From NCBI GenBank assembly GCA_019745315.1, contig JAIETH010000001.1, positions 257,295 to 315,805 on the forward strand: a stretch of 58,511 bases of DNA. The letters run 5' to 3'. The notes under the pieces are model-generated. The model saw only the letters and a program-made list of their open reading frames with translations, was not told the DNA's origin and did no database searches. Numbering within the stretch: position 1 is the stretch's first letter; each line of letters begins with the position of its first letter. Of this stretch, positions 1 through 58,511 are shown piece by piece. The translations under genes and the position numbers were made by a program. The DNA comes from Patescibacteria group bacterium. GTDB taxonomy: Bacteria > Patescibacteriota > Minisyncoccia > Phycocordibacterales > UBA918.

Positions 1-23
1 GATCCATATTGAGGGGATTTCCC

Positions 24-1010
24 ATGCGCACCACCATCAACGGCACGCAGTTCGCCGATTTTTTCGGCTCCTGGGGCCATTTCAACACCGACTTCTTCGG
101 TGGCGCCGGCAATGATGTGTTCAGGCTCGAGGATCTCGAGGACTGCACGCTCAACGGCGGCGCCGGTCTGGATCGCTACACCATCAGCAACAGCTACGGC
201 GTGAAGCTGACGGACACGAGCGGTGCCAGCGTGGTGACCGCCTCGGACATCGATCACTTCGATGTCCGCACCGGCAACGCGGGCGATCTGCTCCGCTTCG
301 ACGGCGTGAACGACTACATGGTCAACACCGCCGGCGGAAACGACATCGTCTACGCGTTCTACAGCGACGAGGGGTCCTTCCTGCTCGGTGCCGGCAACGA
401 CGTGCTCAGCCTCAACGACTGCTGGGATGTCAGCGCCAATGGCGGCGCCGGCATCGATCGGTTCCGGGTCGAGGATGGCCGCTTCGTGAACATCCGCGAC
501 ACCGACGGTGTGACCTTGGTGGAGATGTTCGACACCTCCGACTCCAAGATCGCGACCGGTGCCAGCAACGATATCGTGAAGGTGAACGGTGGCAAGATGA
601 ACACCGTCTCGACCGGTGCCGGCAACGACACCATCGAGATCAATGACGCCGAAGGCAAGGTCAACGTGAACGCGGGTGCCGGCGACGACACCATTCGGAT
701 CACGATGGACTTCTGGGGCAAGGACGACATGGGCTTCCTGAACCTCGGGACGGTGAAGGGCGGTGCCGGTGCCGACATCTTCATCTTCAACGGCTACGCC
801 GGCGAGGGCGTCGTGGATATCGGCATCAAGTTGCCGGACTTCGACCTCGACGAAGGCGACCGACTGATCGTGAACGGCGAAGTCGTCGTCTACGGCGGCG
901 ACGTGACCAGTACGAACTTCGGGTCGGACGGCGTGCTCAGCACGACCTTCCACGGCGCCGGCTGGCAGTACCCCGACGGCATCGGCTTCGGTGGCGACAT
1001 GTGGGGCTGA
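24..1010 (+). CDS. RTX/haemolysin-type calcium-binding repeat-like protein
   Basis: Repeated GGxGxDxhx-like nonapeptides (GGAGNDVFRLED, GAGNDVLSLND, GAGNDTIEIND, GAGDDTIRI, GAGADIFIF); ATG at 24 preceded by gagggg; markedly GC-rich against neighbours. Confidence 0.7.
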   Translation: MRTTINGTQFADFFGSWGHFNTDFFGGAGNDVFRLEDLEDCTLNGGAGLDRYTISNSYGVKLTDTSGASVVTASDIDHFDVRTGNAGDLLRFDGVNDYMVNTAGGNDIVYAFYSDEGSFLLGAGNDVLSLNDCWDVSANGGAGIDRFRVEDGRFVNIRDTDGVTLVEMFDTSDSKIATGASNDIVKVNGGKMNTVSTGAGNDTIEINDAEGKVNVNAGAGDDTIRITMDFWGKDDMGFLNLGTVKGGAGADIFIFNGYAGEGVVDIGIKLPDFDLDEGDRLIVNGEVVVYGGDVTSTNFGSDGVLSTTFHGAGWQYPDGIGFGGDMWG

Positions 1011-1077
1011 CCTCCCTGCCCTGACCATCGCCACAAGGCGCTGGTACAAAAACAAAAAACGTGACGACAAACTCGGA

Positions 1078-1110
1078 CCTTGGAAGCTTTGCTTCCAAGG
1101 TCTTTTTCTT
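1078..1110 (+). terminator. Intrinsic terminator
   Basis: ccttggaagctttgcttccaagg followed by a T-rich tract. Confidence 0.75.
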
Positions 1111-1164
1111 TTGTCTTTTTAGATACAAAAAAACCGAGCTCTATGCTCGGAATTTTTATTTCAT

Positions 1165-1518
1165 TTATTTGAATGCTTCGATGGTAACCTTGCTGTACTT
1201 CTGTCGGTGTCCAATCTTTCGGTCACGGTTACTCTTCTGTTGGTAGCGGAGAATTGAAATCTTCTTTGCTTTAATATCTGAGACAAATCGTGCTGTTACC
1301 TTTGCTCCCTTGATGTATGGAGTACCAAGAGTGGTATCTGTCCCATTGTCCATAAGGAGAACCTGATCAAAGGTAACCTCATCCCCCTCTTTCATAGCTC
1401 CAAGCGGAGAAAGGAGTTCAACTTCAATAGTGTCTCCTACAGAGACCACATATTGCTTCCCGCCCGTCAAAATGACTGCGATTTCTTTTTCAGCTGAAAC
1501 TGTTGCTTTTTTAGCCAT
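1165..1518 (-). CDS. rplU: 50S ribosomal protein L21
   Basis: ILTGGKQYVVSVGD ... KKISILRYQQKSNRDRKIGHRQKYSKVTIEAFK; typical C-terminus; start at MAKKATVS. Confidence 0.95.
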   Translation of the reverse strand: MAKKATVSAEKEIAVILTGGKQYVVSVGDTIEVELLSPLGAMKEGDEVTFDQVLLMDNGTDTTLGTPYIKGAKVTARFVSDIKAKKISILRYQQKSNRDRKIGHRQKYSKVTIEAFK

Positions 1519-1607
1519 AGCGAGAGCATAGTACAAGAAAAGCCAGAAATGCGCAACTCCAGAAAATGGCTTCTTTCCTGGCTAGAGGCCTTCCCCTTCT
1601 CAGGGCG

Positions 1608-2708
1608 CTAATCTGGATCAGCGCTCTGAGGACGCTCAATAGCTATTGCCTCGATACCCATAGACGCCCCTGTAATGCGGGTGACGTCCTTATCGATCTT
1701 TCCAAGCTCTTTGCTGCCGGCATTAAAGTGGTTGACAGTGGTCGAGAGTGAGTTCCCCAGCTTCTTATAATAATCCTCATACGCCTTGATGTGGCGCGAA
1801 AGTGACTCAACATTTTTTGCAATGTCTTTTGCGGTCTCCTCAATCTTAAATGCACGGAATCCATAGAGTACTGACTGGAGGTACGCAGCAAAGGTTGTCG
1901 GAGATACAATGATTACGTGCTTATCCTTATACGCGTAATCAATAAGAGATCGCGTATTTACCTTTACTGACCCAACTTCGTTTACCAAAAGATCGTAGTA
2001 GATCGCTTCAGCTGGAATATACATAAATGCAAATGGAAGCGTTCCATCTTTAGGTCGGATGTATTTTGCAGTCTCATCAATACGCTTCTTGAGATCGTTC
2101 TTAAACTCATTTTCAAGTTCCGCCTTTCTATTTTCATCAGTCTCATCAACAAGTCTGCGATAGTTATCAAGGGAAAACTTGGCATCTACCGGAATCATGC
2201 CGTCTTTAGTTATGATCACTGAGTCCACAGTCTCCCCTCCTGGAAATTCATACTGCATTTTAAATGCTGTTGCAGGAAGCATGTTTTCAAGTGCAAGCTG
2301 GAGAGAGGCTTCTCCTAGGTTTCCTCGTTGCTTTTGATGCTTGAGTACTTTTTCAAGGTTTTGTAATTGCTCAGCAAGAGAAAAAACCTGTTTTGAAGAT
2401 TCAGATACCTCGGTCACACCGCGTACCACATGCAAAAGCTTCTCATTCACATCGCGATTGATGTCACGAATAAGATCTTGTGACTGATTGAACTGCATCT
2501 TCACTGAGTCATGCATGGTGCGTGTTGATTCACCCATGCGCTCATTCATTGTGCGGGTCAATTCTTGCAACTGCTGCTGGAGCATCATCATGCCCTGACT
2601 CTCCTTTTCTGCCTGACCTTGAGGTGATCGGTCACGCATCCACAAAAAGAACGCGAACGCATTTCCGAATACAAGAAGTACAACTAACGCAATTAAAAAG
2701 AGTTCCAT
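1608..2708 (-). CDS. rmuC: DNA recombination protein RmuC-like
   Basis: N-terminal TM plus coiled coil, then RGNLGEASLQLALENMLPATAFKMQYEFPGGETVDSVI ... PVDAKFSLDNYRRL ... VSPTTFAAYLQSV. Confidence 0.9.
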   Translation of the reverse strand: MELFLIALVVLLVFGNAFAFFLWMRDRSPQGQAEKESQGMMMLQQQLQELTRTMNERMGESTRTMHDSVKMQFNQSQDLIRDINRDVNEKLLHVVRGVTEVSESSKQVFSLAEQLQNLEKVLKHQKQRGNLGEASLQLALENMLPATAFKMQYEFPGGETVDSVIITKDGMIPVDAKFSLDNYRRLVDETDENRKAELENEFKNDLKKRIDETAKYIRPKDGTLPFAFMYIPAEAIYYDLLVNEVGSVKVNTRSLIDYAYKDKHVIIVSPTTFAAYLQSVLYGFRAFKIEETAKDIAKNVESLSRHIKAYEDYYKKLGNSLSTTVNHFNAGSKELGKIDKDVTRITGASMGIEAIAIERPQSADPD

Positions 2709-2819
2709 ATGCTACAGACTACCATACGGCGGTATACGAGCCTGATTCTCATAAACACTTGACGAATATTTGATTATCTTGTTATCTATAAGTAGATCAA
2801 CCTGCAGGGAAAAACTCTC

Positions 2820-3035
2820 ATGCGTCCACTCCATAGCGACCCGCTCGTAAACCTCCTTGCGGCAATTGTCGTGTTCTGGGTCATCGGACTCGGCATTGCG
2901 GTAATGCTCCAAGGATGGCGCGGTGCAAAAAAGTACGTTCTCGGGGGCTTACAAGCTCTCTTTTACGTACTCGCAAGCATCACGGAGGCGCTGGCAAAGC
3001 TGCTTGGCTACGCAGCCAAAAAATTGGGAGGCTGA
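2820..3035 (+). CDS. Small membrane protein, hypothetical
   Basis: 71 aa ORF with hydrophobic segment; ends TGA before a hairpin. Confidence 0.5.
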   Translation: MRPLHSDPLVNLLAAIVVFWVIGLGIAVMLQGWRGAKKYVLGGLQALFYVLASITEALAKLLGYAAKKLGG

Positions 3036-3136
3036 GCAACTCCCCTTTCATACACCACCCACCTAATGCATAAACGCATCGTGTGGGTAGTTTTATATCA
3101 ATGACAAAATCAATCAAGAAATAAGGAAGATCCATA

Positions 3137-3457
3137 ATGTCAAAATATTCACGAAGTGGAGGAAAATACACACGGGCACATAGCACGCTCATTCCTTTTG
3201 CGACGGAAATATGTGACGCCCTGAATATACAACCAGAAGTTACAAAGATCTCTCTCGGCTTCATAACAAGTGGACTCCGCTCTTCTAACAACAACAGACG
3301 GCTTAAAATCAAGGGAGATATAGGCTCACTTCTTCTTTCGGTACGAGATAACAAAGCGACACAAGAAATACGTATTTATACGAGCGATCTTGAGAAGACA
3401 AAGCGAGATATTGTGAAATATGCAGAAGGTATAGATGTTGAAGTTTCTATTACTTAA
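3137..3457 (+). CDS. DUF2103-like small protein (paralogue 1)
   Basis: HSTLIPFATEICDALNIQPEVTKISLGFIT ... LLLSVRDNKATQEIRIYTSD; DUF2103-like pattern. Confidence 0.55.
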   Translation: MSKYSRSGGKYTRAHSTLIPFATEICDALNIQPEVTKISLGFITSGLRSSNNNRRLKIKGDIGSLLLSVRDNKATQEIRIYTSDLEKTKRDIVKYAEGIDVEVSIT

Positions 3458-3514
3458 AAGCTCGTTAGCATAAACCGCCTAATCTGTCCGCCTGTCTGGT
3501 AGCGTAACTCTATT

Positions 3515-3895
3515 TTGATGATAGAATCACGCCAGAAAAAAGAAAGGGTTCCTGCTATGCCGGCACGGAAAGCAAGTAAATGTGCCGGCACGCAGACTAC
3601 TTTTATTTATGCAGCCGGCACTGTGTGCGACATACTAAACGAGATAGACGCAGTTACAAAAATACTTCCCAGAGTTATCGCTATGGGAACTAAGTTAACG
3701 AATGTAACTCCTGGCTGTGAGATAAAACTTATAACAGTAAATTCTTCTCCAGGCTTTCTGCGTCTTCGGGTACGTGATGGTTCGGCAGTACAAACGATAC
3801 ATGTGTATACAACCAGCATCGAAGAAACTGTAGATACGCTCCGGCGAAACATACAGCGAAAATGGATAGGCGCAACCGTACAAGAAAGGAAATAA
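3515..3895 (+). CDS. DUF2103-like small protein (paralogue 2)
   Basis: Co-linear with upstream ORF: VCDILNEIDAVTKILPRVIAMG ... LRLRVRDGSAVQTIHVYTTS. Confidence 0.5.
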   Translation: MMIESRQKKERVPAMPARKASKCAGTQTTFIYAAGTVCDILNEIDAVTKILPRVIAMGTKLTNVTPGCEIKLITVNSSPGFLRLRVRDGSAVQTIHVYTTSIEETVDTLRRNIQRKWIGATVQERK

Positions 3896-3986
3896 CCAGC
3901 GACACTATATGTGTCGTTTTTTTATAGAAACACCCAGCATGCAAAGTCTCTCGTATAGTGCTAAAATCGAGAGGTAAACTATATAT

Positions 3987-4442
3987 ATGACACTACACGA
4001 AACTATCAAAGAACATTTGAAAGAATCAATGAAAGCACGCGACGAAGTCCGTCTTCGTACGGTGCGAGGAATCCTCACAGCCTTCACTAACGAGCTTGTT
4101 GCAACAGGAAAGAAACCTCAGGATGTCCTCTCCGACGAACAAGGACTTGCAGTGATCACACGCCTTGCAAAGCAGCGCAAAGATTCAATAGATCAATTTA
4201 CCAAGGGTGGACGCGAAGATCTTGCTGATATTGAAAAAGTGGAGCTTGTCGTACTTCAGACCTACCTTCCGACACTTATGACTCAGGAAGAAATCCGTCC
4301 GATCGCAGAAGCAAAAATAAAAGAGCTTGGTATCACTGATAAAAGTAAAATTGGTATGGTACTCGGAGGCCTCATGAAGGACCTTAAAGGCAAGGCAGAT
4401 GGAGCTGATGTGAAAGTAGTTGTTGAGTCCCTCTTAAGCTAA
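3987..4442 (+). CDS. GatB/YqeY domain-containing protein
   Basis: KEHLKESMKARDEVRLRTVRGILTAF ... LAKQRKDSIDQFTKGGREDLADIEKVELVVLQTYLP. Confidence 0.9.
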   Translation: MTLHETIKEHLKESMKARDEVRLRTVRGILTAFTNELVATGKKPQDVLSDEQGLAVITRLAKQRKDSIDQFTKGGREDLADIEKVELVVLQTYLPTLMTQEEIRPIAEAKIKELGITDKSKIGMVLGGLMKDLKGKADGADVKVVVESLLS

Positions 4443-4451
4443 TACCTTTCT

Positions 4452-4709
4452 ATGCGCTTTGAACGAAAGAGTAAACCGCATACATCTTCTAAAGAGAGAG
4501 GTGGAACAAAATCAATTGCTAAGGGAGAGTCAGTGTATCCCCCGTATAACCCAGACAAGCCAACCATCGAAAGTTGTGAGCGCGAAATAGCGCGACTCGA
4601 AAGCCTCATCATAAGCAAACGAATACATAGCCGCGATGATATTCCAGAACTCGAAGAAGCGCTTACGTCTGTGAAAGAAACACTCGCAGTCCTCAGTCTC
4701 ACATTTTAA
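4452..4709 (+). CDS. Hypothetical protein
   Basis: 85 aa ORF directly after YqeY, convergent with truB. Confidence 0.45.
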   Translation: MRFERKSKPHTSSKERGGTKSIAKGESVYPPYNPDKPTIESCEREIARLESLIISKRIHSRDDIPELEEALTSVKETLAVLSLTF

Positions 4710-5362
4710 ATAGCTCGAGCATCGGCGACACTCATGTCGCCGATCGTCGTTCTGCGCAAATCTTCTATAGTTGCAGGGTATCCAAGACGCTTTCCTAATT
4801 CTTCCGCAAGTGAACGAATATACACACCACTTGCGACGTGCCATACCACAGAAATACGAGCTCTCTGCTCCCCTTTTTCTGTAACAAAGAGATTGAGACT
4901 TGTCGCCTCCCCGCTCATCACTTCCATTGATCGAATAGGTATATCTTCTATCGTTTTTCCCGCGCGCGCTTTTTTGTAGAGCGGCTGCCCACCACGCTTC
5001 ACCGCTGAGTACACCGGAACAGGGAGTGTCAGCACTCCTGTCATACCTGTAATAACCTCAGAAACTATTTTTAAAGAAAGACTCGTAACATCTTTTGATT
5101 CAAGTATTTCTCCTTCCATATCGCCTGTACTGCGCCGCTCTCCAATACGAACAACTGCTTCGTATGTCTTTGGTAATTTGAGATACGATTCGAGCTTTTT
5201 AGTACCCGCTCCAATACCAACAATCATAAGTCCTGTTGCCAAGGGATCAAGCGTTCCTGCGTGACCAATCTTGGTAATACCAAGCTCTCGTCGAAGTCGA
5301 CGAATAACATCAAACGATGTAATTCCTTTTGGCTTATCTACGAGAATAATATCTGTATCCAT
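4706..5362 (-). CDS. truB: tRNA pseudouridine(55) synthase
   Basis: DKPKGITSFDVIRRLRRELGITKIGHAGTLDPLATGLMIVGIG. Confidence 0.93.
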   Translation of the reverse strand: MDTDIILVDKPKGITSFDVIRRLRRELGITKIGHAGTLDPLATGLMIVGIGAGTKKLESYLKLPKTYEAVVRIGERRSTGDMEGEILESKDVTSLSLKIVSEVITGMTGVLTLPVPVYSAVKRGGQPLYKKARAGKTIEDIPIRSMEVMSGEATSLNLFVTEKGEQRARISVVWHVASGVYIRSLAEELGKRLGYPATIEDLRRTTIGDMSVADARAI

Positions 5363-5367
5363 ATACT

Positions 5368-5805
5368 TTAAAAAATTTGAAGGCCTGCACCTTTCTGCAT
5401 ACGCACCTTCCGTAACTCTGCTTGGCACTCACGATACCGAGGTATTGCCTTCTCCACAAGCTTCCAAAAGTTTTCGCCATGATTAAACTCTTCGAGGTGG
5501 CACAGCTCATGAGCAACAATATAGTCAATGAGATGTACTGGCAAAAACTGTATTCGATAATTAAAGTTGAGATTCTTTTTAGTTGAACAGCTTCCCCAGC
5601 GACTTTTTTGATCTCGTATTGCAACTTTATTATATGCAAAATTATAAAATGCATTGAGCGCTGAGAGACGCTCATGTACCAGAGTACGAGCCGACTCTTT
5701 ATGTGCAAGATAGTGCTTTGAAGGCGCAGCAGAGACTCGCCGTCTTTTTCTTTTAAGAAAGAACAATTTTGATATTCGCCTTTTTGTTCTAAACATACGT
5801 ACCAA
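5368..5805 (-). CDS. YgjP-like metallopeptidase
   Basis: RDQKSRWGSCSTKKNLNFNYRIQFLPVHLIDYIVAHELCHLEEFNHGENFW. Confidence 0.9.
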   Translation of the reverse strand: MVRMFRTKRRISKLFFLKRKRRRVSAAPSKHYLAHKESARTLVHERLSALNAFYNFAYNKVAIRDQKSRWGSCSTKKNLNFNYRIQFLPVHLIDYIVAHELCHLEEFNHGENFWKLVEKAIPRYRECQAELRKVRMQKGAGLQIF

Positions 5806-5902
5806 CTATACTACACACGACAAGCGAGTGGTTTGACAAAGTGCCTATATTTATAGCATAATTGACGTCGGAATTAGGCAACCAACCTTGGGGGGAAGGT
5901 AC

Positions 5903-6118
5903 ATGTCTGAGACAAATAAATTGCCGCTTCGCTGGCTCATTCTCGTCACCGACAGCGAGGGGAACACCGAAGAAGTGGGCGACGTCGCCACAGAAAGCGA
6001 ACTGGAAACCGTCATGGAAACACATCTTGCCGCAGGCAAAAATGCCTGGGCAATACAGTACCGTGAAGGTCAGAAGGAAGTCGCGCTTCGAGCCAACAAT
6101 ATTCGCATAAACGCCTAA
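5903..6118 (+). CDS. Small solitary hypothetical protein
   Basis: Strong RBS (ggggggaagg) before ATG; upstream TTGACA-like box; downstream hairpin with T-tract. Confidence 0.6.
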   Translation: MSETNKLPLRWLILVTDSEGNTEEVGDVATESELETVMETHLAAGKNAWAIQYREGQKEVALRANNIRINA

Positions 6119-6227
6119 CCTCGCATCGAGCCCTGCTCCGTGCGGGGTTTTTTCTGTTCTCCTGTTGCTAAAAGATGAAGTGGTGCTAGGATGAAATACA
6201 CATTCATTAATAACATCAATACACACC

Positions 6228-7583
6228 ATGGAGCGCACACTGACAAAAAACACACCCGAGCACGCGGGAGAAGAAGTACTGGTAAAAGGATGGGTCAACG
6301 TGCGACGCGATCACGGCAAGCTCATCTTTATTGATGTGCGTGATCGTGGAGGACTTCTCCAGGTTGTATTCAACCCCCAAGTTTCTCCTGAAGCTCACCA
6401 AGTTGCGACAACACTTAAAAACGAAGACGTTATTGAAGTTGTCGGAAAAATTAACACACGCCCAGAGAAACTTATAAATCATAAGATTGCGTCTGGTACT
6501 GTGGAGCTTGAAGCAACAGCGCTCACCATTGTTGCGCACGCTGCCCCGCTCCCTTTTGACACCAGCAAAGAAACACTCGATGCTGAACTGCCTACCCAGC
6601 TTGATCATCGCGCAATCACACTACGCCATCCATCAGTGAAAGCAGTATTTAAAGTGCAAGCAACTGTTATTGACTCATTCCGTGAATTTATGAAGTCAGA
6701 AGACTTCTTTGAATTCCAAGCCCCTTGCATTACTCCTGCAACAGCAGAAGGTGGAGCTGAAGTATTTGAAATAAAATACTTTGACCATAAGGCATACCTC
6801 ACCCAGAGTCCTCAGCTCTATAAGCAGATCGCAATGACCGCGTTTGAGCGTGTGTTTTCAGTGAATAAAATTTTCCGCGCAGAACCATCTGTTACCACTC
6901 GCCACCTCACCGAGGTAGTGTCACTTGATGCTGAGATGGCATTCATCAATTCATGGACTGACGTGCGCGACATGGCAGAAAATACCGTACGCCACATTCT
7001 TAAAACGGTTGGAGAAACATGTGCTACTGAACTTGCCATGCTCAATGCAACACTCCCAACAATGATCGATAAAACACCAACCTTCTCACTTGCTGAAGCA
7101 CAAGAAAAGATCTTTGCATACTCAGGTAAAGACGTACGAGGAGAGAAAGATCTCAACCCAGAAGACGAGCGCACACTCTGTGAACTTGTAAAAAAAGAAA
7201 CTGACTCTGATTTCGTATTTGTGTACGGATATCCAACACGTCAAAAACCATTCTACGTATACCCAAGCGTTGAAAATCCTGAGGTGAACGAAGGCATGGA
7301 TCTTCTTTGTCGCGGTATTGAGTGGCTCTCAGGAGGACGTCGCATCAACGACTACGAGCAGCTTCGCAAGCACGTTGAACTCTGGAATATGAGCGAAGAT
7401 AAAGTACGCATGTTCCTCGACGCCTTCAAGTACGGAGCACCTCCTGAAGGAGGGTTCGCATTTGGCGCAGAACGTATCACTATGCAGATTCTTGGACTTA
7501 AGAACGTACGTGAAGCATGTATGTTCCCTCGCGACCTCTCTCGTATTGATGAGCGCTTTGCAGCCGCAGACGAACAGAAATAA
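6228..7583 (+). CDS. aspS: Aspartyl-tRNA synthetase, archaeal-like short form
   Basis: GWVNVRRDHGKLIFIDVRDRGGLLQVVFNP ... FRAEPSVTTRHLTEVVSLDAEMAFI ... GGFAFGAERITMQILGLKNVREACMFPRDLSR. Confidence 0.92.
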   Translation: MERTLTKNTPEHAGEEVLVKGWVNVRRDHGKLIFIDVRDRGGLLQVVFNPQVSPEAHQVATTLKNEDVIEVVGKINTRPEKLINHKIASGTVELEATALTIVAHAAPLPFDTSKETLDAELPTQLDHRAITLRHPSVKAVFKVQATVIDSFREFMKSEDFFEFQAPCITPATAEGGAEVFEIKYFDHKAYLTQSPQLYKQIAMTAFERVFSVNKIFRAEPSVTTRHLTEVVSLDAEMAFINSWTDVRDMAENTVRHILKTVGETCATELAMLNATLPTMIDKTPTFSLAEAQEKIFAYSGKDVRGEKDLNPEDERTLCELVKKETDSDFVFVYGYPTRQKPFYVYPSVENPEVNEGMDLLCRGIEWLSGGRRINDYEQLRKHVELWNMSEDKVRMFLDAFKYGAPPEGGFAFGAERITMQILGLKNVREACMFPRDLSRIDERFAAADEQK

Positions 7584-7596
7584 ATAAATGTAAAAG

Positions 7597-7640
7597 ATAC
7601 ACAAAAAAACGATGGAGTACTCCATCGTTTTTTTGTGTAT
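7597..7640. terminator. Long perfectly symmetric terminator-like palindrome
   Basis: atacacaaaaaaacgatggagt/actccatcgtttttttgtgtat: perfect 44-bp palindrome. Confidence 0.85.
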
Positions 7641-7695
7641 TGCCTCACATAGTGAACAACTGTATTATGCGTACCAGAAAAGAAAGGAATAGATC

Positions 7696-8064
7696 ATGCC
7701 CCAGATCCCCGAGTCAATCAACGCTCTCGCGAAAGATTTTTTCTCATTGCGGTGGCTTCGCCATGCGCTCTATATTGCATTCATGCCTGAATATATCGGA
7801 GTGCCGTGGAAGTACAAAAACGCTCGTGTACAAGAAAAAGTACTCGTACAGATAGGCTTTTTAAAATTCTACTACCTAAAGGTGATCTTTGATGAATACA
7901 AAGACTGCCAAAGCATATATCCACCAAACTATAAAAGGCGGAAAGGCGTGGTTGCTGTATCTAAGCAGCTATACGAAGCAAGTCCAAACCATATTGGAAT
8001 TTTCTGCCAATACAGCAGACACTACGATGACACTGAAGATGTCAAAGTCATGATCGCCAAGTAG
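7696..8064 (+). CDS. Hypothetical protein
   Basis: 122 aa ORF preceded by an RBS-like sequence and followed by a weak hairpin. Confidence 0.5.
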   Translation: MPQIPESINALAKDFFSLRWLRHALYIAFMPEYIGVPWKYKNARVQEKVLVQIGFLKFYYLKVIFDEYKDCQSIYPPNYKRRKGVVAVSKQLYEASPNHIGIFCQYSRHYDDTEDVKVMIAK

Positions 8065-8090
8065 GCTAGCACCATTCGGGTGCTTTTTTC

Positions 8091-8432
8091 TTATCTCCCT
8101 CGCGTAATCGTCACCCCACACACTCCGTGTTTTAAAATATCGAGCTTTCGAATCGTTACTGACACTGATTCAATTTTTGGATTCTTTAAAATTCCAAGAG
8201 CAATATTTTCTCCAATTGATTCTATGAGCTTGAAAGATTGTTCTTCAAATTCTTTTCGCGCAATCTCATGCGCGTCCATGTAGTTGTAAGTTTTCTTGAT
8301 GCTATCACCCCACTCTCGTGGCTTTTGTCGTAGCTCAATATCACACTCAAAGCGCTGCGGCTTCGAACGCTCTGGCGCTCCAACGCCATGATTGCCAATA
8401 AACAAAAGATTGTTAAGAAAGATTGTATCCAT
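8091..8432 (-). CDS. folB: Dihydroneopterin aldolase-like protein
   Basis: FLNNLLFIGNHGVGAPERSKPQRFECDIEL ... ESIGENIALGILKNPKIESVSVTIRKLD. Confidence 0.8.
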   Translation of the reverse strand: MDTIFLNNLLFIGNHGVGAPERSKPQRFECDIELRQKPREWGDSIKKTYNYMDAHEIARKEFEEQSFKLIESIGENIALGILKNPKIESVSVTIRKLDILKHGVCGVTITRGR

Positions 8433-8468
8433 AGGTAGAGTATACGTATTTCAAACACGAGCGCAAAA

Positions 8469-9116
8469 CTACTTGGAAGGACGATTTACATTCCCTTCAT
8501 CAGCCAAACGCCAGAGATAACACGATGCTATCGTGCAATACGGATGCCATGTCTTTGCCAGTTTTTCCATTTTTGTAGCGTCTGGCAGCTCTTTGAGTTT
8601 AAACAATTTTTTAAATCCCTTTTTAATACCTAAATCGAGGGTCGGCAACACATCAAGGCGACCGAGGGTAAACATGAGGAACATATCAGCAGTCCATACA
8701 CCAATCCCCTTCACTGCAACGAGGTGTTCACGAATCTCTTCATCAGTCATCTCCGGGAACTTTTCTGGCTTAATAAATCCCTCTACAAATTTACGCGATA
8801 GATCATAGAGGTAATCTGTCTTTTGATTTGAAAGACCTGCAGCACGCAGCACCTCTCGTTCATGCCTTAAAAGCAACTTGGGTGTTGGTTTCTTTTTTGG
8901 AAAGAGGAGGAGAAATCGCTCGTGGATAGTCCCTGCCGCCTTTCCTGAAAGCTGCTGATAGATAATAGAGCGGCAGAGTGCCGCAAACGTATCGCCACCT
9001 TCCCCTATTTCAGGAGCTGCCAAGCGAGGTATGACGGAAGCCAAGCGCGCGTCTTGATTCAAATGTTTGAGTGCTTTTTTGAGTGTCTTGGAATCCATAT
9101 TTTCTGATTGTACCAT
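8469..9116 (-). CDS. DNA-3-methyladenine glycosylase II-like (AlkA/HhH-GPD)
   Basis: FAALCRSIIYQQLSGKAAGTIHERF ... LVAVKGIGVWTADMFLMFTLGRLDVLPTLDLGIKKG ... WHPYCTIASCYLWR. Confidence 0.9.
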   Translation of the reverse strand: MVQSENMDSKTLKKALKHLNQDARLASVIPRLAAPEIGEGGDTFAALCRSIIYQQLSGKAAGTIHERFLLLFPKKKPTPKLLLRHEREVLRAAGLSNQKTDYLYDLSRKFVEGFIKPEKFPEMTDEEIREHLVAVKGIGVWTADMFLMFTLGRLDVLPTLDLGIKKGFKKLFKLKELPDATKMEKLAKTWHPYCTIASCYLWRLADEGNVNRPSK

Positions 9117-9165
9117 TCTGAACGATATTTGATAAAAAACCCTCTATGGGCTATGTTTTGATGAC

Positions 9166-10197
9166 ATGAGAAAAATAAAGACATCAAAGGAATCTCTTGT
9201 CCTTGCTTCAACCTTGAAGAAAATTGCACCTCGCATTGGAGCGAGCGTTATTACTGAACCCGGATGGCATATTGCGGGACAGATCACCTTTAAAAACGGT
9301 ACGAAGTCCTATTTCAGATACAACACGCTTGACCTGAATCCTGTAGGAGCCTCTGACATCGCAAAGGATAAAGACTACGCAAATTTCTTTATGGAAAAAA
9401 TGGGATACCCTATTGTTCCAAAAAGTAAAACATTTTTTTCAGATAGCTGGGCAGAAGCAATCGGTGCTAAAAAACGCACAATTGATTTTGCCTATGCGTA
9501 TGCAGAAAAAATTGGCTTCCCTGTAGTGGTGAAACCCAATAGCGGCAGCCAAGGAGCAGGAGTCGCATTTGTTTCAAATAAAAAAGAATTTTATACAGCG
9601 CTTAAAGATATATTTAGAACGGACAGAATTGCTCTGATACAAAAGCCAGTACAGGGGCATGACTATCGCATCGTAGTTCTTGGCAACAAAGTAATTTCTG
9701 CGTACGAGCGGATACCACTCAGCATTACAGGAGACGGTCACAGAACGATCACACAACTTCTCACAAACAAACAAAGAGAATTTGTAAAAGAGAAACGTGA
9801 TACGCGTATAAAAATTAATGACCCACGTATCGCCCTTAAACTCAAAAAACAAAAACTTTCACTAACATCAATACCTCAAAAAGGTGAGCATGTATTTTTA
9901 CTCGATAACGCAAATCTCTCTACTGGAGGAGATTCCCTTGATGTAACAAAAAGTATTCACGCTGATTTTAAAAAACTCGCAATACAACTCACACGCGATA
10001 TGGGGCTTACACTCTGTGGCGTCGATCTTATGATCGATGGCGATATTACAAAAAAAGCCATATCTGGCACCTACTATATTCTTGAAATAAATGCAGCGCC
10101 GGGACTCGACCACTATGTGCGAGGAGGTAAAGAACAAGAAAAAATTGTTGAAGATCTCTATCTCGAAGTATTGAAACGATTAGAAAAAAAGAAATAG
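9166..10197 (+). CDS. ATP-grasp domain protein (RimK/cyanophycin-synthetase-like)
   Basis: GFPVVVKPNSGSQGAGVAFVSNKKEF ... IQKPVQGHDYRIVVLGNKVISAYERIPLSITGDG ... YYILEINAAPGLDHY. Confidence 0.85.
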   Translation: MRKIKTSKESLVLASTLKKIAPRIGASVITEPGWHIAGQITFKNGTKSYFRYNTLDLNPVGASDIAKDKDYANFFMEKMGYPIVPKSKTFFSDSWAEAIGAKKRTIDFAYAYAEKIGFPVVVKPNSGSQGAGVAFVSNKKEFYTALKDIFRTDRIALIQKPVQGHDYRIVVLGNKVISAYERIPLSITGDGHRTITQLLTNKQREFVKEKRDTRIKINDPRIALKLKKQKLSLTSIPQKGEHVFLLDNANLSTGGDSLDVTKSIHADFKKLAIQLTRDMGLTLCGVDLMIDGDITKKAISGTYYILEINAAPGLDHYVRGGKEQEKIVEDLYLEVLKRLEKKK

Positions 10198-10246
10198 ACA
10201 CCAAGGGCGGCACTCTGTGCCGCCCACCTCACATCTCGCATTCGGA

Positions 10247-10558
10247 TCAATCGACCCGAAAAAGAACTTTCAGATTGCACGAGTCTCGAAGACCGCTCAC
10301 CCATGCAACGCGCCGCATGCCTGTGCCCTCAATACGCAGAATTGTGCGCACCACGCCTTCTCCCCAGTAGACAGGCGAGCAGACCTTGTCTCCAACCCGA
10401 AGCTCCGAAGCATTCGGATTTTCGACTGGCGCATCTGCGAGACTGCGAGCATCTGCTCGTTGCTTCGCAATCACGGAAATGACCGCGGAACGGTGCGAAC
10501 GTTTTGCCTTGCTCCATGCAGCGGCCATCCCCCGTTCTTTCCGATACCTACCCGGCAT
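10247..10558 (-). CDS. Small hypothetical protein with UvrD/PcrA C-terminal-like motif
   Basis: RVGDKVCSPVYWGEGVVRTILRIEG resembles a GDxVxHxxxGxGxV tail motif; ORF extends upstream but MPGRYRKERG is a plausible start; GC-rich. Confidence 0.45.
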   Translation of the reverse strand: MPGRYRKERGMAAAWSKAKRSHRSAVISVIAKQRADARSLADAPVENPNASELRVGDKVCSPVYWGEGVVRTILRIEGTGMRRVAWVSGLRDSCNLKVLFRVD

Positions 10559-10899
10559 CGGCTCAGAGTCTCCAAACAATGGCACTCTCCCTTTTGGACC
10601 CCCCCTCAGGCACCATAGCCCAAGTATAAATATTTTGCCATTAATTTTCTCAGATGTACAATCACTCTTTCTCTTTTTGTCTAAATCTGGTATAACTGAG
10701 CCGTGTTGATTTGAGCCATTTTTTGGTTTTGGTCGATGCTTAGGAGGTTTTAGATTAGTCATTTTGATTAATTTCTATCTACGGGGGTAGCCTCTCAGAC
10801 TGTTTTCTCCTTGTCTATCATTCGATAGCCTCACAGGAGCAGTACACCTTTTGGATATTTTTGTTCGATCGTTGATCTCCAAAAATATCTCAAAAGGTT

Positions 10900-10926
10900 C
10901 CAAATTAATCCCCCGGATTAATTTGG
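10900..10926. other. Perfect hairpin immediately before tRNA-Glu-like fragment
   Basis: ccaaattaatcc-ccc-ggattaatttgg, 12-bp stem, 3-nt loop. Confidence 0.8.
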
Positions 10927-11013
10927 CCCTATCGTCTAACGGTTAGGCCGTCGAAGCATCTCCCAGAAGCTTCGACCCTTATCAGGCGAAAATCCGAAGT
11001 TCAGAAGTTGTAT
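10925..11013 (+). other. tRNA-Glu 5'-half-like pseudo-tRNA/leader
   Basis: ggccctatcgtctaacggttagg (23 nt) identical to the start of the tRNA-Glu at 11014, then gtcgaagc...gcttcgac hairpin and no matching 3' acceptor. Confidence 0.7.
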
Positions 11014-11088
11014 GGCCCTATCGTCTAACGGTTAGGACAGCGCCCTTTCACGGCGTAAATCCGGGTTCGATTCCCGGTAGGGTCACCA
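11014..11088 (+). tRNA. tRNA-Glu(UUC), CCA encoded
   Basis: Acceptor GGCCCTA/TAGGGTC, anticodon loop CTTTCAC, T arm GGTTCGATTCC, ending CCA. Confidence 0.95.
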
Positions 11089-11109
11089 AAGAGAGAGCTA
11101 GTTCGAGCG

Positions 11110-11126
11110 CTCGAGAAGGGTCGAGA
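11110..11126 (+). repeat. Left attachment repeat of integrated element
   Basis: ctcgagaagggtcgaga, identical to 23688-23704. Confidence 0.8.
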
Positions 11127-11131
11127 ACTAG

Positions 11132-11168
11132 CAAACAAAAACCACCCTTGAAAGGTGGTTTTTGTTTG
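11132..11168. terminator. Bidirectional-type terminator hairpin
   Basis: caaacaaaaaccacc-cttgaaa-ggtggtttttgtttg. Confidence 0.85.
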
Positions 11169-11183
11169 CCTCCAATGTAAAGA

Positions 11184-12092
11184 TTAGAGCATCCTCAGTG
11201 CCGCTATTCGCAATCTGGATGTATCTTCTTTATTTGAAAATAAAGTGGGGTTTTCGAGTTTGTAGAATTGATTATGGTACCTCTTAATGTATTTTTCAAA
11301 GAAAGTCTCGTCATGGTACCAAGTTTTAATAAGATTGTCTGGATCACTATCAAAATCCTTGAGATTAACTAATGCGCTATCTAGTATCTTGGCGTGTCTA
11401 TGCGCTCCAATCGCTTTATACGCATCAATTTGATACTTAACTAACTGGGGCTCAAAAACTAAAAGTGTCGTGAGTCCACCCCTATAAAAAGACACCTCTG
11501 CTTGCATGGTAAACACAGTAGCCCAAACTGCTTCAGGAAGTTTTAAAATATTATTGAAACTAAATTGATTAATATCACCACCTTCAACCACCGTATCATA
11601 TACAAACCACTCAATTTCTTCATCAGATAATTCATTTAGTAATTCTGAATTAAAGACCAGAGATGGTGGAAGCAGTTGAGTTCCTGAAATAAAATAATCC
11701 TCTTCAATCAAAAAATCCTTTAATAAAATTTTTGTTAAGTAATCATACTTATTCTTCAAACTAAAGGATGGACGACTATAGGTATACCAGAAATTTCCTC
11801 CTAACCTATGCCGATTAAAAGCAGAAAAAGCATCTATTTTTCCTTCAAAATTTATCACCTCCTCCTTGGTTGCGCGTCCAATTTCTACAGCAAATGAACC
11901 CCCTTCACGATGATTAAATTGAAAAGATACCAAATCAACAAAATCACCTCTATGTCTCCTAAAGTGTGGCATTGAACCCTTGAAACCGATCTTGCGTAAG
12001 AAAGGAACGAATTTGGTTTTTAAGCTATCTCTCATTAGCTTACCCTCATCAGCATTACTTATATTTCTACCTATTGGTACCTGATTATTCAT
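11184..12092 (-). CDS. DUF4304-like protein
   Basis: FVPFLRKIGFKGSMPHFRRHRGDFVDLVSFQFNHREGGSFAVEIG pattern. Confidence 0.65.
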   Translation of the reverse strand: MNNQVPIGRNISNADEGKLMRDSLKTKFVPFLRKIGFKGSMPHFRRHRGDFVDLVSFQFNHREGGSFAVEIGRATKEEVINFEGKIDAFSAFNRHRLGGNFWYTYSRPSFSLKNKYDYLTKILLKDFLIEEDYFISGTQLLPPSLVFNSELLNELSDEEIEWFVYDTVVEGGDINQFSFNNILKLPEAVWATVFTMQAEVSFYRGGLTTLLVFEPQLVKYQIDAYKAIGAHRHAKILDSALVNLKDFDSDPDNLIKTWYHDETFFEKYIKRYHNQFYKLENPTLFSNKEDTSRLRIAALRML

Positions 12093-12228
12093 TACTAAAG
12101 ACTATGACAAAATTTTACCTCTAGGTAAAGAGGCAAAATGAGTTACGAAATCAATATATAGGCAGGTCTTGTTTTATTGTAATATCGGAAATTTGAATAT
12201 TGCCTTTCCCGATACACGATAGTAGTAT

Positions 12229-12450
12229 ATGAAGAAGTCAATCCACACAAAAGAGCATTCTGATTTTACAGAACGCCTTCGCTCTGCCAGACTAGAAACG
12301 GGTTTGACACAGGTTCAAGTTGCTAAGAAGTTAAAGCGTCCCCAGTCCTACATTTCTAATATTGAATCGGGGCAACAACGAGTTGATGTGATTGAATTAC
12401 AAACATTTGCAAAGTTGTACGGGAAAGATATTACATTTTTTGTTAAATAA
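12229..12450 (+). CDS. XRE-family HTH regulator
   Basis: FTERLRSARLETGLTQVQVAKKLKRPQSYISNIESGQQRVDVIELQTFAKLYGKDITFF. Confidence 0.9.
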   Translation: MKKSIHTKEHSDFTERLRSARLETGLTQVQVAKKLKRPQSYISNIESGQQRVDVIELQTFAKLYGKDITFFVK

Positions 12451-12454
12451 GATT

Positions 12455-12976
12455 ATGTTGAATAATAAATTTATTATTGCAGGAATAATTATCGTCGGTA
12501 TTTTAGCTTTTTTTGCCTACGACAATTCTAAAAACAAGACAGATAACATATCTGATGTAAACGAAGAATACCTATTAAGTTTGCCAAATATGGGTTTTGA
12601 AATTACTTTCCCGACAGAACCTGAATTTAACAGAACAGATGGAGAGGACTTTACTCGTCACTCATGGTCGTATATTGATGACACTACTCTTGGCAATCGT
12701 AATGCTCTTTTTATACAAGCTGAAAATAATCTGTATGCATACAACAGTAGCCAGGAGAATTTTATTGAAGAAGTTGCAAGACTGTATAGCGGTGTAGTGG
12801 TACGAATGGAAAAAGATTCTAATGCACCAGCTACAGACTATGAGATATCTAGTGAGGACCAGACAATTGTGGGACGGATCGTTGATATAGGTGAATGGAC
12901 TTTTGTGATCAGTAACCACTTTGAGCAATCAAATAGCCACCCTGATTTTATTTCAAGTTTCCGAAATCTTGAATGA
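12455..12976 (+). CDS. Membrane-anchored hypothetical protein
   Basis: N-terminal TM (FIIAGIIIVGILAFFAY) and extracytoplasmic domain. Confidence 0.6.
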   Translation: MLNNKFIIAGIIIVGILAFFAYDNSKNKTDNISDVNEEYLLSLPNMGFEITFPTEPEFNRTDGEDFTRHSWSYIDDTTLGNRNALFIQAENNLYAYNSSQENFIEEVARLYSGVVVRMEKDSNAPATDYEISSEDQTIVGRIVDIGEWTFVISNHFEQSNSHPDFISSFRNLE

Positions 12977-13026
12977 CAGATTAATTTTCTAAATAATTAC
13001 TAGATATAAAGAATAAAGAGTATTGT

Positions 13027-13791
13027 ATGAGAACAAAAAATATTATTATTGCTTTAATGATTGGTGTTGTACTTATACCGTCCATTTCATTTGCTCAGAT
13101 ATCACCCACTCGTGACGAACTTACATCACAACTAATTGTAAGTCTATTACAACAGATAAAATTGCTTCAAGCACAACTTGCAACGTTACAAAAAAGCTCA
13201 ACCGCAAATGGAGTATCTGGACTCACTATCTCTCTTAGCAAGCTTGAAGCAAAATCTAATTCTGCTCAAGTATCTTGGATCACCTCTATTTCCGCAGAAT
13301 CAAAAGTGATAATTTCAAAATCACCAATTTCATCAAGTAGCAAGAATGGTCAACGAGAAATATCGTCCAATAACGGTACTTCTACAAAAGGTTTTGCTGA
13401 TATTAAAAATCTTGAACAAGATACAAAATATTATTATTTAATTAAAGCTACCGCTAAAGATTCTGACGTTCAGCTAAATGGAACATTCACTACCCCAAAG
13501 AGCGCCGAGCAGATTGCAAAAGAAAAGCGGGATGAACTGACACAAAAGAATAATCTTCAGAAACAGGCTTCCATTATTAAAGAATTGAAGGCTATTGATG
13601 ATGAATGTAGCCCAAGCGGTTGTGACTACGGGTTACGTTATCAACAGGAATGGAATCAACTGATAAGTGAACTGAAGGCAGTTGGAGGTTCTTACGAAGG
13701 TAGCTGTTTATTTGATCTAGTAGGAAATCGAAGTGCTATCTCTTCTAACAACCGTCACCTATCTTGGCAGTGTGTTGGCTGGGGTGGATAA
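13027..13791 (+). CDS. Secreted hypothetical protein with fibronectin-like segment
   Basis: Signal peptide IIIALMIGVVLIPSISFAQ; later VSWITSISAESKVIISKSP...DTKYYYLIKATAKD. Confidence 0.6.
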   Translation: MRTKNIIIALMIGVVLIPSISFAQISPTRDELTSQLIVSLLQQIKLLQAQLATLQKSSTANGVSGLTISLSKLEAKSNSAQVSWITSISAESKVIISKSPISSSSKNGQREISSNNGTSTKGFADIKNLEQDTKYYYLIKATAKDSDVQLNGTFTTPKSAEQIAKEKRDELTQKNNLQKQASIIKELKAIDDECSPSGCDYGLRYQQEWNQLISELKAVGGSYEGSCLFDLVGNRSAISSNNRHLSWQCVGWGG

Positions 13792-13801
13792 TTGTCATAA
13801 A

Positions 13802-14491
13802 ATGCTAAATTTCTCAACAAAAGAAAAGCGAGACATGGATGAAAAGCTCTATTCTGTAGTCGTAGAAGAATTAGAGGGTGGAACCATTAATAAAGCACTC
13901 TGGGCAAAGGCTTTGGCTGATTCTGATAGTGACAAAGATAAAACTCAGGCTCTGTATATCAAATTGAGAGTACAGAAATTGTACGACGAGATGAATTTTG
14001 AAAAAGAAAATCGAGCCGCCGCTGAGAGAGCAAATACTGTAGCTGAAAATAAAAAAGTGAAAGTTGAAAAAACTATTGAAACACTTTCAACCACAACACA
14101 AAAACTAATTTCACTGTTCCAGTGGTTAACAGGACTGATGTTAGTTCTAGGAATTGTAGGCCTGTTTTTGGCTTACATTACTTTCTCTGTTAGTGACGAC
14201 TGGAGTTGGCAAGTCATCTTTTTCTCTGGTATAGCTTTCACGGTATTTGGTAGCTATTTGTCCTACCAATGCTTCAAAATAACCAAAATTACTGACCAGA
14301 GACAGTTGAGAAAAAAATTGAATACGTTTTTCTTCATTCTAATTCCTTTCTCAGCTATAGGTACAATTATTGGGTTATTGATGCCTCTAATTGCACTAGT
14401 ACTGTTCATAAATTGCATATCGCTAATTATAAATGCTGTGAAATACAATAATGCTTTTGCGTATGCTATGAGGAACAACCTCGTAAAGTAG
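13802..14491 (+). CDS. Multi-TM hypothetical protein with N-terminal helical domain
   Basis: Internal ATG start; hydrophobic segments in the C-terminal half. Confidence 0.6.
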   Translation: MLNFSTKEKRDMDEKLYSVVVEELEGGTINKALWAKALADSDSDKDKTQALYIKLRVQKLYDEMNFEKENRAAAERANTVAENKKVKVEKTIETLSTTTQKLISLFQWLTGLMLVLGIVGLFLAYITFSVSDDWSWQVIFFSGIAFTVFGSYLSYQCFKITKITDQRQLRKKLNTFFFILIPFSAIGTIIGLLMPLIALVLFINCISLIINAVKYNNAFAYAMRNNLVK

Positions 14492-14535
14492 AACTAACAA
14501 TTAGGCTCGAGATTAATATTTTTAGCTCAAGGTAT

Positions 14536-15816
14536 TTATACTAGTATCATCACACCCTGCTTAAGAGATATCTGGTTATTTACACACTCCAAGACAGATC
14601 TCTGTTCAAGTATCGTTCCCTCAGTAAGCACGAATCTTGCATAATCTCGCACATCAATTGATTCAATTTTCTCAGTCTTCTTCTTGCCCAGAAACATTGC
14701 TTGAAGCTTCTTAAATTTCTGAATTTCAGCATTGAGCTTAGTGTTTAGTTTTACCTGATCAAGACTTATAGTATCAAGCATTTTGATCATAGCTGTAATG
14801 AGATCAGTTTCGTTTATGGCTGGGTTTTTGCAGTCTCTATCTTTTGCCTTGGTACAACGATAATAAACATACCGATTCACCCCACCCTCTTTGAGCTTCT
14901 TAAACTTTTCATCGGCTGTAATACCAGAACCACAAACTCCACACTTCATAATACGAGTGAATGCAAACTCTTTGCCCTGCGACTTTATAACCTGAGACTT
15001 AATAGAGTTTCTGGTCTCATTAAATAGCTCTTTGGTTATGAGGGGTGTGTGTTTGCCTTCATACCAGATACCAGCACCCTGCGGAAACTCAAATTTACCG
15101 TAGTAGAAGGTGTTATTTATTATTTTAAACACATTTCCAATACTTAAGTGATAGCCACGTAAGGTTCTAAAGTTTAAATCGTATTTGAGCCATGCATGTA
15201 CCTTTGAAGCACTCCATTTCTCATAGGCAATTTTCTCGAAGACTTGCCGTATAACATCCGCTCGTTCAGGGTCGATTTCCACCTCACATTTAGCTAGTCG
15301 CCCATCAACTTTCCTGTACCCTGTAGGTGGCTGGGCTGGCCACAAACCCATCTCACATCTCGTCCTCATCCCACGCTTCACATTGATACTTTTATTGTCG
15401 TTCTCGAGTTTGGCTTGAGAACATAGAATCATAAGGAGGAATTTATCACTTGGTGAATTAGTGAAATTCTGCCCAAACGTCTTAATCGTGATGAGCTTCT
15501 TTTGATCCATTCTATCTACCAATTTTCCTAAGTCTCCAGCGTTACGAGACAATCTATCGGGTGCCCAAGTAATAATGGCGTTGAAGAAGCCATTATCAAT
15601 ATCTTTCACAATCTCCTCAAACACAGGTCTCTGACTTGATTCCTTAGCTGAATGTGACTCACGCCTAATCTCTACTATATTAAGCTTTTCTCGCTCTGCT
15701 ATTTGGGTCATTTCCTTGATTTGTGAATCAATCGAAAGTGCCTGTTTTTCGTCGCCCTCTGTCGACTTACGAGCATACAAGCAATATCTATTTTCACTTT
15801 CTAACACCTCTGTCAT
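14536..15816 (-). CDS. Large serine recombinase
   Basis: YCLYARKSTEGDEKQALSIDSQ catalytic Ser region; RLSRNAGDLGKLVD; Zn-ribbon MKCGVCGSGITADEK...YYRCTKAKDRDCKN. Confidence 0.95.
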   Translation of the reverse strand: MTEVLESENRYCLYARKSTEGDEKQALSIDSQIKEMTQIAEREKLNIVEIRRESHSAKESSQRPVFEEIVKDIDNGFFNAIITWAPDRLSRNAGDLGKLVDRMDQKKLITIKTFGQNFTNSPSDKFLLMILCSQAKLENDNKSINVKRGMRTRCEMGLWPAQPPTGYRKVDGRLAKCEVEIDPERADVIRQVFEKIAYEKWSASKVHAWLKYDLNFRTLRGYHLSIGNVFKIINNTFYYGKFEFPQGAGIWYEGKHTPLITKELFNETRNSIKSQVIKSQGKEFAFTRIMKCGVCGSGITADEKFKKLKEGGVNRYVYYRCTKAKDRDCKNPAINETDLITAMIKMLDTISLDQVKLNTKLNAEIQKFKKLQAMFLGKKKTEKIESIDVRDYARFVLTEGTILEQRSVLECVNNQISLKQGVMILV

Positions 15817-15839
15817 GTATTAATTAATGACAGAACCAA

Positions 15840-15865
15840 AAACCCTGCATAGCTATGCAGGGTTT
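15840..15865. terminator. Perfect 26-bp terminator palindrome
   Basis: aaaccctgcatag/ctatgcagggttt between recombinase start and terminase stop. Confidence 0.85.
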
Positions 15866-15885
15866 GATTTACATCACATAGTCGT

Positions 15886-17490
15886 TTAATAGTTTCGCCG
15901 TCGACGGTCAGCCGTAGGAATTATTTCTATTTGTTCTTTAGATTTTGGAAGTAGACAATCAACATCTTGGAGCACATCCCGGTAATCATGGAACCATACC
16001 GTGTCGTCCTCAGCAGATCCCGGTCCCAAGAAAGCAATCAAGAACGTGCTCTCGTGAGTAAAATCCTCAACAATCTTCAGTACAAGTAACGAAAATGCGT
16101 CAGCGAGGTCATCGTGCTTTTCGACACCAAAGCCAAGCATCTGCTGAAGTAATTCCTCGCAACCAGTATCAGGAAAAATAATAGTACCGTTTCTAATCAT
16201 TGAGGATGTTAAAGCGAGTCGAGTACGTTTATCATTATGAGGTTTAATCGATTCAGCTTTTACCCCCTGAGAATCAAGCATCTGAGGAAGTGCATCTTGA
16301 TACCCCACACTCTCAATCAATAATTTATCCATACTTCTCGTTAGAACAGTCTTTTTATGAACCTTCATCATCTCAACTTGTTGTGGAAACGTAAGTCGTT
16401 GATTGTAGGGTTGGGGCATAATGAAGACTCGTAATTTCTCGTTCCGACCGTAAATACGAGCGGACACCATCGCTGTACAGTCTGCCGTATCTTTAACCGA
16501 AATTGCCAAGTCCACGCCAGAATAAGTCGCTCGGTAGGCTTTTGTAGTGGTCGGAGGTAACAAATCGGTATGATAATACTGAATCCAATCAGGATGAATA
16601 ACTTGGTCATCATCGGGAATGATATTGAGGAGATACTCACGTTGCCACGCCACCTCGTCACCAATCTTCTTTCGTTCTTTCTCAAGCGACTTCGCATCGG
16701 GAAACTTGCCAGGCCAGTTAGACCGCCCTTTATCGTCAGCAATCGCACAGGACATGAACGTACCGTTTAATTCTTTCTTGAGTACACGCTCTCGCAGTCG
16801 CATAAGGAGCGAATCTTCGTGAAGTAAGTTACCAATCACAATCAGTCGAGTGTCTTGGTCACCAGCTGGAATCACATCACCTGTGAGCCACTGATACGTT
16901 TTATTACGCCCCTCTCGGGTTTTTGTAGACGCTACGTCCTCAACGTCGTCACAGATAAATAAGTCAGGGCGGTGTTGATGATGACGTAGCCCACGGATAC
17001 TCTGCTCAGAGGAAGCTACCGTGATACGAGCCTTAGTGTTTGAGAATACAATCGAATGAGATCCCCATTCATCAGACTCTTCACTAAAGGGACCGAGGTC
17101 GTTTTTGAGTAGTTGGTTGTTCTCCAGCTCGTTACGAATATTCATCATGTGCTGTTTAGCTTGTACCCGAGTCTGACAAAAGATAATCACAAACTTCTTC
17201 TGCTGTTTGCCCAGAATCGCCCAAATCGGGAAAGCAGTCGTCACAATCGTTGATTTACCTGAGCCACGAAACGCTACCACAAACAGATGTTCGTCTGGTT
17301 CGTTTTCGAGCTTACCGATAAGGTCTCGCTGGAATGCAGCGGTCGGAAATTGTACGTAGTGGGCAAAGTAGAAATGGAAGAAGTAGTTAAAGCTACCACT
17401 CATAATCTGTTGCCGTACGACACGGTCTTTCTTCATTGAGTTAAACAGCTCTTCTGAGATTGGGTTATTATTTTGATTTTGCATGATCAT
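15886..17490 (-). CDS. Phage terminase large subunit-like protein
   Basis: VVAFRGSGKST Walker A; LFICDDVEDV Walker B; nuclease-like GVDLAISVKDTADCTAMV and KHDDLADAFSLL. Confidence 0.9.
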   Translation of the reverse strand: MIMQNQNNNPISEELFNSMKKDRVVRQQIMSGSFNYFFHFYFAHYVQFPTAAFQRDLIGKLENEPDEHLFVVAFRGSGKSTIVTTAFPIWAILGKQQKKFVIIFCQTRVQAKQHMMNIRNELENNQLLKNDLGPFSEESDEWGSHSIVFSNTKARITVASSEQSIRGLRHHQHRPDLFICDDVEDVASTKTREGRNKTYQWLTGDVIPAGDQDTRLIVIGNLLHEDSLLMRLRERVLKKELNGTFMSCAIADDKGRSNWPGKFPDAKSLEKERKKIGDEVAWQREYLLNIIPDDDQVIHPDWIQYYHTDLLPPTTTKAYRATYSGVDLAISVKDTADCTAMVSARIYGRNEKLRVFIMPQPYNQRLTFPQQVEMMKVHKKTVLTRSMDKLLIESVGYQDALPQMLDSQGVKAESIKPHNDKRTRLALTSSMIRNGTIIFPDTGCEELLQQMLGFGVEKHDDLADAFSLLVLKIVEDFTHESTFLIAFLGPGSAEDDTVWFHDYRDVLQDVDCLLPKSKEQIEIIPTADRRRRNY

Positions 17491-17881
17491 GTTTCTTAGT
17501 TGGGATAATCCGAGCCATCTCCAGTGCCTGACGCACAGTGGCTTCTTGTTCGGGGGTAAGTTCATCAATGACACCCATACGGGTGACTTCTAGCTTGTCC
17601 TTATAGGCTGGATGGCGTTTATTGAGCCAAAATCGTACCGCTGGAAAGTTCTTTTCCTTGATCAGAGTGAGTAGTTGGCTTTCACTCATGTCGTTCACCA
17701 AAGCCACACCATCAGAGAGGGCTTGATCCATTTTCTTCTCAAACTCCTTATCTTCCTTCCGCCAGCGGTACACAGTGTTGCGAGAGAGTCCTGCTTTCTC
17801 GCACGCCACCTGCACAATCGGTACCTTAGATAGCTCAAGAAGAAACTGCTTGGCAGATTTACTTTTCTTCATACCGTTCAA
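17468..17881 (-). CDS. Terminase small subunit-like HTH protein
   Basis: VPIVQVACEKAGLSRNTVYRWRKEDKEFEKKMDQAL; overlaps terminase large gene. Confidence 0.75.
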   Translation of the reverse strand: MNGMKKSKSAKQFLLELSKVPIVQVACEKAGLSRNTVYRWRKEDKEFEKKMDQALSDGVALVNDMSESQLLTLIKEKNFPAVRFWLNKRHPAYKDKLEVTRMGVIDELTPEQEATVRQALEMARIIPTKKHDHAKSK

Positions 17882-19142
17882 CGATAGCTTTGGTGCCAGT
17901 CATGGCTTCAAAGCGGTTGATAATGAGGTCGCAGAATCGAGGTTCTAAATCGCACCCATACACTCGTCGCCCCAATTGTTCGCCAGCCAAAAGCGTACTG
18001 CCAGAGCCAAGGAAACTATCGAGGATAATGTCATTTGGTTTGGTACAGCGTTTAATCGCTTTCTCGTGGAGTGTGAGTGGTTTTGAAGTAGCGTGCTGGT
18101 AGTCTTTAGCGGACAATCGCTTAGCAGTCCAGATTTCAATAAAGTCATCGACCTGAGTGACCAGTTCGTTTCCTGTACCAAACTCTTTATTTAGCACCTC
18201 GTTTAAATCTTGAATACTTTCTGCAAGATAGGGTTTTCCTCGCACACCGTAAACGGCTGGCTCGTAGGCTTTATTGCAGAATACTTTCGGTACAGGATTC
18301 TGTGAATTCTTTAGCCACAAACAGACTCGCTTGTTAGCAATACCAAGCGAGCGGTACACCTCCTGAATCAGCCCGATGTATATTTGGTCGCAGTAGTAGA
18401 AGACGTGAGTGTTAGGTTCTGATACGGCAAGTGCAGCACTGAGGCTATCATTGATAAATATCTTGTACTCATCAAACGTACGTGAATCATTGACGTTACC
18501 GCCATAGTCTTTCTTGCCACCGATTCCACCGTCGTAATTCACCTGAATGTTGTACACGGGGTCTGAGTAGATCATCGAGGCTCGTTCAGCGCCGAGTAGT
18601 CGAGTAAGGGTTTCTGGTTTAGTGGAGTCGCCACAAATAAGCTTGTGTCGCCCAAGATGAATAATGTCCCCGAGTTTCGTCTTAGGGGTGACGATTTTCT
18701 TTAGTTCCTTTTCTACGTCGAAGTCATCGTCTTTGGTAACGTTGTCTTCATCCCAAAACTTCGCTAGCTCCATTGATTCAAAGCCAGCGAAAGACAAGGT
18801 GTCCATATCGAACGCCTTGAGAAGGTCATAATCCCAGTCACCCCCAAGCTTGTTTGAGCCTATAAGATACTGTTTGGATTCTTTTTCGGTGAGCTTGCGA
18901 TTTGGTACCCGTACGTCGATTAATTCTTCACCCCGCCCTAAGAGCTGAAGTGCCTTAATACGTTGGTGACCAGCAAGGATAGTGCCGTTTGCGTCTATAG
19001 CTGGTATCTCTACTAGATTGAACCTCTTCAGACTGTCTGTGAGAGCTTTCATCTGAGCGTCAGTGATCTTACGAGGATTAATCTCCTGCGGTACAAGATC
19101 ATTTACTTTCTTCTGGACGGTTGTCCAATATAGCTTTTGCAT
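17859..19142 (-). CDS. ParB-N/DNA methylase fusion
   Basis: ParB-like N-terminus (LVEIPAIDANGTILAGHQRIKALQLLG), LICGDST, SDPVYN and LDSFLGSGSTLLAGEQLGRRVYGCDL. Confidence 0.9.
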   Translation of the reverse strand: MQKLYWTTVQKKVNDLVPQEINPRKITDAQMKALTDSLKRFNLVEIPAIDANGTILAGHQRIKALQLLGRGEELIDVRVPNRKLTEKESKQYLIGSNKLGGDWDYDLLKAFDMDTLSFAGFESMELAKFWDEDNVTKDDDFDVEKELKKIVTPKTKLGDIIHLGRHKLICGDSTKPETLTRLLGAERASMIYSDPVYNIQVNYDGGIGGKKDYGGNVNDSRTFDEYKIFINDSLSAALAVSEPNTHVFYYCDQIYIGLIQEVYRSLGIANKRVCLWLKNSQNPVPKVFCNKAYEPAVYGVRGKPYLAESIQDLNEVLNKEFGTGNELVTQVDDFIEIWTAKRLSAKDYQHATSKPLTLHEKAIKRCTKPNDIILDSFLGSGSTLLAGEQLGRRVYGCDLEPRFCDLIINRFEAMTGTKAIVERYEEK

Positions 19143-19304
19143 ACTTTTAGTGAATTAAATTCAATAAAATGTATGGATATAGAAAATGCCTACTCCACAC
19201 ACGAAATAAGCTGTCTTATAGACGACTCATCTCTTGCGCGAAGTAGGCACGGCCTAGGGCGATACACTACTCAACTTTTTACTACGCAAATATTCTGTTA
19301 CACC

Positions 19305-19724
19305 TTAAGCTTTGGTCTGCTTTTTCTCTAGTCCACGAATCAAACGTTTGCCGTTCTTACTCTTCATGAACTCCTCAGCATCTCTACCAAGCTTAATCGG
19401 TATATGCTTAGGTACTCCAAGCATAACTCGGTAACCGAGTTGCTGGTAATGGCGAACTGCTTCTTGCAACTTGGGATCATTCACCCCAAACGGTAACTCA
19501 ACATGAATGGAGTTACTGTCACCATTCTCAGACTTCGGTGCTTGAAGTGGAGAGAAAATGCGACCTTCCTTATTGTGCTCTATGGAGCGCTGAACGACAG
19601 CACCAACTGATGGAGTTGGGCGAGCGTTCATATGCAACTGTATATCCGTAAGCTCAAGAACGATGACTTTCTCACCTTTCTTGATGGGCTTTGTGACACG
19701 GTTTAATTGTAATATTTGCTCCAT
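19305..19724 (-). CDS. Hypothetical protein
   Basis: 139 aa ORF divergent from the S24 regulator. Confidence 0.5.
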   Translation of the reverse strand: MEQILQLNRVTKPIKKGEKVIVLELTDIQLHMNARPTPSVGAVVQRSIEHNKEGRIFSPLQAPKSENGDSNSIHVELPFGVNDPKLQEAVRHYQQLGYRVMLGVPKHIPIKLGRDAEEFMKSKNGKRLIRGLEKKQTKA

Positions 19725-19803
19725 ACTTAGTATTCTACTCCTAGGGTGTAAAATCTGTCAAATATTTATTGTTGCTAGTATGAAATCGTGCTATAATGAC
19801 GAT

Positions 19804-20442
19804 ATGCACACCAAACAACAACAGCTATTAGCCCTCATAGACAACGACCCAGATATTGGATCATATAGCCTAAGGACAATTGCCAACAAGATTGGAGTGA
19901 CAGACAGACCGCAAATAGTTAAATATCACCTTACTCAACTAGAAAAGGCTGGTTTGATACAGATGAACCTACCGGCAGGAGTACTTAAGCGGGTACAAAA
20001 AGGATTTGTGAAGTCTACCGTCAATACGGTCTACTCCCTTCCCGTAGTTGGAGCAGCCAACTGTGGACCAGCAACTATTTTTGCCGAGCAAAATGTTCAG
20101 CAGTATCTAAAGGTATCTTCCTCTATGTTGCCATCAAGTAAAAAGGGGCTTTACGCTCTCATTGCTGACGGTGACAGTATGAACAAGGCAGAAGTCAGTG
20201 GAAAGAAAATCGAGAGTGGCGACTTCATTCTTGTCGACAGTAGTTACTATAACTATAAAGATAAAGACATTGTCGTAGCTGTAATTGACGGCATGGCGAC
20301 GATTAAACGCTACCGAGAAGACAAAGCTCACAAGCGGATTGTCCTCGAAGCCGACTCGACTGAAAAGTACCTACCCATTTTCATACACGAGGGTGACGAT
20401 TTTCAATTAAGCGGAAAAGTTGTCGGAATTATTAAAGGTTAA
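19804..20442 (+). CDS. LexA/S24-like repressor with N-terminal wHTH
   Basis: DPDIGSYSLRTIANKIGV...VKYHLTQLEKAGLI; LYALIADGDSMNKA (Ser), ESGDFILVDSS, DGMATIKRY (Lys). Confidence 0.85.
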   Translation: MHTKQQQLLALIDNDPDIGSYSLRTIANKIGVTDRPQIVKYHLTQLEKAGLIQMNLPAGVLKRVQKGFVKSTVNTVYSLPVVGAANCGPATIFAEQNVQQYLKVSSSMLPSSKKGLYALIADGDSMNKAEVSGKKIESGDFILVDSSYYNYKDKDIVVAVIDGMATIKRYREDKAHKRIVLEADSTEKYLPIFIHEGDDFQLSGKVVGIIKG

Positions 20443-20453
20443 CAGTTAAACGT

Positions 20454-20681
20454 ATGGCTAAAAATATTCATACAGTATTCAATTCAGGACGAGGAATGTG
20501 GGAAAACAAAAAAGAAGGCTCTTCTGCTCCAGTTTCATATCACCACACTAAAAATAACGCTTTAGATCGAGCGGAGAAAATCGCAGGCAAGGCAAAGGTC
20601 GAGCACTTTATTCACGGCAAAGACGGAAAGATCCAAGAGCGTAATAGCTATGGCAACGATCCATTTCCACCACGCGGTTAG
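20454..20681 (+). CDS. DUF2188-like protein
   Basis: IHTVFNSGRGMWENKKEGSSAPVSYHHTKNNALDRAEKIAGKAKVEHFIHGKDGKIQERNSYGNDPFPP. Confidence 0.85.
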   Translation: MAKNIHTVFNSGRGMWENKKEGSSAPVSYHHTKNNALDRAEKIAGKAKVEHFIHGKDGKIQERNSYGNDPFPPRG

Positions 20682-20690
20682 TTAAAACTT

Positions 20691-21113
20691 ATGGAAGCAA
20701 AAATAAAGCACCTAGAGTTCATTCAAGAGGTTATTAAACGGATGGCCAGCAACTCTTTCCTTTTGCGTGGATGGAGTATCACGCTTGTAATCGCAATTTC
20801 TACAATTGCTAGTCAGACTTTCAAGCCGAGTTATGTTGTCATTGCTTTACTAGTAACACTCATATTTTGGACACTTGATTCGTATTACCTCTGGCAAGAG
20901 AAGCGATTTCGTTGCCTCTACGAGGAGGTGAGGAAAAAAGACCCAGCAACCATCGATTTTTCCATGAAATTGCCTGACAAACATTGTTGTAACTGTAGTT
21001 GGTATTCATCAGTAAAATCACCAATATTTATCTCTTTCTATGGCGTAGCAGCACTCGCTCTCTTAGTACTACTCTTCATAACTTACTTCGATATAACCAT
21101 AACCCTGAAATAA
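20691..21113 (+). CDS. Small TM protein, SLATT-like/effector candidate
   Basis: Helix then two closely spaced TM segments (WSITLVIAISTIASQTF, YVVIALLVTLIFWTLDSYYLWQEKRFR), plus a third hydrophobic segment near the C-terminus. Confidence 0.7.
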   Translation: MEAKIKHLEFIQEVIKRMASNSFLLRGWSITLVIAISTIASQTFKPSYVVIALLVTLIFWTLDSYYLWQEKRFRCLYEEVRKKDPATIDFSMKLPDKHCCNCSWYSSVKSPIFISFYGVAALALLVLLFITYFDITITLK

Positions 21114-21114
21114 T

Positions 21115-21690
21115 ATGTCACGAAAAGTATTTTACAGTTTTCACTTTGATAAAGATTCACAGCGTGCAGCGCAGATTAGAAACAGTCATGCGATTGCCGA
21201 TGTTGATGAGTACGGTGTCATTGATTCAGTAGATTGGGAAGAAATCAAACGCTCAGGACCTGATTCGATTAAGCGTTGGATTAATGATCAGCTTAAGTAC
21301 ACTTCGGTCACGGTAGTACTGATTGGTGCTGAGACATCTGAAAGACAATGGGTACAATATGAGATTGAGCGTAGCTGGGAACGTGGAAATGGATTGGTCG
21401 GAGTAACAATTCATAACGTAAAGAATCTAGCAGGAGAAACTACAAGCGCTGGAAAAAATCCATTCGATAAACAGGTATTAGCTGACGGAACCCCACTCTC
21501 TGCTGTCTGCAAAGTTTACGATTGGGTAGCTGACGGTGGTTTAGCAAACTTAGGTAAATGGTCTGAAGAAGCCTTTGAAATTCGTTCAAATTATAAGGGT
21601 AATCCTGCTCTAAAGGGTTCACCAGTTAAAACTACAACACCTACACCAGTACAGACGATTAGCAACCCTTCACGACCATGGGCACTGTAG
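21115..21690 (+). CDS. ThsB-like/MTH538-type TIR domain protein
   Basis: KVFYSFHFDKDSQRAAQIRNSH ... VDWEEIKRSGPDSIKRWINDQLKYTSVTVVLIGAETSERQWVQYEIERSWERGNGLVGVTIHNVK. Confidence 0.9.
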   Translation: MSRKVFYSFHFDKDSQRAAQIRNSHAIADVDEYGVIDSVDWEEIKRSGPDSIKRWINDQLKYTSVTVVLIGAETSERQWVQYEIERSWERGNGLVGVTIHNVKNLAGETTSAGKNPFDKQVLADGTPLSAVCKVYDWVADGGLANLGKWSEEAFEIRSNYKGNPALKGSPVKTTTPTPVQTISNPSRPWAL

Positions 21691-22397
21691 GAATCAGGGG
21701 TTATACCTTTTCTGAAGAAGAAATAGTATTTACACGGTGTAAGTTTCCTAAACTCACACTCGTATCAGAGTCTGTTTGGGATGGAATAATTGACATTGAC
21801 GCGACTTATAACGATATCCATATTGTCGACTCTTTTCAAGTAAAAATTGGAGTGTTTCGAGATTTTCCAACTGAACTACCTATAGTCAATGAGGTCGGAG
21901 GTCGTATAAAAGTTATTGCTGATAAATACGGCATTACTGATTACCGTGATTTACACGTAAATCCACGGACCGATACAATCTGCCTATGTGTAAAGCAAGA
22001 GGAAAAGTATAAGGTTCCGCCCGGTTCTACATTTGTAGATTTTCTCAATAACTTAGTTATTCCTTACTTTTTTGGGCTGAGTTACTACGAAAAAAATAGA
22101 GTATGGCCGTGGGGTGAATATTCTCATGGCGGACTAGGTCTACTTGAATACTACTCTGACAATAAGGTATCACTTACAAGTGATGATTTAGAGTTACTGA
22201 CCTCTAATTTGAGGCGTGATGAAAAGTGGAAGTCATACAGCAAAAGGTTAAGGGATTCCAATTTATCAAAGAAATGTGTATGCGGATCAGAAAAACCATT
22301 CAATTCTTGCCACACAAAAGCGGCAGACGGAATGAGTCACGTCTTAAGTGAGGTTCACAGATTGCACCTGAGCTCTTATAAACTCTTTAAAAAATAA
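21678..22397 (+). CDS. E2/UBC-like fold protein with C-terminal SEC-C-like motif
   Basis: VKIGVFRDFPTELPIVNEVGGRI ... DLHVNPRTDTICLCV ... IPYFFGLSYYEKNRVWPWGEYSHGGLGLLEYY ... CVCGSEKPFNSCH. Confidence 0.65.
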   Translation: MGTVGIRGYTFSEEEIVFTRCKFPKLTLVSESVWDGIIDIDATYNDIHIVDSFQVKIGVFRDFPTELPIVNEVGGRIKVIADKYGITDYRDLHVNPRTDTICLCVKQEEKYKVPPGSTFVDFLNNLVIPYFFGLSYYEKNRVWPWGEYSHGGLGLLEYYSDNKVSLTSDDLELLTSNLRRDEKWKSYSKRLRDSNLSKKCVCGSEKPFNSCHTKAADGMSHVLSEVHRLHLSSYKLFKK

Positions 22398-23053
22398 TGG
22401 GTATGAATTTTGATATAGCTATCAGAATTTTGAACCAAAAGTTAGAAGAGGCTGAGCCTGAGATATTAAGTAGTTCGTGGATTTACTTTAACGCTCCAAA
22501 GGTATATTACTTTGTACGCAACAACTACAGAACGGAAAATGATCACATTGACTGGGACATAGTTACCAGATCACTTAATCGTGCATACGCTAAACGCTGG
22601 ACTAGATACAGATACAAACAAGCACGACTATACGAACGACAATCTGAGGTTGACGCCGTACTTACTCGATATAAAGATAAACTATACACTTTCTTTGCTC
22701 CTGCTTCCGAATCGGACAAACAGATTCAAGACCGCATGATTATCCGTTTGGTACGTATCGGACAACGTGGCAATGTGTGTGCTCAAGAAGAATTGGTACG
22801 TTGGGTCACATTCGTGACTGATGACTGGATTGATAGGTATCCACAAATGTATCGCTGGAAAGGCTACGAGGACGAGGTGCCAGACAAAATTCGTTCATGT
22901 ATACGCTGTTACCGATATACTGGCTCATTTCTAGGATACTTATTTAAAACACTTGAGTATTCGGCTCGTGGCAAGCCGCCCCTTGTTTCCCTTGATGACA
23001 AGATTCTAGACGGTAATAAGGCTAGAATTGAGTACCTAAGGCTACAAGAATAG
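22397..23053 (+). CDS. Sigma-70 region 2-like protein
   Basis: RIGQRGNVCAQEELVRWVTFVTDDWIDRYP...RYTGSFLGYLFKTLEYSARGKPPLVSLDD; overlaps previous gene. Confidence 0.55.
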   Translation: MGMNFDIAIRILNQKLEEAEPEILSSSWIYFNAPKVYYFVRNNYRTENDHIDWDIVTRSLNRAYAKRWTRYRYKQARLYERQSEVDAVLTRYKDKLYTFFAPASESDKQIQDRMIIRLVRIGQRGNVCAQEELVRWVTFVTDDWIDRYPQMYRWKGYEDEVPDKIRSCIRCYRYTGSFLGYLFKTLEYSARGKPPLVSLDDKILDGNKARIEYLRLQE

Positions 23054-23092
23054 CAAATTTACATACACATCTCATAAGAGTATAGTTTCGTT

Positions 23093-23644
23093 ATGGACCG
23101 TTTTAAAAACCTAATTTCAAAGCTAGATTTAAGGAAAGAAAAGGTAATTTCGTTATTGCTGACCCTTGTACTAACGACACTGATTTTTCTTGATAATAAC
23201 TATTTTGATCATGTACTTCTCACAAGTACCTACTTTTTCTCAATGGCTTTTTTAGCCGTTTTACTTGTGGCAATAATGCTGTTAGCGGGTCACGCAGTCT
23301 ATAAATCAGCGATACATGCCAGTGTGGGTTTTGGTGTACTAATTTTTCTCGCTCAAACTTATTGTAACCTTGAAACTAAGACACCAGACGGTATCGAGGC
23401 TTTAAACACACTCTGGACAATTGGTTTTATATTTATCGTGTATGAGTTTTTTAATAAGTTGCAAGAAGCTTATAAGGCACACACAAAGCCGCTACGAGAT
23501 GATATCAAAACTAAGAAGTGGGAGCCAACATTACTAATGGTAATTTATTCAATTTTTATACTGATATATATCTCATTAATAACAAAGGTGCTAACGCCAA
23601 TTGTGCTTGATTTATGTATTTATAAAAGTGACATAGGACTGTAA
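23093..23644 (+). CDS. Multi-TM (about 4 TM) hypothetical protein
   Basis: Four hydrophobic stretches; last gene before the right repeat. Confidence 0.65.
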   Translation: MDRFKNLISKLDLRKEKVISLLLTLVLTTLIFLDNNYFDHVLLTSTYFFSMAFLAVLLVAIMLLAGHAVYKSAIHASVGFGVLIFLAQTYCNLETKTPDGIEALNTLWTIGFIFIVYEFFNKLQEAYKAHTKPLRDDIKTKKWEPTLLMVIYSIFILIYISLITKVLTPIVLDLCIYKSDIGL

Positions 23645-23687
23645 CTTTTTACTGGAGATTGGTGTCACTTTTGTCACTTTTTGACCT

Positions 23688-23704
23688 CTCGAGAAGGGTC
23701 GAGA
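23688..23704 (+). repeat. Right attachment repeat of integrated element
   Basis: ctcgagaagggtcgaga, identical to 11110-11126. Confidence 0.8.
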
Positions 23705-23765
23705 CAGAAATCAGTCGAATAGCCAGAAAAGCCTTACTGGTCAATGTATTAACTTGGTTCCACCA

Positions 23766-23935
23766 CGATTGGGCTCACAGCGAAGATTTCTCAGCAAAAC
23801 AGCACCATATGGTGCTGTTTTGTGTTTAGAAAATCTTGCTGTGACCCTAAGAAAAGTCTGGGAGACTTTTCGTCCGGGAATCGAAGCCCAATTGAGCATT
23901 TTATGGAGCACAAGGTGCGAACAGAAAATCCAATT
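23766..23935 (-). ncRNA. Candidate structured RNA with tRNA-Glu 3'-half-like module
   Basis: Outer pairing attgggct/agcccaat encloses a long hairpin around caaaacagcaccat/atggtgctgttttg and a gaaaagtct/agacttttc hairpin; minus strand contains ttcgattcccgg...tagggtcac. Confidence 0.4.
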
Positions 23936-24041
23936 GGGGTACTGATCCTGTAAGGATCGTTTCGGCAGGACTTCGTATACAGAAACTTATTCGTGACCAC
24001 AGAGTGCTTGCTGTTATAATTAATCAAACGTTGCAATAAGC

Positions 24042-24329
24042 ATGACCCTAAAAACTATCTCATCAGGAACCGTCCATCGTGTGCCAACTGACGTGCGATC
24101 TATACTCCAGTCAAACACTACTATTTTAGAACTTTGGAATAAACTTACTCCGCTCGCCCGGAATGAGTGGATTTGTTGGATAACGATTGTAAAGAAAAAA
24201 GAGACGCGAGCAGAGCACATCGTACGGATGCAGACAGAATTACAAAAAGGTAAACGACGACCGTGCTGTTGGCCAGGATGCCCTCATCGAAGACCACAAG
24301 CACAGAAGTGGTTTGGTAAGAAAAAATAA
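24042..24329 (+). CDS. YdeI/OmpD-associated-like protein
   Basis: ILELWNKLTPLARNEWICWITIVKKKETRAEHIVRMQTELQKGKRRPCCWPGCPHR. Confidence 0.7.
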   Translation: MTLKTISSGTVHRVPTDVRSILQSNTTILELWNKLTPLARNEWICWITIVKKKETRAEHIVRMQTELQKGKRRPCCWPGCPHRRPQAQKWFGKKK

Positions 24330-24351
24330 GGTTTAGTTTTATACCATAACC

Positions 24352-25215
24352 ATGGAGGGACTAGATATTTTTAATGACTGGAAACATAGAGACTGTGCAA
24401 TTGCCACTATGCATGGCAAAGAAACTATTATTTCTCCCCTGCTTAAACAGGAACTAGGAATAAACAGTGTAGTACCACAAAACTTTAATACCGACTCATT
24501 TGGTACTTTTACACGCGATATTCGACGAATAGGAAATCAACTTGAGGCGGCGCGTAAAAAAGCCCAAGCCGCTCTCGATCACACAGGATTAGATCTTGCC
24601 ATTGCAAGCGAAGGGAGCTTTGGGGCGCATCCCGATCTTCCATTTGTATCAAGCAATCTCGAATTAGTATTATTTCTAGATACAAAAAATACTATTGAAA
24701 TAGTTGGTCACTACCGTACAAGCGCTGTGCGGGCACGCGGTCAAAAAATATACACACCAGAAGAAGCGGTGTTAGTGGCAGAATCATGGGGATTCCCGGA
24801 TCAAGGAATAATTCTTCGTACATCTGAAAAAAGTAGTAGAAATATATACAAAGACATCACGAGTAAAGAAGATTTAAAAGAAAGGGCAAAAAAACTTTTA
24901 TCTCCATGGTACGTGAGGTCTATTTTTATAGAAACAGATATGCGAGCACATCGTTGCCCTGCTCGAATGGAATCCATCAGAAATGCAACTCTCGATCTTA
25001 TACAAAACTGCAAAAGCGTATGCCCAAAATGCATCACTCCTGGCTTTGTGATCACTGAAACAATACAAGGATTACCGTGTGGTGAATGTGGATTAGAAAC
25101 AGATACGATAAAAGAAGTAGTACGTTCGTGTAAAAAATGCCTTTACAAAGAAAGTAATCCTATAGGAGACAAGGTGGCAGCAAAGCCTGAAGAGTGTCAG
25201 TGGTGTAATCCGTAG
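24352..25215 (+). CDS. DUF6671-like protein
   Basis: ATMHGKETIISPLLKQELG ... ARKKAQAALDHTGLDLAIASEGSFGAHPDLPFVSSNLELVLFLD ... C-terminal CxxC zinc sites. Confidence 0.75.
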   Translation: MEGLDIFNDWKHRDCAIATMHGKETIISPLLKQELGINSVVPQNFNTDSFGTFTRDIRRIGNQLEAARKKAQAALDHTGLDLAIASEGSFGAHPDLPFVSSNLELVLFLDTKNTIEIVGHYRTSAVRARGQKIYTPEEAVLVAESWGFPDQGIILRTSEKSSRNIYKDITSKEDLKERAKKLLSPWYVRSIFIETDMRAHRCPARMESIRNATLDLIQNCKSVCPKCITPGFVITETIQGLPCGECGLETDTIKEVVRSCKKCLYKESNPIGDKVAAKPEECQWCNP

Positions 25216-25279
25216 AACTTGCCATAATAGTAAAAATATAGTATGGTTTTTTTCAGAAAACAGCCGAAAGGACTGTGTC

Positions 25280-25789
25280 GTGATATATCCGACATTCAAA
25301 GAAGTTGAAATTGGCGGACCAAAAACCCTCCAACAATACCGACAGATGCTCGATACGGCAGGCTGCCGCATCGATTCACATGTCGAAGAAATGCTTCTGC
25401 CTCGGATACAATTTATGGGAGAGCCACGCCAGATTGCGCTTGCGCGCATCTCTGTCCTACAACTCGGATTCAACGATGCCGCCTGCATGACGAGCATCTG
25501 CAAGAGGGTTCTCACTTCCGGAAGCCCTATACGTCTGATTCCTGCAGAAGCATGCCTTGCCCTCCGTCTCGCATATATGGATCAACCGGATCGTGAGTTG
25601 CTGAAGATGGGTATGCGTCCCATCACGTACAAATCAGACTCACCGAGCTGCGCAGTCGATGTTGTCTATCAGATCCTTACAATGGTGAGAGATGGCAAAA
25701 CGCTATGGATCGGAGAAGCCGAGGGCTACCCCGATATCGAGTGGCCGCCTGATGCTGAATTTGTATTCATGAAAAGATCTCTCAACTAG
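25280..25789 (+). CDS. Solitary hypothetical protein
   Basis: 169 aa ORF ended by a strong terminator (ccctcgaagaaagtttctacttcttcgagggttttt). Confidence 0.6.
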   Translation: MIYPTFKEVEIGGPKTLQQYRQMLDTAGCRIDSHVEEMLLPRIQFMGEPRQIALARISVLQLGFNDAACMTSICKRVLTSGSPIRLIPAEACLALRLAYMDQPDRELLKMGMRPITYKSDSPSCAVDVVYQILTMVRDGKTLWIGEAEGYPDIEWPPDAEFVFMKRSLN

Positions 25790-25921
25790 CGCTCTTTGCC
25801 CCAACAACCCTCGAAGAAAGTTTCTACTTCTTCGAGGGTTTTTATATTATTCTTGTTAAAGGGATTTAAAGTGGATAATATACGTATACGTCGCTTACTA
25901 ATTCTTCTACTATTAGCAAGT

Positions 25922-26629
25922 ATGAATATACGAACATGCGCTCTGGCTACTGCCCTTATCCTACTCGTTGGAATCCTTGGAATTTTATATGTACAAAAAA
26001 GTACCGTCTTTTATGAAGACAATCTTGGTAAAAAAATTATACTTAAAGATATACCGTCTGGTGTATCTGTTCCCACATGCGGACAACCTGAATATCCATG
26101 CACATGGAAACTACTAGAAAGTAAAGATTTGGGTATACGTATGCACGTACAGGAATATTCTGAACCCAATAGATATACTTATTTCATACGGAACAACAGC
26201 ATTGAAGCACACCGCCTCTCCGATGACAGAACATTTAATGGACCACTTCTCATCACGATATTCTCTAAAGAAGCTGATGAGTCAATTGAAGATGCAATTT
26301 CTACTGCGGCATACACAGATCTTCCAGAAGCCGTCGCATTTGGTGGGTGTGCTGTAGAAAAAGTTGAAAACGAAAAATATAATTTAAATCTTGATAAGGA
26401 AATATTTGAATATAAGGCTGCTGGAAAGTATAAAGAGTTTGTTACAGATTTCAATAAAAAATTAGAAGGAAAACCTGCCTTTGACGAGTGTGGTCAATAC
26501 GGAGAAACTGAAGGAGTACGTTATTTTGAATACCATCCCAAAGAATCACAAACAAAATTTATTAGTGTTGAAGGAGGATACGATTACCCTGGCGCACTAT
26601 TTGACCCCCGCTCCATTGAGCTTTGGTGA
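25922..26629 (+). CDS. Membrane-anchored hypothetical protein
   Basis: N-terminal MNIRTCALATALILLVGILGILYVQK; ORF-track start lies within the preceding terminator. Confidence 0.6.
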   Translation: MNIRTCALATALILLVGILGILYVQKSTVFYEDNLGKKIILKDIPSGVSVPTCGQPEYPCTWKLLESKDLGIRMHVQEYSEPNRYTYFIRNNSIEAHRLSDDRTFNGPLLITIFSKEADESIEDAISTAAYTDLPEAVAFGGCAVEKVENEKYNLNLDKEIFEYKAAGKYKEFVTDFNKKLEGKPAFDECGQYGETEGVRYFEYHPKESQTKFISVEGGYDYPGALFDPRSIELW

Positions 26630-26736
26630 TTTTTTAGTTTATCAAAATAAATTGACATAAACCTGATTCCGTACTATAAGAAAACGCTGCATAGAGATTC
26701 TATGCAGGATACTCTTTTTCCTCAGGGAGGGACAAA

Positions 26737-26958
26737 ATGTCGAGCACCACAGCAGACCAGCGGACATTTCCGAAGGATACGCTTGTCTATGCGCGCAATG
26801 GGTCCAATGAGAGGATTACTTTCATGAAGGACCCGACCACCCGCGAGACCAGGCCGATGAACTCGCGGACGCGCCAATATCAGAACTTCGGCTACCTCGA
26901 GGATCGCCGGAAGGTCACCTGGGACAAGAACGAAAGCCATTGGGTGCTTAGCACATAG
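26737..26958 (+). CDS. Small solitary hypothetical protein
   Basis: RBS cagggaggg; ttgaca box upstream; terminator cgaccgc...gcggtcgttttt downstream. Confidence 0.6.
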   Translation: MSSTTADQRTFPKDTLVYARNGSNERITFMKDPTTRETRPMNSRTRQYQNFGYLEDRRKVTWDKNESHWVLST

Positions 26959-27016
26959 CACCGCGCACCACGACCGCCAAGAGAGCGGTCGTTTTTATTT
27001 TCATTATGAGAATTTT

Positions 27017-28306
27017 TTACATCCGCAACCACATCGAGTCTTGGCGCACCAAGAGATCTGACGCTTCTTGTGGATTTTTCATCAATTCTTCAACTGCGCG
27101 TTCTGCTCGAATACTCTGAGAACCTTTAATCAAAATAATATCGTCTTCACCAATGAGTGCCTCAAGATCTTTTCCTGCAAGCCGCGCATCTTCGTACTGC
27201 CAGATTTTTGACTCAGGCATTCCTGATTCAAGCGCGCCTTCTGCGATACTCCGAGAACGGATACCAACAGTAACAAGATAGTCAGCAACGTCGGCAACCA
27301 TACGCCCCATTTTTTCATGCTGGACTACTGAATACTGACCAAGCTCCATCATATCTCCCAAAACCGCAATCTTTCGCCCTATAGTACGAACCTCTTTAAG
27401 TGCCTGAATAGCTCGCTCCATAGCAACAGGAGATGCGTTATAGGTGTCATCTATGATAAGGGAGCCTTTGATACCTTCTATGAGGCGCATACGCCCTGGA
27501 GGCGGGATATGAGCACGGAGTGCCTCGGCACATTCTTGGATGGTCATTCCAAAAATAGTTCCAACTGCTACTGCCGCTGTGTATGCATATGCATGCTGAA
27601 CACCAAGAGATCCAAGTACTGATACTATCGTAGCGTCAGTGCCATGTGTGAGGGTAAACTCGAGACCCACAGGAACTCCATTTTGGTACACCGTTTTATC
27701 AGCTGAAGCAGTAAACGGAGAAAGCGAATACCGACTGTATCCGATAGACTGCTGACGAACTCCTTCTTTAATTTTTACAATTGCCTCGTCATCATTATTA
27801 AATACAAAAATACCTTCAGATTTCAATGCGTCTACAAGCTGACTCTTTTCTGCAATTACTGCTTCTGGAGAACTGAAAAATTCGACGTGCACTGGCACAT
27901 CAGGCAATCGTGTGAGGATTACAATGTCTGGCTTTATCCATGTGGTGAGGCGCGCAATATCTCCGGGTCTATCGACACCAATCTCAAGCACCAACCATTC
28001 TGGATAGTTGCCTGGAAATGCAGCAACTAGCGCACCATCAATAATATTTTTTATCCAGCGAATAGGATTATTCCATGCATTTGGAAGCCCCAGAATAGTG
28101 AGAGGAACACCGATTTCAGAATTAAAACTTTTTTCACTTTTACGTACACGGACTTTTTGTTTTAAAACGGTGTACACAGCATCTTTAGTAGATGTTTTTC
28201 CAACACTCCCTGTAATTCCAATGATATGCGGTCGCGTACGTGCAATCAGCATGCGCGCCTCCCAGGTGATAATTGCAACAATAATTTTTTTGAAGAGACT
28301 TTTCAT
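27017..28306 (-). CDS. murF: UDP-N-acetylmuramoyl-tripeptide--D-alanyl-D-alanine ligase
   Basis: IIGITGSVGKTSTKDAVYTVL ... SLIIDDTYNASPVAMERAIQAL ... KIAVLGDMMELG. Confidence 0.92.
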   Translation of the reverse strand: MKSLFKKIIVAIITWEARMLIARTRPHIIGITGSVGKTSTKDAVYTVLKQKVRVRKSEKSFNSEIGVPLTILGLPNAWNNPIRWIKNIIDGALVAAFPGNYPEWLVLEIGVDRPGDIARLTTWIKPDIVILTRLPDVPVHVEFFSSPEAVIAEKSQLVDALKSEGIFVFNNDDEAIVKIKEGVRQQSIGYSRYSLSPFTASADKTVYQNGVPVGLEFTLTHGTDATIVSVLGSLGVQHAYAYTAAVAVGTIFGMTIQECAEALRAHIPPPGRMRLIEGIKGSLIIDDTYNASPVAMERAIQALKEVRTIGRKIAVLGDMMELGQYSVVQHEKMGRMVADVADYLVTVGIRSRSIAEGALESGMPESKIWQYEDARLAGKDLEALIGEDDIILIKGSQSIRAERAVEELMKNPQEASDLLVRQDSMWLRM

Positions 28307-28307
28307 A

Positions 28308-30023
28308 TTACCTATCAGGTGGTACGTCGTAGTAGTTGAGTAAGAACTTAGCTAAATCCATAAAAGGTCGAGTCAGGGTCTGAGACGCATACTCTACGTT
28401 TTGTGGCTCAACAGTATACAGGAATACAAGAAATTTGGGATCAAAGGCAGGAAAATAGCCAAAAAACGAGTGGAGATACCGATCGTCATAGTACCCTTTT
28501 CCATTCGGGAGTGCAATTTGAGCCGTTCCGGTCTTTGCAGCGATCGTATAGCGATCCATCTTCTCTTTTCCTCCCGCAAGAGCGGTGTCAACCACCTCAA
28601 CAAGCATGCGAGAGATCTCTTCGCTCGTTTTTTCACTAAAAACTCTCGTAGGAGCTCCAAATTCTACCTTCTTCTCACCTCCCGAATCATACATAATATC
28701 AGTCACCAAATGTGGTGTTATGAGCTCTCCTCCGTTCCCCAAGGCCGAGAGAGCGCGCACGGTTTCAAGTGGCGTCATGGCAATACCCTGACCAAAAGAA
28801 GCAGTTGCGTATTCAAGATCTCGCGGACTTTCAAGGTTTGCAGTGAGGCCGCTCGTTTCCCCCGGAAGATCGATACCTGTCTTTTGATCAAATGCGAGCG
28901 CTTTAAAATATGCACGGAAGCTGCTACGGCCCATTGTTTTTACAATATGTGCTACGCCCGTATTCAATGACTGATTCAAAACCTCCTGCATCGACACTTG
29001 ACCTCGCCCTTTTTTGTCAAAGTTATAAATGGTATATCCACTCATCTCGAGGAAACCCGGGTCGTAGTAGGTGCTCTCGGGCGTAATAGCTCCTGCATCG
29101 AGTCCTGCCGCAACAGTGAGAGGTTTAATAATAGAACCCATTTCATGCACCTGCTCAACAAGCGGATTATTAAATACACGAGGATCAGTAACTTCACTAA
29201 AGTCATTGAGGTTAAATCCTGGGTACACTGACATTGCGTATATCGCCCCCGTTTGAGGGTTTATAACAATACCTCCCGTTTCCTTACTCTGATACGTGTC
29301 ATGCGCACTCTTAAGATTTGATTCAAGTGCGCGCGCAACCGATGGCTCAAGAGTTGTCACGATGTGACCCTCTTTATTTTCCCCCGAATCAAATACGACA
29401 CTTCCGAAGTTTTCAAATATTTCAGCAAAAAAGTTTACAAAGAGGTTGTCTGAGTCTCGAGAGAGGACCTCTTCGTACGATCGCTCAAGTCCGTATCGCC
29501 CCCCAAGGGTATCTTCTTTGTATGCAACAAACCCTATTGTGCGTGAAAGAAGCTCATCTCCTGGATAGTATCGCCACTGATCTCTATAGAGTTGAATACC
29601 TTTGAGAGAAAGGGCTCGAATTTTTTCTGCATCTTTTTCAGAGACACGCTTGGCGATTTCTTCATACGGATCCCCCTTTTTTTCTGCTCGCTTCAAAAAA
29701 TCTTCTTTATCTATTGAAACAATGGCATTGAGTGCCTGATATGTTTTTTCTGCATCTTCTATAAAATCAGGATTAATAGCGACCGTATAGCCAACCTTAA
29801 GTGTTGCTGCAGAAACACGCTCACCATCTTTGGTGGTGAAATAAATAGTACCTCGATCAAAAATATTTTTTACCGAACCGACATACTGACCTTCTGCCTT
29901 TTCGGCATACTCTTTACCGTTACTTACCTGCACAAGATATAGCCTGACAATAAGCAAAACAGCCACTGCGAGGAGCAATGCTGTTAAGATGCGTACGCGA
30001 AATAAAATACTACCTCGTATCAT
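28308..30023 (-). CDS. ftsI: Penicillin-binding protein, FtsI-like
   Basis: GGIVINPQTGAIYAMSVYPGFNLND...EMGSIIKPLTVAAGLDAG...AAKTGTAQIA. Confidence 0.9.
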   Translation of the reverse strand: MIRGSILFRVRILTALLLAVAVLLIVRLYLVQVSNGKEYAEKAEGQYVGSVKNIFDRGTIYFTTKDGERVSAATLKVGYTVAINPDFIEDAEKTYQALNAIVSIDKEDFLKRAEKKGDPYEEIAKRVSEKDAEKIRALSLKGIQLYRDQWRYYPGDELLSRTIGFVAYKEDTLGGRYGLERSYEEVLSRDSDNLFVNFFAEIFENFGSVVFDSGENKEGHIVTTLEPSVARALESNLKSAHDTYQSKETGGIVINPQTGAIYAMSVYPGFNLNDFSEVTDPRVFNNPLVEQVHEMGSIIKPLTVAAGLDAGAITPESTYYDPGFLEMSGYTIYNFDKKGRGQVSMQEVLNQSLNTGVAHIVKTMGRSSFRAYFKALAFDQKTGIDLPGETSGLTANLESPRDLEYATASFGQGIAMTPLETVRALSALGNGGELITPHLVTDIMYDSGGEKKVEFGAPTRVFSEKTSEEISRMLVEVVDTALAGGKEKMDRYTIAAKTGTAQIALPNGKGYYDDRYLHSFFGYFPAFDPKFLVFLYTVEPQNVEYASQTLTRPFMDLAKFLLNYYDVPPDR

Positions 30024-30330
30024 TGTGAGAAAGCACTAACGCGCCCTGTGCTTTTTCTATGAAAACTTTCTCTTCATTTTCTAAAAAACCATATGCGAGA
30101 GCTGTATCAAGACTCACCGCATCACGCGCTGCAATATATTCACTCTCCAACTCACTCACACGAGCCTGAGTACGTGTAATCTCCTGAGCAACCTCCTTGC
30201 GCACTACCACATGAGCAACAGCAGCACTCACAAAATATACGTACAAAACAAAAAGTATAAAAATAAAGGAAAGCGATGTATAGAAAAGCTTGCGTTCGAG
30301 TTGATATGTTGTGGTAGTTTTTCGGTTCAT
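30010..30330 (-). CDS. FtsL-like cell division protein
   Basis: Single TM plus coiled coil, between rsmH and ftsI. Confidence 0.6.
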   Translation of the reverse strand: MNRKTTTTYQLERKLFYTSLSFIFILFVLYVYFVSAAVAHVVVRKEVAQEITRTQARVSELESEYIAARDAVSLDTALAYGFLENEEKVFIEKAQGALVLSHNDTR

Positions 30331-31226
30331 GATTTTTGAAAAATACGGAGCTTCGCACTACGGGCGCGAGGATTTTGTGCTAATTCCTCAGGACTCGCAG
30401 TACGTGGCTTTTTAGTAACAATAGTTCCTTTTTCTTCCGCCTCGAGAGCGCGATACTTCTGCTTCACAAGACGATCTTCAATGCTATGAAAGGTTATGAT
30501 CGCAAGATGGCCTCCTGAGACAAGAATCTTAAGCGATCCATCAATGAAGTCAGAGAGAACATCGAGTTCATCATTGACTGCGATACGAAGCGCTTGAAAT
30601 GTTTTGGTTGCAGGATGGATTCTTCCTTTCTGAAACCGTGCGGGAATAGCTTTTTTGATACACGCCACGAGATCGTCAGTGGTCTCGAGAGGTTTTTCTA
30701 CTCGAGCTCTGCAAATCTCATGAGCTATGCGACGAGCGAATCGCTCATCGGCATATGCATACAACGCATCAGCAATCGATTCTTCGCTCCATGTATTTAC
30801 AATGTCTCGTGCATCAAACGGAGCGAGAGCAGGATCTCCATAGGTCATAAGGAGTGGTTCATTCTTTTGAAATGAAAATCCTTTTCCCTCTGTTTCAAAC
30901 TGCTCACTATTCCATCCGAGGTCTGCGAGTATTGCATCAACGTGACTCAAAGAATGATCCTGAGCAATGTCTGCAATATTTCTAAAATTGCCGCACACTA
31001 CGTGAAGTGCCGCACCATTTGGGATTAAACGATCCGTAAGCTTACGAACCATCTCTGGATCACTATCTATAACAAAAAGTGTTCCAGAGCCCGCAAGCCT
31101 CTCTAGGATAAGCGCACTATGTCCTCCTCCTCCTCCAGTTGCATCTACCACAATGCTTCCTGGATTGATGAGAAGTCCTTCTGTCGCTTCGTGCGGAAGT
31201 ACCGTTATGTGTCGAGTATCCTCCAT
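30327..31226 (-). CDS. rsmH: 16S rRNA (cytosine(1402)-N4)-methyltransferase
   Basis: VVDATGGGGGHSALILERL ... IHPATKTFQALRIAVNDELDVL ... LAIITFHSIEDRLVKQ. Confidence 0.95.
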   Translation of the reverse strand: MEDTRHITVLPHEATEGLLINPGSIVVDATGGGGGHSALILERLAGSGTLFVIDSDPEMVRKLTDRLIPNGAALHVVCGNFRNIADIAQDHSLSHVDAILADLGWNSEQFETEGKGFSFQKNEPLLMTYGDPALAPFDARDIVNTWSEESIADALYAYADERFARRIAHEICRARVEKPLETTDDLVACIKKAIPARFQKGRIHPATKTFQALRIAVNDELDVLSDFIDGSLKILVSGGHLAIITFHSIEDRLVKQKYRALEAEEKGTIVTKKPRTASPEELAQNPRARSAKLRIFQKS

Positions 31227-31229
31227 AGA

Positions 31230-31664
31230 CTACAAGACACCTATTTCTCCAAGTTTTTGAGCCAAGGCATTTCCCTGCTTCTCAATTCGCTTTTTGTACT
31301 CACTCCACACGTTCTCATCCCAGATTTCTACACGATCGTGAATTCCTGCAAGAACCACTTTGGTTCCGAGTCCTGCAAAATCCTTGAGGAAATCTGGAAC
31401 GAGAATTCGCCCCACGCTATCAATATCAACTTCAACTGCTCCTGAAAGGAAGAAACGATTGAATCCTCGTGTATCTGCTTGTCCGAGCGGTAGTTCAGCA
31501 ATTTTTGCGCTGATACGTTGCCATTCTTTAAGCGGATAGAGAAAGAGACAATTATCGAGTCCTCGAGTAACCACTACCTTTTTCCCAAGCTGCTGCCGAA
31601 ACTTAACTGGTAACGACAGTCTTTTTTTTGGGTCAAGAGAATGTGTATATTCGCCAATCAGCAT
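31230..31664 (-). CDS. mraZ: Transcriptional regulator MraZ
   Basis: GEYTHSLDPKKRLSLPVKFRQQLGKKVVVTRGLDNCLFLYPLKEW. Confidence 0.95.
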   Translation of the reverse strand: MLIGEYTHSLDPKKRLSLPVKFRQQLGKKVVVTRGLDNCLFLYPLKEWQRISAKIAELPLGQADTRGFNRFFLSGAVEVDIDSVGRILVPDFLKDFAGLGTKVVLAGIHDRVEIWDENVWSEYKKRIEKQGNALAQKLGEIGVL

Positions 31665-31829
31665 ATTCGTCTAACTTTTCTATAGAGAGGTCATCTGTAT
31701 AGATTTACCACTATCTCCCACCACACTCACATTCTATAGCACTTGATCCCACCATACTACACTGTTATCCACATTACATACAAAAAACCACTGCGTCTGG
31801 CAGTGGTTTTTTGTCCTCGTCTTTTACCC

Positions 31830-33308
31830 TTACTCTTTCTCTTCTTTATTTTCCTCCTTCTTAGGACGCATTAATGGAAAGAGTTGTACTTCTCGAAGTG
31901 GCTTATCAACTAAGAATGCAAAGAATCTCTCTCCGAAGCCGAAACCACATGTTGGTGGCATACCGTATTCGAGCATGTCGACAAATTCCCATTCAGGCAT
32001 CATCGCCTCATCGTCTCCTGCCGCAAGGAGTCCTTGCTGCACCTCAAAGCGTGCGCGCTGATCAAGAGGATCATTGAGCTCACTGTATCCACGTCCTACT
32101 TCGCTTCCCGCAATAATAGGTTGGAACATTTCTACAGTATTCCCGTCAGCTCGTGCTTTCGCAAGTGGTGCAACCAGTTTTGGATGATGCACGAGGAAAG
32201 CTGGGCCAGCAATATTCTTGCGGCAATACTTCCAGAGCGTATCCATCAAACGTTCACGATTCTTTCCTTCATACTTCACACCAAGCTCACGAAGCTTTGA
32301 CTCCATGTCGCTCTCTGACGCACTATAAATATCAATACCTGTCTGTTTTTTTATTTCTTCACCATAATCAATCTCCGGCCATTCAGCACTCAAATCAAAT
32401 GTATGCCCACGCGCGGTGAATTCTGTTTTTCCAAATACTTCTGTCGCAACCGTTCGATACAGATCCTGAACAAGTTTCATACCATCCTTATAATCCGCAA
32501 AGGCAAGGTAAAATTCCATATTGGTAAACTCTTGCAGGTGCTCAGGACTCGTTCCTTCGTTTCGGTATGCGCGACCAATTTCAAATGTTTTTGGAAAACC
32601 AGCAGCCATCAATCGCTTCTGCCATAGCTCTCCAATTGAGATACGCATAAACACATCCATATCGAAATCATTGTGATGTGTTTTAAATGGACGCGCTTCT
32701 GCTCCGCCGGTGGTTACCTCAAGTGTCGGAGTTTCAACCTCAAGAAAACCATGTGACTTCATGAAGTTTCGTACTGAATCCCAAAAGAGTGCTTTTTGTG
32801 CAAAGAGTGCACGCAAATCACCATCTTGCAGCAGATCAAGATATCGCTTACGGTAGCGCTCCTCAGAATCTTCAATGCCATACCACTCACTTGGAACAGC
32901 TTGGAGGGCTTTTGTGAGAATGCTCCACGAAAGAACTTTTATTGTTTTCTCACCACGCTTTGTAACAAAAGGAATTCCCTTTACCTCAATGAAGTCACTC
33001 GGATCAATTGCATCAGTAAAAAGTGTGTATGAGTCTTCTCCGATATCATCTTTCCCAATAAAAATTTGGATGCGTCCAAACCCATCAAAAATATCAGCAA
33101 ACGTTGATCCTCCGTGACGACGGAGTGACATAATCCGTCCTGCGATCACCGTCTCCGTCTCGCTTTCTACAAAAGAATCGAATTCAGAAATAACATCAGC
33201 GATCGTATGTGTACGCTGGCTTTTTGATGGGTATGGATTACAACCTGCGTCACGCAACAACTCTAGTTTACGCTCGCGCTCTTTTTGTATCTCTTCTTTT
33301 GATGACAT
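31830..33308 (-). CDS. lysS: Lysyl-tRNA synthetase, class II
   Basis: FLEVETPTLEVTTGGAEARPFKTHHNDFDMDVFMRIS ... GIDIYSASESDMESKL. Confidence 0.95.
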   Translation of the reverse strand: MSSKEEIQKERERKLELLRDAGCNPYPSKSQRTHTIADVISEFDSFVESETETVIAGRIMSLRRHGGSTFADIFDGFGRIQIFIGKDDIGEDSYTLFTDAIDPSDFIEVKGIPFVTKRGEKTIKVLSWSILTKALQAVPSEWYGIEDSEERYRKRYLDLLQDGDLRALFAQKALFWDSVRNFMKSHGFLEVETPTLEVTTGGAEARPFKTHHNDFDMDVFMRISIGELWQKRLMAAGFPKTFEIGRAYRNEGTSPEHLQEFTNMEFYLAFADYKDGMKLVQDLYRTVATEVFGKTEFTARGHTFDLSAEWPEIDYGEEIKKQTGIDIYSASESDMESKLRELGVKYEGKNRERLMDTLWKYCRKNIAGPAFLVHHPKLVAPLAKARADGNTVEMFQPIIAGSEVGRGYSELNDPLDQRARFEVQQGLLAAGDDEAMMPEWEFVDMLEYGMPPTCGFGFGERFFAFLVDKPLREVQLFPLMRPKKEENKEEKE

Positions 33309-33346
33309 ATGTATGTATCCTACCTTGAGACAGAGTAAAATTCAAA

Positions 33347-33386
33347 GAGAAAAGAAAAGACCGCGGAAGCGGTCTTTTCTTTTCTC
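33347..33386. terminator. Intrinsic terminator of greA (18-bp stem)
   Basis: gagaaaagaaaagaccgc-ggaa-gcggtcttttcttttctc. Confidence 0.85.
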
Positions 33387-33875
33387 TTATTTTACTTCGA
33401 TAACTTTATATGACTGCTTCCCGTTTGGTGTTGTGAATGTAAACGACTCACCTTTGTGCTTTCCCATAAGCGCTTCTCCAAGAGGAGAAAGATATGAAAG
33501 TTTGTGTTCGTGGATATTTGCCTCTTCTGAACCAACGATCGTGTAGATACGATTCTCTTTTTCTCCCTCTCTCTGAATAGTAGCAACTGATCCAAGTCCT
33601 ACAACAACACTTGCCTTCTTGTCTCCAACAACAATTTTTGCTTCTTTGATGACGCGCTCAAGGTGTTGAATTCGCTCCTCAATAGCTGCCTGCATGTCAC
33701 GAGCTTCTTGGTACTCAGCATTTTCTGAAAGGTCTCCAAGGCTTCGGGCATATTCGAGAGACTCCGCAACCTCTTTTCGCCGTGTCGTCCGTAGATACTC
33801 TAACTCCTTTTTTAATTCCTCAAACTTTTCAGGTGTAAGAAATGCATCGTGTGAGTCGCTCATAGTATTTTGCAA
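33387..33875 (-). CDS. greA: Transcription elongation factor GreA
   Basis: LTPEKFEELKKELEYLRTTRRKEVAESLEYARSLGDLSENAEYQEARDMQAAIEERIQHLE. Confidence 0.95.
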   Translation of the reverse strand: MQNTMSDSHDAFLTPEKFEELKKELEYLRTTRRKEVAESLEYARSLGDLSENAEYQEARDMQAAIEERIQHLERVIKEAKIVVGDKKASVVVGLGSVATIQREGEKENRIYTIVGSEEANIHEHKLSYLSPLGEALMGKHKGESFTFTTPNGKQSYKVIEVK

Positions 33876-33925
33876 TGAATAGTGCGTACATTATACGTAC
33901 CAATCACAGGGAGTCAAATGAGTCC

Positions 33926-35614
33926 TTATTCTTCCTCCGTGTAAAGATCCGTAAAATACTCAGGCGTATTATCGCGCATCCATGTAAAAAACTGACTCAT
34001 AATTGGAGACGCGCCAAAGAGGTTTGCGTACGGTCCCCGCTCCATAAGTAAAAGAAAAGCGTACTTTGGTTTTTCATATGGATAAAAACCAACCACCCAT
34101 GAATTTACATATTTCTTTTGTGCATCAAGCTCAGCAGTTCCAGTTTTTCCTCCAAACGACATATCTCCCCGCTTCAGTGCTCGTGCAGTACCATCTTCTG
34201 CAGCGAGCTTCATGCCTTCGTGAATAACGCGAAGCGAAGATGGTGCAATAGGAAGTGCTATCGGAGTATTTTTTTCTCCCGCAACAATATATGGTGTATG
34301 CAATGTGCCACCATTGGCAATAGCAGCATACGCACGAAGCGCAGCGAGCGGTGTTGTTTGGAAACTAAATTGCCCAATTGATGTGTGATATGTATCTCCG
34401 AGACGCCATTCTTCATCGAGCCTTTCTTTTTTCCATGCAGGAGTTGGAATCAATCCATGCTCTTCTCCCCCAAGTGTAATTCCTGTCGGCTCATCAAATC
34501 CAAAGGCGTGCATATACTTACTTATTTTTTCGATACCAAGACCCTTCTGATCACCAAATCCTCCACCAATAACATAGAAATAGACATTTGATGATACCTG
34601 GATGGCGGTACGCATCGTTACAGCTCCGTGTGCCTTCCAATCAGAAAATACTGACGGACGCGATGGCGTGTAGGGATTCGGCACTGTGAGTGCCCCAGTA
34701 CTCACAATCACTTTGTTTGGATCAATAATATTTTCTTCAAGCGCAGCGAGCGCCATAAACGGCTTCACAATAGAACCTGGCGTATACAACCCCGAAATAA
34801 CTTTATTGAGAAACGGCAAACGTTCATCATCATTGTATGAATCAATTTCTTCACTCGATCCCCGAGTCATAACCTCCGGATCAAATGAGGGGTAGCTCAC
34901 CATCGTAAGGATTTCTCCCGTTTCAACATCCATAATTGCAGCGGCACCACTTCTAAAGTTTGCCTTTGCAGCTGACGTTGCAATATGGTCATAGAGCGCT
35001 TCTGTAAGCTCTGCATCAATCGTCAAGGTAATCGGCTCACCACTTTCTGGCATATGAACTATGTGCTCAGACACAAGATTTCCTAATGCATCTACTTCAA
35101 AAAGGCGTTCTCCATTTTTTCCTTTCAAGACATCTTCATATGCTGACTCTACCCCTCCTTGCCCTACATAGTCAGTACGAAAATAAAAACCTGAGCTATC
35201 TTTACGTGGATAATTTACATACCCAAGCACTTGCCCAAGCCCTCGTCTATCTGTGTACACACGTTCTGCAAAATCTCGAGAAGCTTCGCCTTCCGCATTC
35301 CACGCCAAGCGTTCTCCCTTTCTGTCATAGATAACACCGCGCTCTGCAAATATGTATGAAGTATCCAAGCGATTGTTTGCACTCCTATCTGCATACTCCT
35401 TCCCTTCTATTATTTGAAGTTTAAAAAGTTGTCCCAAGAAAATCAGTGCGATGAGCGAGAAAAATCCCCCCACAGCAAAAAGTCCTTTATAGGAAATAGG
35501 CATTTCCAATCGGCCCTCGAGCCGTCCTCGATTAAAGTCAGGAAGATTTGAGGAGTCAACAAGAATTTCATCAAAATCTATTGGGGTTATTTTCTTTTTT
35601 TTAAAAAAACGCAT
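33926..35614 (-). CDS. mrdA: Penicillin-binding protein 2-like
   Basis: FAERGVIYDRKGERLAWN ... AAIMDVETGEILTMVSYPSFDPE ... GKTGTAEL. Confidence 0.9.
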   Translation of the reverse strand: MRFFKKKKITPIDFDEILVDSSNLPDFNRGRLEGRLEMPISYKGLFAVGGFFSLIALIFLGQLFKLQIIEGKEYADRSANNRLDTSYIFAERGVIYDRKGERLAWNAEGEASRDFAERVYTDRRGLGQVLGYVNYPRKDSSGFYFRTDYVGQGGVESAYEDVLKGKNGERLFEVDALGNLVSEHIVHMPESGEPITLTIDAELTEALYDHIATSAAKANFRSGAAAIMDVETGEILTMVSYPSFDPEVMTRGSSEEIDSYNDDERLPFLNKVISGLYTPGSIVKPFMALAALEENIIDPNKVIVSTGALTVPNPYTPSRPSVFSDWKAHGAVTMRTAIQVSSNVYFYVIGGGFGDQKGLGIEKISKYMHAFGFDEPTGITLGGEEHGLIPTPAWKKERLDEEWRLGDTYHTSIGQFSFQTTPLAALRAYAAIANGGTLHTPYIVAGEKNTPIALPIAPSSLRVIHEGMKLAAEDGTARALKRGDMSFGGKTGTAELDAQKKYVNSWVVGFYPYEKPKYAFLLLMERGPYANLFGASPIMSQFFTWMRDNTPEYFTDLYTEEE

Positions 35615-35632
35615 AGACGTGAGGTGTGCTCA

Positions 35633-35968
35633 TTATATTTTTTTTGAAACATTTGTATATCCACGAATATAAAAAACGCCAACGCACATACAGAGCGCTA
35701 TAAGTGTGTAGATACACGGAAACGGAAGATCAAAGGCGCGTACACCATAACTTGCATCAAGCAATACGCCGAGAACAATAAGCTCAAGAGGAAATGTAAA
35801 CCGTAAGGCATATATCATACTGCCTAAAAGATAGACCCAGAATGGGAGAAAGAAAGCTACGCCGAGAAGTACTATGTATGCACCTATTCGCATGTTACGG
35901 AGTCGTTGATGATGTGGTACCCAGTAAATCTGGGATAATGAGCACATCTTCTTTAAGTAACTCTTCAC
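35633..35968 (-). CDS. MreD-like small membrane protein
   Basis: Hydrophobic ORF located between mreC and mrdA. Confidence 0.5.
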   Translation of the reverse strand: MKSYLKKMCSLSQIYWVPHHQRLRNMRIGAYIVLLGVAFFLPFWVYLLGSMIYALRFTFPLELIVLGVLLDASYGVRAFDLPFPCIYTLIALCMCVGVFYIRGYTNVSKKI

Positions 35969-36830
35969 TCAAAATTCCAAGCGCCGAAGACGTACTGTGC
36001 GCTCGCGCATCTCTCAGTATTGCGACAGCATCTTCATACGGTATATGCTCTGTCACATCTTTTTCAACGCTTACCGTACGCAATGATGAGAGAGCTTCTT
36101 TTTGAACTATAAAACCATACTGCTCGGGATTAGACGGGACAGATTCAATGTATGCAATTTCTCCATAGATATCGGTATTCCCAACAGGCACAGTCACAAC
36201 GTCGCCTACCGTCAACGGAACCCCTTGGGGGACTGATACACGCAATACGCCACCCCCCTGACCTTCTGCGCGTGCAAAAACACGAGCTCCGTGTATAAAG
36301 ACCGGCGTTTCAATATCAGGAGTTGAAAATAATACAACGATAGAACTATGAGAAAACACGCGAGCAACAGTACCAATTGGTACATTATGTACATATACAA
36401 ACGCTGATTCTTTTATACCTCCATCCTGCCCACGATTAAGTACGATTGTGTCATAGGGAGTATCGTTTGGATGGCGCACAACATCTGCAAGAATACGTGA
36501 CGTTCCATGCTCTGATTCTTTTCGTAATGAGAGAATTTCTTCTTCGAGCACCTTAAGTCGCTGCGCATCGTAGATCGCTGTATTCATATCCTCTTTGAGA
36601 TCTTCAATCTCACGCGCGAGTTCCGCACGAGTCGTAAAAAAAGAAGAAACGGGAGACATGCTGTCCCCTATCCAAACTCGAATAGAATAGAATGGTCGCA
36701 TAAGATACGAACCCACGACTCCGAGCGGGGCGCTAAAAAAATACAGAAGAATAATGGCGCATACGAATGCAGCGCCATAATATCGTATGGTATACACCTG
36801 ACTAGAACGCTGCCGAGAATTCATTCTCAT
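35895..36830 (-). CDS. mreC: Rod shape-determining protein MreC
   Basis: N-terminal TM plus coiled coil; ILADVVRHPNDTPYDTIVLNRGQDGGIKESAFVYVHNVPIGTV; between mreB and mrdA. Confidence 0.85.
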   Translation of the reverse strand: MRMNSRQRSSQVYTIRYYGAAFVCAIILLYFFSAPLGVVGSYLMRPFYSIRVWIGDSMSPVSSFFTTRAELAREIEDLKEDMNTAIYDAQRLKVLEEEILSLRKESEHGTSRILADVVRHPNDTPYDTIVLNRGQDGGIKESAFVYVHNVPIGTVARVFSHSSIVVLFSTPDIETPVFIHGARVFARAEGQGGGVLRVSVPQGVPLTVGDVVTVPVGNTDIYGEIAYIESVPSNPEQYGFIVQKEALSSLRTVSVEKDVTEHIPYEDAVAILRDARAHSTSSALGILSEELLKEDVLIIPDLLGTTSSTTP

Positions 36831-37872
36831 TGTCTATAAGTACTTCATTAAATCTCTCAAGATTCTCAAGGATAATACCCGTACCGCGCACTACAGAGGT
36901 AAGTGGGTCAGGAACAATATGCACCGTTACCTGGAGAGCCTCTTCAAGTAGCTGAGCCACCCCTGGAATCAACGCCCCGCCACCAGAGAGGAATATTCCT
37001 CGCTGCATCACATCAGCAAGTATTTCAGGAGGTGTACGCTCGAGAACGTCTCGCACGGCTTCTATGATTGAATCTATAGAATGTGATATCGCCTCTCGCA
37101 CATCAGCATCCGTTATCATCACCTCTCGAGGGAGACCAGTTACCACATCACGACCTCGCACCACTGTTTCCTTGGCAGTGTCTAAGCGCATAATCGACGC
37201 AAGAAGTATTTTTAAATCTTCTGCAGTCCTGTCGCCTATCAGTACTTTAAAGTGATCTCGGATATAACTTGTTACGTTATCATCGAGCGTATCACCAGCA
37301 ATACGCAAGTTTCGTGACACAACAATGCCGTTGAGAGAAATAATAGCTATATCGGTCGTACCACCACCTATATCGATGATCATATTGCCTACAGGCATAT
37401 GCACGGGGAGCTTTGCGCCAATTGCTGCAGCCATAGGCTCTTCTACAAGAAGTACTTCGCGTGCTCCTGCATTTTTTGCAGCGTCACGCGCTGCGCGCAT
37501 TTCAACATTAGTAATACCTGAAGGAACACCAATCAATACGCGAGGTCCTATGATCGAACGAGAATCATTCCGTATTTTTCCAATAACATACGCAAGAAGC
37601 TCTTCGGTCATTTCAAAGTCAGAGATCACGCCATCAACGAGAGGTCGCACAACTTTTATATGTGCAGGCGTACGGCCAAGCATGTTTTTTGCACTCTTCC
37701 CAACAGCAACCAACTGACCTGTTTTAGTATTAAGCGCAACCATCGTAGGTTCATTAAGAACCACGCCTTTATTACGCTGGTATACCAAAGTATTTGCAGT
37801 ACCAAGATCAATCCCGATATCAGTCGAGAGAGCAGCAAATATTCTACCTAATAGACGCCTAATTTTGTTCAT
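36802..37872 (-). CDS. mreB: Rod shape-determining protein MreB (copy 1)
   Basis: IGIDLGTANTLVYQRNKGVVLNEPTMVALN ... GNMIIDIGGGTTDIAIISLNGIV. Confidence 0.95.
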   Translation of the reverse strand: MNKIRRLLGRIFAALSTDIGIDLGTANTLVYQRNKGVVLNEPTMVALNTKTGQLVAVGKSAKNMLGRTPAHIKVVRPLVDGVISDFEMTEELLAYVIGKIRNDSRSIIGPRVLIGVPSGITNVEMRAARDAAKNAGAREVLLVEEPMAAAIGAKLPVHMPVGNMIIDIGGGTTDIAIISLNGIVVSRNLRIAGDTLDDNVTSYIRDHFKVLIGDRTAEDLKILLASIMRLDTAKETVVRGRDVVTGLPREVMITDADVREAISHSIDSIIEAVRDVLERTPPEILADVMQRGIFLSGGGALIPGVAQLLEEALQVTVHIVPDPLTSVVRGTGIILENLERFNEVLIDNENEFSAAF

Positions 37873-39155
37873 TATCCCTGATATTCTCTACCACCAACCA
37901 TACTATAGAGCTCTTCTTCAGATAGGAATGTTACTACCCCTGTCTTTCGCTCAACTACTTCAAAACGTCCTTCTTCTTTTGTTTTTTTACTTATCACGAC
38001 TCGATACGGAAGACCAATGAGGTCACTATCTGCAAACTTTTCACCTGGACGAGCGTCTCTATCATCAAACAAAACTTCAATTCCTTTATCTTTAAGAGAT
38101 GCATACACTCCATCAGCATATTCGCGAAGTTCTGTATCGTCTCCCAAAAGTCCCACAAGATGAACTTTGAATGGCGCAACTGTCGTAGGCCAGACAATTC
38201 CTTTTTCGTCAGCCAATGCCTCAACAATAACACCCATAAGTCGAGTGATCCCGATACCAAAACATCCCATAATTGGATGGACACTCTCTCCTTCTTTATT
38301 TTTGTACGTCACATTGAAGTCCTGTGCGTATTTTGTACCGAGATCAAAAATATTTCCTACCTCTGAAGCTTTCGCGCGCGAAAGCACTCCTTGATTACAG
38401 CGCGTACATTCGTCTCCTTCGTTTTGAGTAGAAACTTCTACGTTTGTACAGTACGAACAGGTGTCACAGTACAAAATGTCGTCTTCTCCGGCATCTGTAA
38501 GTACCATAAATTCATACGAAAGCTTCTTTGTGAATGCTCCTCCTGAAGCCTCTGTTGCCTTTGCAACAAGACCAAGGCGACTATAGACACGCAAGTATGC
38601 TTCTTTTGCCTCCGCATAAAAACGATCAAAGTCTTCTTGAGTTTCGTGAAATGAATACATATCTTTCATGCTGAACTCTCGTCCACGCATGATGCCGCTT
38701 TTAGCACGAAGCTCGTCGCGATACTTTTGTCCGATTTGATAAATTGCAACAGGAAGATCTTTGTACGAAGTCGCATACTCACCTGCAATCGGTGTCACGA
38801 TCTCTTCTTCGCTTTGTCCAACAGTATATTCTTTTTCAGTTCGACTTTGAATTTTAAAGACTACGTCGACATTGTCCCACGCTCCGGTTTGTTTCCATGG
38901 TTCACTTGGATGGAGTGTTGCCATGCGAATCTCTTGTCCGCCAATAGCATCCATCTCCTCGCGCACAATACGTTCAATATTTTCAAGAACACGTCGCCCG
39001 AGTGGTAAGTATGAATATACACCCGCCATCTCCTTATGGATGAAGCCAGCACGTATCAGAAGTTGTGCGTTTTTTGATACTTCGTCTTTCGGTGCTTCTT
39101 TTCGAGTCTTCGTAAAAAGTCGTGATTGTCGCATATAACCCCATTGTATAGGCAA
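37872..39155 (-). CDS. proS: Prolyl-tRNA synthetase
   Basis: GVYSYLPLGRRVLENIERIVREEMDAIGGQEIRMATLHPSEPWKQTGAWD ... CFGIGITRLMGVIVE. Confidence 0.95.
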   Translation of the reverse strand: MPIQWGYMRQSRLFTKTRKEAPKDEVSKNAQLLIRAGFIHKEMAGVYSYLPLGRRVLENIERIVREEMDAIGGQEIRMATLHPSEPWKQTGAWDNVDVVFKIQSRTEKEYTVGQSEEEIVTPIAGEYATSYKDLPVAIYQIGQKYRDELRAKSGIMRGREFSMKDMYSFHETQEDFDRFYAEAKEAYLRVYSRLGLVAKATEASGGAFTKKLSYEFMVLTDAGEDDILYCDTCSYCTNVEVSTQNEGDECTRCNQGVLSRAKASEVGNIFDLGTKYAQDFNVTYKNKEGESVHPIMGCFGIGITRLMGVIVEALADEKGIVWPTTVAPFKVHLVGLLGDDTELREYADGVYASLKDKGIEVLFDDRDARPGEKFADSDLIGLPYRVVISKKTKEEGRFEVVERKTGVVTFLSEEELYSMVGGREYQG

Positions 39156-39198
39156 AGGAAAGTACGGTCAAAAAAGAGCTTTTTTAACCTCAAGTAAC

Positions 39199-40284
39199 CT
39201 AAATAATCTTTGCGATATCGTTAAAGGTCACAAACAACATGAGTGTTATGAGGAGAATGAAACCAACTCCATTCATAACTTGTGCAAATTTAGGAGGAAC
39301 CGGAGAACCTTTTACTGCTTCAATCGCAACAAAGAGGAGTCGTCCACCATCAAGCGCTGGAAACGGCAACAGGTTTATAACAGCAAGATTGAGCGAAATA
39401 AATGCAGTAAAGACCAGAAGAGACGTGAGACCAAAGGAAGCAGCGTCTCCTACCAAGCCCGCAATCCCTACGGGACCAGCTACACTTGAAAAGTCTGCTT
39501 CAAACCGCACGGCATCATAGAGCAATGCACCAAGTCCTACTGCAATAGCGCCGATGCTTTGCACTGTATACACACCTGCGTCATATGCTGCTACATGGAT
39601 CGGTTTACGCACCTCCTCCACAAGACCCATTGTGATACCAATTATTTTTTTCTCAGGATCGTCTTGTGCAATACCTTTCTCTGTATCTACGGTCACATTA
39701 AACATCTCGTCGTTGCGCTCATACGCAAGAGCGACCCTATCGTGAGATTGAATGAATGGAGATACGCTACTTGGTACAAGCTTTGCGGGCATCTCGTTTG
39801 TATCAGCCGCAACAGAAACAATAACGTCACCACTTTGAACACCTGCCTCCTCAGCAGGACTCCCTGGCATAACAGATACCACCACAAGGCGCGCTTGATC
39901 TGACGCATTCTCTTCAGCAACACCTGATTGTGTACCGAGCGCAAACGCAACCGTAAACAAAAGCCATGCAAACAGAATATTCATCGTAACCCCCGCAATA
40001 AGCACGAGTGCCTGCATATACAAAGGACGACTTGAAAACGCGCGGCCCGAGTCCTCACTCGGCTCCTCTGAGGCATCCTCACCATGAATCTTTACAAACC
40101 CCCCAAGAGGAATGAGGTTAAAACTATAGAGTGTCTCCCCTTTTTTCCATCCAAACAAACGCGGGGGGAACCCAATACCAAATTCATCGACGCGCATCTT
40201 TGAAAGTTTGGCAACAAAATAATGCCCCCACTCATGCACAAGCACGAGCACAAAAAGTACGCCAATAAAAAGGAGAATCTGCAT
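39199..40284 (-). CDS. rseP: Site-2 protease, RseP/M50 family
   Basis: VLVHEWGHYFVAKLSKMRVDEFGIGFPPRLF ... PDZ domain ... NLLPFPALDGGRLLFV. Confidence 0.93.
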   Translation of the reverse strand: MQILLFIGVLFVLVLVHEWGHYFVAKLSKMRVDEFGIGFPPRLFGWKKGETLYSFNLIPLGGFVKIHGEDASEEPSEDSGRAFSSRPLYMQALVLIAGVTMNILFAWLLFTVAFALGTQSGVAEENASDQARLVVVSVMPGSPAEEAGVQSGDVIVSVAADTNEMPAKLVPSSVSPFIQSHDRVALAYERNDEMFNVTVDTEKGIAQDDPEKKIIGITMGLVEEVRKPIHVAAYDAGVYTVQSIGAIAVGLGALLYDAVRFEADFSSVAGPVGIAGLVGDAASFGLTSLLVFTAFISLNLAVINLLPFPALDGGRLLFVAIEAVKGSPVPPKFAQVMNGVGFILLITLMLFVTFNDIAKII

Positions 40285-40289
40285 ATATA

Positions 40290-40841
40290 TTATAGTTGAA
40301 TTTCTGCTTCTTTCTTAGTCAACATCTCATCAAAGCCTCTATTGGCAAGATCAACACGCTTTTGTACGTCTTCCTTAACACGAAACTTATCGTCTTCACT
40401 CATCTCTCCCTCTTTTTCTTTTGCTTCAATATCTTTCATTACTTCATCGCGAGCTTTTCTCACTGCCACACGTGATTCTTCCAATTTTGCTTTTGCAAGC
40501 TTCATTAATTGTACGCGTCGATCACTGGTAAGCTCGGGGAAAATTACTCGAATACCTTTATCATCTGACATGACTGAAACTCCGAGATTGGCGTCCGTAA
40601 TAGCTTTCTCCACAGCCTTAATCTGACCTTTATCCCACAAGGTAATGCGTAGTGTGCGTGCATCCTCATTTCCCACAGAGCCAACCTGTACGAGCGGCAC
40701 TCGTGTTCCATAAGACTCAACATGAACCATATCAAGAAGTGCTGGAGTAGCACGTCCCGTACGTACTGCAGCAAATTCCCTTACAAGCCACTCTTTTGCT
40801 TCGGTAAGTTTTGTATCAAAGTGTTTAAAATCGTATGTCAT
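40290..40841 (-). CDS. frr: Ribosome recycling factor
   Basis: LVREFAAVRTGRATPALLDMVHVESYGTRVPLVQVGSV. Confidence 0.95.
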   Translation of the reverse strand: MTYDFKHFDTKLTEAKEWLVREFAAVRTGRATPALLDMVHVESYGTRVPLVQVGSVGNEDARTLRITLWDKGQIKAVEKAITDANLGVSVMSDDKGIRVIFPELTSDRRVQLMKLAKAKLEESRVAVRKARDEVMKDIEAKEKEGEMSEDDKFRVKEDVQKRVDLANRGFDEMLTKKEAEIQL

Positions 40842-40887
40842 ACACCCATAATACTACCCTACATGAGAGACAAGTGAAAGAACTGAT

Positions 40888-41529
40888 TTATGCACTCGGA
40901 AGCACAACAGCCAAGTGCTCAAGGAGCATTTTAGGAGATGCACCTCGTTTGCCAATATATCCCTGCACAAATAAAAGTGCACGGAGCGCATCTTCATGCA
41001 CAGAGCGACGTGTATCGCTATAAGTCGCATAAAAATGAGATTCTAACGACATAAGCAACGTATCAGTCCATGCTGAATCTTTATTTTTTATACGCAATGC
41101 AATTTCTTTAAGGCGATCCGCATAACTCATACGCAGAAACGATAGTGCTATATCCGTGTGCTCATCTCTGTGCAGCACTACAATCTCACACCTGGAACGA
41201 AGTGTCGGGAGAATATGTTCAAGCTGAGGAATGATAAGCACAAAGGAACTCGCTTTTGGCGGCTCTTCAAAAAGCTTCAATAGCGCGTTCTGCGCCTCAT
41301 GAGCAACCGCATGTGTATTCAAAATAAATAATCGTCTACCTGCGCCAACGGGTGCTTGAGTAGACCATACTTTCAGCTGACGCACATCATCAATACCAAC
41401 AGTACTGTATGTCAGTTCTTGAATATCGGGATTCCCATACTGATCGTTCTTTGGTATTCCATGGAGTTCGTACGCGTGCGTGCGTGCGTGCTCAAACAAT
41501 CCTACGATGAGGTATGCGTGATGAATCAT
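40888..41529 (-). CDS. holB: DNA polymerase III delta'-like
   Basis: RRLFILNTHAVAHEAQNALLKLFEEPPKASSFVLIIPQLEHILPTLRSRCEIV. Confidence 0.8.
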   Translation of the reverse strand: MIHHAYLIVGLFEHARTHAYELHGIPKNDQYGNPDIQELTYSTVGIDDVRQLKVWSTQAPVGAGRRLFILNTHAVAHEAQNALLKLFEEPPKASSFVLIIPQLEHILPTLRSRCEIVVLHRDEHTDIALSFLRMSYADRLKEIALRIKNKDSAWTDTLLMSLESHFYATYSDTRRSVHEDALRALLFVQGYIGKRGASPKMLLEHLAVVLPSA

Positions 41530-41554
41530 GTATCTCAGTATACAAAACTAAACA

Positions 41555-41584
41555 AAAATAACTATTCCAAAGAATAGTTATTTT
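41555..41584 (-). terminator. Terminator overlapping a stop codon
   Basis: aaaataactattc-caaa-gaatagttatttt. Confidence 0.7.
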
Positions 41585-43290
41585 GGCATACTTGCAACAA
41601 CGACCCGTCTGAGGAAATGGTCGACTGTTTCATCAGGTCCTGGGTAGAGCTGGTATGCATCTCTCCATGCAATAATATTTTGACCAAGATTATTAAAAAG
41701 TTCGAGCTTAAGTCCAGGTGGCACAACGCCTTCGCTATGAAGCGTTTCTTCTACAGTAAGATCTTTCATCTTGAGCCAATCCGGGTGATTCGTTCCTGAT
41801 TTTCCAAGACCGATAAAACCAAACATTCCTGTAGTACCAAGCCATCGCATCAAAAGATCATTAAGTCCCGTTTCAACAGCAGGTGTCGCAAGAGGATTAA
41901 CTTCCACAGATTCTGCAGGAGTAGGCTGCTGTGGCACCGAAGGAGTAGCTTCTTGTGAAGGAGAAACCGGAGCCTCAGAAACAATAGTACCCGACAACTC
42001 TTCAGTACCACTCGCCGTATCCTCTGGAGTTTGCGATACCTCTTTCCATCCACTTTTCTGCAGCGGAGGTAAGTGGGAGCCCTCAGGGGAATCTTCCTGT
42101 GAATACACACTTCCCGTCGCAACCTGTGACTGCTCTACAGCAGGCTCTACTGTGTCTACCGCCACAGGAGTTTCTAATACATTTGATTCTGCAGGACTAC
42201 TCGGCGCAGGTGTTGTGTTGTTTTCTATAGCAGATTCAGTTACGTTGGGATTAAGCTCTGTATTAAGTGCTGAATCTGAGTCGGCTTTATTCTCTGGATC
42301 TTGCACAGCACCCCCTCCTACTTTTACACGTACTGCATCAGCCATAGCTTCTAAGGTAGTAACTCGTTCACGCAACAAAGTAATATCTTTTGAAGAAGAA
42401 TCGGGACTACTTAAATCTGAGCGGAGATTAAGAAGTTCATCAAGGTACGCACGATACCCCGTTGATGCATCCGAAAGCCATCGAAATGCAGAGCCTTGCG
42501 CAAATTCATTCAAGCTTTCATTGATACTCTCAATGCGCGAGCGTAGACCTACAATATCTTCCTCAGATTCTGTTTGAGAATTTTTTGCATCCACTTCTAT
42601 CTGAGTAACACTTGGTGAAGTAGGTTCTGTTGATTTTTCTTCAGCAATCACTGGCTCTGGTGCAACGACCTCAGAGACTGCTGGAGTTGGAACAGACGCA
42701 TAGCTAGGAACTACAACAGGTTCATCTACAACCTCTTTCACGCGAGGCATCTCTGATACAACAGCACTCTTTTCTGTCTCTTTTTCTACTTCAGCACTCA
42801 TCACCTGTGGAGCATTTTCAAACACAGAAGCTTCGATAACTTTTTTTGGAGCAGGTTCAGGCTTTAATACAATCCTCACATCAGGACCACGTCGTGGTCG
42901 CATCATCGAAGTAGTGTTGACTGTATTTCTTTTCATCGCTGCACTCACCTCTGACTCAAGTACCGGAGTGGCAGCATTTTTCTCGAGCACAGCAGCAACC
43001 TCAGGTTCAAAACGCGGAGTAGTAGGAGCTGTAAGCGATGAATCAAGAAAATGACCAAGTTTTTCTTGCAAACTTTTTAGATTAGAGACCGGAGTCTGTC
43101 CTCGAGCAATATCAAGCAATGTATCCCGAAGCGTATTGTATGCAGCTGATTCTTCTTTTGTAAATTCTCCTGAATGCTTTTTAAGCTCAGCGAGTAGGCG
43201 CGCACGTGATTGTGGCGTTGATACGTCAAAAGCTGCGAGCGTTGATTCGTACGCCCTACTCTCCATTCTGTTAGTCATTACTTGAACCAT
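41578..43290 (-). CDS. Low-complexity Pro/Glu/Val-rich hypothetical protein
   Basis: Long PEP/TPS/VVEP-rich central region, structured C-terminus. Confidence 0.6.
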   Translation of the reverse strand: MVQVMTNRMESRAYESTLAAFDVSTPQSRARLLAELKKHSGEFTKEESAAYNTLRDTLLDIARGQTPVSNLKSLQEKLGHFLDSSLTAPTTPRFEPEVAAVLEKNAATPVLESEVSAAMKRNTVNTTSMMRPRRGPDVRIVLKPEPAPKKVIEASVFENAPQVMSAEVEKETEKSAVVSEMPRVKEVVDEPVVVPSYASVPTPAVSEVVAPEPVIAEEKSTEPTSPSVTQIEVDAKNSQTESEEDIVGLRSRIESINESLNEFAQGSAFRWLSDASTGYRAYLDELLNLRSDLSSPDSSSKDITLLRERVTTLEAMADAVRVKVGGGAVQDPENKADSDSALNTELNPNVTESAIENNTTPAPSSPAESNVLETPVAVDTVEPAVEQSQVATGSVYSQEDSPEGSHLPPLQKSGWKEVSQTPEDTASGTEELSGTIVSEAPVSPSQEATPSVPQQPTPAESVEVNPLATPAVETGLNDLLMRWLGTTGMFGFIGLGKSGTNHPDWLKMKDLTVEETLHSEGVVPPGLKLELFNNLGQNIIAWRDAYQLYPGPDETVDHFLRRVVVASMPK

Positions 43291-43336
43291 ATCAATTACT
43301 ATAGCACTCTCGCTTCCTGAATAGGATATAAACTAT

Positions 43337-46072
43337 CTAGATTTGTTGATACCTTTCAAGAATTTCTTGTTCAATCTCACCGCGCGCTCGTCCATGCGTC
43401 ATCTGGGACTCGCGCATCAGGCGAGACGCCTTTTCCGGATCTGCTGCTGCTGGAGCGAGTGTCCCAATGTCAAATGGTTTTGTTGGTGTGCCATGCGCAA
43501 GGAGGCGCATGTATGCGTGGCGATTAGGAATATACAGCAGGTCATTTTTGGTAAACACAGGAGCAAATTGGTTTTCAAGAAATGCCGCATCTTCTGGACC
43601 CACACGAAACACACCCATTGAACCAACGTTTCCAAATACTGCATCACGAATTTTTTCGTCTATCTGTTGAATATACTGATGCGCAAGCGTGAGTCCGAGC
43701 TTGTATTTACGTGCCTCAGAAAGAATAGAAGCAATCGAGTTTGTCGTTATGTTTTGGAATTCATCAATATGGAGATAAAACGGAGAAAACGCTGTTCCAG
43801 GTGAGTCAGCGCGCGAAAGTGCTGCCATCAAGATTTTTCCTACAATAATCATTCCAATGAGGTTCGCATTAATTTCTCCGAGACGCCCCTTCGCAAGATT
43901 AACCAGCAAGATCTTCTTATTATCCATCACCTCCCTAAAATTAAACGAAGACGCCTGCTGACCAATGATCGGACGCATATAATCGTTTGCAGTAAACACA
44001 TCGAACTTTGAAGTTATGTACGGCACAATATTTTCGAGTGCAGCATCCCCCCCCGCCTTCGTTGCGATTTCACGCCAAAATTGATTGACCACAGGATTTT
44101 TTGAGTGCGAAAGTTTGAGCGCCCTAAATTCTGCATCCACCATGACACGCGATACATCAAGAAGTGTCGAGCCACTCTCTGGATGCTCGAGAACGAGCGC
44201 GGTTGCGTTACGGAAATACTGTTCAAATATTGGACCCATTGATTCTGGATTTCCGCCATACAGCTTTTGGAATATTGAAAAGAGCTCGTTTATGACAAAC
44301 GTTTTCTGCTCCGGATAGCGTGGATCGTACTCCAACATATTGAGTCCGAGCACCCGATCCATGTAGGACGGGTCAAAGTAAATCACATCTTTTTCTCGCT
44401 CGGGCGGAATAGACGCGAGCACATCAAGCACGTCTGAACCATGCGGATCAATCATACACACACCCGAACCGTTCTGGATGTCCTGCACAATCATGTTTTT
44501 CATGAGGGTAGTTTTTCCAGTACCTGTCTGTCCAATGATGTAAAAATGACGCAAGCGATCTTCAGCTGTTATGTATACATCAGTCTCTATATTGCGGTAT
44601 ATATTTTTACCAAGCAGCGTTCCTTCTCGTGGAAGATCAATAGGAGCTGGAGCTGATATTGCTTGTGTTTGTTTAAACTGTGGAGACAGGGTCGCACTTC
44701 CTTGTGGAATATGCACCAGCGTTGCGAGTTCTTTTTCTGAAAGAGGAAGAGCGTATTTATCAGTAAATTCACGGAATGAGAATTGGTGAAGCTCTTTTGA
44801 ATTCGCACCCCCCTTCATCTTTTCAAATACAATGCGGTTGCCCTTTGTGTTTTCAAATTGATTAAATGCTGCCTCGATATCCTCAAGTATTGCGTGAGCG
44901 CGAGCATCATCAAGTGCTGAGACTGCGATACGAATAACTACCTCATGTATTGGTCGCTCTATTTTAGCGCGGAACAGCTCGAGGGCTTCGGTTGGAATTT
45001 CAGGTGCCGGTCGATCTTCGGTTTTTTGCTTCGGGGTAAAAAATTCATCTTTCGTAAAATGATACAACTCACCCCACACCGACGCCGTGCTTATAGCCTT
45101 ATCAATCTTCATACCACCTGTCACTTTTTTAATAATACCTTCGTAGGTGTTCTGATGGTTGCCAGCACGAGGTCGCACAAGAAACTGAAGCGCAGCCCCT
45201 CCTCCTTCTCGTTCGATTTTTGAAAATGCATTAAGAAGCACACGGAGTGGATCATGCTCAAACGAATCATAGGTACGAATCGGATAGATCGGATACCGTT
45301 TGGTCTGCGCGCACGCCACATACGAAACACCTCCTTCTACAAAAATATTGTAGTCATTCTTTTCTTCAGTAATAAGCGCGTGTGGAAAAAGTGAAAGAAT
45401 TTGTTTTTCAAAGAGGTCAGTATATACGCTTGGAATTGCAATATAGAAAACGATCTCGTCACTCTTGTCTGACACTGCAATCTCAAGAGAATAATGAAGC
45501 GGTGATCGCCGCTCCTTACCCATACTGCTGAGACCTGCAAATAACTGCTCCATTGCAGAAATGGCTTTTGCAAACTGTACATCTCGCTCTTCATCTCGCG
45601 CAACCTCAGGCAACGCAACACTAAACAAGGTCATATGGAAAACATCCCATGTCGGAGCACCTTCTTTATATTCAGCTACTTTCTTTCCTGCTTTTATATG
45701 CGCAATAAGTGCATCATGCGCAGCATCAAATACAAACACATCGGACACCTTATCGAGTATGGAAAGAACATTTTTAATACCGTACTCTTCAGCAATATGC
45801 AGAACCTCTTCTACTTTATTTTTCGCACTCTCAAGCTCTTTGGCAAAACCAACGCGAAGCGCTGGAGAGATTTGGCGACTTGGTGGCAATATAACCTCAG
45901 GAGCGCCCGTAGCATACTGACGCAACTCTTCATGGGCAATTTTTTTATATTCAGGGGCAGTGTCGCTTCCTGCTGAAACTATTTCGCGCTCACGGAGCGC
46001 TATGCGTTCGCGCAAATACGCAATCTCTTCCTCGGGAGTCTTAAATGGTGCTTTGGTAAAAAATTCGCTCAT
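43337..46072 (-). CDS. Type IV secretion/VirD4-TraD-like DNA-binding ATPase
   Basis: FYIIGQTGTGKTTLMKNMIVQDIQNGSGVCMIDPHGSDVLDVL ... HIDEFQNITTNSIASILSEARKYKLGLTLAHQY. Confidence 0.9.
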   Translation of the reverse strand: MSEFFTKAPFKTPEEEIAYLRERIALREREIVSAGSDTAPEYKKIAHEELRQYATGAPEVILPPSRQISPALRVGFAKELESAKNKVEEVLHIAEEYGIKNVLSILDKVSDVFVFDAAHDALIAHIKAGKKVAEYKEGAPTWDVFHMTLFSVALPEVARDEERDVQFAKAISAMEQLFAGLSSMGKERRSPLHYSLEIAVSDKSDEIVFYIAIPSVYTDLFEKQILSLFPHALITEEKNDYNIFVEGGVSYVACAQTKRYPIYPIRTYDSFEHDPLRVLLNAFSKIEREGGGAALQFLVRPRAGNHQNTYEGIIKKVTGGMKIDKAISTASVWGELYHFTKDEFFTPKQKTEDRPAPEIPTEALELFRAKIERPIHEVVIRIAVSALDDARAHAILEDIEAAFNQFENTKGNRIVFEKMKGGANSKELHQFSFREFTDKYALPLSEKELATLVHIPQGSATLSPQFKQTQAISAPAPIDLPREGTLLGKNIYRNIETDVYITAEDRLRHFYIIGQTGTGKTTLMKNMIVQDIQNGSGVCMIDPHGSDVLDVLASIPPEREKDVIYFDPSYMDRVLGLNMLEYDPRYPEQKTFVINELFSIFQKLYGGNPESMGPIFEQYFRNATALVLEHPESGSTLLDVSRVMVDAEFRALKLSHSKNPVVNQFWREIATKAGGDAALENIVPYITSKFDVFTANDYMRPIIGQQASSFNFREVMDNKKILLVNLAKGRLGEINANLIGMIIVGKILMAALSRADSPGTAFSPFYLHIDEFQNITTNSIASILSEARKYKLGLTLAHQYIQQIDEKIRDAVFGNVGSMGVFRVGPEDAAFLENQFAPVFTKNDLLYIPNRHAYMRLLAHGTPTKPFDIGTLAPAAADPEKASRLMRESQMTHGRARGEIEQEILERYQQI

Positions 46073-46132
46073 AGGTCATGAGTATCGTACCGCGCTCCTA
46101 CTTCTTACTCTAGTAAATCCGTCCACAGGACA

Positions 46133-47209
46133 CTACCGCTTTGAAACAATACTTCTTTTATAGGTGTCGAGATGCTCAAGTGCAATACCGGTCCCCTTTG
46201 CAACACAATAGAGTGCATTATCCGCAAGCGCCGCCTTGACCCCTGTACGTCTTCGCACCAATTCAGGGAAATTACGGAGCTGCGATGTACCACCCGTCAT
46301 GATAATACCGTGGTCGATTATATCTGACGCTAGCTCTGGCGGAGTTTCTTGAAACACATCTTTAATAGCGCGAATCATGTCACGCAACTCACGAGACATA
46401 GCTCTCACGATTTCATTTGTTTTAATTTCAACAGTGCGAGGAAGTCCGGTAAGCAGATCGCGACCCTTCACTTGCATAGAAAGCTCTTCTTCCAAAGGAA
46501 GAGCCGAACCTATATTTATTTTCACCTCCTCCGCAGTCTTCTCTCCAATAGAAAGATTGGCGGTCTTTTTTATGTAATCAATAATTGCGTAATCAATGTG
46601 ATTTCCTGCACACTTCACTGAGTTGGCAGCAACAATACCTCCGAGAGAAATAACAGCTACGTCAATCGTTCCTCCTCCGACATCAACAATCATATGCCCC
46701 TTCGCTTCATAAATAGGAATACCAGCACCAATCGCTGCAAGAATTGGCTCTTTCACTACATAGGCATTTCGCGCACCCACGTTCATAGCAGCTTCCACCA
46801 CTGCGCGTTTTTCTGTTGAAGAAACACCTGCCGGCACAGAGATCATTACATCTGGCTTAAAAAGATTGTATTTGCCGAGGGTTTTCTTGAGAAAATACCT
46901 GAGCATCGCTTCTGTTACTTGGTAGTCAGCAATTACGCCATCCTTCATAGGACGGTATGCAGTAATGTTATCCGGTGTGCGCCCCACCATTTCCTTTGCC
47001 TCAGCACCCACCGCAAGAATTCGTTTATCGTCTGAAATAGCGACCACCGACGGCTCATTGAGGACAATTCCTCGTCCGGGCACAAACACCAGTACATTCG
47101 TAGTACCAAGATCAATACCGACCTTTGGAGAGAGGTTTAACATACGACCACCATAGTACCTCGTTTTGTTGAGAGACGCACGAAGCGATGCTTGCATTTT
47201 TTCGGTCAC
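46133..47209 (-). CDS. MreB-like actin (copy 2)
   Basis: VGIDLGTTNVLVFVPGRGIVLNEPSVVAIS ... GHMIVDVGGGTIDVAVISLGGIV. Confidence 0.93.
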   Translation of the reverse strand: MTEKMQASLRASLNKTRYYGGRMLNLSPKVGIDLGTTNVLVFVPGRGIVLNEPSVVAISDDKRILAVGAEAKEMVGRTPDNITAYRPMKDGVIADYQVTEAMLRYFLKKTLGKYNLFKPDVMISVPAGVSSTEKRAVVEAAMNVGARNAYVVKEPILAAIGAGIPIYEAKGHMIVDVGGGTIDVAVISLGGIVAANSVKCAGNHIDYAIIDYIKKTANLSIGEKTAEEVKINIGSALPLEEELSMQVKGRDLLTGLPRTVEIKTNEIVRAMSRELRDMIRAIKDVFQETPPELASDIIDHGIIMTGGTSQLRNFPELVRRRTGVKAALADNALYCVAKGTGIALEHLDTYKRSIVSKR

Positions 47210-48486
47210 ACTTCAATACGTTCAACACGAGCTCCTAATGCACCCAGCTTTTCCTCGACCCGCTCGTACCCTCGATCAATATGATACGCATTATGTACGA
47301 TAGATTCTCCTTCAGCAGTAATCGCCGCTAGTACGTACGCGAGACCTGCACGAATATCAGGACCCTCAAGTTCTTTTCCATAGAGTTTTCGCGGCCCTTT
47401 CACAATCACACGATGATTACCTACTTGTGTGATGTCAGCACCCATACGCATCAAATCTTGTACGTAGTTGAGACGTCCCTCAAAAATTGTTTCAAAAACA
47501 ACACCTTCCCCCTCAGCCTGAGTCAGGAGAACTGTCATAGGAGCCTGAAGATCTGTCGCAAACCCCGGGTACTCATGCGTACGAATATTTACTGACGACA
47601 ACACACCTTTAGGCGGAGTCACAACGAGACGATGCGCTTCTTCTTCAATGGTTACTCCAGCACTTCTTAAAATCTCTATCGGCGCCTCCAAGTGACGTGG
47701 CTCACAGCAATCAACAACAACTGAAGTGCCGCACAAAGCGCCTAAAACCAAGTACGTTCCTGCCTCAATTCGATCTGGAATGATTGCAATCGGGTTCTGT
47801 GGAGCAGAAAGTTGTGCCACCCCTTCAATGGTGATAACTGAAGTTCCAATGCCTGATATTTTTGCTCCACATGCATTAAGCATCTCTGCCAAAAAGACAA
47901 CTTCTGGTTCAAGAGCCGCATTACGCAGTGTGGTCGTACCGTCTGCAATAGTCGCCGCCATCATCAATGTTTCTGTTGCTCCAACGCTAATGAAGGGAAA
48001 GAAAATATCGGCTCCCTTCAAACGTCCCTTGGTGCTCATATGATAGAGCATATCTTTTTCAACAATGTGTGCCCCCATTTTTTCAAATCCTTTGATAAAG
48101 AGATCAATAGGGCGAACACCAATAACGTCTCCACCCGGATGAGGCATAACGACAGAGCCATATGACGCAAGAAGTGGACCACTTAAAAACACTGATGCAC
48201 GAAGTCGCTTTGCAATATCTGCTTTCAAAAGTGAGCTATCGGTATTTGCTCGATTAATCCGCAACGACGAACCATCTCGCACAACAGACGCACCAATTCC
48301 CACAAGAAGCTCGCTCATACGTGATACGTCTTCAATACCGGGAACGTTGAGGAGTGTAAGCTCTCCTTCAATCATGACTGACGCAGCAAGCGCCGGCAAC
48401 ACTGCATTTTTTGCACCAGAAACTTCAATAATTCCATTAAGAGATCGTGTGCCACCGAGACCAGAAACTTTAAATGATGTTGCCAT
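47206..48486 (-). CDS. murA: UDP-N-acetylglucosamine 1-carboxyvinyltransferase
   Basis: SLNGIIEVSGAKNAVLPALAASVM ... EYPGFATDLQAPMTVLLTQAEG ... start at MATSFKVSG. Confidence 0.93.
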   Translation of the reverse strand: MATSFKVSGLGGTRSLNGIIEVSGAKNAVLPALAASVMIEGELTLLNVPGIEDVSRMSELLVGIGASVVRDGSSLRINRANTDSSLLKADIAKRLRASVFLSGPLLASYGSVVMPHPGGDVIGVRPIDLFIKGFEKMGAHIVEKDMLYHMSTKGRLKGADIFFPFISVGATETLMMAATIADGTTTLRNAALEPEVVFLAEMLNACGAKISGIGTSVITIEGVAQLSAPQNPIAIIPDRIEAGTYLVLGALCGTSVVVDCCEPRHLEAPIEILRSAGVTIEEEAHRLVVTPPKGVLSSVNIRTHEYPGFATDLQAPMTVLLTQAEGEGVVFETIFEGRLNYVQDLMRMGADITQVGNHRVIVKGPRKLYGKELEGPDIRAGLAYVLAAITAEGESIVHNAYHIDRGYERVEEKLGALGARVERIEV

Positions 48487-48564
48487 AACGTTCTCTAGTG
48501 TAACAGAAAGTGTTCTCGACGCCATACACAGCTCAAGAAAGCTGCTATCTGATACACTACGCAC

Positions 48565-50457
48565 ATGTTTATTATTGAAGTCATACCTCTCGGGAAGACC
48601 AGCACACAATCTCTTTCTTACTTTTCTCATAAAACCTATGAGCGAGGGGCGCTCATCCAAGCTCCTGTGCGAGGTAAAACAGTATCTGCGATAGTTATAG
48701 GAGTAACTGATGCGTTCACCATGAAAGCAGCACTACGCGCCGCCACTTTCTCTCTTCGCAAACTTCCCGAACAAACTGGAGAATCAGGTATCTCGCGAAC
48801 ACTCTTTGAAACTGCAGAGCGTGGAGCACGATTCCACGGAACAAGTATTAATGCAGTCCTCTACGCCCTCCTCCCTCGCGAAGTACGTGAAGGCACACTC
48901 CCTTTTTTAAAGTATGCAGAACATAATGATTCGATACCAGCACACGATAGTAAGCCTCGTATTTTTGTAGCCCCCTTTGAAGATCGGAAAGTGGAATACG
49001 GACGCATGGTGCGCGGATCATTCGCAGCACAACGTTCTATTATTTTTGTAGTACCGACGCTCGAATACATTAGTCAATTTGAAGATGTTTTAAAAAAAGG
49101 AATCGAGAATCATACCGTTTCTCTTCATGGAAACCTTTCTCCTTCAGCACTAAAAAAGCAGTACCAGATACTCCAGGAAGAAACCCATCCTCTCCTCATT
49201 ATAACGACACCAGGACACGCCTTCACCGAACGCTCTGACGTAGGAACTATTGTAGTTGAACACGAACGATCGGGTGCATATGTTGGCAAAACACGCCCCT
49301 ACCTTGATTATCGATTCATGCTTACAGAGTACGCACGCCTTCGCGGCACCACCATTCTGCTCGCTGATACCGTCGTGCGTTCTGAAGAAATTTTTATGCT
49401 TGAAACCGAGAAAGCGACTCCATTTTATGAACAACCAAAACGACTCGAGTTGCCTGGTACGCTTTCAGTACTCTCTCTCGATACTGAAGAAACACTTGAA
49501 AAAGCAGTATTTACACTCCTTACAAAAAAACTAGAACACGCGCTTGATGAGGCAATGAAACAAAAAAAGCGAGTCTTTTTGTATTGTGCACGACGCGGAC
49601 TTGCGCCCCTTGTTGCATGTATTGATTGCGGCATGATATTGCGTGACCCAGAATCAGGCGCGCCCCTCGCACTCCTTCGAACCATGAAAAGCGGCATTGA
49701 AGAACGGTGGCTCGTAAGCTCAGTCTCTGGATATCGAACTCGTGCAAGCGATCTCTGTCCACACTGTGGAAGCTGGAGACTTCGTGAGCGCGGCATCGGT
49801 ATCCAACATGTGTATGATGAGCTTATAAAGCGTTATGAGAAAGACAGTGTGATTCTTTTTGATCATCAAACAGCACAAACTCCTAAAAAAGCAGCAACGC
49901 TCAAAAACGCCTTCTACTCGAAAAAAGGCTCTATTCTCCTTGGAACAACCCTTGCACTCCCCTATCTTTCAAAGCCCGTTGATATGAGCGCTGTTGTGAG
50001 CATGGACTCCTTGCGAGCGATTCCTTCATGGCGACAACAAGAGGAAATGTTTGCTCTTTTGATGTCACTTCGAGAAAAAACACACGGCACTGTCTACCTA
50101 CAAACCCGAACCGATGATGACGTCACTGAGTTTGCAAAAAAAGGAGCTTTGGACACTTTCTATACACAAGAATTAACAACGCGGAAAGATTTTTTCTACC
50201 CTCCCTACGCTGTCTTTATACATCTCTCATGGAAGGAGGTATCCACCGCACATTCGTCAACAAAACAAACACTGGCCGAGCTATTTGCGCAGTATCACAT
50301 TTCACTTTATAGTGCCTTGCATAGCGAAGAAAGCGTCCTTCAATGCGGCCTTCTCCGTGTACCATATGACTCATGGCCACACGAAGACATACTCGCAAAA
50401 CTTAAAACACTTCCGCCATCTATACGTATCATGATAAATCCTGATAAAATCGTATAA
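48565..50457 (+). CDS. priA: Degenerate PriA-like primosomal protein
   Basis: PriA-type N-terminus (VIPLGKTSTQSLSYFSH...GALIQAPVRGKTVSAIVIG) and YCARRGLAPLVACIDCG ... CPHCGSWRLRERGIGIQHVYDEL. Confidence 0.75.
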   Translation: MFIIEVIPLGKTSTQSLSYFSHKTYERGALIQAPVRGKTVSAIVIGVTDAFTMKAALRAATFSLRKLPEQTGESGISRTLFETAERGARFHGTSINAVLYALLPREVREGTLPFLKYAEHNDSIPAHDSKPRIFVAPFEDRKVEYGRMVRGSFAAQRSIIFVVPTLEYISQFEDVLKKGIENHTVSLHGNLSPSALKKQYQILQEETHPLLIITTPGHAFTERSDVGTIVVEHERSGAYVGKTRPYLDYRFMLTEYARLRGTTILLADTVVRSEEIFMLETEKATPFYEQPKRLELPGTLSVLSLDTEETLEKAVFTLLTKKLEHALDEAMKQKKRVFLYCARRGLAPLVACIDCGMILRDPESGAPLALLRTMKSGIEERWLVSSVSGYRTRASDLCPHCGSWRLRERGIGIQHVYDELIKRYEKDSVILFDHQTAQTPKKAATLKNAFYSKKGSILLGTTLALPYLSKPVDMSAVVSMDSLRAIPSWRQQEEMFALLMSLREKTHGTVYLQTRTDDDVTEFAKKGALDTFYTQELTTRKDFFYPPYAVFIHLSWKEVSTAHSSTKQTLAELFAQYHISLYSALHSEESVLQCGLLRVPYDSWPHEDILAKLKTLPPSIRIMINPDKIV

Positions 50458-50467
50458 TTACCACTAT

Positions 50468-51007
50468 ATGTCCAAGCTTGTATCAACCGAACATCCCGCG
50501 CTCCACGCAACATGTGAGCCTGTTCCTGTTTCCGAGATCACGTCTCCAAAAATAAAAAAAGTTCTTAAGGACATGCGAGCGGCACTCCATGCATACAATG
50601 TTGATGGCTTTGCAGGAGTAGCCATCGCTGCTCCTCAAATTGGGGTACCGCTCCGTATTTTTCTTGTCGAAGATATGAGTCCGGATCGAAAAGATGGTGC
50701 CATAATTCCGTCTCTCGTTGCCATAAACCCAGAAATAGTCAAAGTCTCAAAACGAAAAAAGGTTGTTGGCGAAGGATGTCTTTCTGTTCCGAATGCATAT
50801 GGTGCAGTCAACCGAAGTCTTCAGGCAACTATTCGCGCATATGATGAAAATGGCGTGCGCTATGAACGAGGAGGAAGTGGACTTCTTGCACAAATTTTTC
50901 AACACGAAGTCGATCATCTTGATGGCATTCTTTTTATTGATCGAGCTGAAGAAGTGTGGGACAAAGTAGACGAAATTGAAAAAACCGCCACAGAAGAAAA
51001 AAAATAA
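50468..51007 (+). CDS. def: Peptide deformylase
   Basis: GVAIAAPQIGVPLRIF ... GEGCLSVPNAYG ... QHEVDHLDGILFIDR. Confidence 0.95.
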   Translation: MSKLVSTEHPALHATCEPVPVSEITSPKIKKVLKDMRAALHAYNVDGFAGVAIAAPQIGVPLRIFLVEDMSPDRKDGAIIPSLVAINPEIVKVSKRKKVVGEGCLSVPNAYGAVNRSLQATIRAYDENGVRYERGGSGLLAQIFQHEVDHLDGILFIDRAEEVWDKVDEIEKTATEEKK

Positions 51008-51010
51008 TAT

Positions 51011-51901
51011 ATGTCACATCTCCGTATTGCGTTTTTTGGTACTCCAGAATTTTCTGTCGACATACTAACCGAACTTTCGACCAGCGGCTTTATGCCGTCA
51101 GTCATAGTGACAGCGCCCGACGCACCTCGCGGACGCGGACTCATACTGACACCACCTCCCGCAAAAGTCTGGGCAGAAACACACGACATACCCGTCCTCC
51201 AACCACACACACTGAGGCTCAACAATACTCCTGATACTGACCGCGATATTCTCTATAACAGCGAGTGGGATCTTTTTATTGTTGCCTCATATGGCAAAAT
51301 TCTTCCCCAAGAACTCCTCGATATTCCTCAAAAAGGAACATTGAATGTCCACCCGTCTCTTCTACCCCAATATCGCGGGGCAAGTCCGATACGATCTGCA
51401 ATTCTTGATGACAACAATGAGGCGGTCGGAGTATCGATTATGCTTTTGGACGCTGGTATGGACACGGGCCCAATCGTCGCTCAAGGACGCGTTACCCTAG
51501 AAAAAGAAGATGGTGATTGGCCACCGCGCGCTACCGTTTTAGAAAAACTCCTTGCACATGAAGGAGGAAAGCTTCTTGCAGAAATTATTCCTGAATGGAT
51601 ACAAGGTACTGTAGTGCCCGAACCTCAAAATGAAAGTGAGGCGACAATCTCTAAAAAAATTACTAAGGACATGGGACTCATTGATTTGACCCTCGACCCG
51701 TGGAAAAATTTCTTAAAAATTCAAGCGCTTGAAGGATGGCCTGGAACGTATTTTTTTATAGAAAAAAATGGTGCTCCGATGCGCATAAAAATCACTGACG
51801 CAGTATATAAAGATAACGAACTTCACCTACTTTCTGTTATTCCTGAAGGAAAAAAAGAAATGACGTACGAAGTATTCGCACAGACATACCTCCCTCAATA
51901 G
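51011..51901 (+). CDS. fmt: Methionyl-tRNA formyltransferase
   Basis: RIAFFGTPEFSVDILTEL ... FIVASYGKILPQELLDIPQKGTLNVHPSLLPQYRGASPIRSAIL. Confidence 0.95.
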   Translation: MSHLRIAFFGTPEFSVDILTELSTSGFMPSVIVTAPDAPRGRGLILTPPPAKVWAETHDIPVLQPHTLRLNNTPDTDRDILYNSEWDLFIVASYGKILPQELLDIPQKGTLNVHPSLLPQYRGASPIRSAILDDNNEAVGVSIMLLDAGMDTGPIVAQGRVTLEKEDGDWPPRATVLEKLLAHEGGKLLAEIIPEWIQGTVVPEPQNESEATISKKITKDMGLIDLTLDPWKNFLKIQALEGWPGTYFFIEKNGAPMRIKITDAVYKDNELHLLSVIPEGKKEMTYEVFAQTYLPQ

Positions 51902-51902
51902 A

Positions 51903-52253
51903 CTACATACTGCGTGCACGCGACTGAATCTCTCGCACTATCACGCTCGCAAAGGAAGGACGATGCCAAATTCCTGGCGTCAATTGTTTTATGAGTTCGT
52001 CTAAGGTCCACTTAGCAATATGTTTTTGAAACCGTGCTGACACACTCGGCACAACTGACTTTTCCCAATCAGGTGGCGCTGTTTTTAAAAAATCCTGAAC
52101 CATTCTCACGAGCTCAAGTGGCGCAGCTTCGGCAAATGTGGAAGGAGCAACGACTGATAGCTGCGGGGGTTTTATTTCCCCAGATAAAGAAGAACCGCCC
52201 CCTGTAATAAGGCGCGGTTCCCAGGTAGTTTTTTTAGGTCTCCCTTCATTCAT
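51903..52253 (-). CDS. Hypothetical protein
   Basis: 116 aa ORF next to the HPF-like gene. Confidence 0.45.
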   Translation of the reverse strand: MNEGRPKKTTWEPRLITGGGSSLSGEIKPPQLSVVAPSTFAEAAPLELVRMVQDFLKTAPPDWEKSVVPSVSARFQKHIAKWTLDELIKQLTPGIWHRPSFASVIVREIQSRARSM

Positions 52254-52258
52254 ATCCT

Positions 52259-52621
52259 CTACTCACGAAAACGAAATAGTTCTTTCGCCTTTCGCGCACC
52301 TCGACGAAAGAGACTTTCAGAGCGCGAACGTGACTTCTCTAATTCTCGCTTCATATAGTTGCGAGCACTATCAATCGCAGCTTCCATTGTTTCTTCTGCA
52401 GCTTCAGCACGTAGCACTTTTGATGCAAATGCAATATTTATTTCGGTTCGATAAATATTTCCCGCATGATGCTCTGTTGTTTTTTCAAGCTCAACGTCGC
52501 ACACCACATCTCCTTTCGGTAATAGTTTTTCAAGAGTCGCCATGCGCTTCTCAAGAAAGTCAGTAAGTGCAACGGGTGCCTCAAAATTCTTTGTTTTTAC
52601 GTTGATGTGTGGAAATGTCAT
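52259..52621 (-). CDS. HPF/RaiA-like ribosome-associated protein
   Basis: INVKTKNFEAPVALTDFLEKRMATLEKLLPKGDVVCDVELEKTTEHHAGNIYRTEINIAFASKVLRAEA. Confidence 0.85.
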   Translation of the reverse strand: MTFPHINVKTKNFEAPVALTDFLEKRMATLEKLLPKGDVVCDVELEKTTEHHAGNIYRTEINIAFASKVLRAEAAEETMEAAIDSARNYMKRELEKSRSRSESLFRRGARKAKELFRFRE

Positions 52622-52664
52622 AGATATATGATTATGCCTACTAACGTCAAACGAGCAATTTCAA

Positions 52665-52907
52665 TTATTCCTTTGGAGCAAAGTGGGTATCGAGATGCTT
52701 CACAATATCTGCAGACTCATAGATCTCAACTCCAGCATCAGTATCTACCAAGTACGGCACCTGACGCTTTCCACCACGAGCAACAAGCTCGTCAGCAATA
52801 CCGCTATCCCCTATGTTTTTCTCATCATACTGAAGGCCAAGTTCATCTAGGCGATGGAGCACCATGGCGCAAAACGCACATCCTGTTTTTACATAGAGCG
52901 TGAGCAT
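52665..52907 (-). CDS. Glutaredoxin-like protein
   Basis: LTLYVKTGCAFCAMVLHRLDELGLQYDEKNIGD ... GGKRQVPYLVDTDAGVEIYESADIVKHL. Confidence 0.9.
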   Translation of the reverse strand: MLTLYVKTGCAFCAMVLHRLDELGLQYDEKNIGDSGIADELVARGGKRQVPYLVDTDAGVEIYESADIVKHLDTHFAPKE

Positions 52908-53002
52908 AAAAAGTTCTTATTATCTGATATGTGAGCCCGCTTCAGGCACACCCCATTCTATCACGAAGCAAAATGGTGATTTATACACATATATGAAGAC
53001 GG

Positions 53003-53030
53003 TTGAATCTCTGGAGTTTTACGGTACAAT
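53003..53030 (+). promoter_or_regulatory. Putative sigma70-type promoter of the tRNA-Asn transcript
   Basis: ttgaat - 16 nt - tacaat. Confidence 0.45.
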
Positions 53031-53099
53031 GGCGAAGTTCATCAGGTTGGTGGACGCGTTCGTTCAAAAACATTTGTGGCATTCACAAATAATATATAT

Positions 53100-53223
53100 T
53101 CCGCGATAGTCAGCGGTGGAGGTCAATTACAACGGGGTTGTAATTGACACCTGTCAGATGAAGATTTTGGTCAACATAGACCTCATTCCAGACATGCCCT
53201 GATCTTCAAAGAAAAAGAGATAT
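53100..53223 (+). other. tRNA-Asn 5'-half-like pseudo-tRNA/leader
   Basis: atattccgcgatag at 53096 repeated at 53220, D-arm-like continuation, then ggtcaattacaac-ggg-gttgtaattgac strong hairpin, no matching 3' half. Confidence 0.65.
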
Positions 53224-53295
53224 TCCGCGATAGCTCAACGGTAGAGCAGCTCCCTGTTAAGGAGTTGGTTCCAAGTTCGAATCTTGGTCGCGGAG
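53224..53295 (+). tRNA. tRNA-Asn(GUU)
   Basis: Acceptor TCCGCGA/TCGCGGA, anticodon loop CTGTTAA, T arm AGTTCGAATCT. Confidence 0.93.
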
Positions 53296-53441
53296 CTAAG
53301 ATGAAAAGACATCCACAATGGATGTCTTTTTTGTATACAGCGAAGGAACAGACAGCTTCGAATCTTGCCCGATAAACAAATCACATACCTATTGTTCAAA
53401 ACACCTTAACTACAAATTGAAATTGATATATACTACTGGCT

Positions 53442-53570
53442 ATGACACGAATAATTGCATTAAGTCCAAAAAAGAATACAAAGCCACGTCCACGTAAGAC
53501 AAAGAAACGATTAGAAGCAAAACAGGCAATGCTTGCAAAGAAGGCCAGCAAAGGAAGAAAGAAGAAGTAG
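53442..53570 (+). CDS. Small lysine/arginine-rich protein (42 aa)
   Basis: MTRIIALSPKKNTKPRPRKTKKRLEAKQAMLAKKASKGRKKK, not in the supplied ORF list (too short); promoter-like tatact upstream and perfect terminator downstream. Confidence 0.65.
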   Translation: MTRIIALSPKKNTKPRPRKTKKRLEAKQAMLAKKASKGRKKK

Positions 53571-53584
53571 ACAACAGATGCATT

Positions 53585-53626
53585 ACCAAAATCAAAAAAC
53601 GCCTTAAGGCGTTTTTTGATTTTGGT
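53585..53626. terminator. Perfect 42-bp terminator palindrome
   Basis: accaaaatcaaaaaacgcctt/aaggcgttttttgattttggt. Confidence 0.9.
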
Positions 53627-53735
53627 ACAAGAAACAAATTGACTCGTTGAAATATTTATACTACTTTAGTCTCGGTTATGTGATAGCTATTCTGGCTGTC
53701 ACCTGAAACCACAGTACCCACACAGGGGAAAGTCG

Positions 53736-54077
53736 ATGCATCAGAAAAGTTCTCCCAGCAAGAAAACGCGCCGCAGCCGCTACGCAGCAACTCACGGCAA
53801 GAAGGAATCGATGCCGCATATCGCGCTTCGTCGCAGCCTGCTGAAGAAGGTCGCCGAGGAGCGTACTATCCCGGAGCAAGGTCTCCAGTGGATCGGTGGC
53901 GTGCTGTACCGATCCATGGGCGGGGACTGGATCGAAGTCAGCGGCGTTCAGCGTGTGCCGAAGCCGGGACGCCCCGCCATCGGTATCGCCGCCGGCGCAC
54001 AAACTCAGATCTCCCGCAGGGGCGCCGAGGATCCGCCGAAGCCGACACGTCTCTCACTCACGGCCTGGGTACTATAA
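53736..54077 (+). CDS. Solitary GC-rich hypothetical protein
   Basis: RBS-like aggggaaa before ATG; ttgact box upstream; terminator-like agctccagcaatggggctttttt downstream. Confidence 0.55.
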   Translation: MHQKSSPSKKTRRSRYAATHGKKESMPHIALRRSLLKKVAEERTIPEQGLQWIGGVLYRSMGGDWIEVSGVQRVPKPGRPAIGIAAGAQTQISRRGAEDPPKPTRLSLTAWVL

Positions 54078-54240
54078 CCAAGCAGCAATACAGCTCCAGC
54101 AATGGGGCTTTTTTTATTTTTATTAAAAAATCTGAACTTAATTCAACCTTTTGATAACTATTGACATAATCTAAATAGTATACTAAGGTATTCGGGCTCG
54201 GGCACATCCGCACGAGTAACCCAATCGAAAGTTCCTTCCC

Positions 54241-54738
54241 ATGACCCAGACGACCAACTCCGTTGGCAACGGCTCCGACATCACCGGCCGCGCCGGCCTG
54301 ATGTCGGGCACCGCGCTCGGCACCGGGCAGACGACCGCGACCCTCGACGCCGCCGATACGCCGGCGATGAAGCCGCCCTTGCACCAGTGCATCTGCAACA
54401 AGATCACCACGCTCGGCACCAATCAGCTCGATGTCTATCGCCTCGCCTTCTTCCGCGAGCTGATCGAGGGCTCCAGCCTCGCGCGCGAGCATGCGACCAG
54501 CCTCCTCGCCGCGACCGAGCGCCGCTGCGTCGAGCTGCAGAGCATGACGGCGATCACCGACGGCGATGCCAACATGCGCGACGAGCTGATCACCGGCCTG
54601 CGGGAGCTCAGCACGATCCTGGCGCAGAAGCTGGACGACATCGCGAACCGCGGCGCCGACCAGGATGCCGGGCATCACCGTCCCGGCGCGGGCGATCTGC
54701 CGGGCGGCACGGCGAGCGTCGTCCACGACGCGGCCTGA
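54241..54738 (+). CDS. Solitary very GC-rich hypothetical protein
   Basis: ttgaca...tatact promoter-like upstream; C/G-biased third codon positions; hairpins cgcgagacct...aggtctcgcg and ctgcaag...cttgcagttttttt downstream. Confidence 0.6.
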   Translation: MTQTTNSVGNGSDITGRAGLMSGTALGTGQTTATLDAADTPAMKPPLHQCICNKITTLGTNQLDVYRLAFFRELIEGSSLAREHATSLLAATERRCVELQSMTAITDGDANMRDELITGLRELSTILAQKLDDIANRGADQDAGHHRPGAGDLPGGTASVVHDAA

Positions 54739-54929
54739 CGCCATCGATCGCGAGACCTCACGCTCGAGGTCTCGCGACCACACACTGCAAGAAACCCTTG
54801 CAGTTTTTTTATTGTATATATCCAAAGAATCTTTTTTTATCACTTCTAAGAAAAACTACAAAAGGTTGCACTCTATCTGCTAGCAGGTATAGTGTCACCC
54901 AGAAAACAACGATAGAGAGGACTCAAAAA

Positions 54930-55238
54930 ATGAGTGCCGACAGACAGAAGCTGCAAGCGCTATCCATTCTCATCGCAGACGAACCACAAGCGCTCGTACG
55001 AGTCCTCGACGTCATCGCAAAACGCGGACTCAATATATCGTCTCTCGAAGTGGCTCCCGTCTCAGCTGAAACCAACGAAGAAAAAAGCTGTGGTATTTCT
55101 CGCATAGCCCTCGTTACAGCGTGTGACGACGATGCAATTTCTCTCATGTGTCACCTTATTGGGAAAATTGTCACCGTCTTTTCTGTTGAGATAGTGACGG
55201 AGAACCTCGCATGGTCATGGCAGATGCCAGCATCATGA
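54930..55238 (+). CDS. Stand-alone ACT-domain protein (IlvN-like)
   Basis: LSILIADEPQALVRVLDVIAKRGLNISSLEVAPV ... terminator cccgacaggaaatcctgtcgggcttttt downstream. Confidence 0.7.
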   Translation: MSADRQKLQALSILIADEPQALVRVLDVIAKRGLNISSLEVAPVSAETNEEKSCGISRIALVTACDDDAISLMCHLIGKIVTVFSVEIVTENLAWSWQMPAS

Positions 55239-55352
55239 GAGCTTGAATCAGCAAGAGCCCACCAACACACCCGACAGGAAATCCTGTCGGGCTTTTTATA
55301 TACAGAAAAACCTCCCCAAGGAGGCTTTTCTTATCTTTAATAATTCAAGAAA

Positions 55353-56531
55353 TTAATCAACGAGACTCCAGAATTTTTTATCTTCTTCTCCATCAATCTT
55401 GAAGAGTGCAACACCAGCGAGATCAAATTCTTCTGCAAGCTCAATCTTCTGCTTCATAGTTTCGGCGTCCCCGTACGCTGCGTAGTTTATTACCACAGTC
55501 TCTCCTGTCTTATTTGCATACGCGAGAGCCTGTGCAGCAACTTTATTTCCACTTGTTGTATCAGACGGGATTTTAAGAGATGAAGAGAACCTTACATCTG
55601 AACCTTTTGGTAAGTACGTAAAACTCATTTCGCCTGCCTTATTTCGACTCGGCTTCACTTTATACTTCTTTGCGAGATCCAGTATGTCTGGCACATTCAA
55701 TGCTCCAATACGTGAATAATCACGATACCAATTTGGCGCCACCGTTATTGCATAGTGATACCCGTATGTTGGAATACCAAGATATATTTTTTCTTTTGGA
55801 ATACTTTGCACAGTGAGTGCAACAACTTTACGCACCCAATCAACATCTGAAACCGGCATATACGGCTGCCCCGCTTTTTCTGCATTCAATTTTATATCTG
55901 CACGCTGCTGATCGTACGCCATGATCTCTACACGATCACAATACTTCGCGATAGCAGCGTAGTCATTTGAGTAATTAATCACCGCAGGAATTTCTTTATA
56001 CAGAGAATCCGGTGGAGTACGTGCTTCAAGTGCACAGGTGAGAATTTTAGAACCCAACTCTCCCTTCAACTCTTTAAGAAATAGAGAGAAGTAGTCTTTT
56101 GTTTCAGAATTTTTGTTTTCGTAGTCAATATTAACTCCGTCATAGTCTCCCTCCTCTACCATATCTACAATAGATTCTATGTGTGACTCGCGGAGGGTGT
56201 CTGAGCTCAATACAGTATAGATACTCGACTGACTACTCCACATAATAGAAGGAATGATTTCCACATTTTCCTTTCGAGCTGTTTTTATAAACGCTTTCCA
56301 GTCTCGCTCATCAAGCCCCGCAAGATCTTTAATATCACCATCATTTTGTACAGTGTAAGCAAACGGAAATATCGTATCGATATCTTTGATATTTTTCTTT
56401 GCGTCTTTAATACCCTGACTATCGCGCCAATACGGAACCCATCCCGCAACCTTAAGGTCAGCAGCGAATGCGTGAGAAGGAATAAAGCCAATAGAAAAAA
56501 CGAAAACAATTACTAGAAAAAATGTGCGCAT
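55353..56531 (-). CDS. Glycoside hydrolase family 18-like secreted protein
   Basis: Signal peptide; VAGWVPYWRDSQG ... GDYDGVNIDYENKNSETKDYFSLFLKELK ... YLGIPTYGYHYAI. Confidence 0.88.
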   Translation of the reverse strand: MRTFFLVIVFVFSIGFIPSHAFAADLKVAGWVPYWRDSQGIKDAKKNIKDIDTIFPFAYTVQNDGDIKDLAGLDERDWKAFIKTARKENVEIIPSIMWSSQSSIYTVLSSDTLRESHIESIVDMVEEGDYDGVNIDYENKNSETKDYFSLFLKELKGELGSKILTCALEARTPPDSLYKEIPAVINYSNDYAAIAKYCDRVEIMAYDQQRADIKLNAEKAGQPYMPVSDVDWVRKVVALTVQSIPKEKIYLGIPTYGYHYAITVAPNWYRDYSRIGALNVPDILDLAKKYKVKPSRNKAGEMSFTYLPKGSDVRFSSSLKIPSDTTSGNKVAAQALAYANKTGETVVINYAAYGDAETMKQKIELAEEFDLAGVALFKIDGEEDKKFWSLVD

Positions 56532-56725
56532 GAATGTTTTATGTGTGTGGTTATGTGTGTGTAGCATTATATAGTATGGGACGCACCCTCACTGAACTTC
56601 TTACATGGGAATATCTGGATAAAATGGCTCAATTGAGCCATGGTAAGAAAAACCGGGGTAATACGTCTAAGGTTTTAAGGAGTCCCTCGGAACCCCTTAT
56701 TGTTCTTATTGAGGAGATTAGAGCA

Positions 56726-57271
56726 TTGTCCATACGCAAAGGAATTTTCTGCGTCTGTTTCATCGGCACCTTATTGATTACTGGCGCCAAAGAAATAAAA
56801 GCAGAAACATCTCACGCGAGCTGGTACGGGCCGCAACACCACGGCCGAATGATGGCCAGTGGCTTTCGCTTCGACATGCATACGCTTGTCGTAGCTCACC
56901 GCACTCACCGATTCGGTACACTCATCAGACTCACGCGACACACTCGCGACAACAGAGAGCTGAGCGTCGTCGTGCGTGTCTGTGACCGAGGTCCCTATGT
57001 TGCGGGACGAACCCTCGATGTGTCCTACGCTGCCGCACGCGTTCTTGAATTTGATCGCGCAGGCACGGCATTGCTCCGTGTGGAAATACTCTACTCTCCA
57101 CGAAGCACAGAAGAAGTGCGTGAAGCACGGGCGTCCTGCGGGACGCCTCTTTTTTTACCTGCACGGAAACATATAAGAGTCTCTTATTTGAAGAACTCTT
57201 ATTTTGAGTCAGTGCTACTAGAATTGCCAAGAAACTTTGCTACTTTTATAGCAAAGTTGAGTTGGCATTAA
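56726..57271 (+). CDS. RlpA-like double-psi beta-barrel protein
   Basis: ASWYGPQHHGRMMASGFRFDMHTLVVAHRTHRFGTLIRLTR ... VVVRVCDRGPYVAGRTLDVSYAAARVL; possible TTG start after gaggag. Confidence 0.85.
   Translation: MSIRKGIFCVCFIGTLLITGAKEIKAETSHASWYGPQHHGRMMASGFRFDMHTLVVAHRTHRFGTLIRLTRHTRDNRELSVVVRVCDRGPYVAGRTLDVSYAAARVLEFDRAGTALLRVEILYSPRSTEEVREARASCGTPLFLPARKHIRVSYLKNSYFESVLLELPRNFATFIAKLSWH
57130..57157 (+). terminator. Terminator-like hairpin inside the 3' part of the RlpA-like ORF
   Basis: ggcgtcc-tgcg-ggacgcc followed by tctttttttt. Confidence 0.7.
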
Positions 57272-57341
57272 AGAAAGGTGGGCGGAGCCCAAACACTAAC
57301 TAGCAAAGAAACCCTGGTTCTGTGCTTTTGCACAGATTTCT

Positions 57342-58511
57342 TTACATTTCTTCTACCGTTTTAATTCCCATAAGGCCAAAACCATTTTTCAGAACAGTAC
57401 CTACCGCTTCAACGACAGCGAGTTTATGTTCTTCTGCCACACCTCCATCAAGAATGATTTCTTGGTTGTACCAATAATTGAATGCAGCTGATAATTCAAG
57501 GAGATACTGCGCAACATGGTGCACAGAAAGATCCTCACGAGCACGCACCACAGCCTGCGGATATAAGAGGAGGTGACGCGCAACATCTTTTCCATTTTCA
57601 AAAACTCCTACCTTGGGATTTTTACCAAGCGCACGTGCTTTACGCAAAATAGATTGTGTACGCACATAGGTATACATCACGTAAATACCTGAGTCTCCTT
57701 TTGTTTCAATAGATTTTTCAATATCAAATGCAGTGTCTTGTGTGCGCTCTGCTTTAAGTACACTAAACTTTACCGCGGCGATCGCAAGCATTTCGGCGAG
57801 CGCAAACATGCTCACTCCCTCTATTTCTTTATCAAGAACTGTTTTAAGGAGCACATCTCGTACTTCATCTACGACGTCGTCGATTAGTACCACCGTACCC
57901 TCGCGCGATGACATCTTCTTAAAACCTCCGTCTCCATCTTTAAGACCTACGTATCCATACGAGACATGGGTAAAGTCAGAAAGTTTACCAATTCCTAACT
58001 GCTCACACACAGCAAAAAGTTGCCGCATCGCAAGCGATTGATCTGGGCCAATAACCCACACCAAGTGATCAGCTTCATGCTTTTTCTTTTTAAGCGCAGT
58101 GAGCGCAAGATCTTGCGTGATATAGAGAGATGTCCCGTCACGCTTCAACAAAATAGTGTCCGGAATATTGTATGACGCAAGATCTGTGAGAACTGCACCA
58201 TCTTCAAGTTTTTTAAATACACCAGACTCGAGTCCTTTTTCTACATACTCCTTCCCTTTTTTGTAGTGTTCATGCTCATGCCACACAATATCCCAACGAT
58301 TTCCAAGGCGTGTCAGCGTCCGATCCATTCCCTCGTATGAATACGAAAGCATATGTGACCATAACGCCCATACGGCAGCATCTTCTGCTTCCCATGAGAC
58401 CACCATTCCTCGCACCTTCTCCTCTATGGCTGGATCAGCGCAATCTTCTGCGCCCTTCACATAGCACTCACTCACAAAAAGATCTGGGAGCATCGAGCGC
58501 TCTTCTGGCGT
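57342..58511 (-). CDS. argS: Arginyl-tRNA synthetase, 5' end outside window
   Basis: ILLKRDGTSLYITQDLALTALKKKKHEADHLVWVIGPDQSLAMRQLFAVCEQLG ... MSSREGTVVLIDDVVDE. Confidence 0.93.
   Translation of the reverse strand, partial: TPEERSMLPDLFVSECYVKGAEDCADPAIEEKVRGMVVSWEAEDAAVWALWSHMLSYSYEGMDRTLTRLGNRWDIVWHEHEHYKKGKEYVEKGLESGVFKKLEDGAVLTDLASYNIPDTILLKRDGTSLYITQDLALTALKKKKHEADHLVWVIGPDQSLAMRQLFAVCEQLGIGKLSDFTHVSYGYVGLKDGDGGFKKMSSREGTVVLIDDVVDEVRDVLLKTVLDKEIEGVSMFALAEMLAIAAVKFSVLKAERTQDTAFDIEKSIETKGDSGIYVMYTYVRTQSILRKARALGKNPKVGVFENGKDVARHLLLYPQAVVRAREDLSVHHVAQYLLELSAAFNYWYNQEIILDGGVAEEHKLAVVEAVGTVLKNGFGLMGIKTVEEM

Follow-up and report, generated by a model that had tools for sequence, protein, structure and literature searches.

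What does an E2-like protein do in a compact bacterial operon that carries a TIR protein and no E1? The question is raised by a locus in the window, that is, the whole stretch of 58,511 nucleotides of a Patescibacteria group bacterium analysed here. An ORF check of the window places the seven ORFs of this locus on the plus strand, separated by successive gaps of 11, 9, 1, -13, -1 and 39 bp, in agreement with a sequence-only reading that had described seven tightly packed same-strand genes. That reading had also taken all seven for one defence-type system. The defence-type character is upheld: alongside an S24 regulator, the locus encodes a ThsB-like TIR, an E2 that stands alone and a membrane protein, probably the effector. 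The unity of the system holds for these four genes, which are conserved as a set, and not for the other three.

The first gene (19804..20442, plus strand) encodes an S24 protein, as had been proposed (Pfam Peptidase_S24, 3.4e-19), with the GDSM serine, the ATIK lysine and a C-G cleavage-site pattern. It scores 78 bits against the LexA equivalog TIGR00498, below the cut-off of 111, and is therefore designated a LexA-like S24 repressor rather than LexA itself. The small membrane protein (20691..21113, plus strand) matches the PADLOC candidate PDC-M50A (7.4e-44). It had been described as having two transmembrane segments; hydropathy shows these two clearly, and the model leaves room for a third. 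In bacteria and archaea alike, PDC-M50A-type membrane proteins are found paired with ThsB-like TIRs, and this one is probably the effector; a fold search with it gave nothing meaningful. The following gene (21115..21690, plus strand) indeed encodes a ThsB-like TIR (Pfam ThsB_TIR, PF08937, 1.5e-24; PADLOC ThsB, 6.4e-59, and PDC-M50B, 1.5e-58; PDB ThsB, 1e-26). Its TIR domain comprises residues 1-158, including a Glu83 (E83) that is conserved in nine relatives, and is followed by a C-terminal tail of about 33 residues (21589..21687, plus strand), which ends in NPSRPWAL, so that only two residues follow the P188-W189 tag.

The E2/SEC-C protein (21678..22397, plus strand) likewise bears out its earlier assignment, as it matches the PADLOC CBASS E2 family (1.8e-36), an E2 profile from the PDB (2h2y, 6.3e-5) and the E2 active-site pattern, with H93, C102 and H150 invariant in an alignment of 15 diverse relatives. 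In addition it carries a SEC-C zinc motif (C200, C202, C211, H212). A fold search with the E2 model gave no match at E < 0.001; its sensible best matches are the E2-type folds of UFC1, UBE2Z and UEV proteins, with probabilities of up to 1.0 but E values of at least 0.01. The E2 fold is thus backed by the active-site pattern and the PDB profile, to which the modelled structure adds weak support. No ThiF or JAB match, and hence no E1-E2 fusion or JAB peptidase, was found in the operon, and no ThiF match above the cut-off in the genome, where a 38-residue match below the cut-off is the sole trace of an E1 and does not make a case for one hidden elsewhere. Similarly, the operon has no CD-NTase and the genome no member of the SMODS family (PF18144). 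An E2 profile search of 380 genomes of the phylum found a true E2 in only four, including the present one, the other matches being mostly to the SEC-C motif of SecA-like proteins. Phage-borne relatives of the E2 were found neither in INPHARED nor in IMG/VR scans; the wide E2 alignment is too diverse to serve back-translated scans.

Which of the seven genes belong together? Conservation of the gene order had been named beforehand as a check. The order S24, membrane protein, TIR and E2 is found again in other bacteria and is therefore not a chance arrangement, and a related S24 gene is present at all eight or nine genomic E2 loci. The conserved core consists of the S24, small membrane protein, TIR and E2/SEC-C genes. 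The second gene (20454..20681, plus strand) encodes a small DUF2188 protein, as previously read (Pfam, 1.4e-18; PADLOC candidate PDC-S16), which is accessory; none is present at the other E2 loci examined. The 218-residue protein (22397..23053, plus strand) had been labelled sigma-like, a label that we drop, since it has no match in Pfam, PHROGs, PADLOC, NCBIfam or the PDB. Among 379 further genomes of the phylum, only 2 contain a relative, in neither case near an E2. The last gene (23093..23644, plus strand) encodes a multi-pass membrane protein of no known family, for which hydropathy gives three or four segments where four had been stated. Both of these genes are missing from the other E2 loci examined and are cargo outside the conserved core.

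The tail of the TIR turns out to be part of a wider pattern. Among E2/SEC-C loci with an intact 3' end of the partner gene, to which the count is restricted, all 19 upstream partners have P[W/H/Y] in a tail, placed 2-8 residues before the C-terminus, compared with 6 of 244 background ORFs having it within the last 15 residues. The nominal P of this enrichment, computed for 18 partners, is about 1e-29 and has to be read in the light of a possible common descent of the CD-NTase tails, which makes the 19 partners not independent; yet four non-homologous families share the tag, namely ThsB TIRs, CD-NTases, a Pycsar cyclase (PycC, 2.3e-116) and MBL-fold proteins. The dipeptide is PH in three partners, PY in one and otherwise PW, and the residues flanking the aromatic on either side differ between partners. 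Left uncounted were a Comamonas locus, where PVPW is present but a Tn3 transposase disrupts the 3' end of the gene, and a locus with an IS element in place of the partner. Tag and E2 travel together: the tag is missing from plasmid CD-NTases that have an E1-E2 or no E2-SEC-C at all, and among ThsB-like TIRs the tail is found in 4 of 4 with an E2 versus 0 of 14 without (P 3e-4), the four being the only TIR-E2 loci and one of them, L019, carrying nonsense codons. We considered whether the two in-frame TGA codons of L019 are read as sense, but decay or an assembly error is more likely.

But how could an E2 act on such a tag without an E1? We favour, with a probability of roughly two in three, the reading that the locus is a Thoeris-like TIR defence cassette under a CBASS-type E2, which trims the TIR and conjugates it through its tail. 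The LexA-like repressor would hold the operon at a low level until the onset of stress or infection. The TIR, going by its family, would turn NAD into a nucleotide signal, the small membrane protein would be the effector, and the cassette as a whole may serve in phage defence. Cys102 of the E2, perhaps together with His150, would cut the tail after W189 and release Ala-Leu, and such a cleavage would make an E1 dispensable. The E2 would then link the new C-terminus of the TIR to lysines, probably those of other TIR molecules, and thereby alter TIR activity. The earlier suggestion that the E2 modifies or scaffolds a partner can thus be narrowed, as the evidence favours the TIR's own C-terminal tail as substrate.

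The association of tag and E2 shows recognition rather than chemistry, and the structural matches of the E2 include UEV-type folds. The E2 might therefore only dock or scaffold the tagged tail non-covalently, keeping the TIR close to the membrane protein or to an inhibitor. UEV proteins, however, lack the cysteine, whereas this family keeps Cys102, His93 and His150 unchanged in 15 diverse members, and conjugation has been reported for E2-CBASS; docking without conjugation is in our judgement unlikely. Then again, the E2 might conjugate a substrate other than the TIR. The tail is of low complexity and variable length, and as the TIR gene shares 13 bp with the E2 gene it could hitchhike as a neutral extension in the S24/E2 cassette. 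A neutral tail, though, would not retain P[W/H/Y] in 19 of 19 partners spread over four unrelated families when its other residues vary, and at several loci the partner and E2 genes abut without overlap. We consider this explanation highly improbable.

The genomic setting suggests yet another explanation. The operon sits at the right-hand end of an integrated element 12.6 kb long, which the sequence-only reading had missed. The element is bounded by a 17-bp direct repeat, CTCGAGAAGGGTCGAGA, present in only two copies genome-wide, one (11110..11126, plus strand) just 3' of a tRNA-Glu (11014-11088) and the other (23688..23704, plus strand) at the element's right end. On the minus strand it encodes a large serine recombinase that is the probable integrase (14536..15816; Pfam Resolvase, 5.5e-21; PHROG integrase, 1.6e-64), a terminase large subunit, TerL (15886..17574; PHROG_38, 3.6e-79), which has relatives in IMG/VR contigs at up to 63% identity, a small subunit-like TerS (17468..17881; PHROG_4044, 5.4e-11), a ParB-like plus N6/N4 DNA methyltransferase protein (17859..19142; Pfam, 3.8e-27; PHROG, 1.4e-82) and, divergent from the operon, a small protein without a Pfam or PHROG match (19305..19724). 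With its att repeats, integrase, TerS and TerL it may be a phage satellite; no structural gene was found among the long ORFs tested, and the element is possibly a decayed prophage. When relatives were compared through the flanking genes in search of an empty site, the left flank gene proved not to be conserved. As the operon lies within this element and divergent from the integrase and terminase genes, it might be a regulatory or lysogeny module of a prophage or satellite, with S24 as the element's repressor, the downstream genes serving maintenance and defence being a by-product or absent. However, the order S24, effector, synthase and E2 is repeated elsewhere with CBASS cyclases and MBL proteins, and parts of the operon match PADLOC defence models, which renders this explanation quite improbable.

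The preferred reading, a TIR cassette controlled by tail conjugation, has to be compared with known systems. A lone E2 without an E1 is known from type II-short CBASS; the earlier statement that the combination is unrecognised therefore needs qualification for the E2, while the S24/membrane protein/TIR/E2 combination itself is new to us and fits no named system that we know of. In the E2-only CBASS of Serratia marcescens (CdnG-E2), studied by Yan et al. in 2024, the E2 reportedly trims and conjugates in the manner proposed here for the TIR. A table in a review (PMC12135389), citing Yan 2024, lists bacterial cGAS as conjugated by E2 at Y405. In the PDB the SmCdnG chain is 407 residues long; if this length includes no construct tag, Y405 is an aromatic followed by two more residues, which is also the position of W189 in the TIR of the window. 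The present operon shares with type II-short CBASS the PADLOC E2 family, the lack of an E1, a partner directly upstream and an aromatic tag lying a few residues short of the partner's C-terminus, but its synthase is a TIR instead of a CD-NTase and its effector a PDC-M50A membrane protein. In type II CBASS (Cap2/Cap3) the signal synthase is conjugated through its C-terminus (PMC10097602, PMC11153139), which is the same logic, but the Cap2 E1-E2 fusion uses a terminal Gly/Ala, whereas here there is an internal aromatic tag and neither E1 nor Cap3. Of the Ubl, E1, E2 and DUB of the ISG15-like Bil operon, only the E2 is present. With Thoeris the operon has in common a TIR of the ThsB family (PF08937; PDB relatives 6lhy and 9b7d), but it differs in lacking a known ThsA, as no SIR2, SLOG or macro-domain match was found in the operon or just downstream; neither a tailed TIR nor an E2 was found described for Thoeris in the literature searched. 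Both genes of PDC-M50 (A, the membrane protein; B, the ThsB-like TIR) are present and adjacent, whereas the other PDC-M50 loci examined have neither E2 nor tail. Finally, a Chryseobacterium plasmid Pycsar locus has an E2 of this kind together with a PycC bearing the PW tag, with the pyrimidine cyclase standing where the TIR stands here. We know of no description of an E2-linked Pycsar.

In bacterial immunity, CBASS cyclases are known to undergo ubiquitin-like conjugation. Should the same E2 tag also function on TIRs, Pycsar cyclases and MBL proteins, conjugation of signal enzymes would be a general form of immune control rather than a peculiarity of CBASS, and P[W/H/Y] near the C-terminus beside an E2-SEC-C gene would be a one-line sequence test for further cases. 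TIR signalling would gain a post-translational switch, and a short, transferable protein-conjugation tag that needs neither E1 nor ATP would be defined. Since they occur with four unrelated kinds of alarm or defence enzyme, the tag and its E2 have the look of a switch that bacterial immune systems can pass around. It appears fairly likely to us that E2/SEC-C is an E1-independent conjugation module that reads the C-terminal Pro-aromatic tag and can be attached to chemically unrelated alarm synthases (CD-NTase, Pycsar cyclase, TIR and MBL-fold protein), the signal enzyme itself serving as the ubiquitin-like tag, and that such systems arise by swapping effector and synthase between a fixed S24 and a fixed tail plus E2. 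Between a TIR locus (L015) and a CD-NTase locus (L016), S24 plus promoter are 90% and tail plus E2 82% identical at the DNA level, while effector and synthase are replaced, with the breakpoint inside the tail; the comparison of L015 with L019 gives the reciprocal pattern.

The operon considered here occupies 19804-23644 on the forward strand. The seven same-strand genes proposed by the sequence-only reading are all present at the positions given, separated by 11, 9, 1, -13, -1 and 39 bp, and family searches identified an S24 repressor, a DUF2188 protein and a TIR that is indeed of the ThsB type, while yielding no family match for the last two genes. PADLOC, where PDC entries are candidates and hence predictions, agrees on the TIR (PDC-M50B/ThsB, 1.5e-58 and 6.4e-59), pairs it with the membrane protein as PDC-M50A (7.4e-44), lists the DUF2188 protein as PDC-S16 and upholds the suspected E2 as a CBASS-type E2 (1.8e-36). 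The S24 protein keeps the serine, the lysine and the C-G cleavage-site pattern, which makes induction by DNA damage plausible.

A ThsB-like TIR with the same small membrane partner is common, occurring in archaea, Ligilactobacillus, Desulforapulum, cyanobacteria and several genomes of the window's own phylum, in one locus (L027) together with an S24 gene and without an E2. The E2 is rarer than this pair, a real one being present in 4 of 380 genomes of the phylum. Besides that of the window, three TIR-E2 loci were found, L020 (the same locus as L004), L015 and L019, and in every one of them the membrane protein is present together with an S24 gene; an S24 gene accompanies the E2 in 8/8 E2 loci from genome contigs as well as in the window. 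In the Zambryskibacteria locus (L019:2802-3816) the membrane protein and the TIR each carry a single in-frame stop codon, reflecting either decay or an assembly error. Judged by sequence, the operon is genuine and represents a conserved cassette of defence type, a variant whose components (ThsB TIR, CBASS E2) are of known kinds. A paper on a TIR-E2 or Pycsar-E2 system was not found among the open-licence literature, which does not prove its absence.

The cassette also opens the way to what looks like an E2/Pro-aromatic-tag module shared by four enzyme classes. In 19/19 E2/SEC-C loci whose upstream partner keeps an intact 3' end, this partner bears a P[W/H/Y] tag 2 to 8 residues from its C-terminus (Trp in 15, His in three and Tyr in one), carried on a variable, flexible-looking tail. 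Four unrelated families are represented among these partners, with four TIRs, 12 CD-NTases, one Pycsar cyclase (PycC, 2.3e-116) and two MBL-fold proteins; the number of loci is small, and the tails of the CD-NTases are mutually related. As background, 6 of 244 other ORFs of at least 150 aa in the same loci have P[W/H/Y] within their last 15 residues, and the tag was not found on related CD-NTases that either occur with Cap2/Cap3 or lack E2-SEC-C. Among ThsB-like TIRs, tail and tag are present in 4/4 with an E2 versus 0/14 without (P = 3e-4), an E2 profile detecting none in these control loci, and the alignment shows the tail as a clean extension of the C-terminus. On a Runella plasmid (L006:3896-9174) the first of three MBL-fold genes, just upstream of the E2, bears a KPW tag; the MBL-E2 system, which is not known to have been described, recurs in L021. 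PDB entry 9woo contains a CD-NTase ending in PKPWFKQ, near-identical to that of a Vibrio gigantis plasmid (L059:1163-2353), and such a system is thus already under study elsewhere.

The TIR locus L015 and the CD-NTase locus L016 share DNA homology in two blocks only, the S24 gene with its promoter (90%) and the synthase tail with the E2 (82%); between these blocks the effector and the body of the synthase show no relationship, and the downstream breakpoint falls within the stretch that encodes the tail. Reciprocally, L015 and L019 are homologous (78%) through S24, membrane protein and TIR body up to the tail and divergent beyond it. These patterns mark out, at the DNA level, tail plus E2 as one exchange unit and effector plus synthase as another. 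We infer from the swap, the strongest evidence on this point, that the E2 recognises the tail and not the enzyme body.

Across 15 members there is no variation at H93, C102, H150 and G154 of the E2 or at its SEC-C ligands; the E2 model (pLDDT 77) retrieved UFC1-type E2s in a fold search, sensible matches but with E >= 0.01. E2 processing of the cGAS C-terminus has reportedly been described (Yan et al. 2024, Nat Microbiol). A review table places E2 conjugation of the bacterial cGAS at Y405 (PMC12135389), and the PDB chain of the Serratia marcescens cyclase SmCdnG is 407 residues long; provided that this length includes no construct tag, the aromatic residue would be followed by two more, as is W189 in the window TIR of 191 residues. 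In type II CBASS, an E1-E2 fusion conjugates the cyclase via a terminal Gly or Ala (PMC10097602; PMC11153139). Here, Cys102 would attack after the aromatic residue, releasing the last residues and keeping the thioester, so that E1 and ATP would be dispensable; the E2 would then hand the TIR to a lysine, the TIR would produce a nucleotide signal, and the role of effector would fall to the membrane protein. The host genome (771 kb, 98.8% complete) lacks a CD-NTase of the SMODS family, and no E1 scores above cut-off in it.

The 17-bp sequence CTCGAGAAGGGTCGAGA is present as a direct repeat, one copy immediately 3' of tRNA-Glu (11110-11126) and the other directly after the final gene of the operon (23688-23704), with no further copy in the genome and 0.02 chance matches in the window predicted by shuffles. 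Between the repeats, the strand opposite to the operon encodes a serine integrase, TerL, TerS and a methyltransferase. This makes the operon cargo, carried at the right end of an integrated element of 12.6 kb that is a satellite or else a prophage in decay. TerL relatives are found on 7-8 kb IMG/VR contigs, and the order methyltransferase-TerS-TerL-serine integrase (window 14536-19142) recurs with other cargo in two of them, L085 and L087; together these appear to constitute a family of small elements that integrate and carry packaging genes. The TerS-TerL-integrase order is also kept in L086, where an ORF between TerL and integrase (4423-5481) resembles a reverse transcriptase by eye, so that the cargo may be a diversity-generating retroelement. 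By eye, no capsid gene was recognised in these contigs, which are short and possibly incomplete. L084 (2986-3904) provides a second case of the PDC-M50 TIR pair beside such a serine integrase, in reversed order and without an E2.

At the integration site, an exact 24-nt copy of the tRNA-Glu 5' end (10924-10947) precedes the intact tRNA gene by 89 bp. Just outside the element, genes lying on the same strand (24042-25215) code for an OmdA/YdeI-like protein and a DUF6671 protein (8.5e-58). Two stretches of the window are GC-rich, 1-1010 (62%), which encodes RTX-like glycine/aspartate repeats, and 54001-55000 (58%), as compared to about 44%, and may represent a foreign insertion or an assembly artefact.
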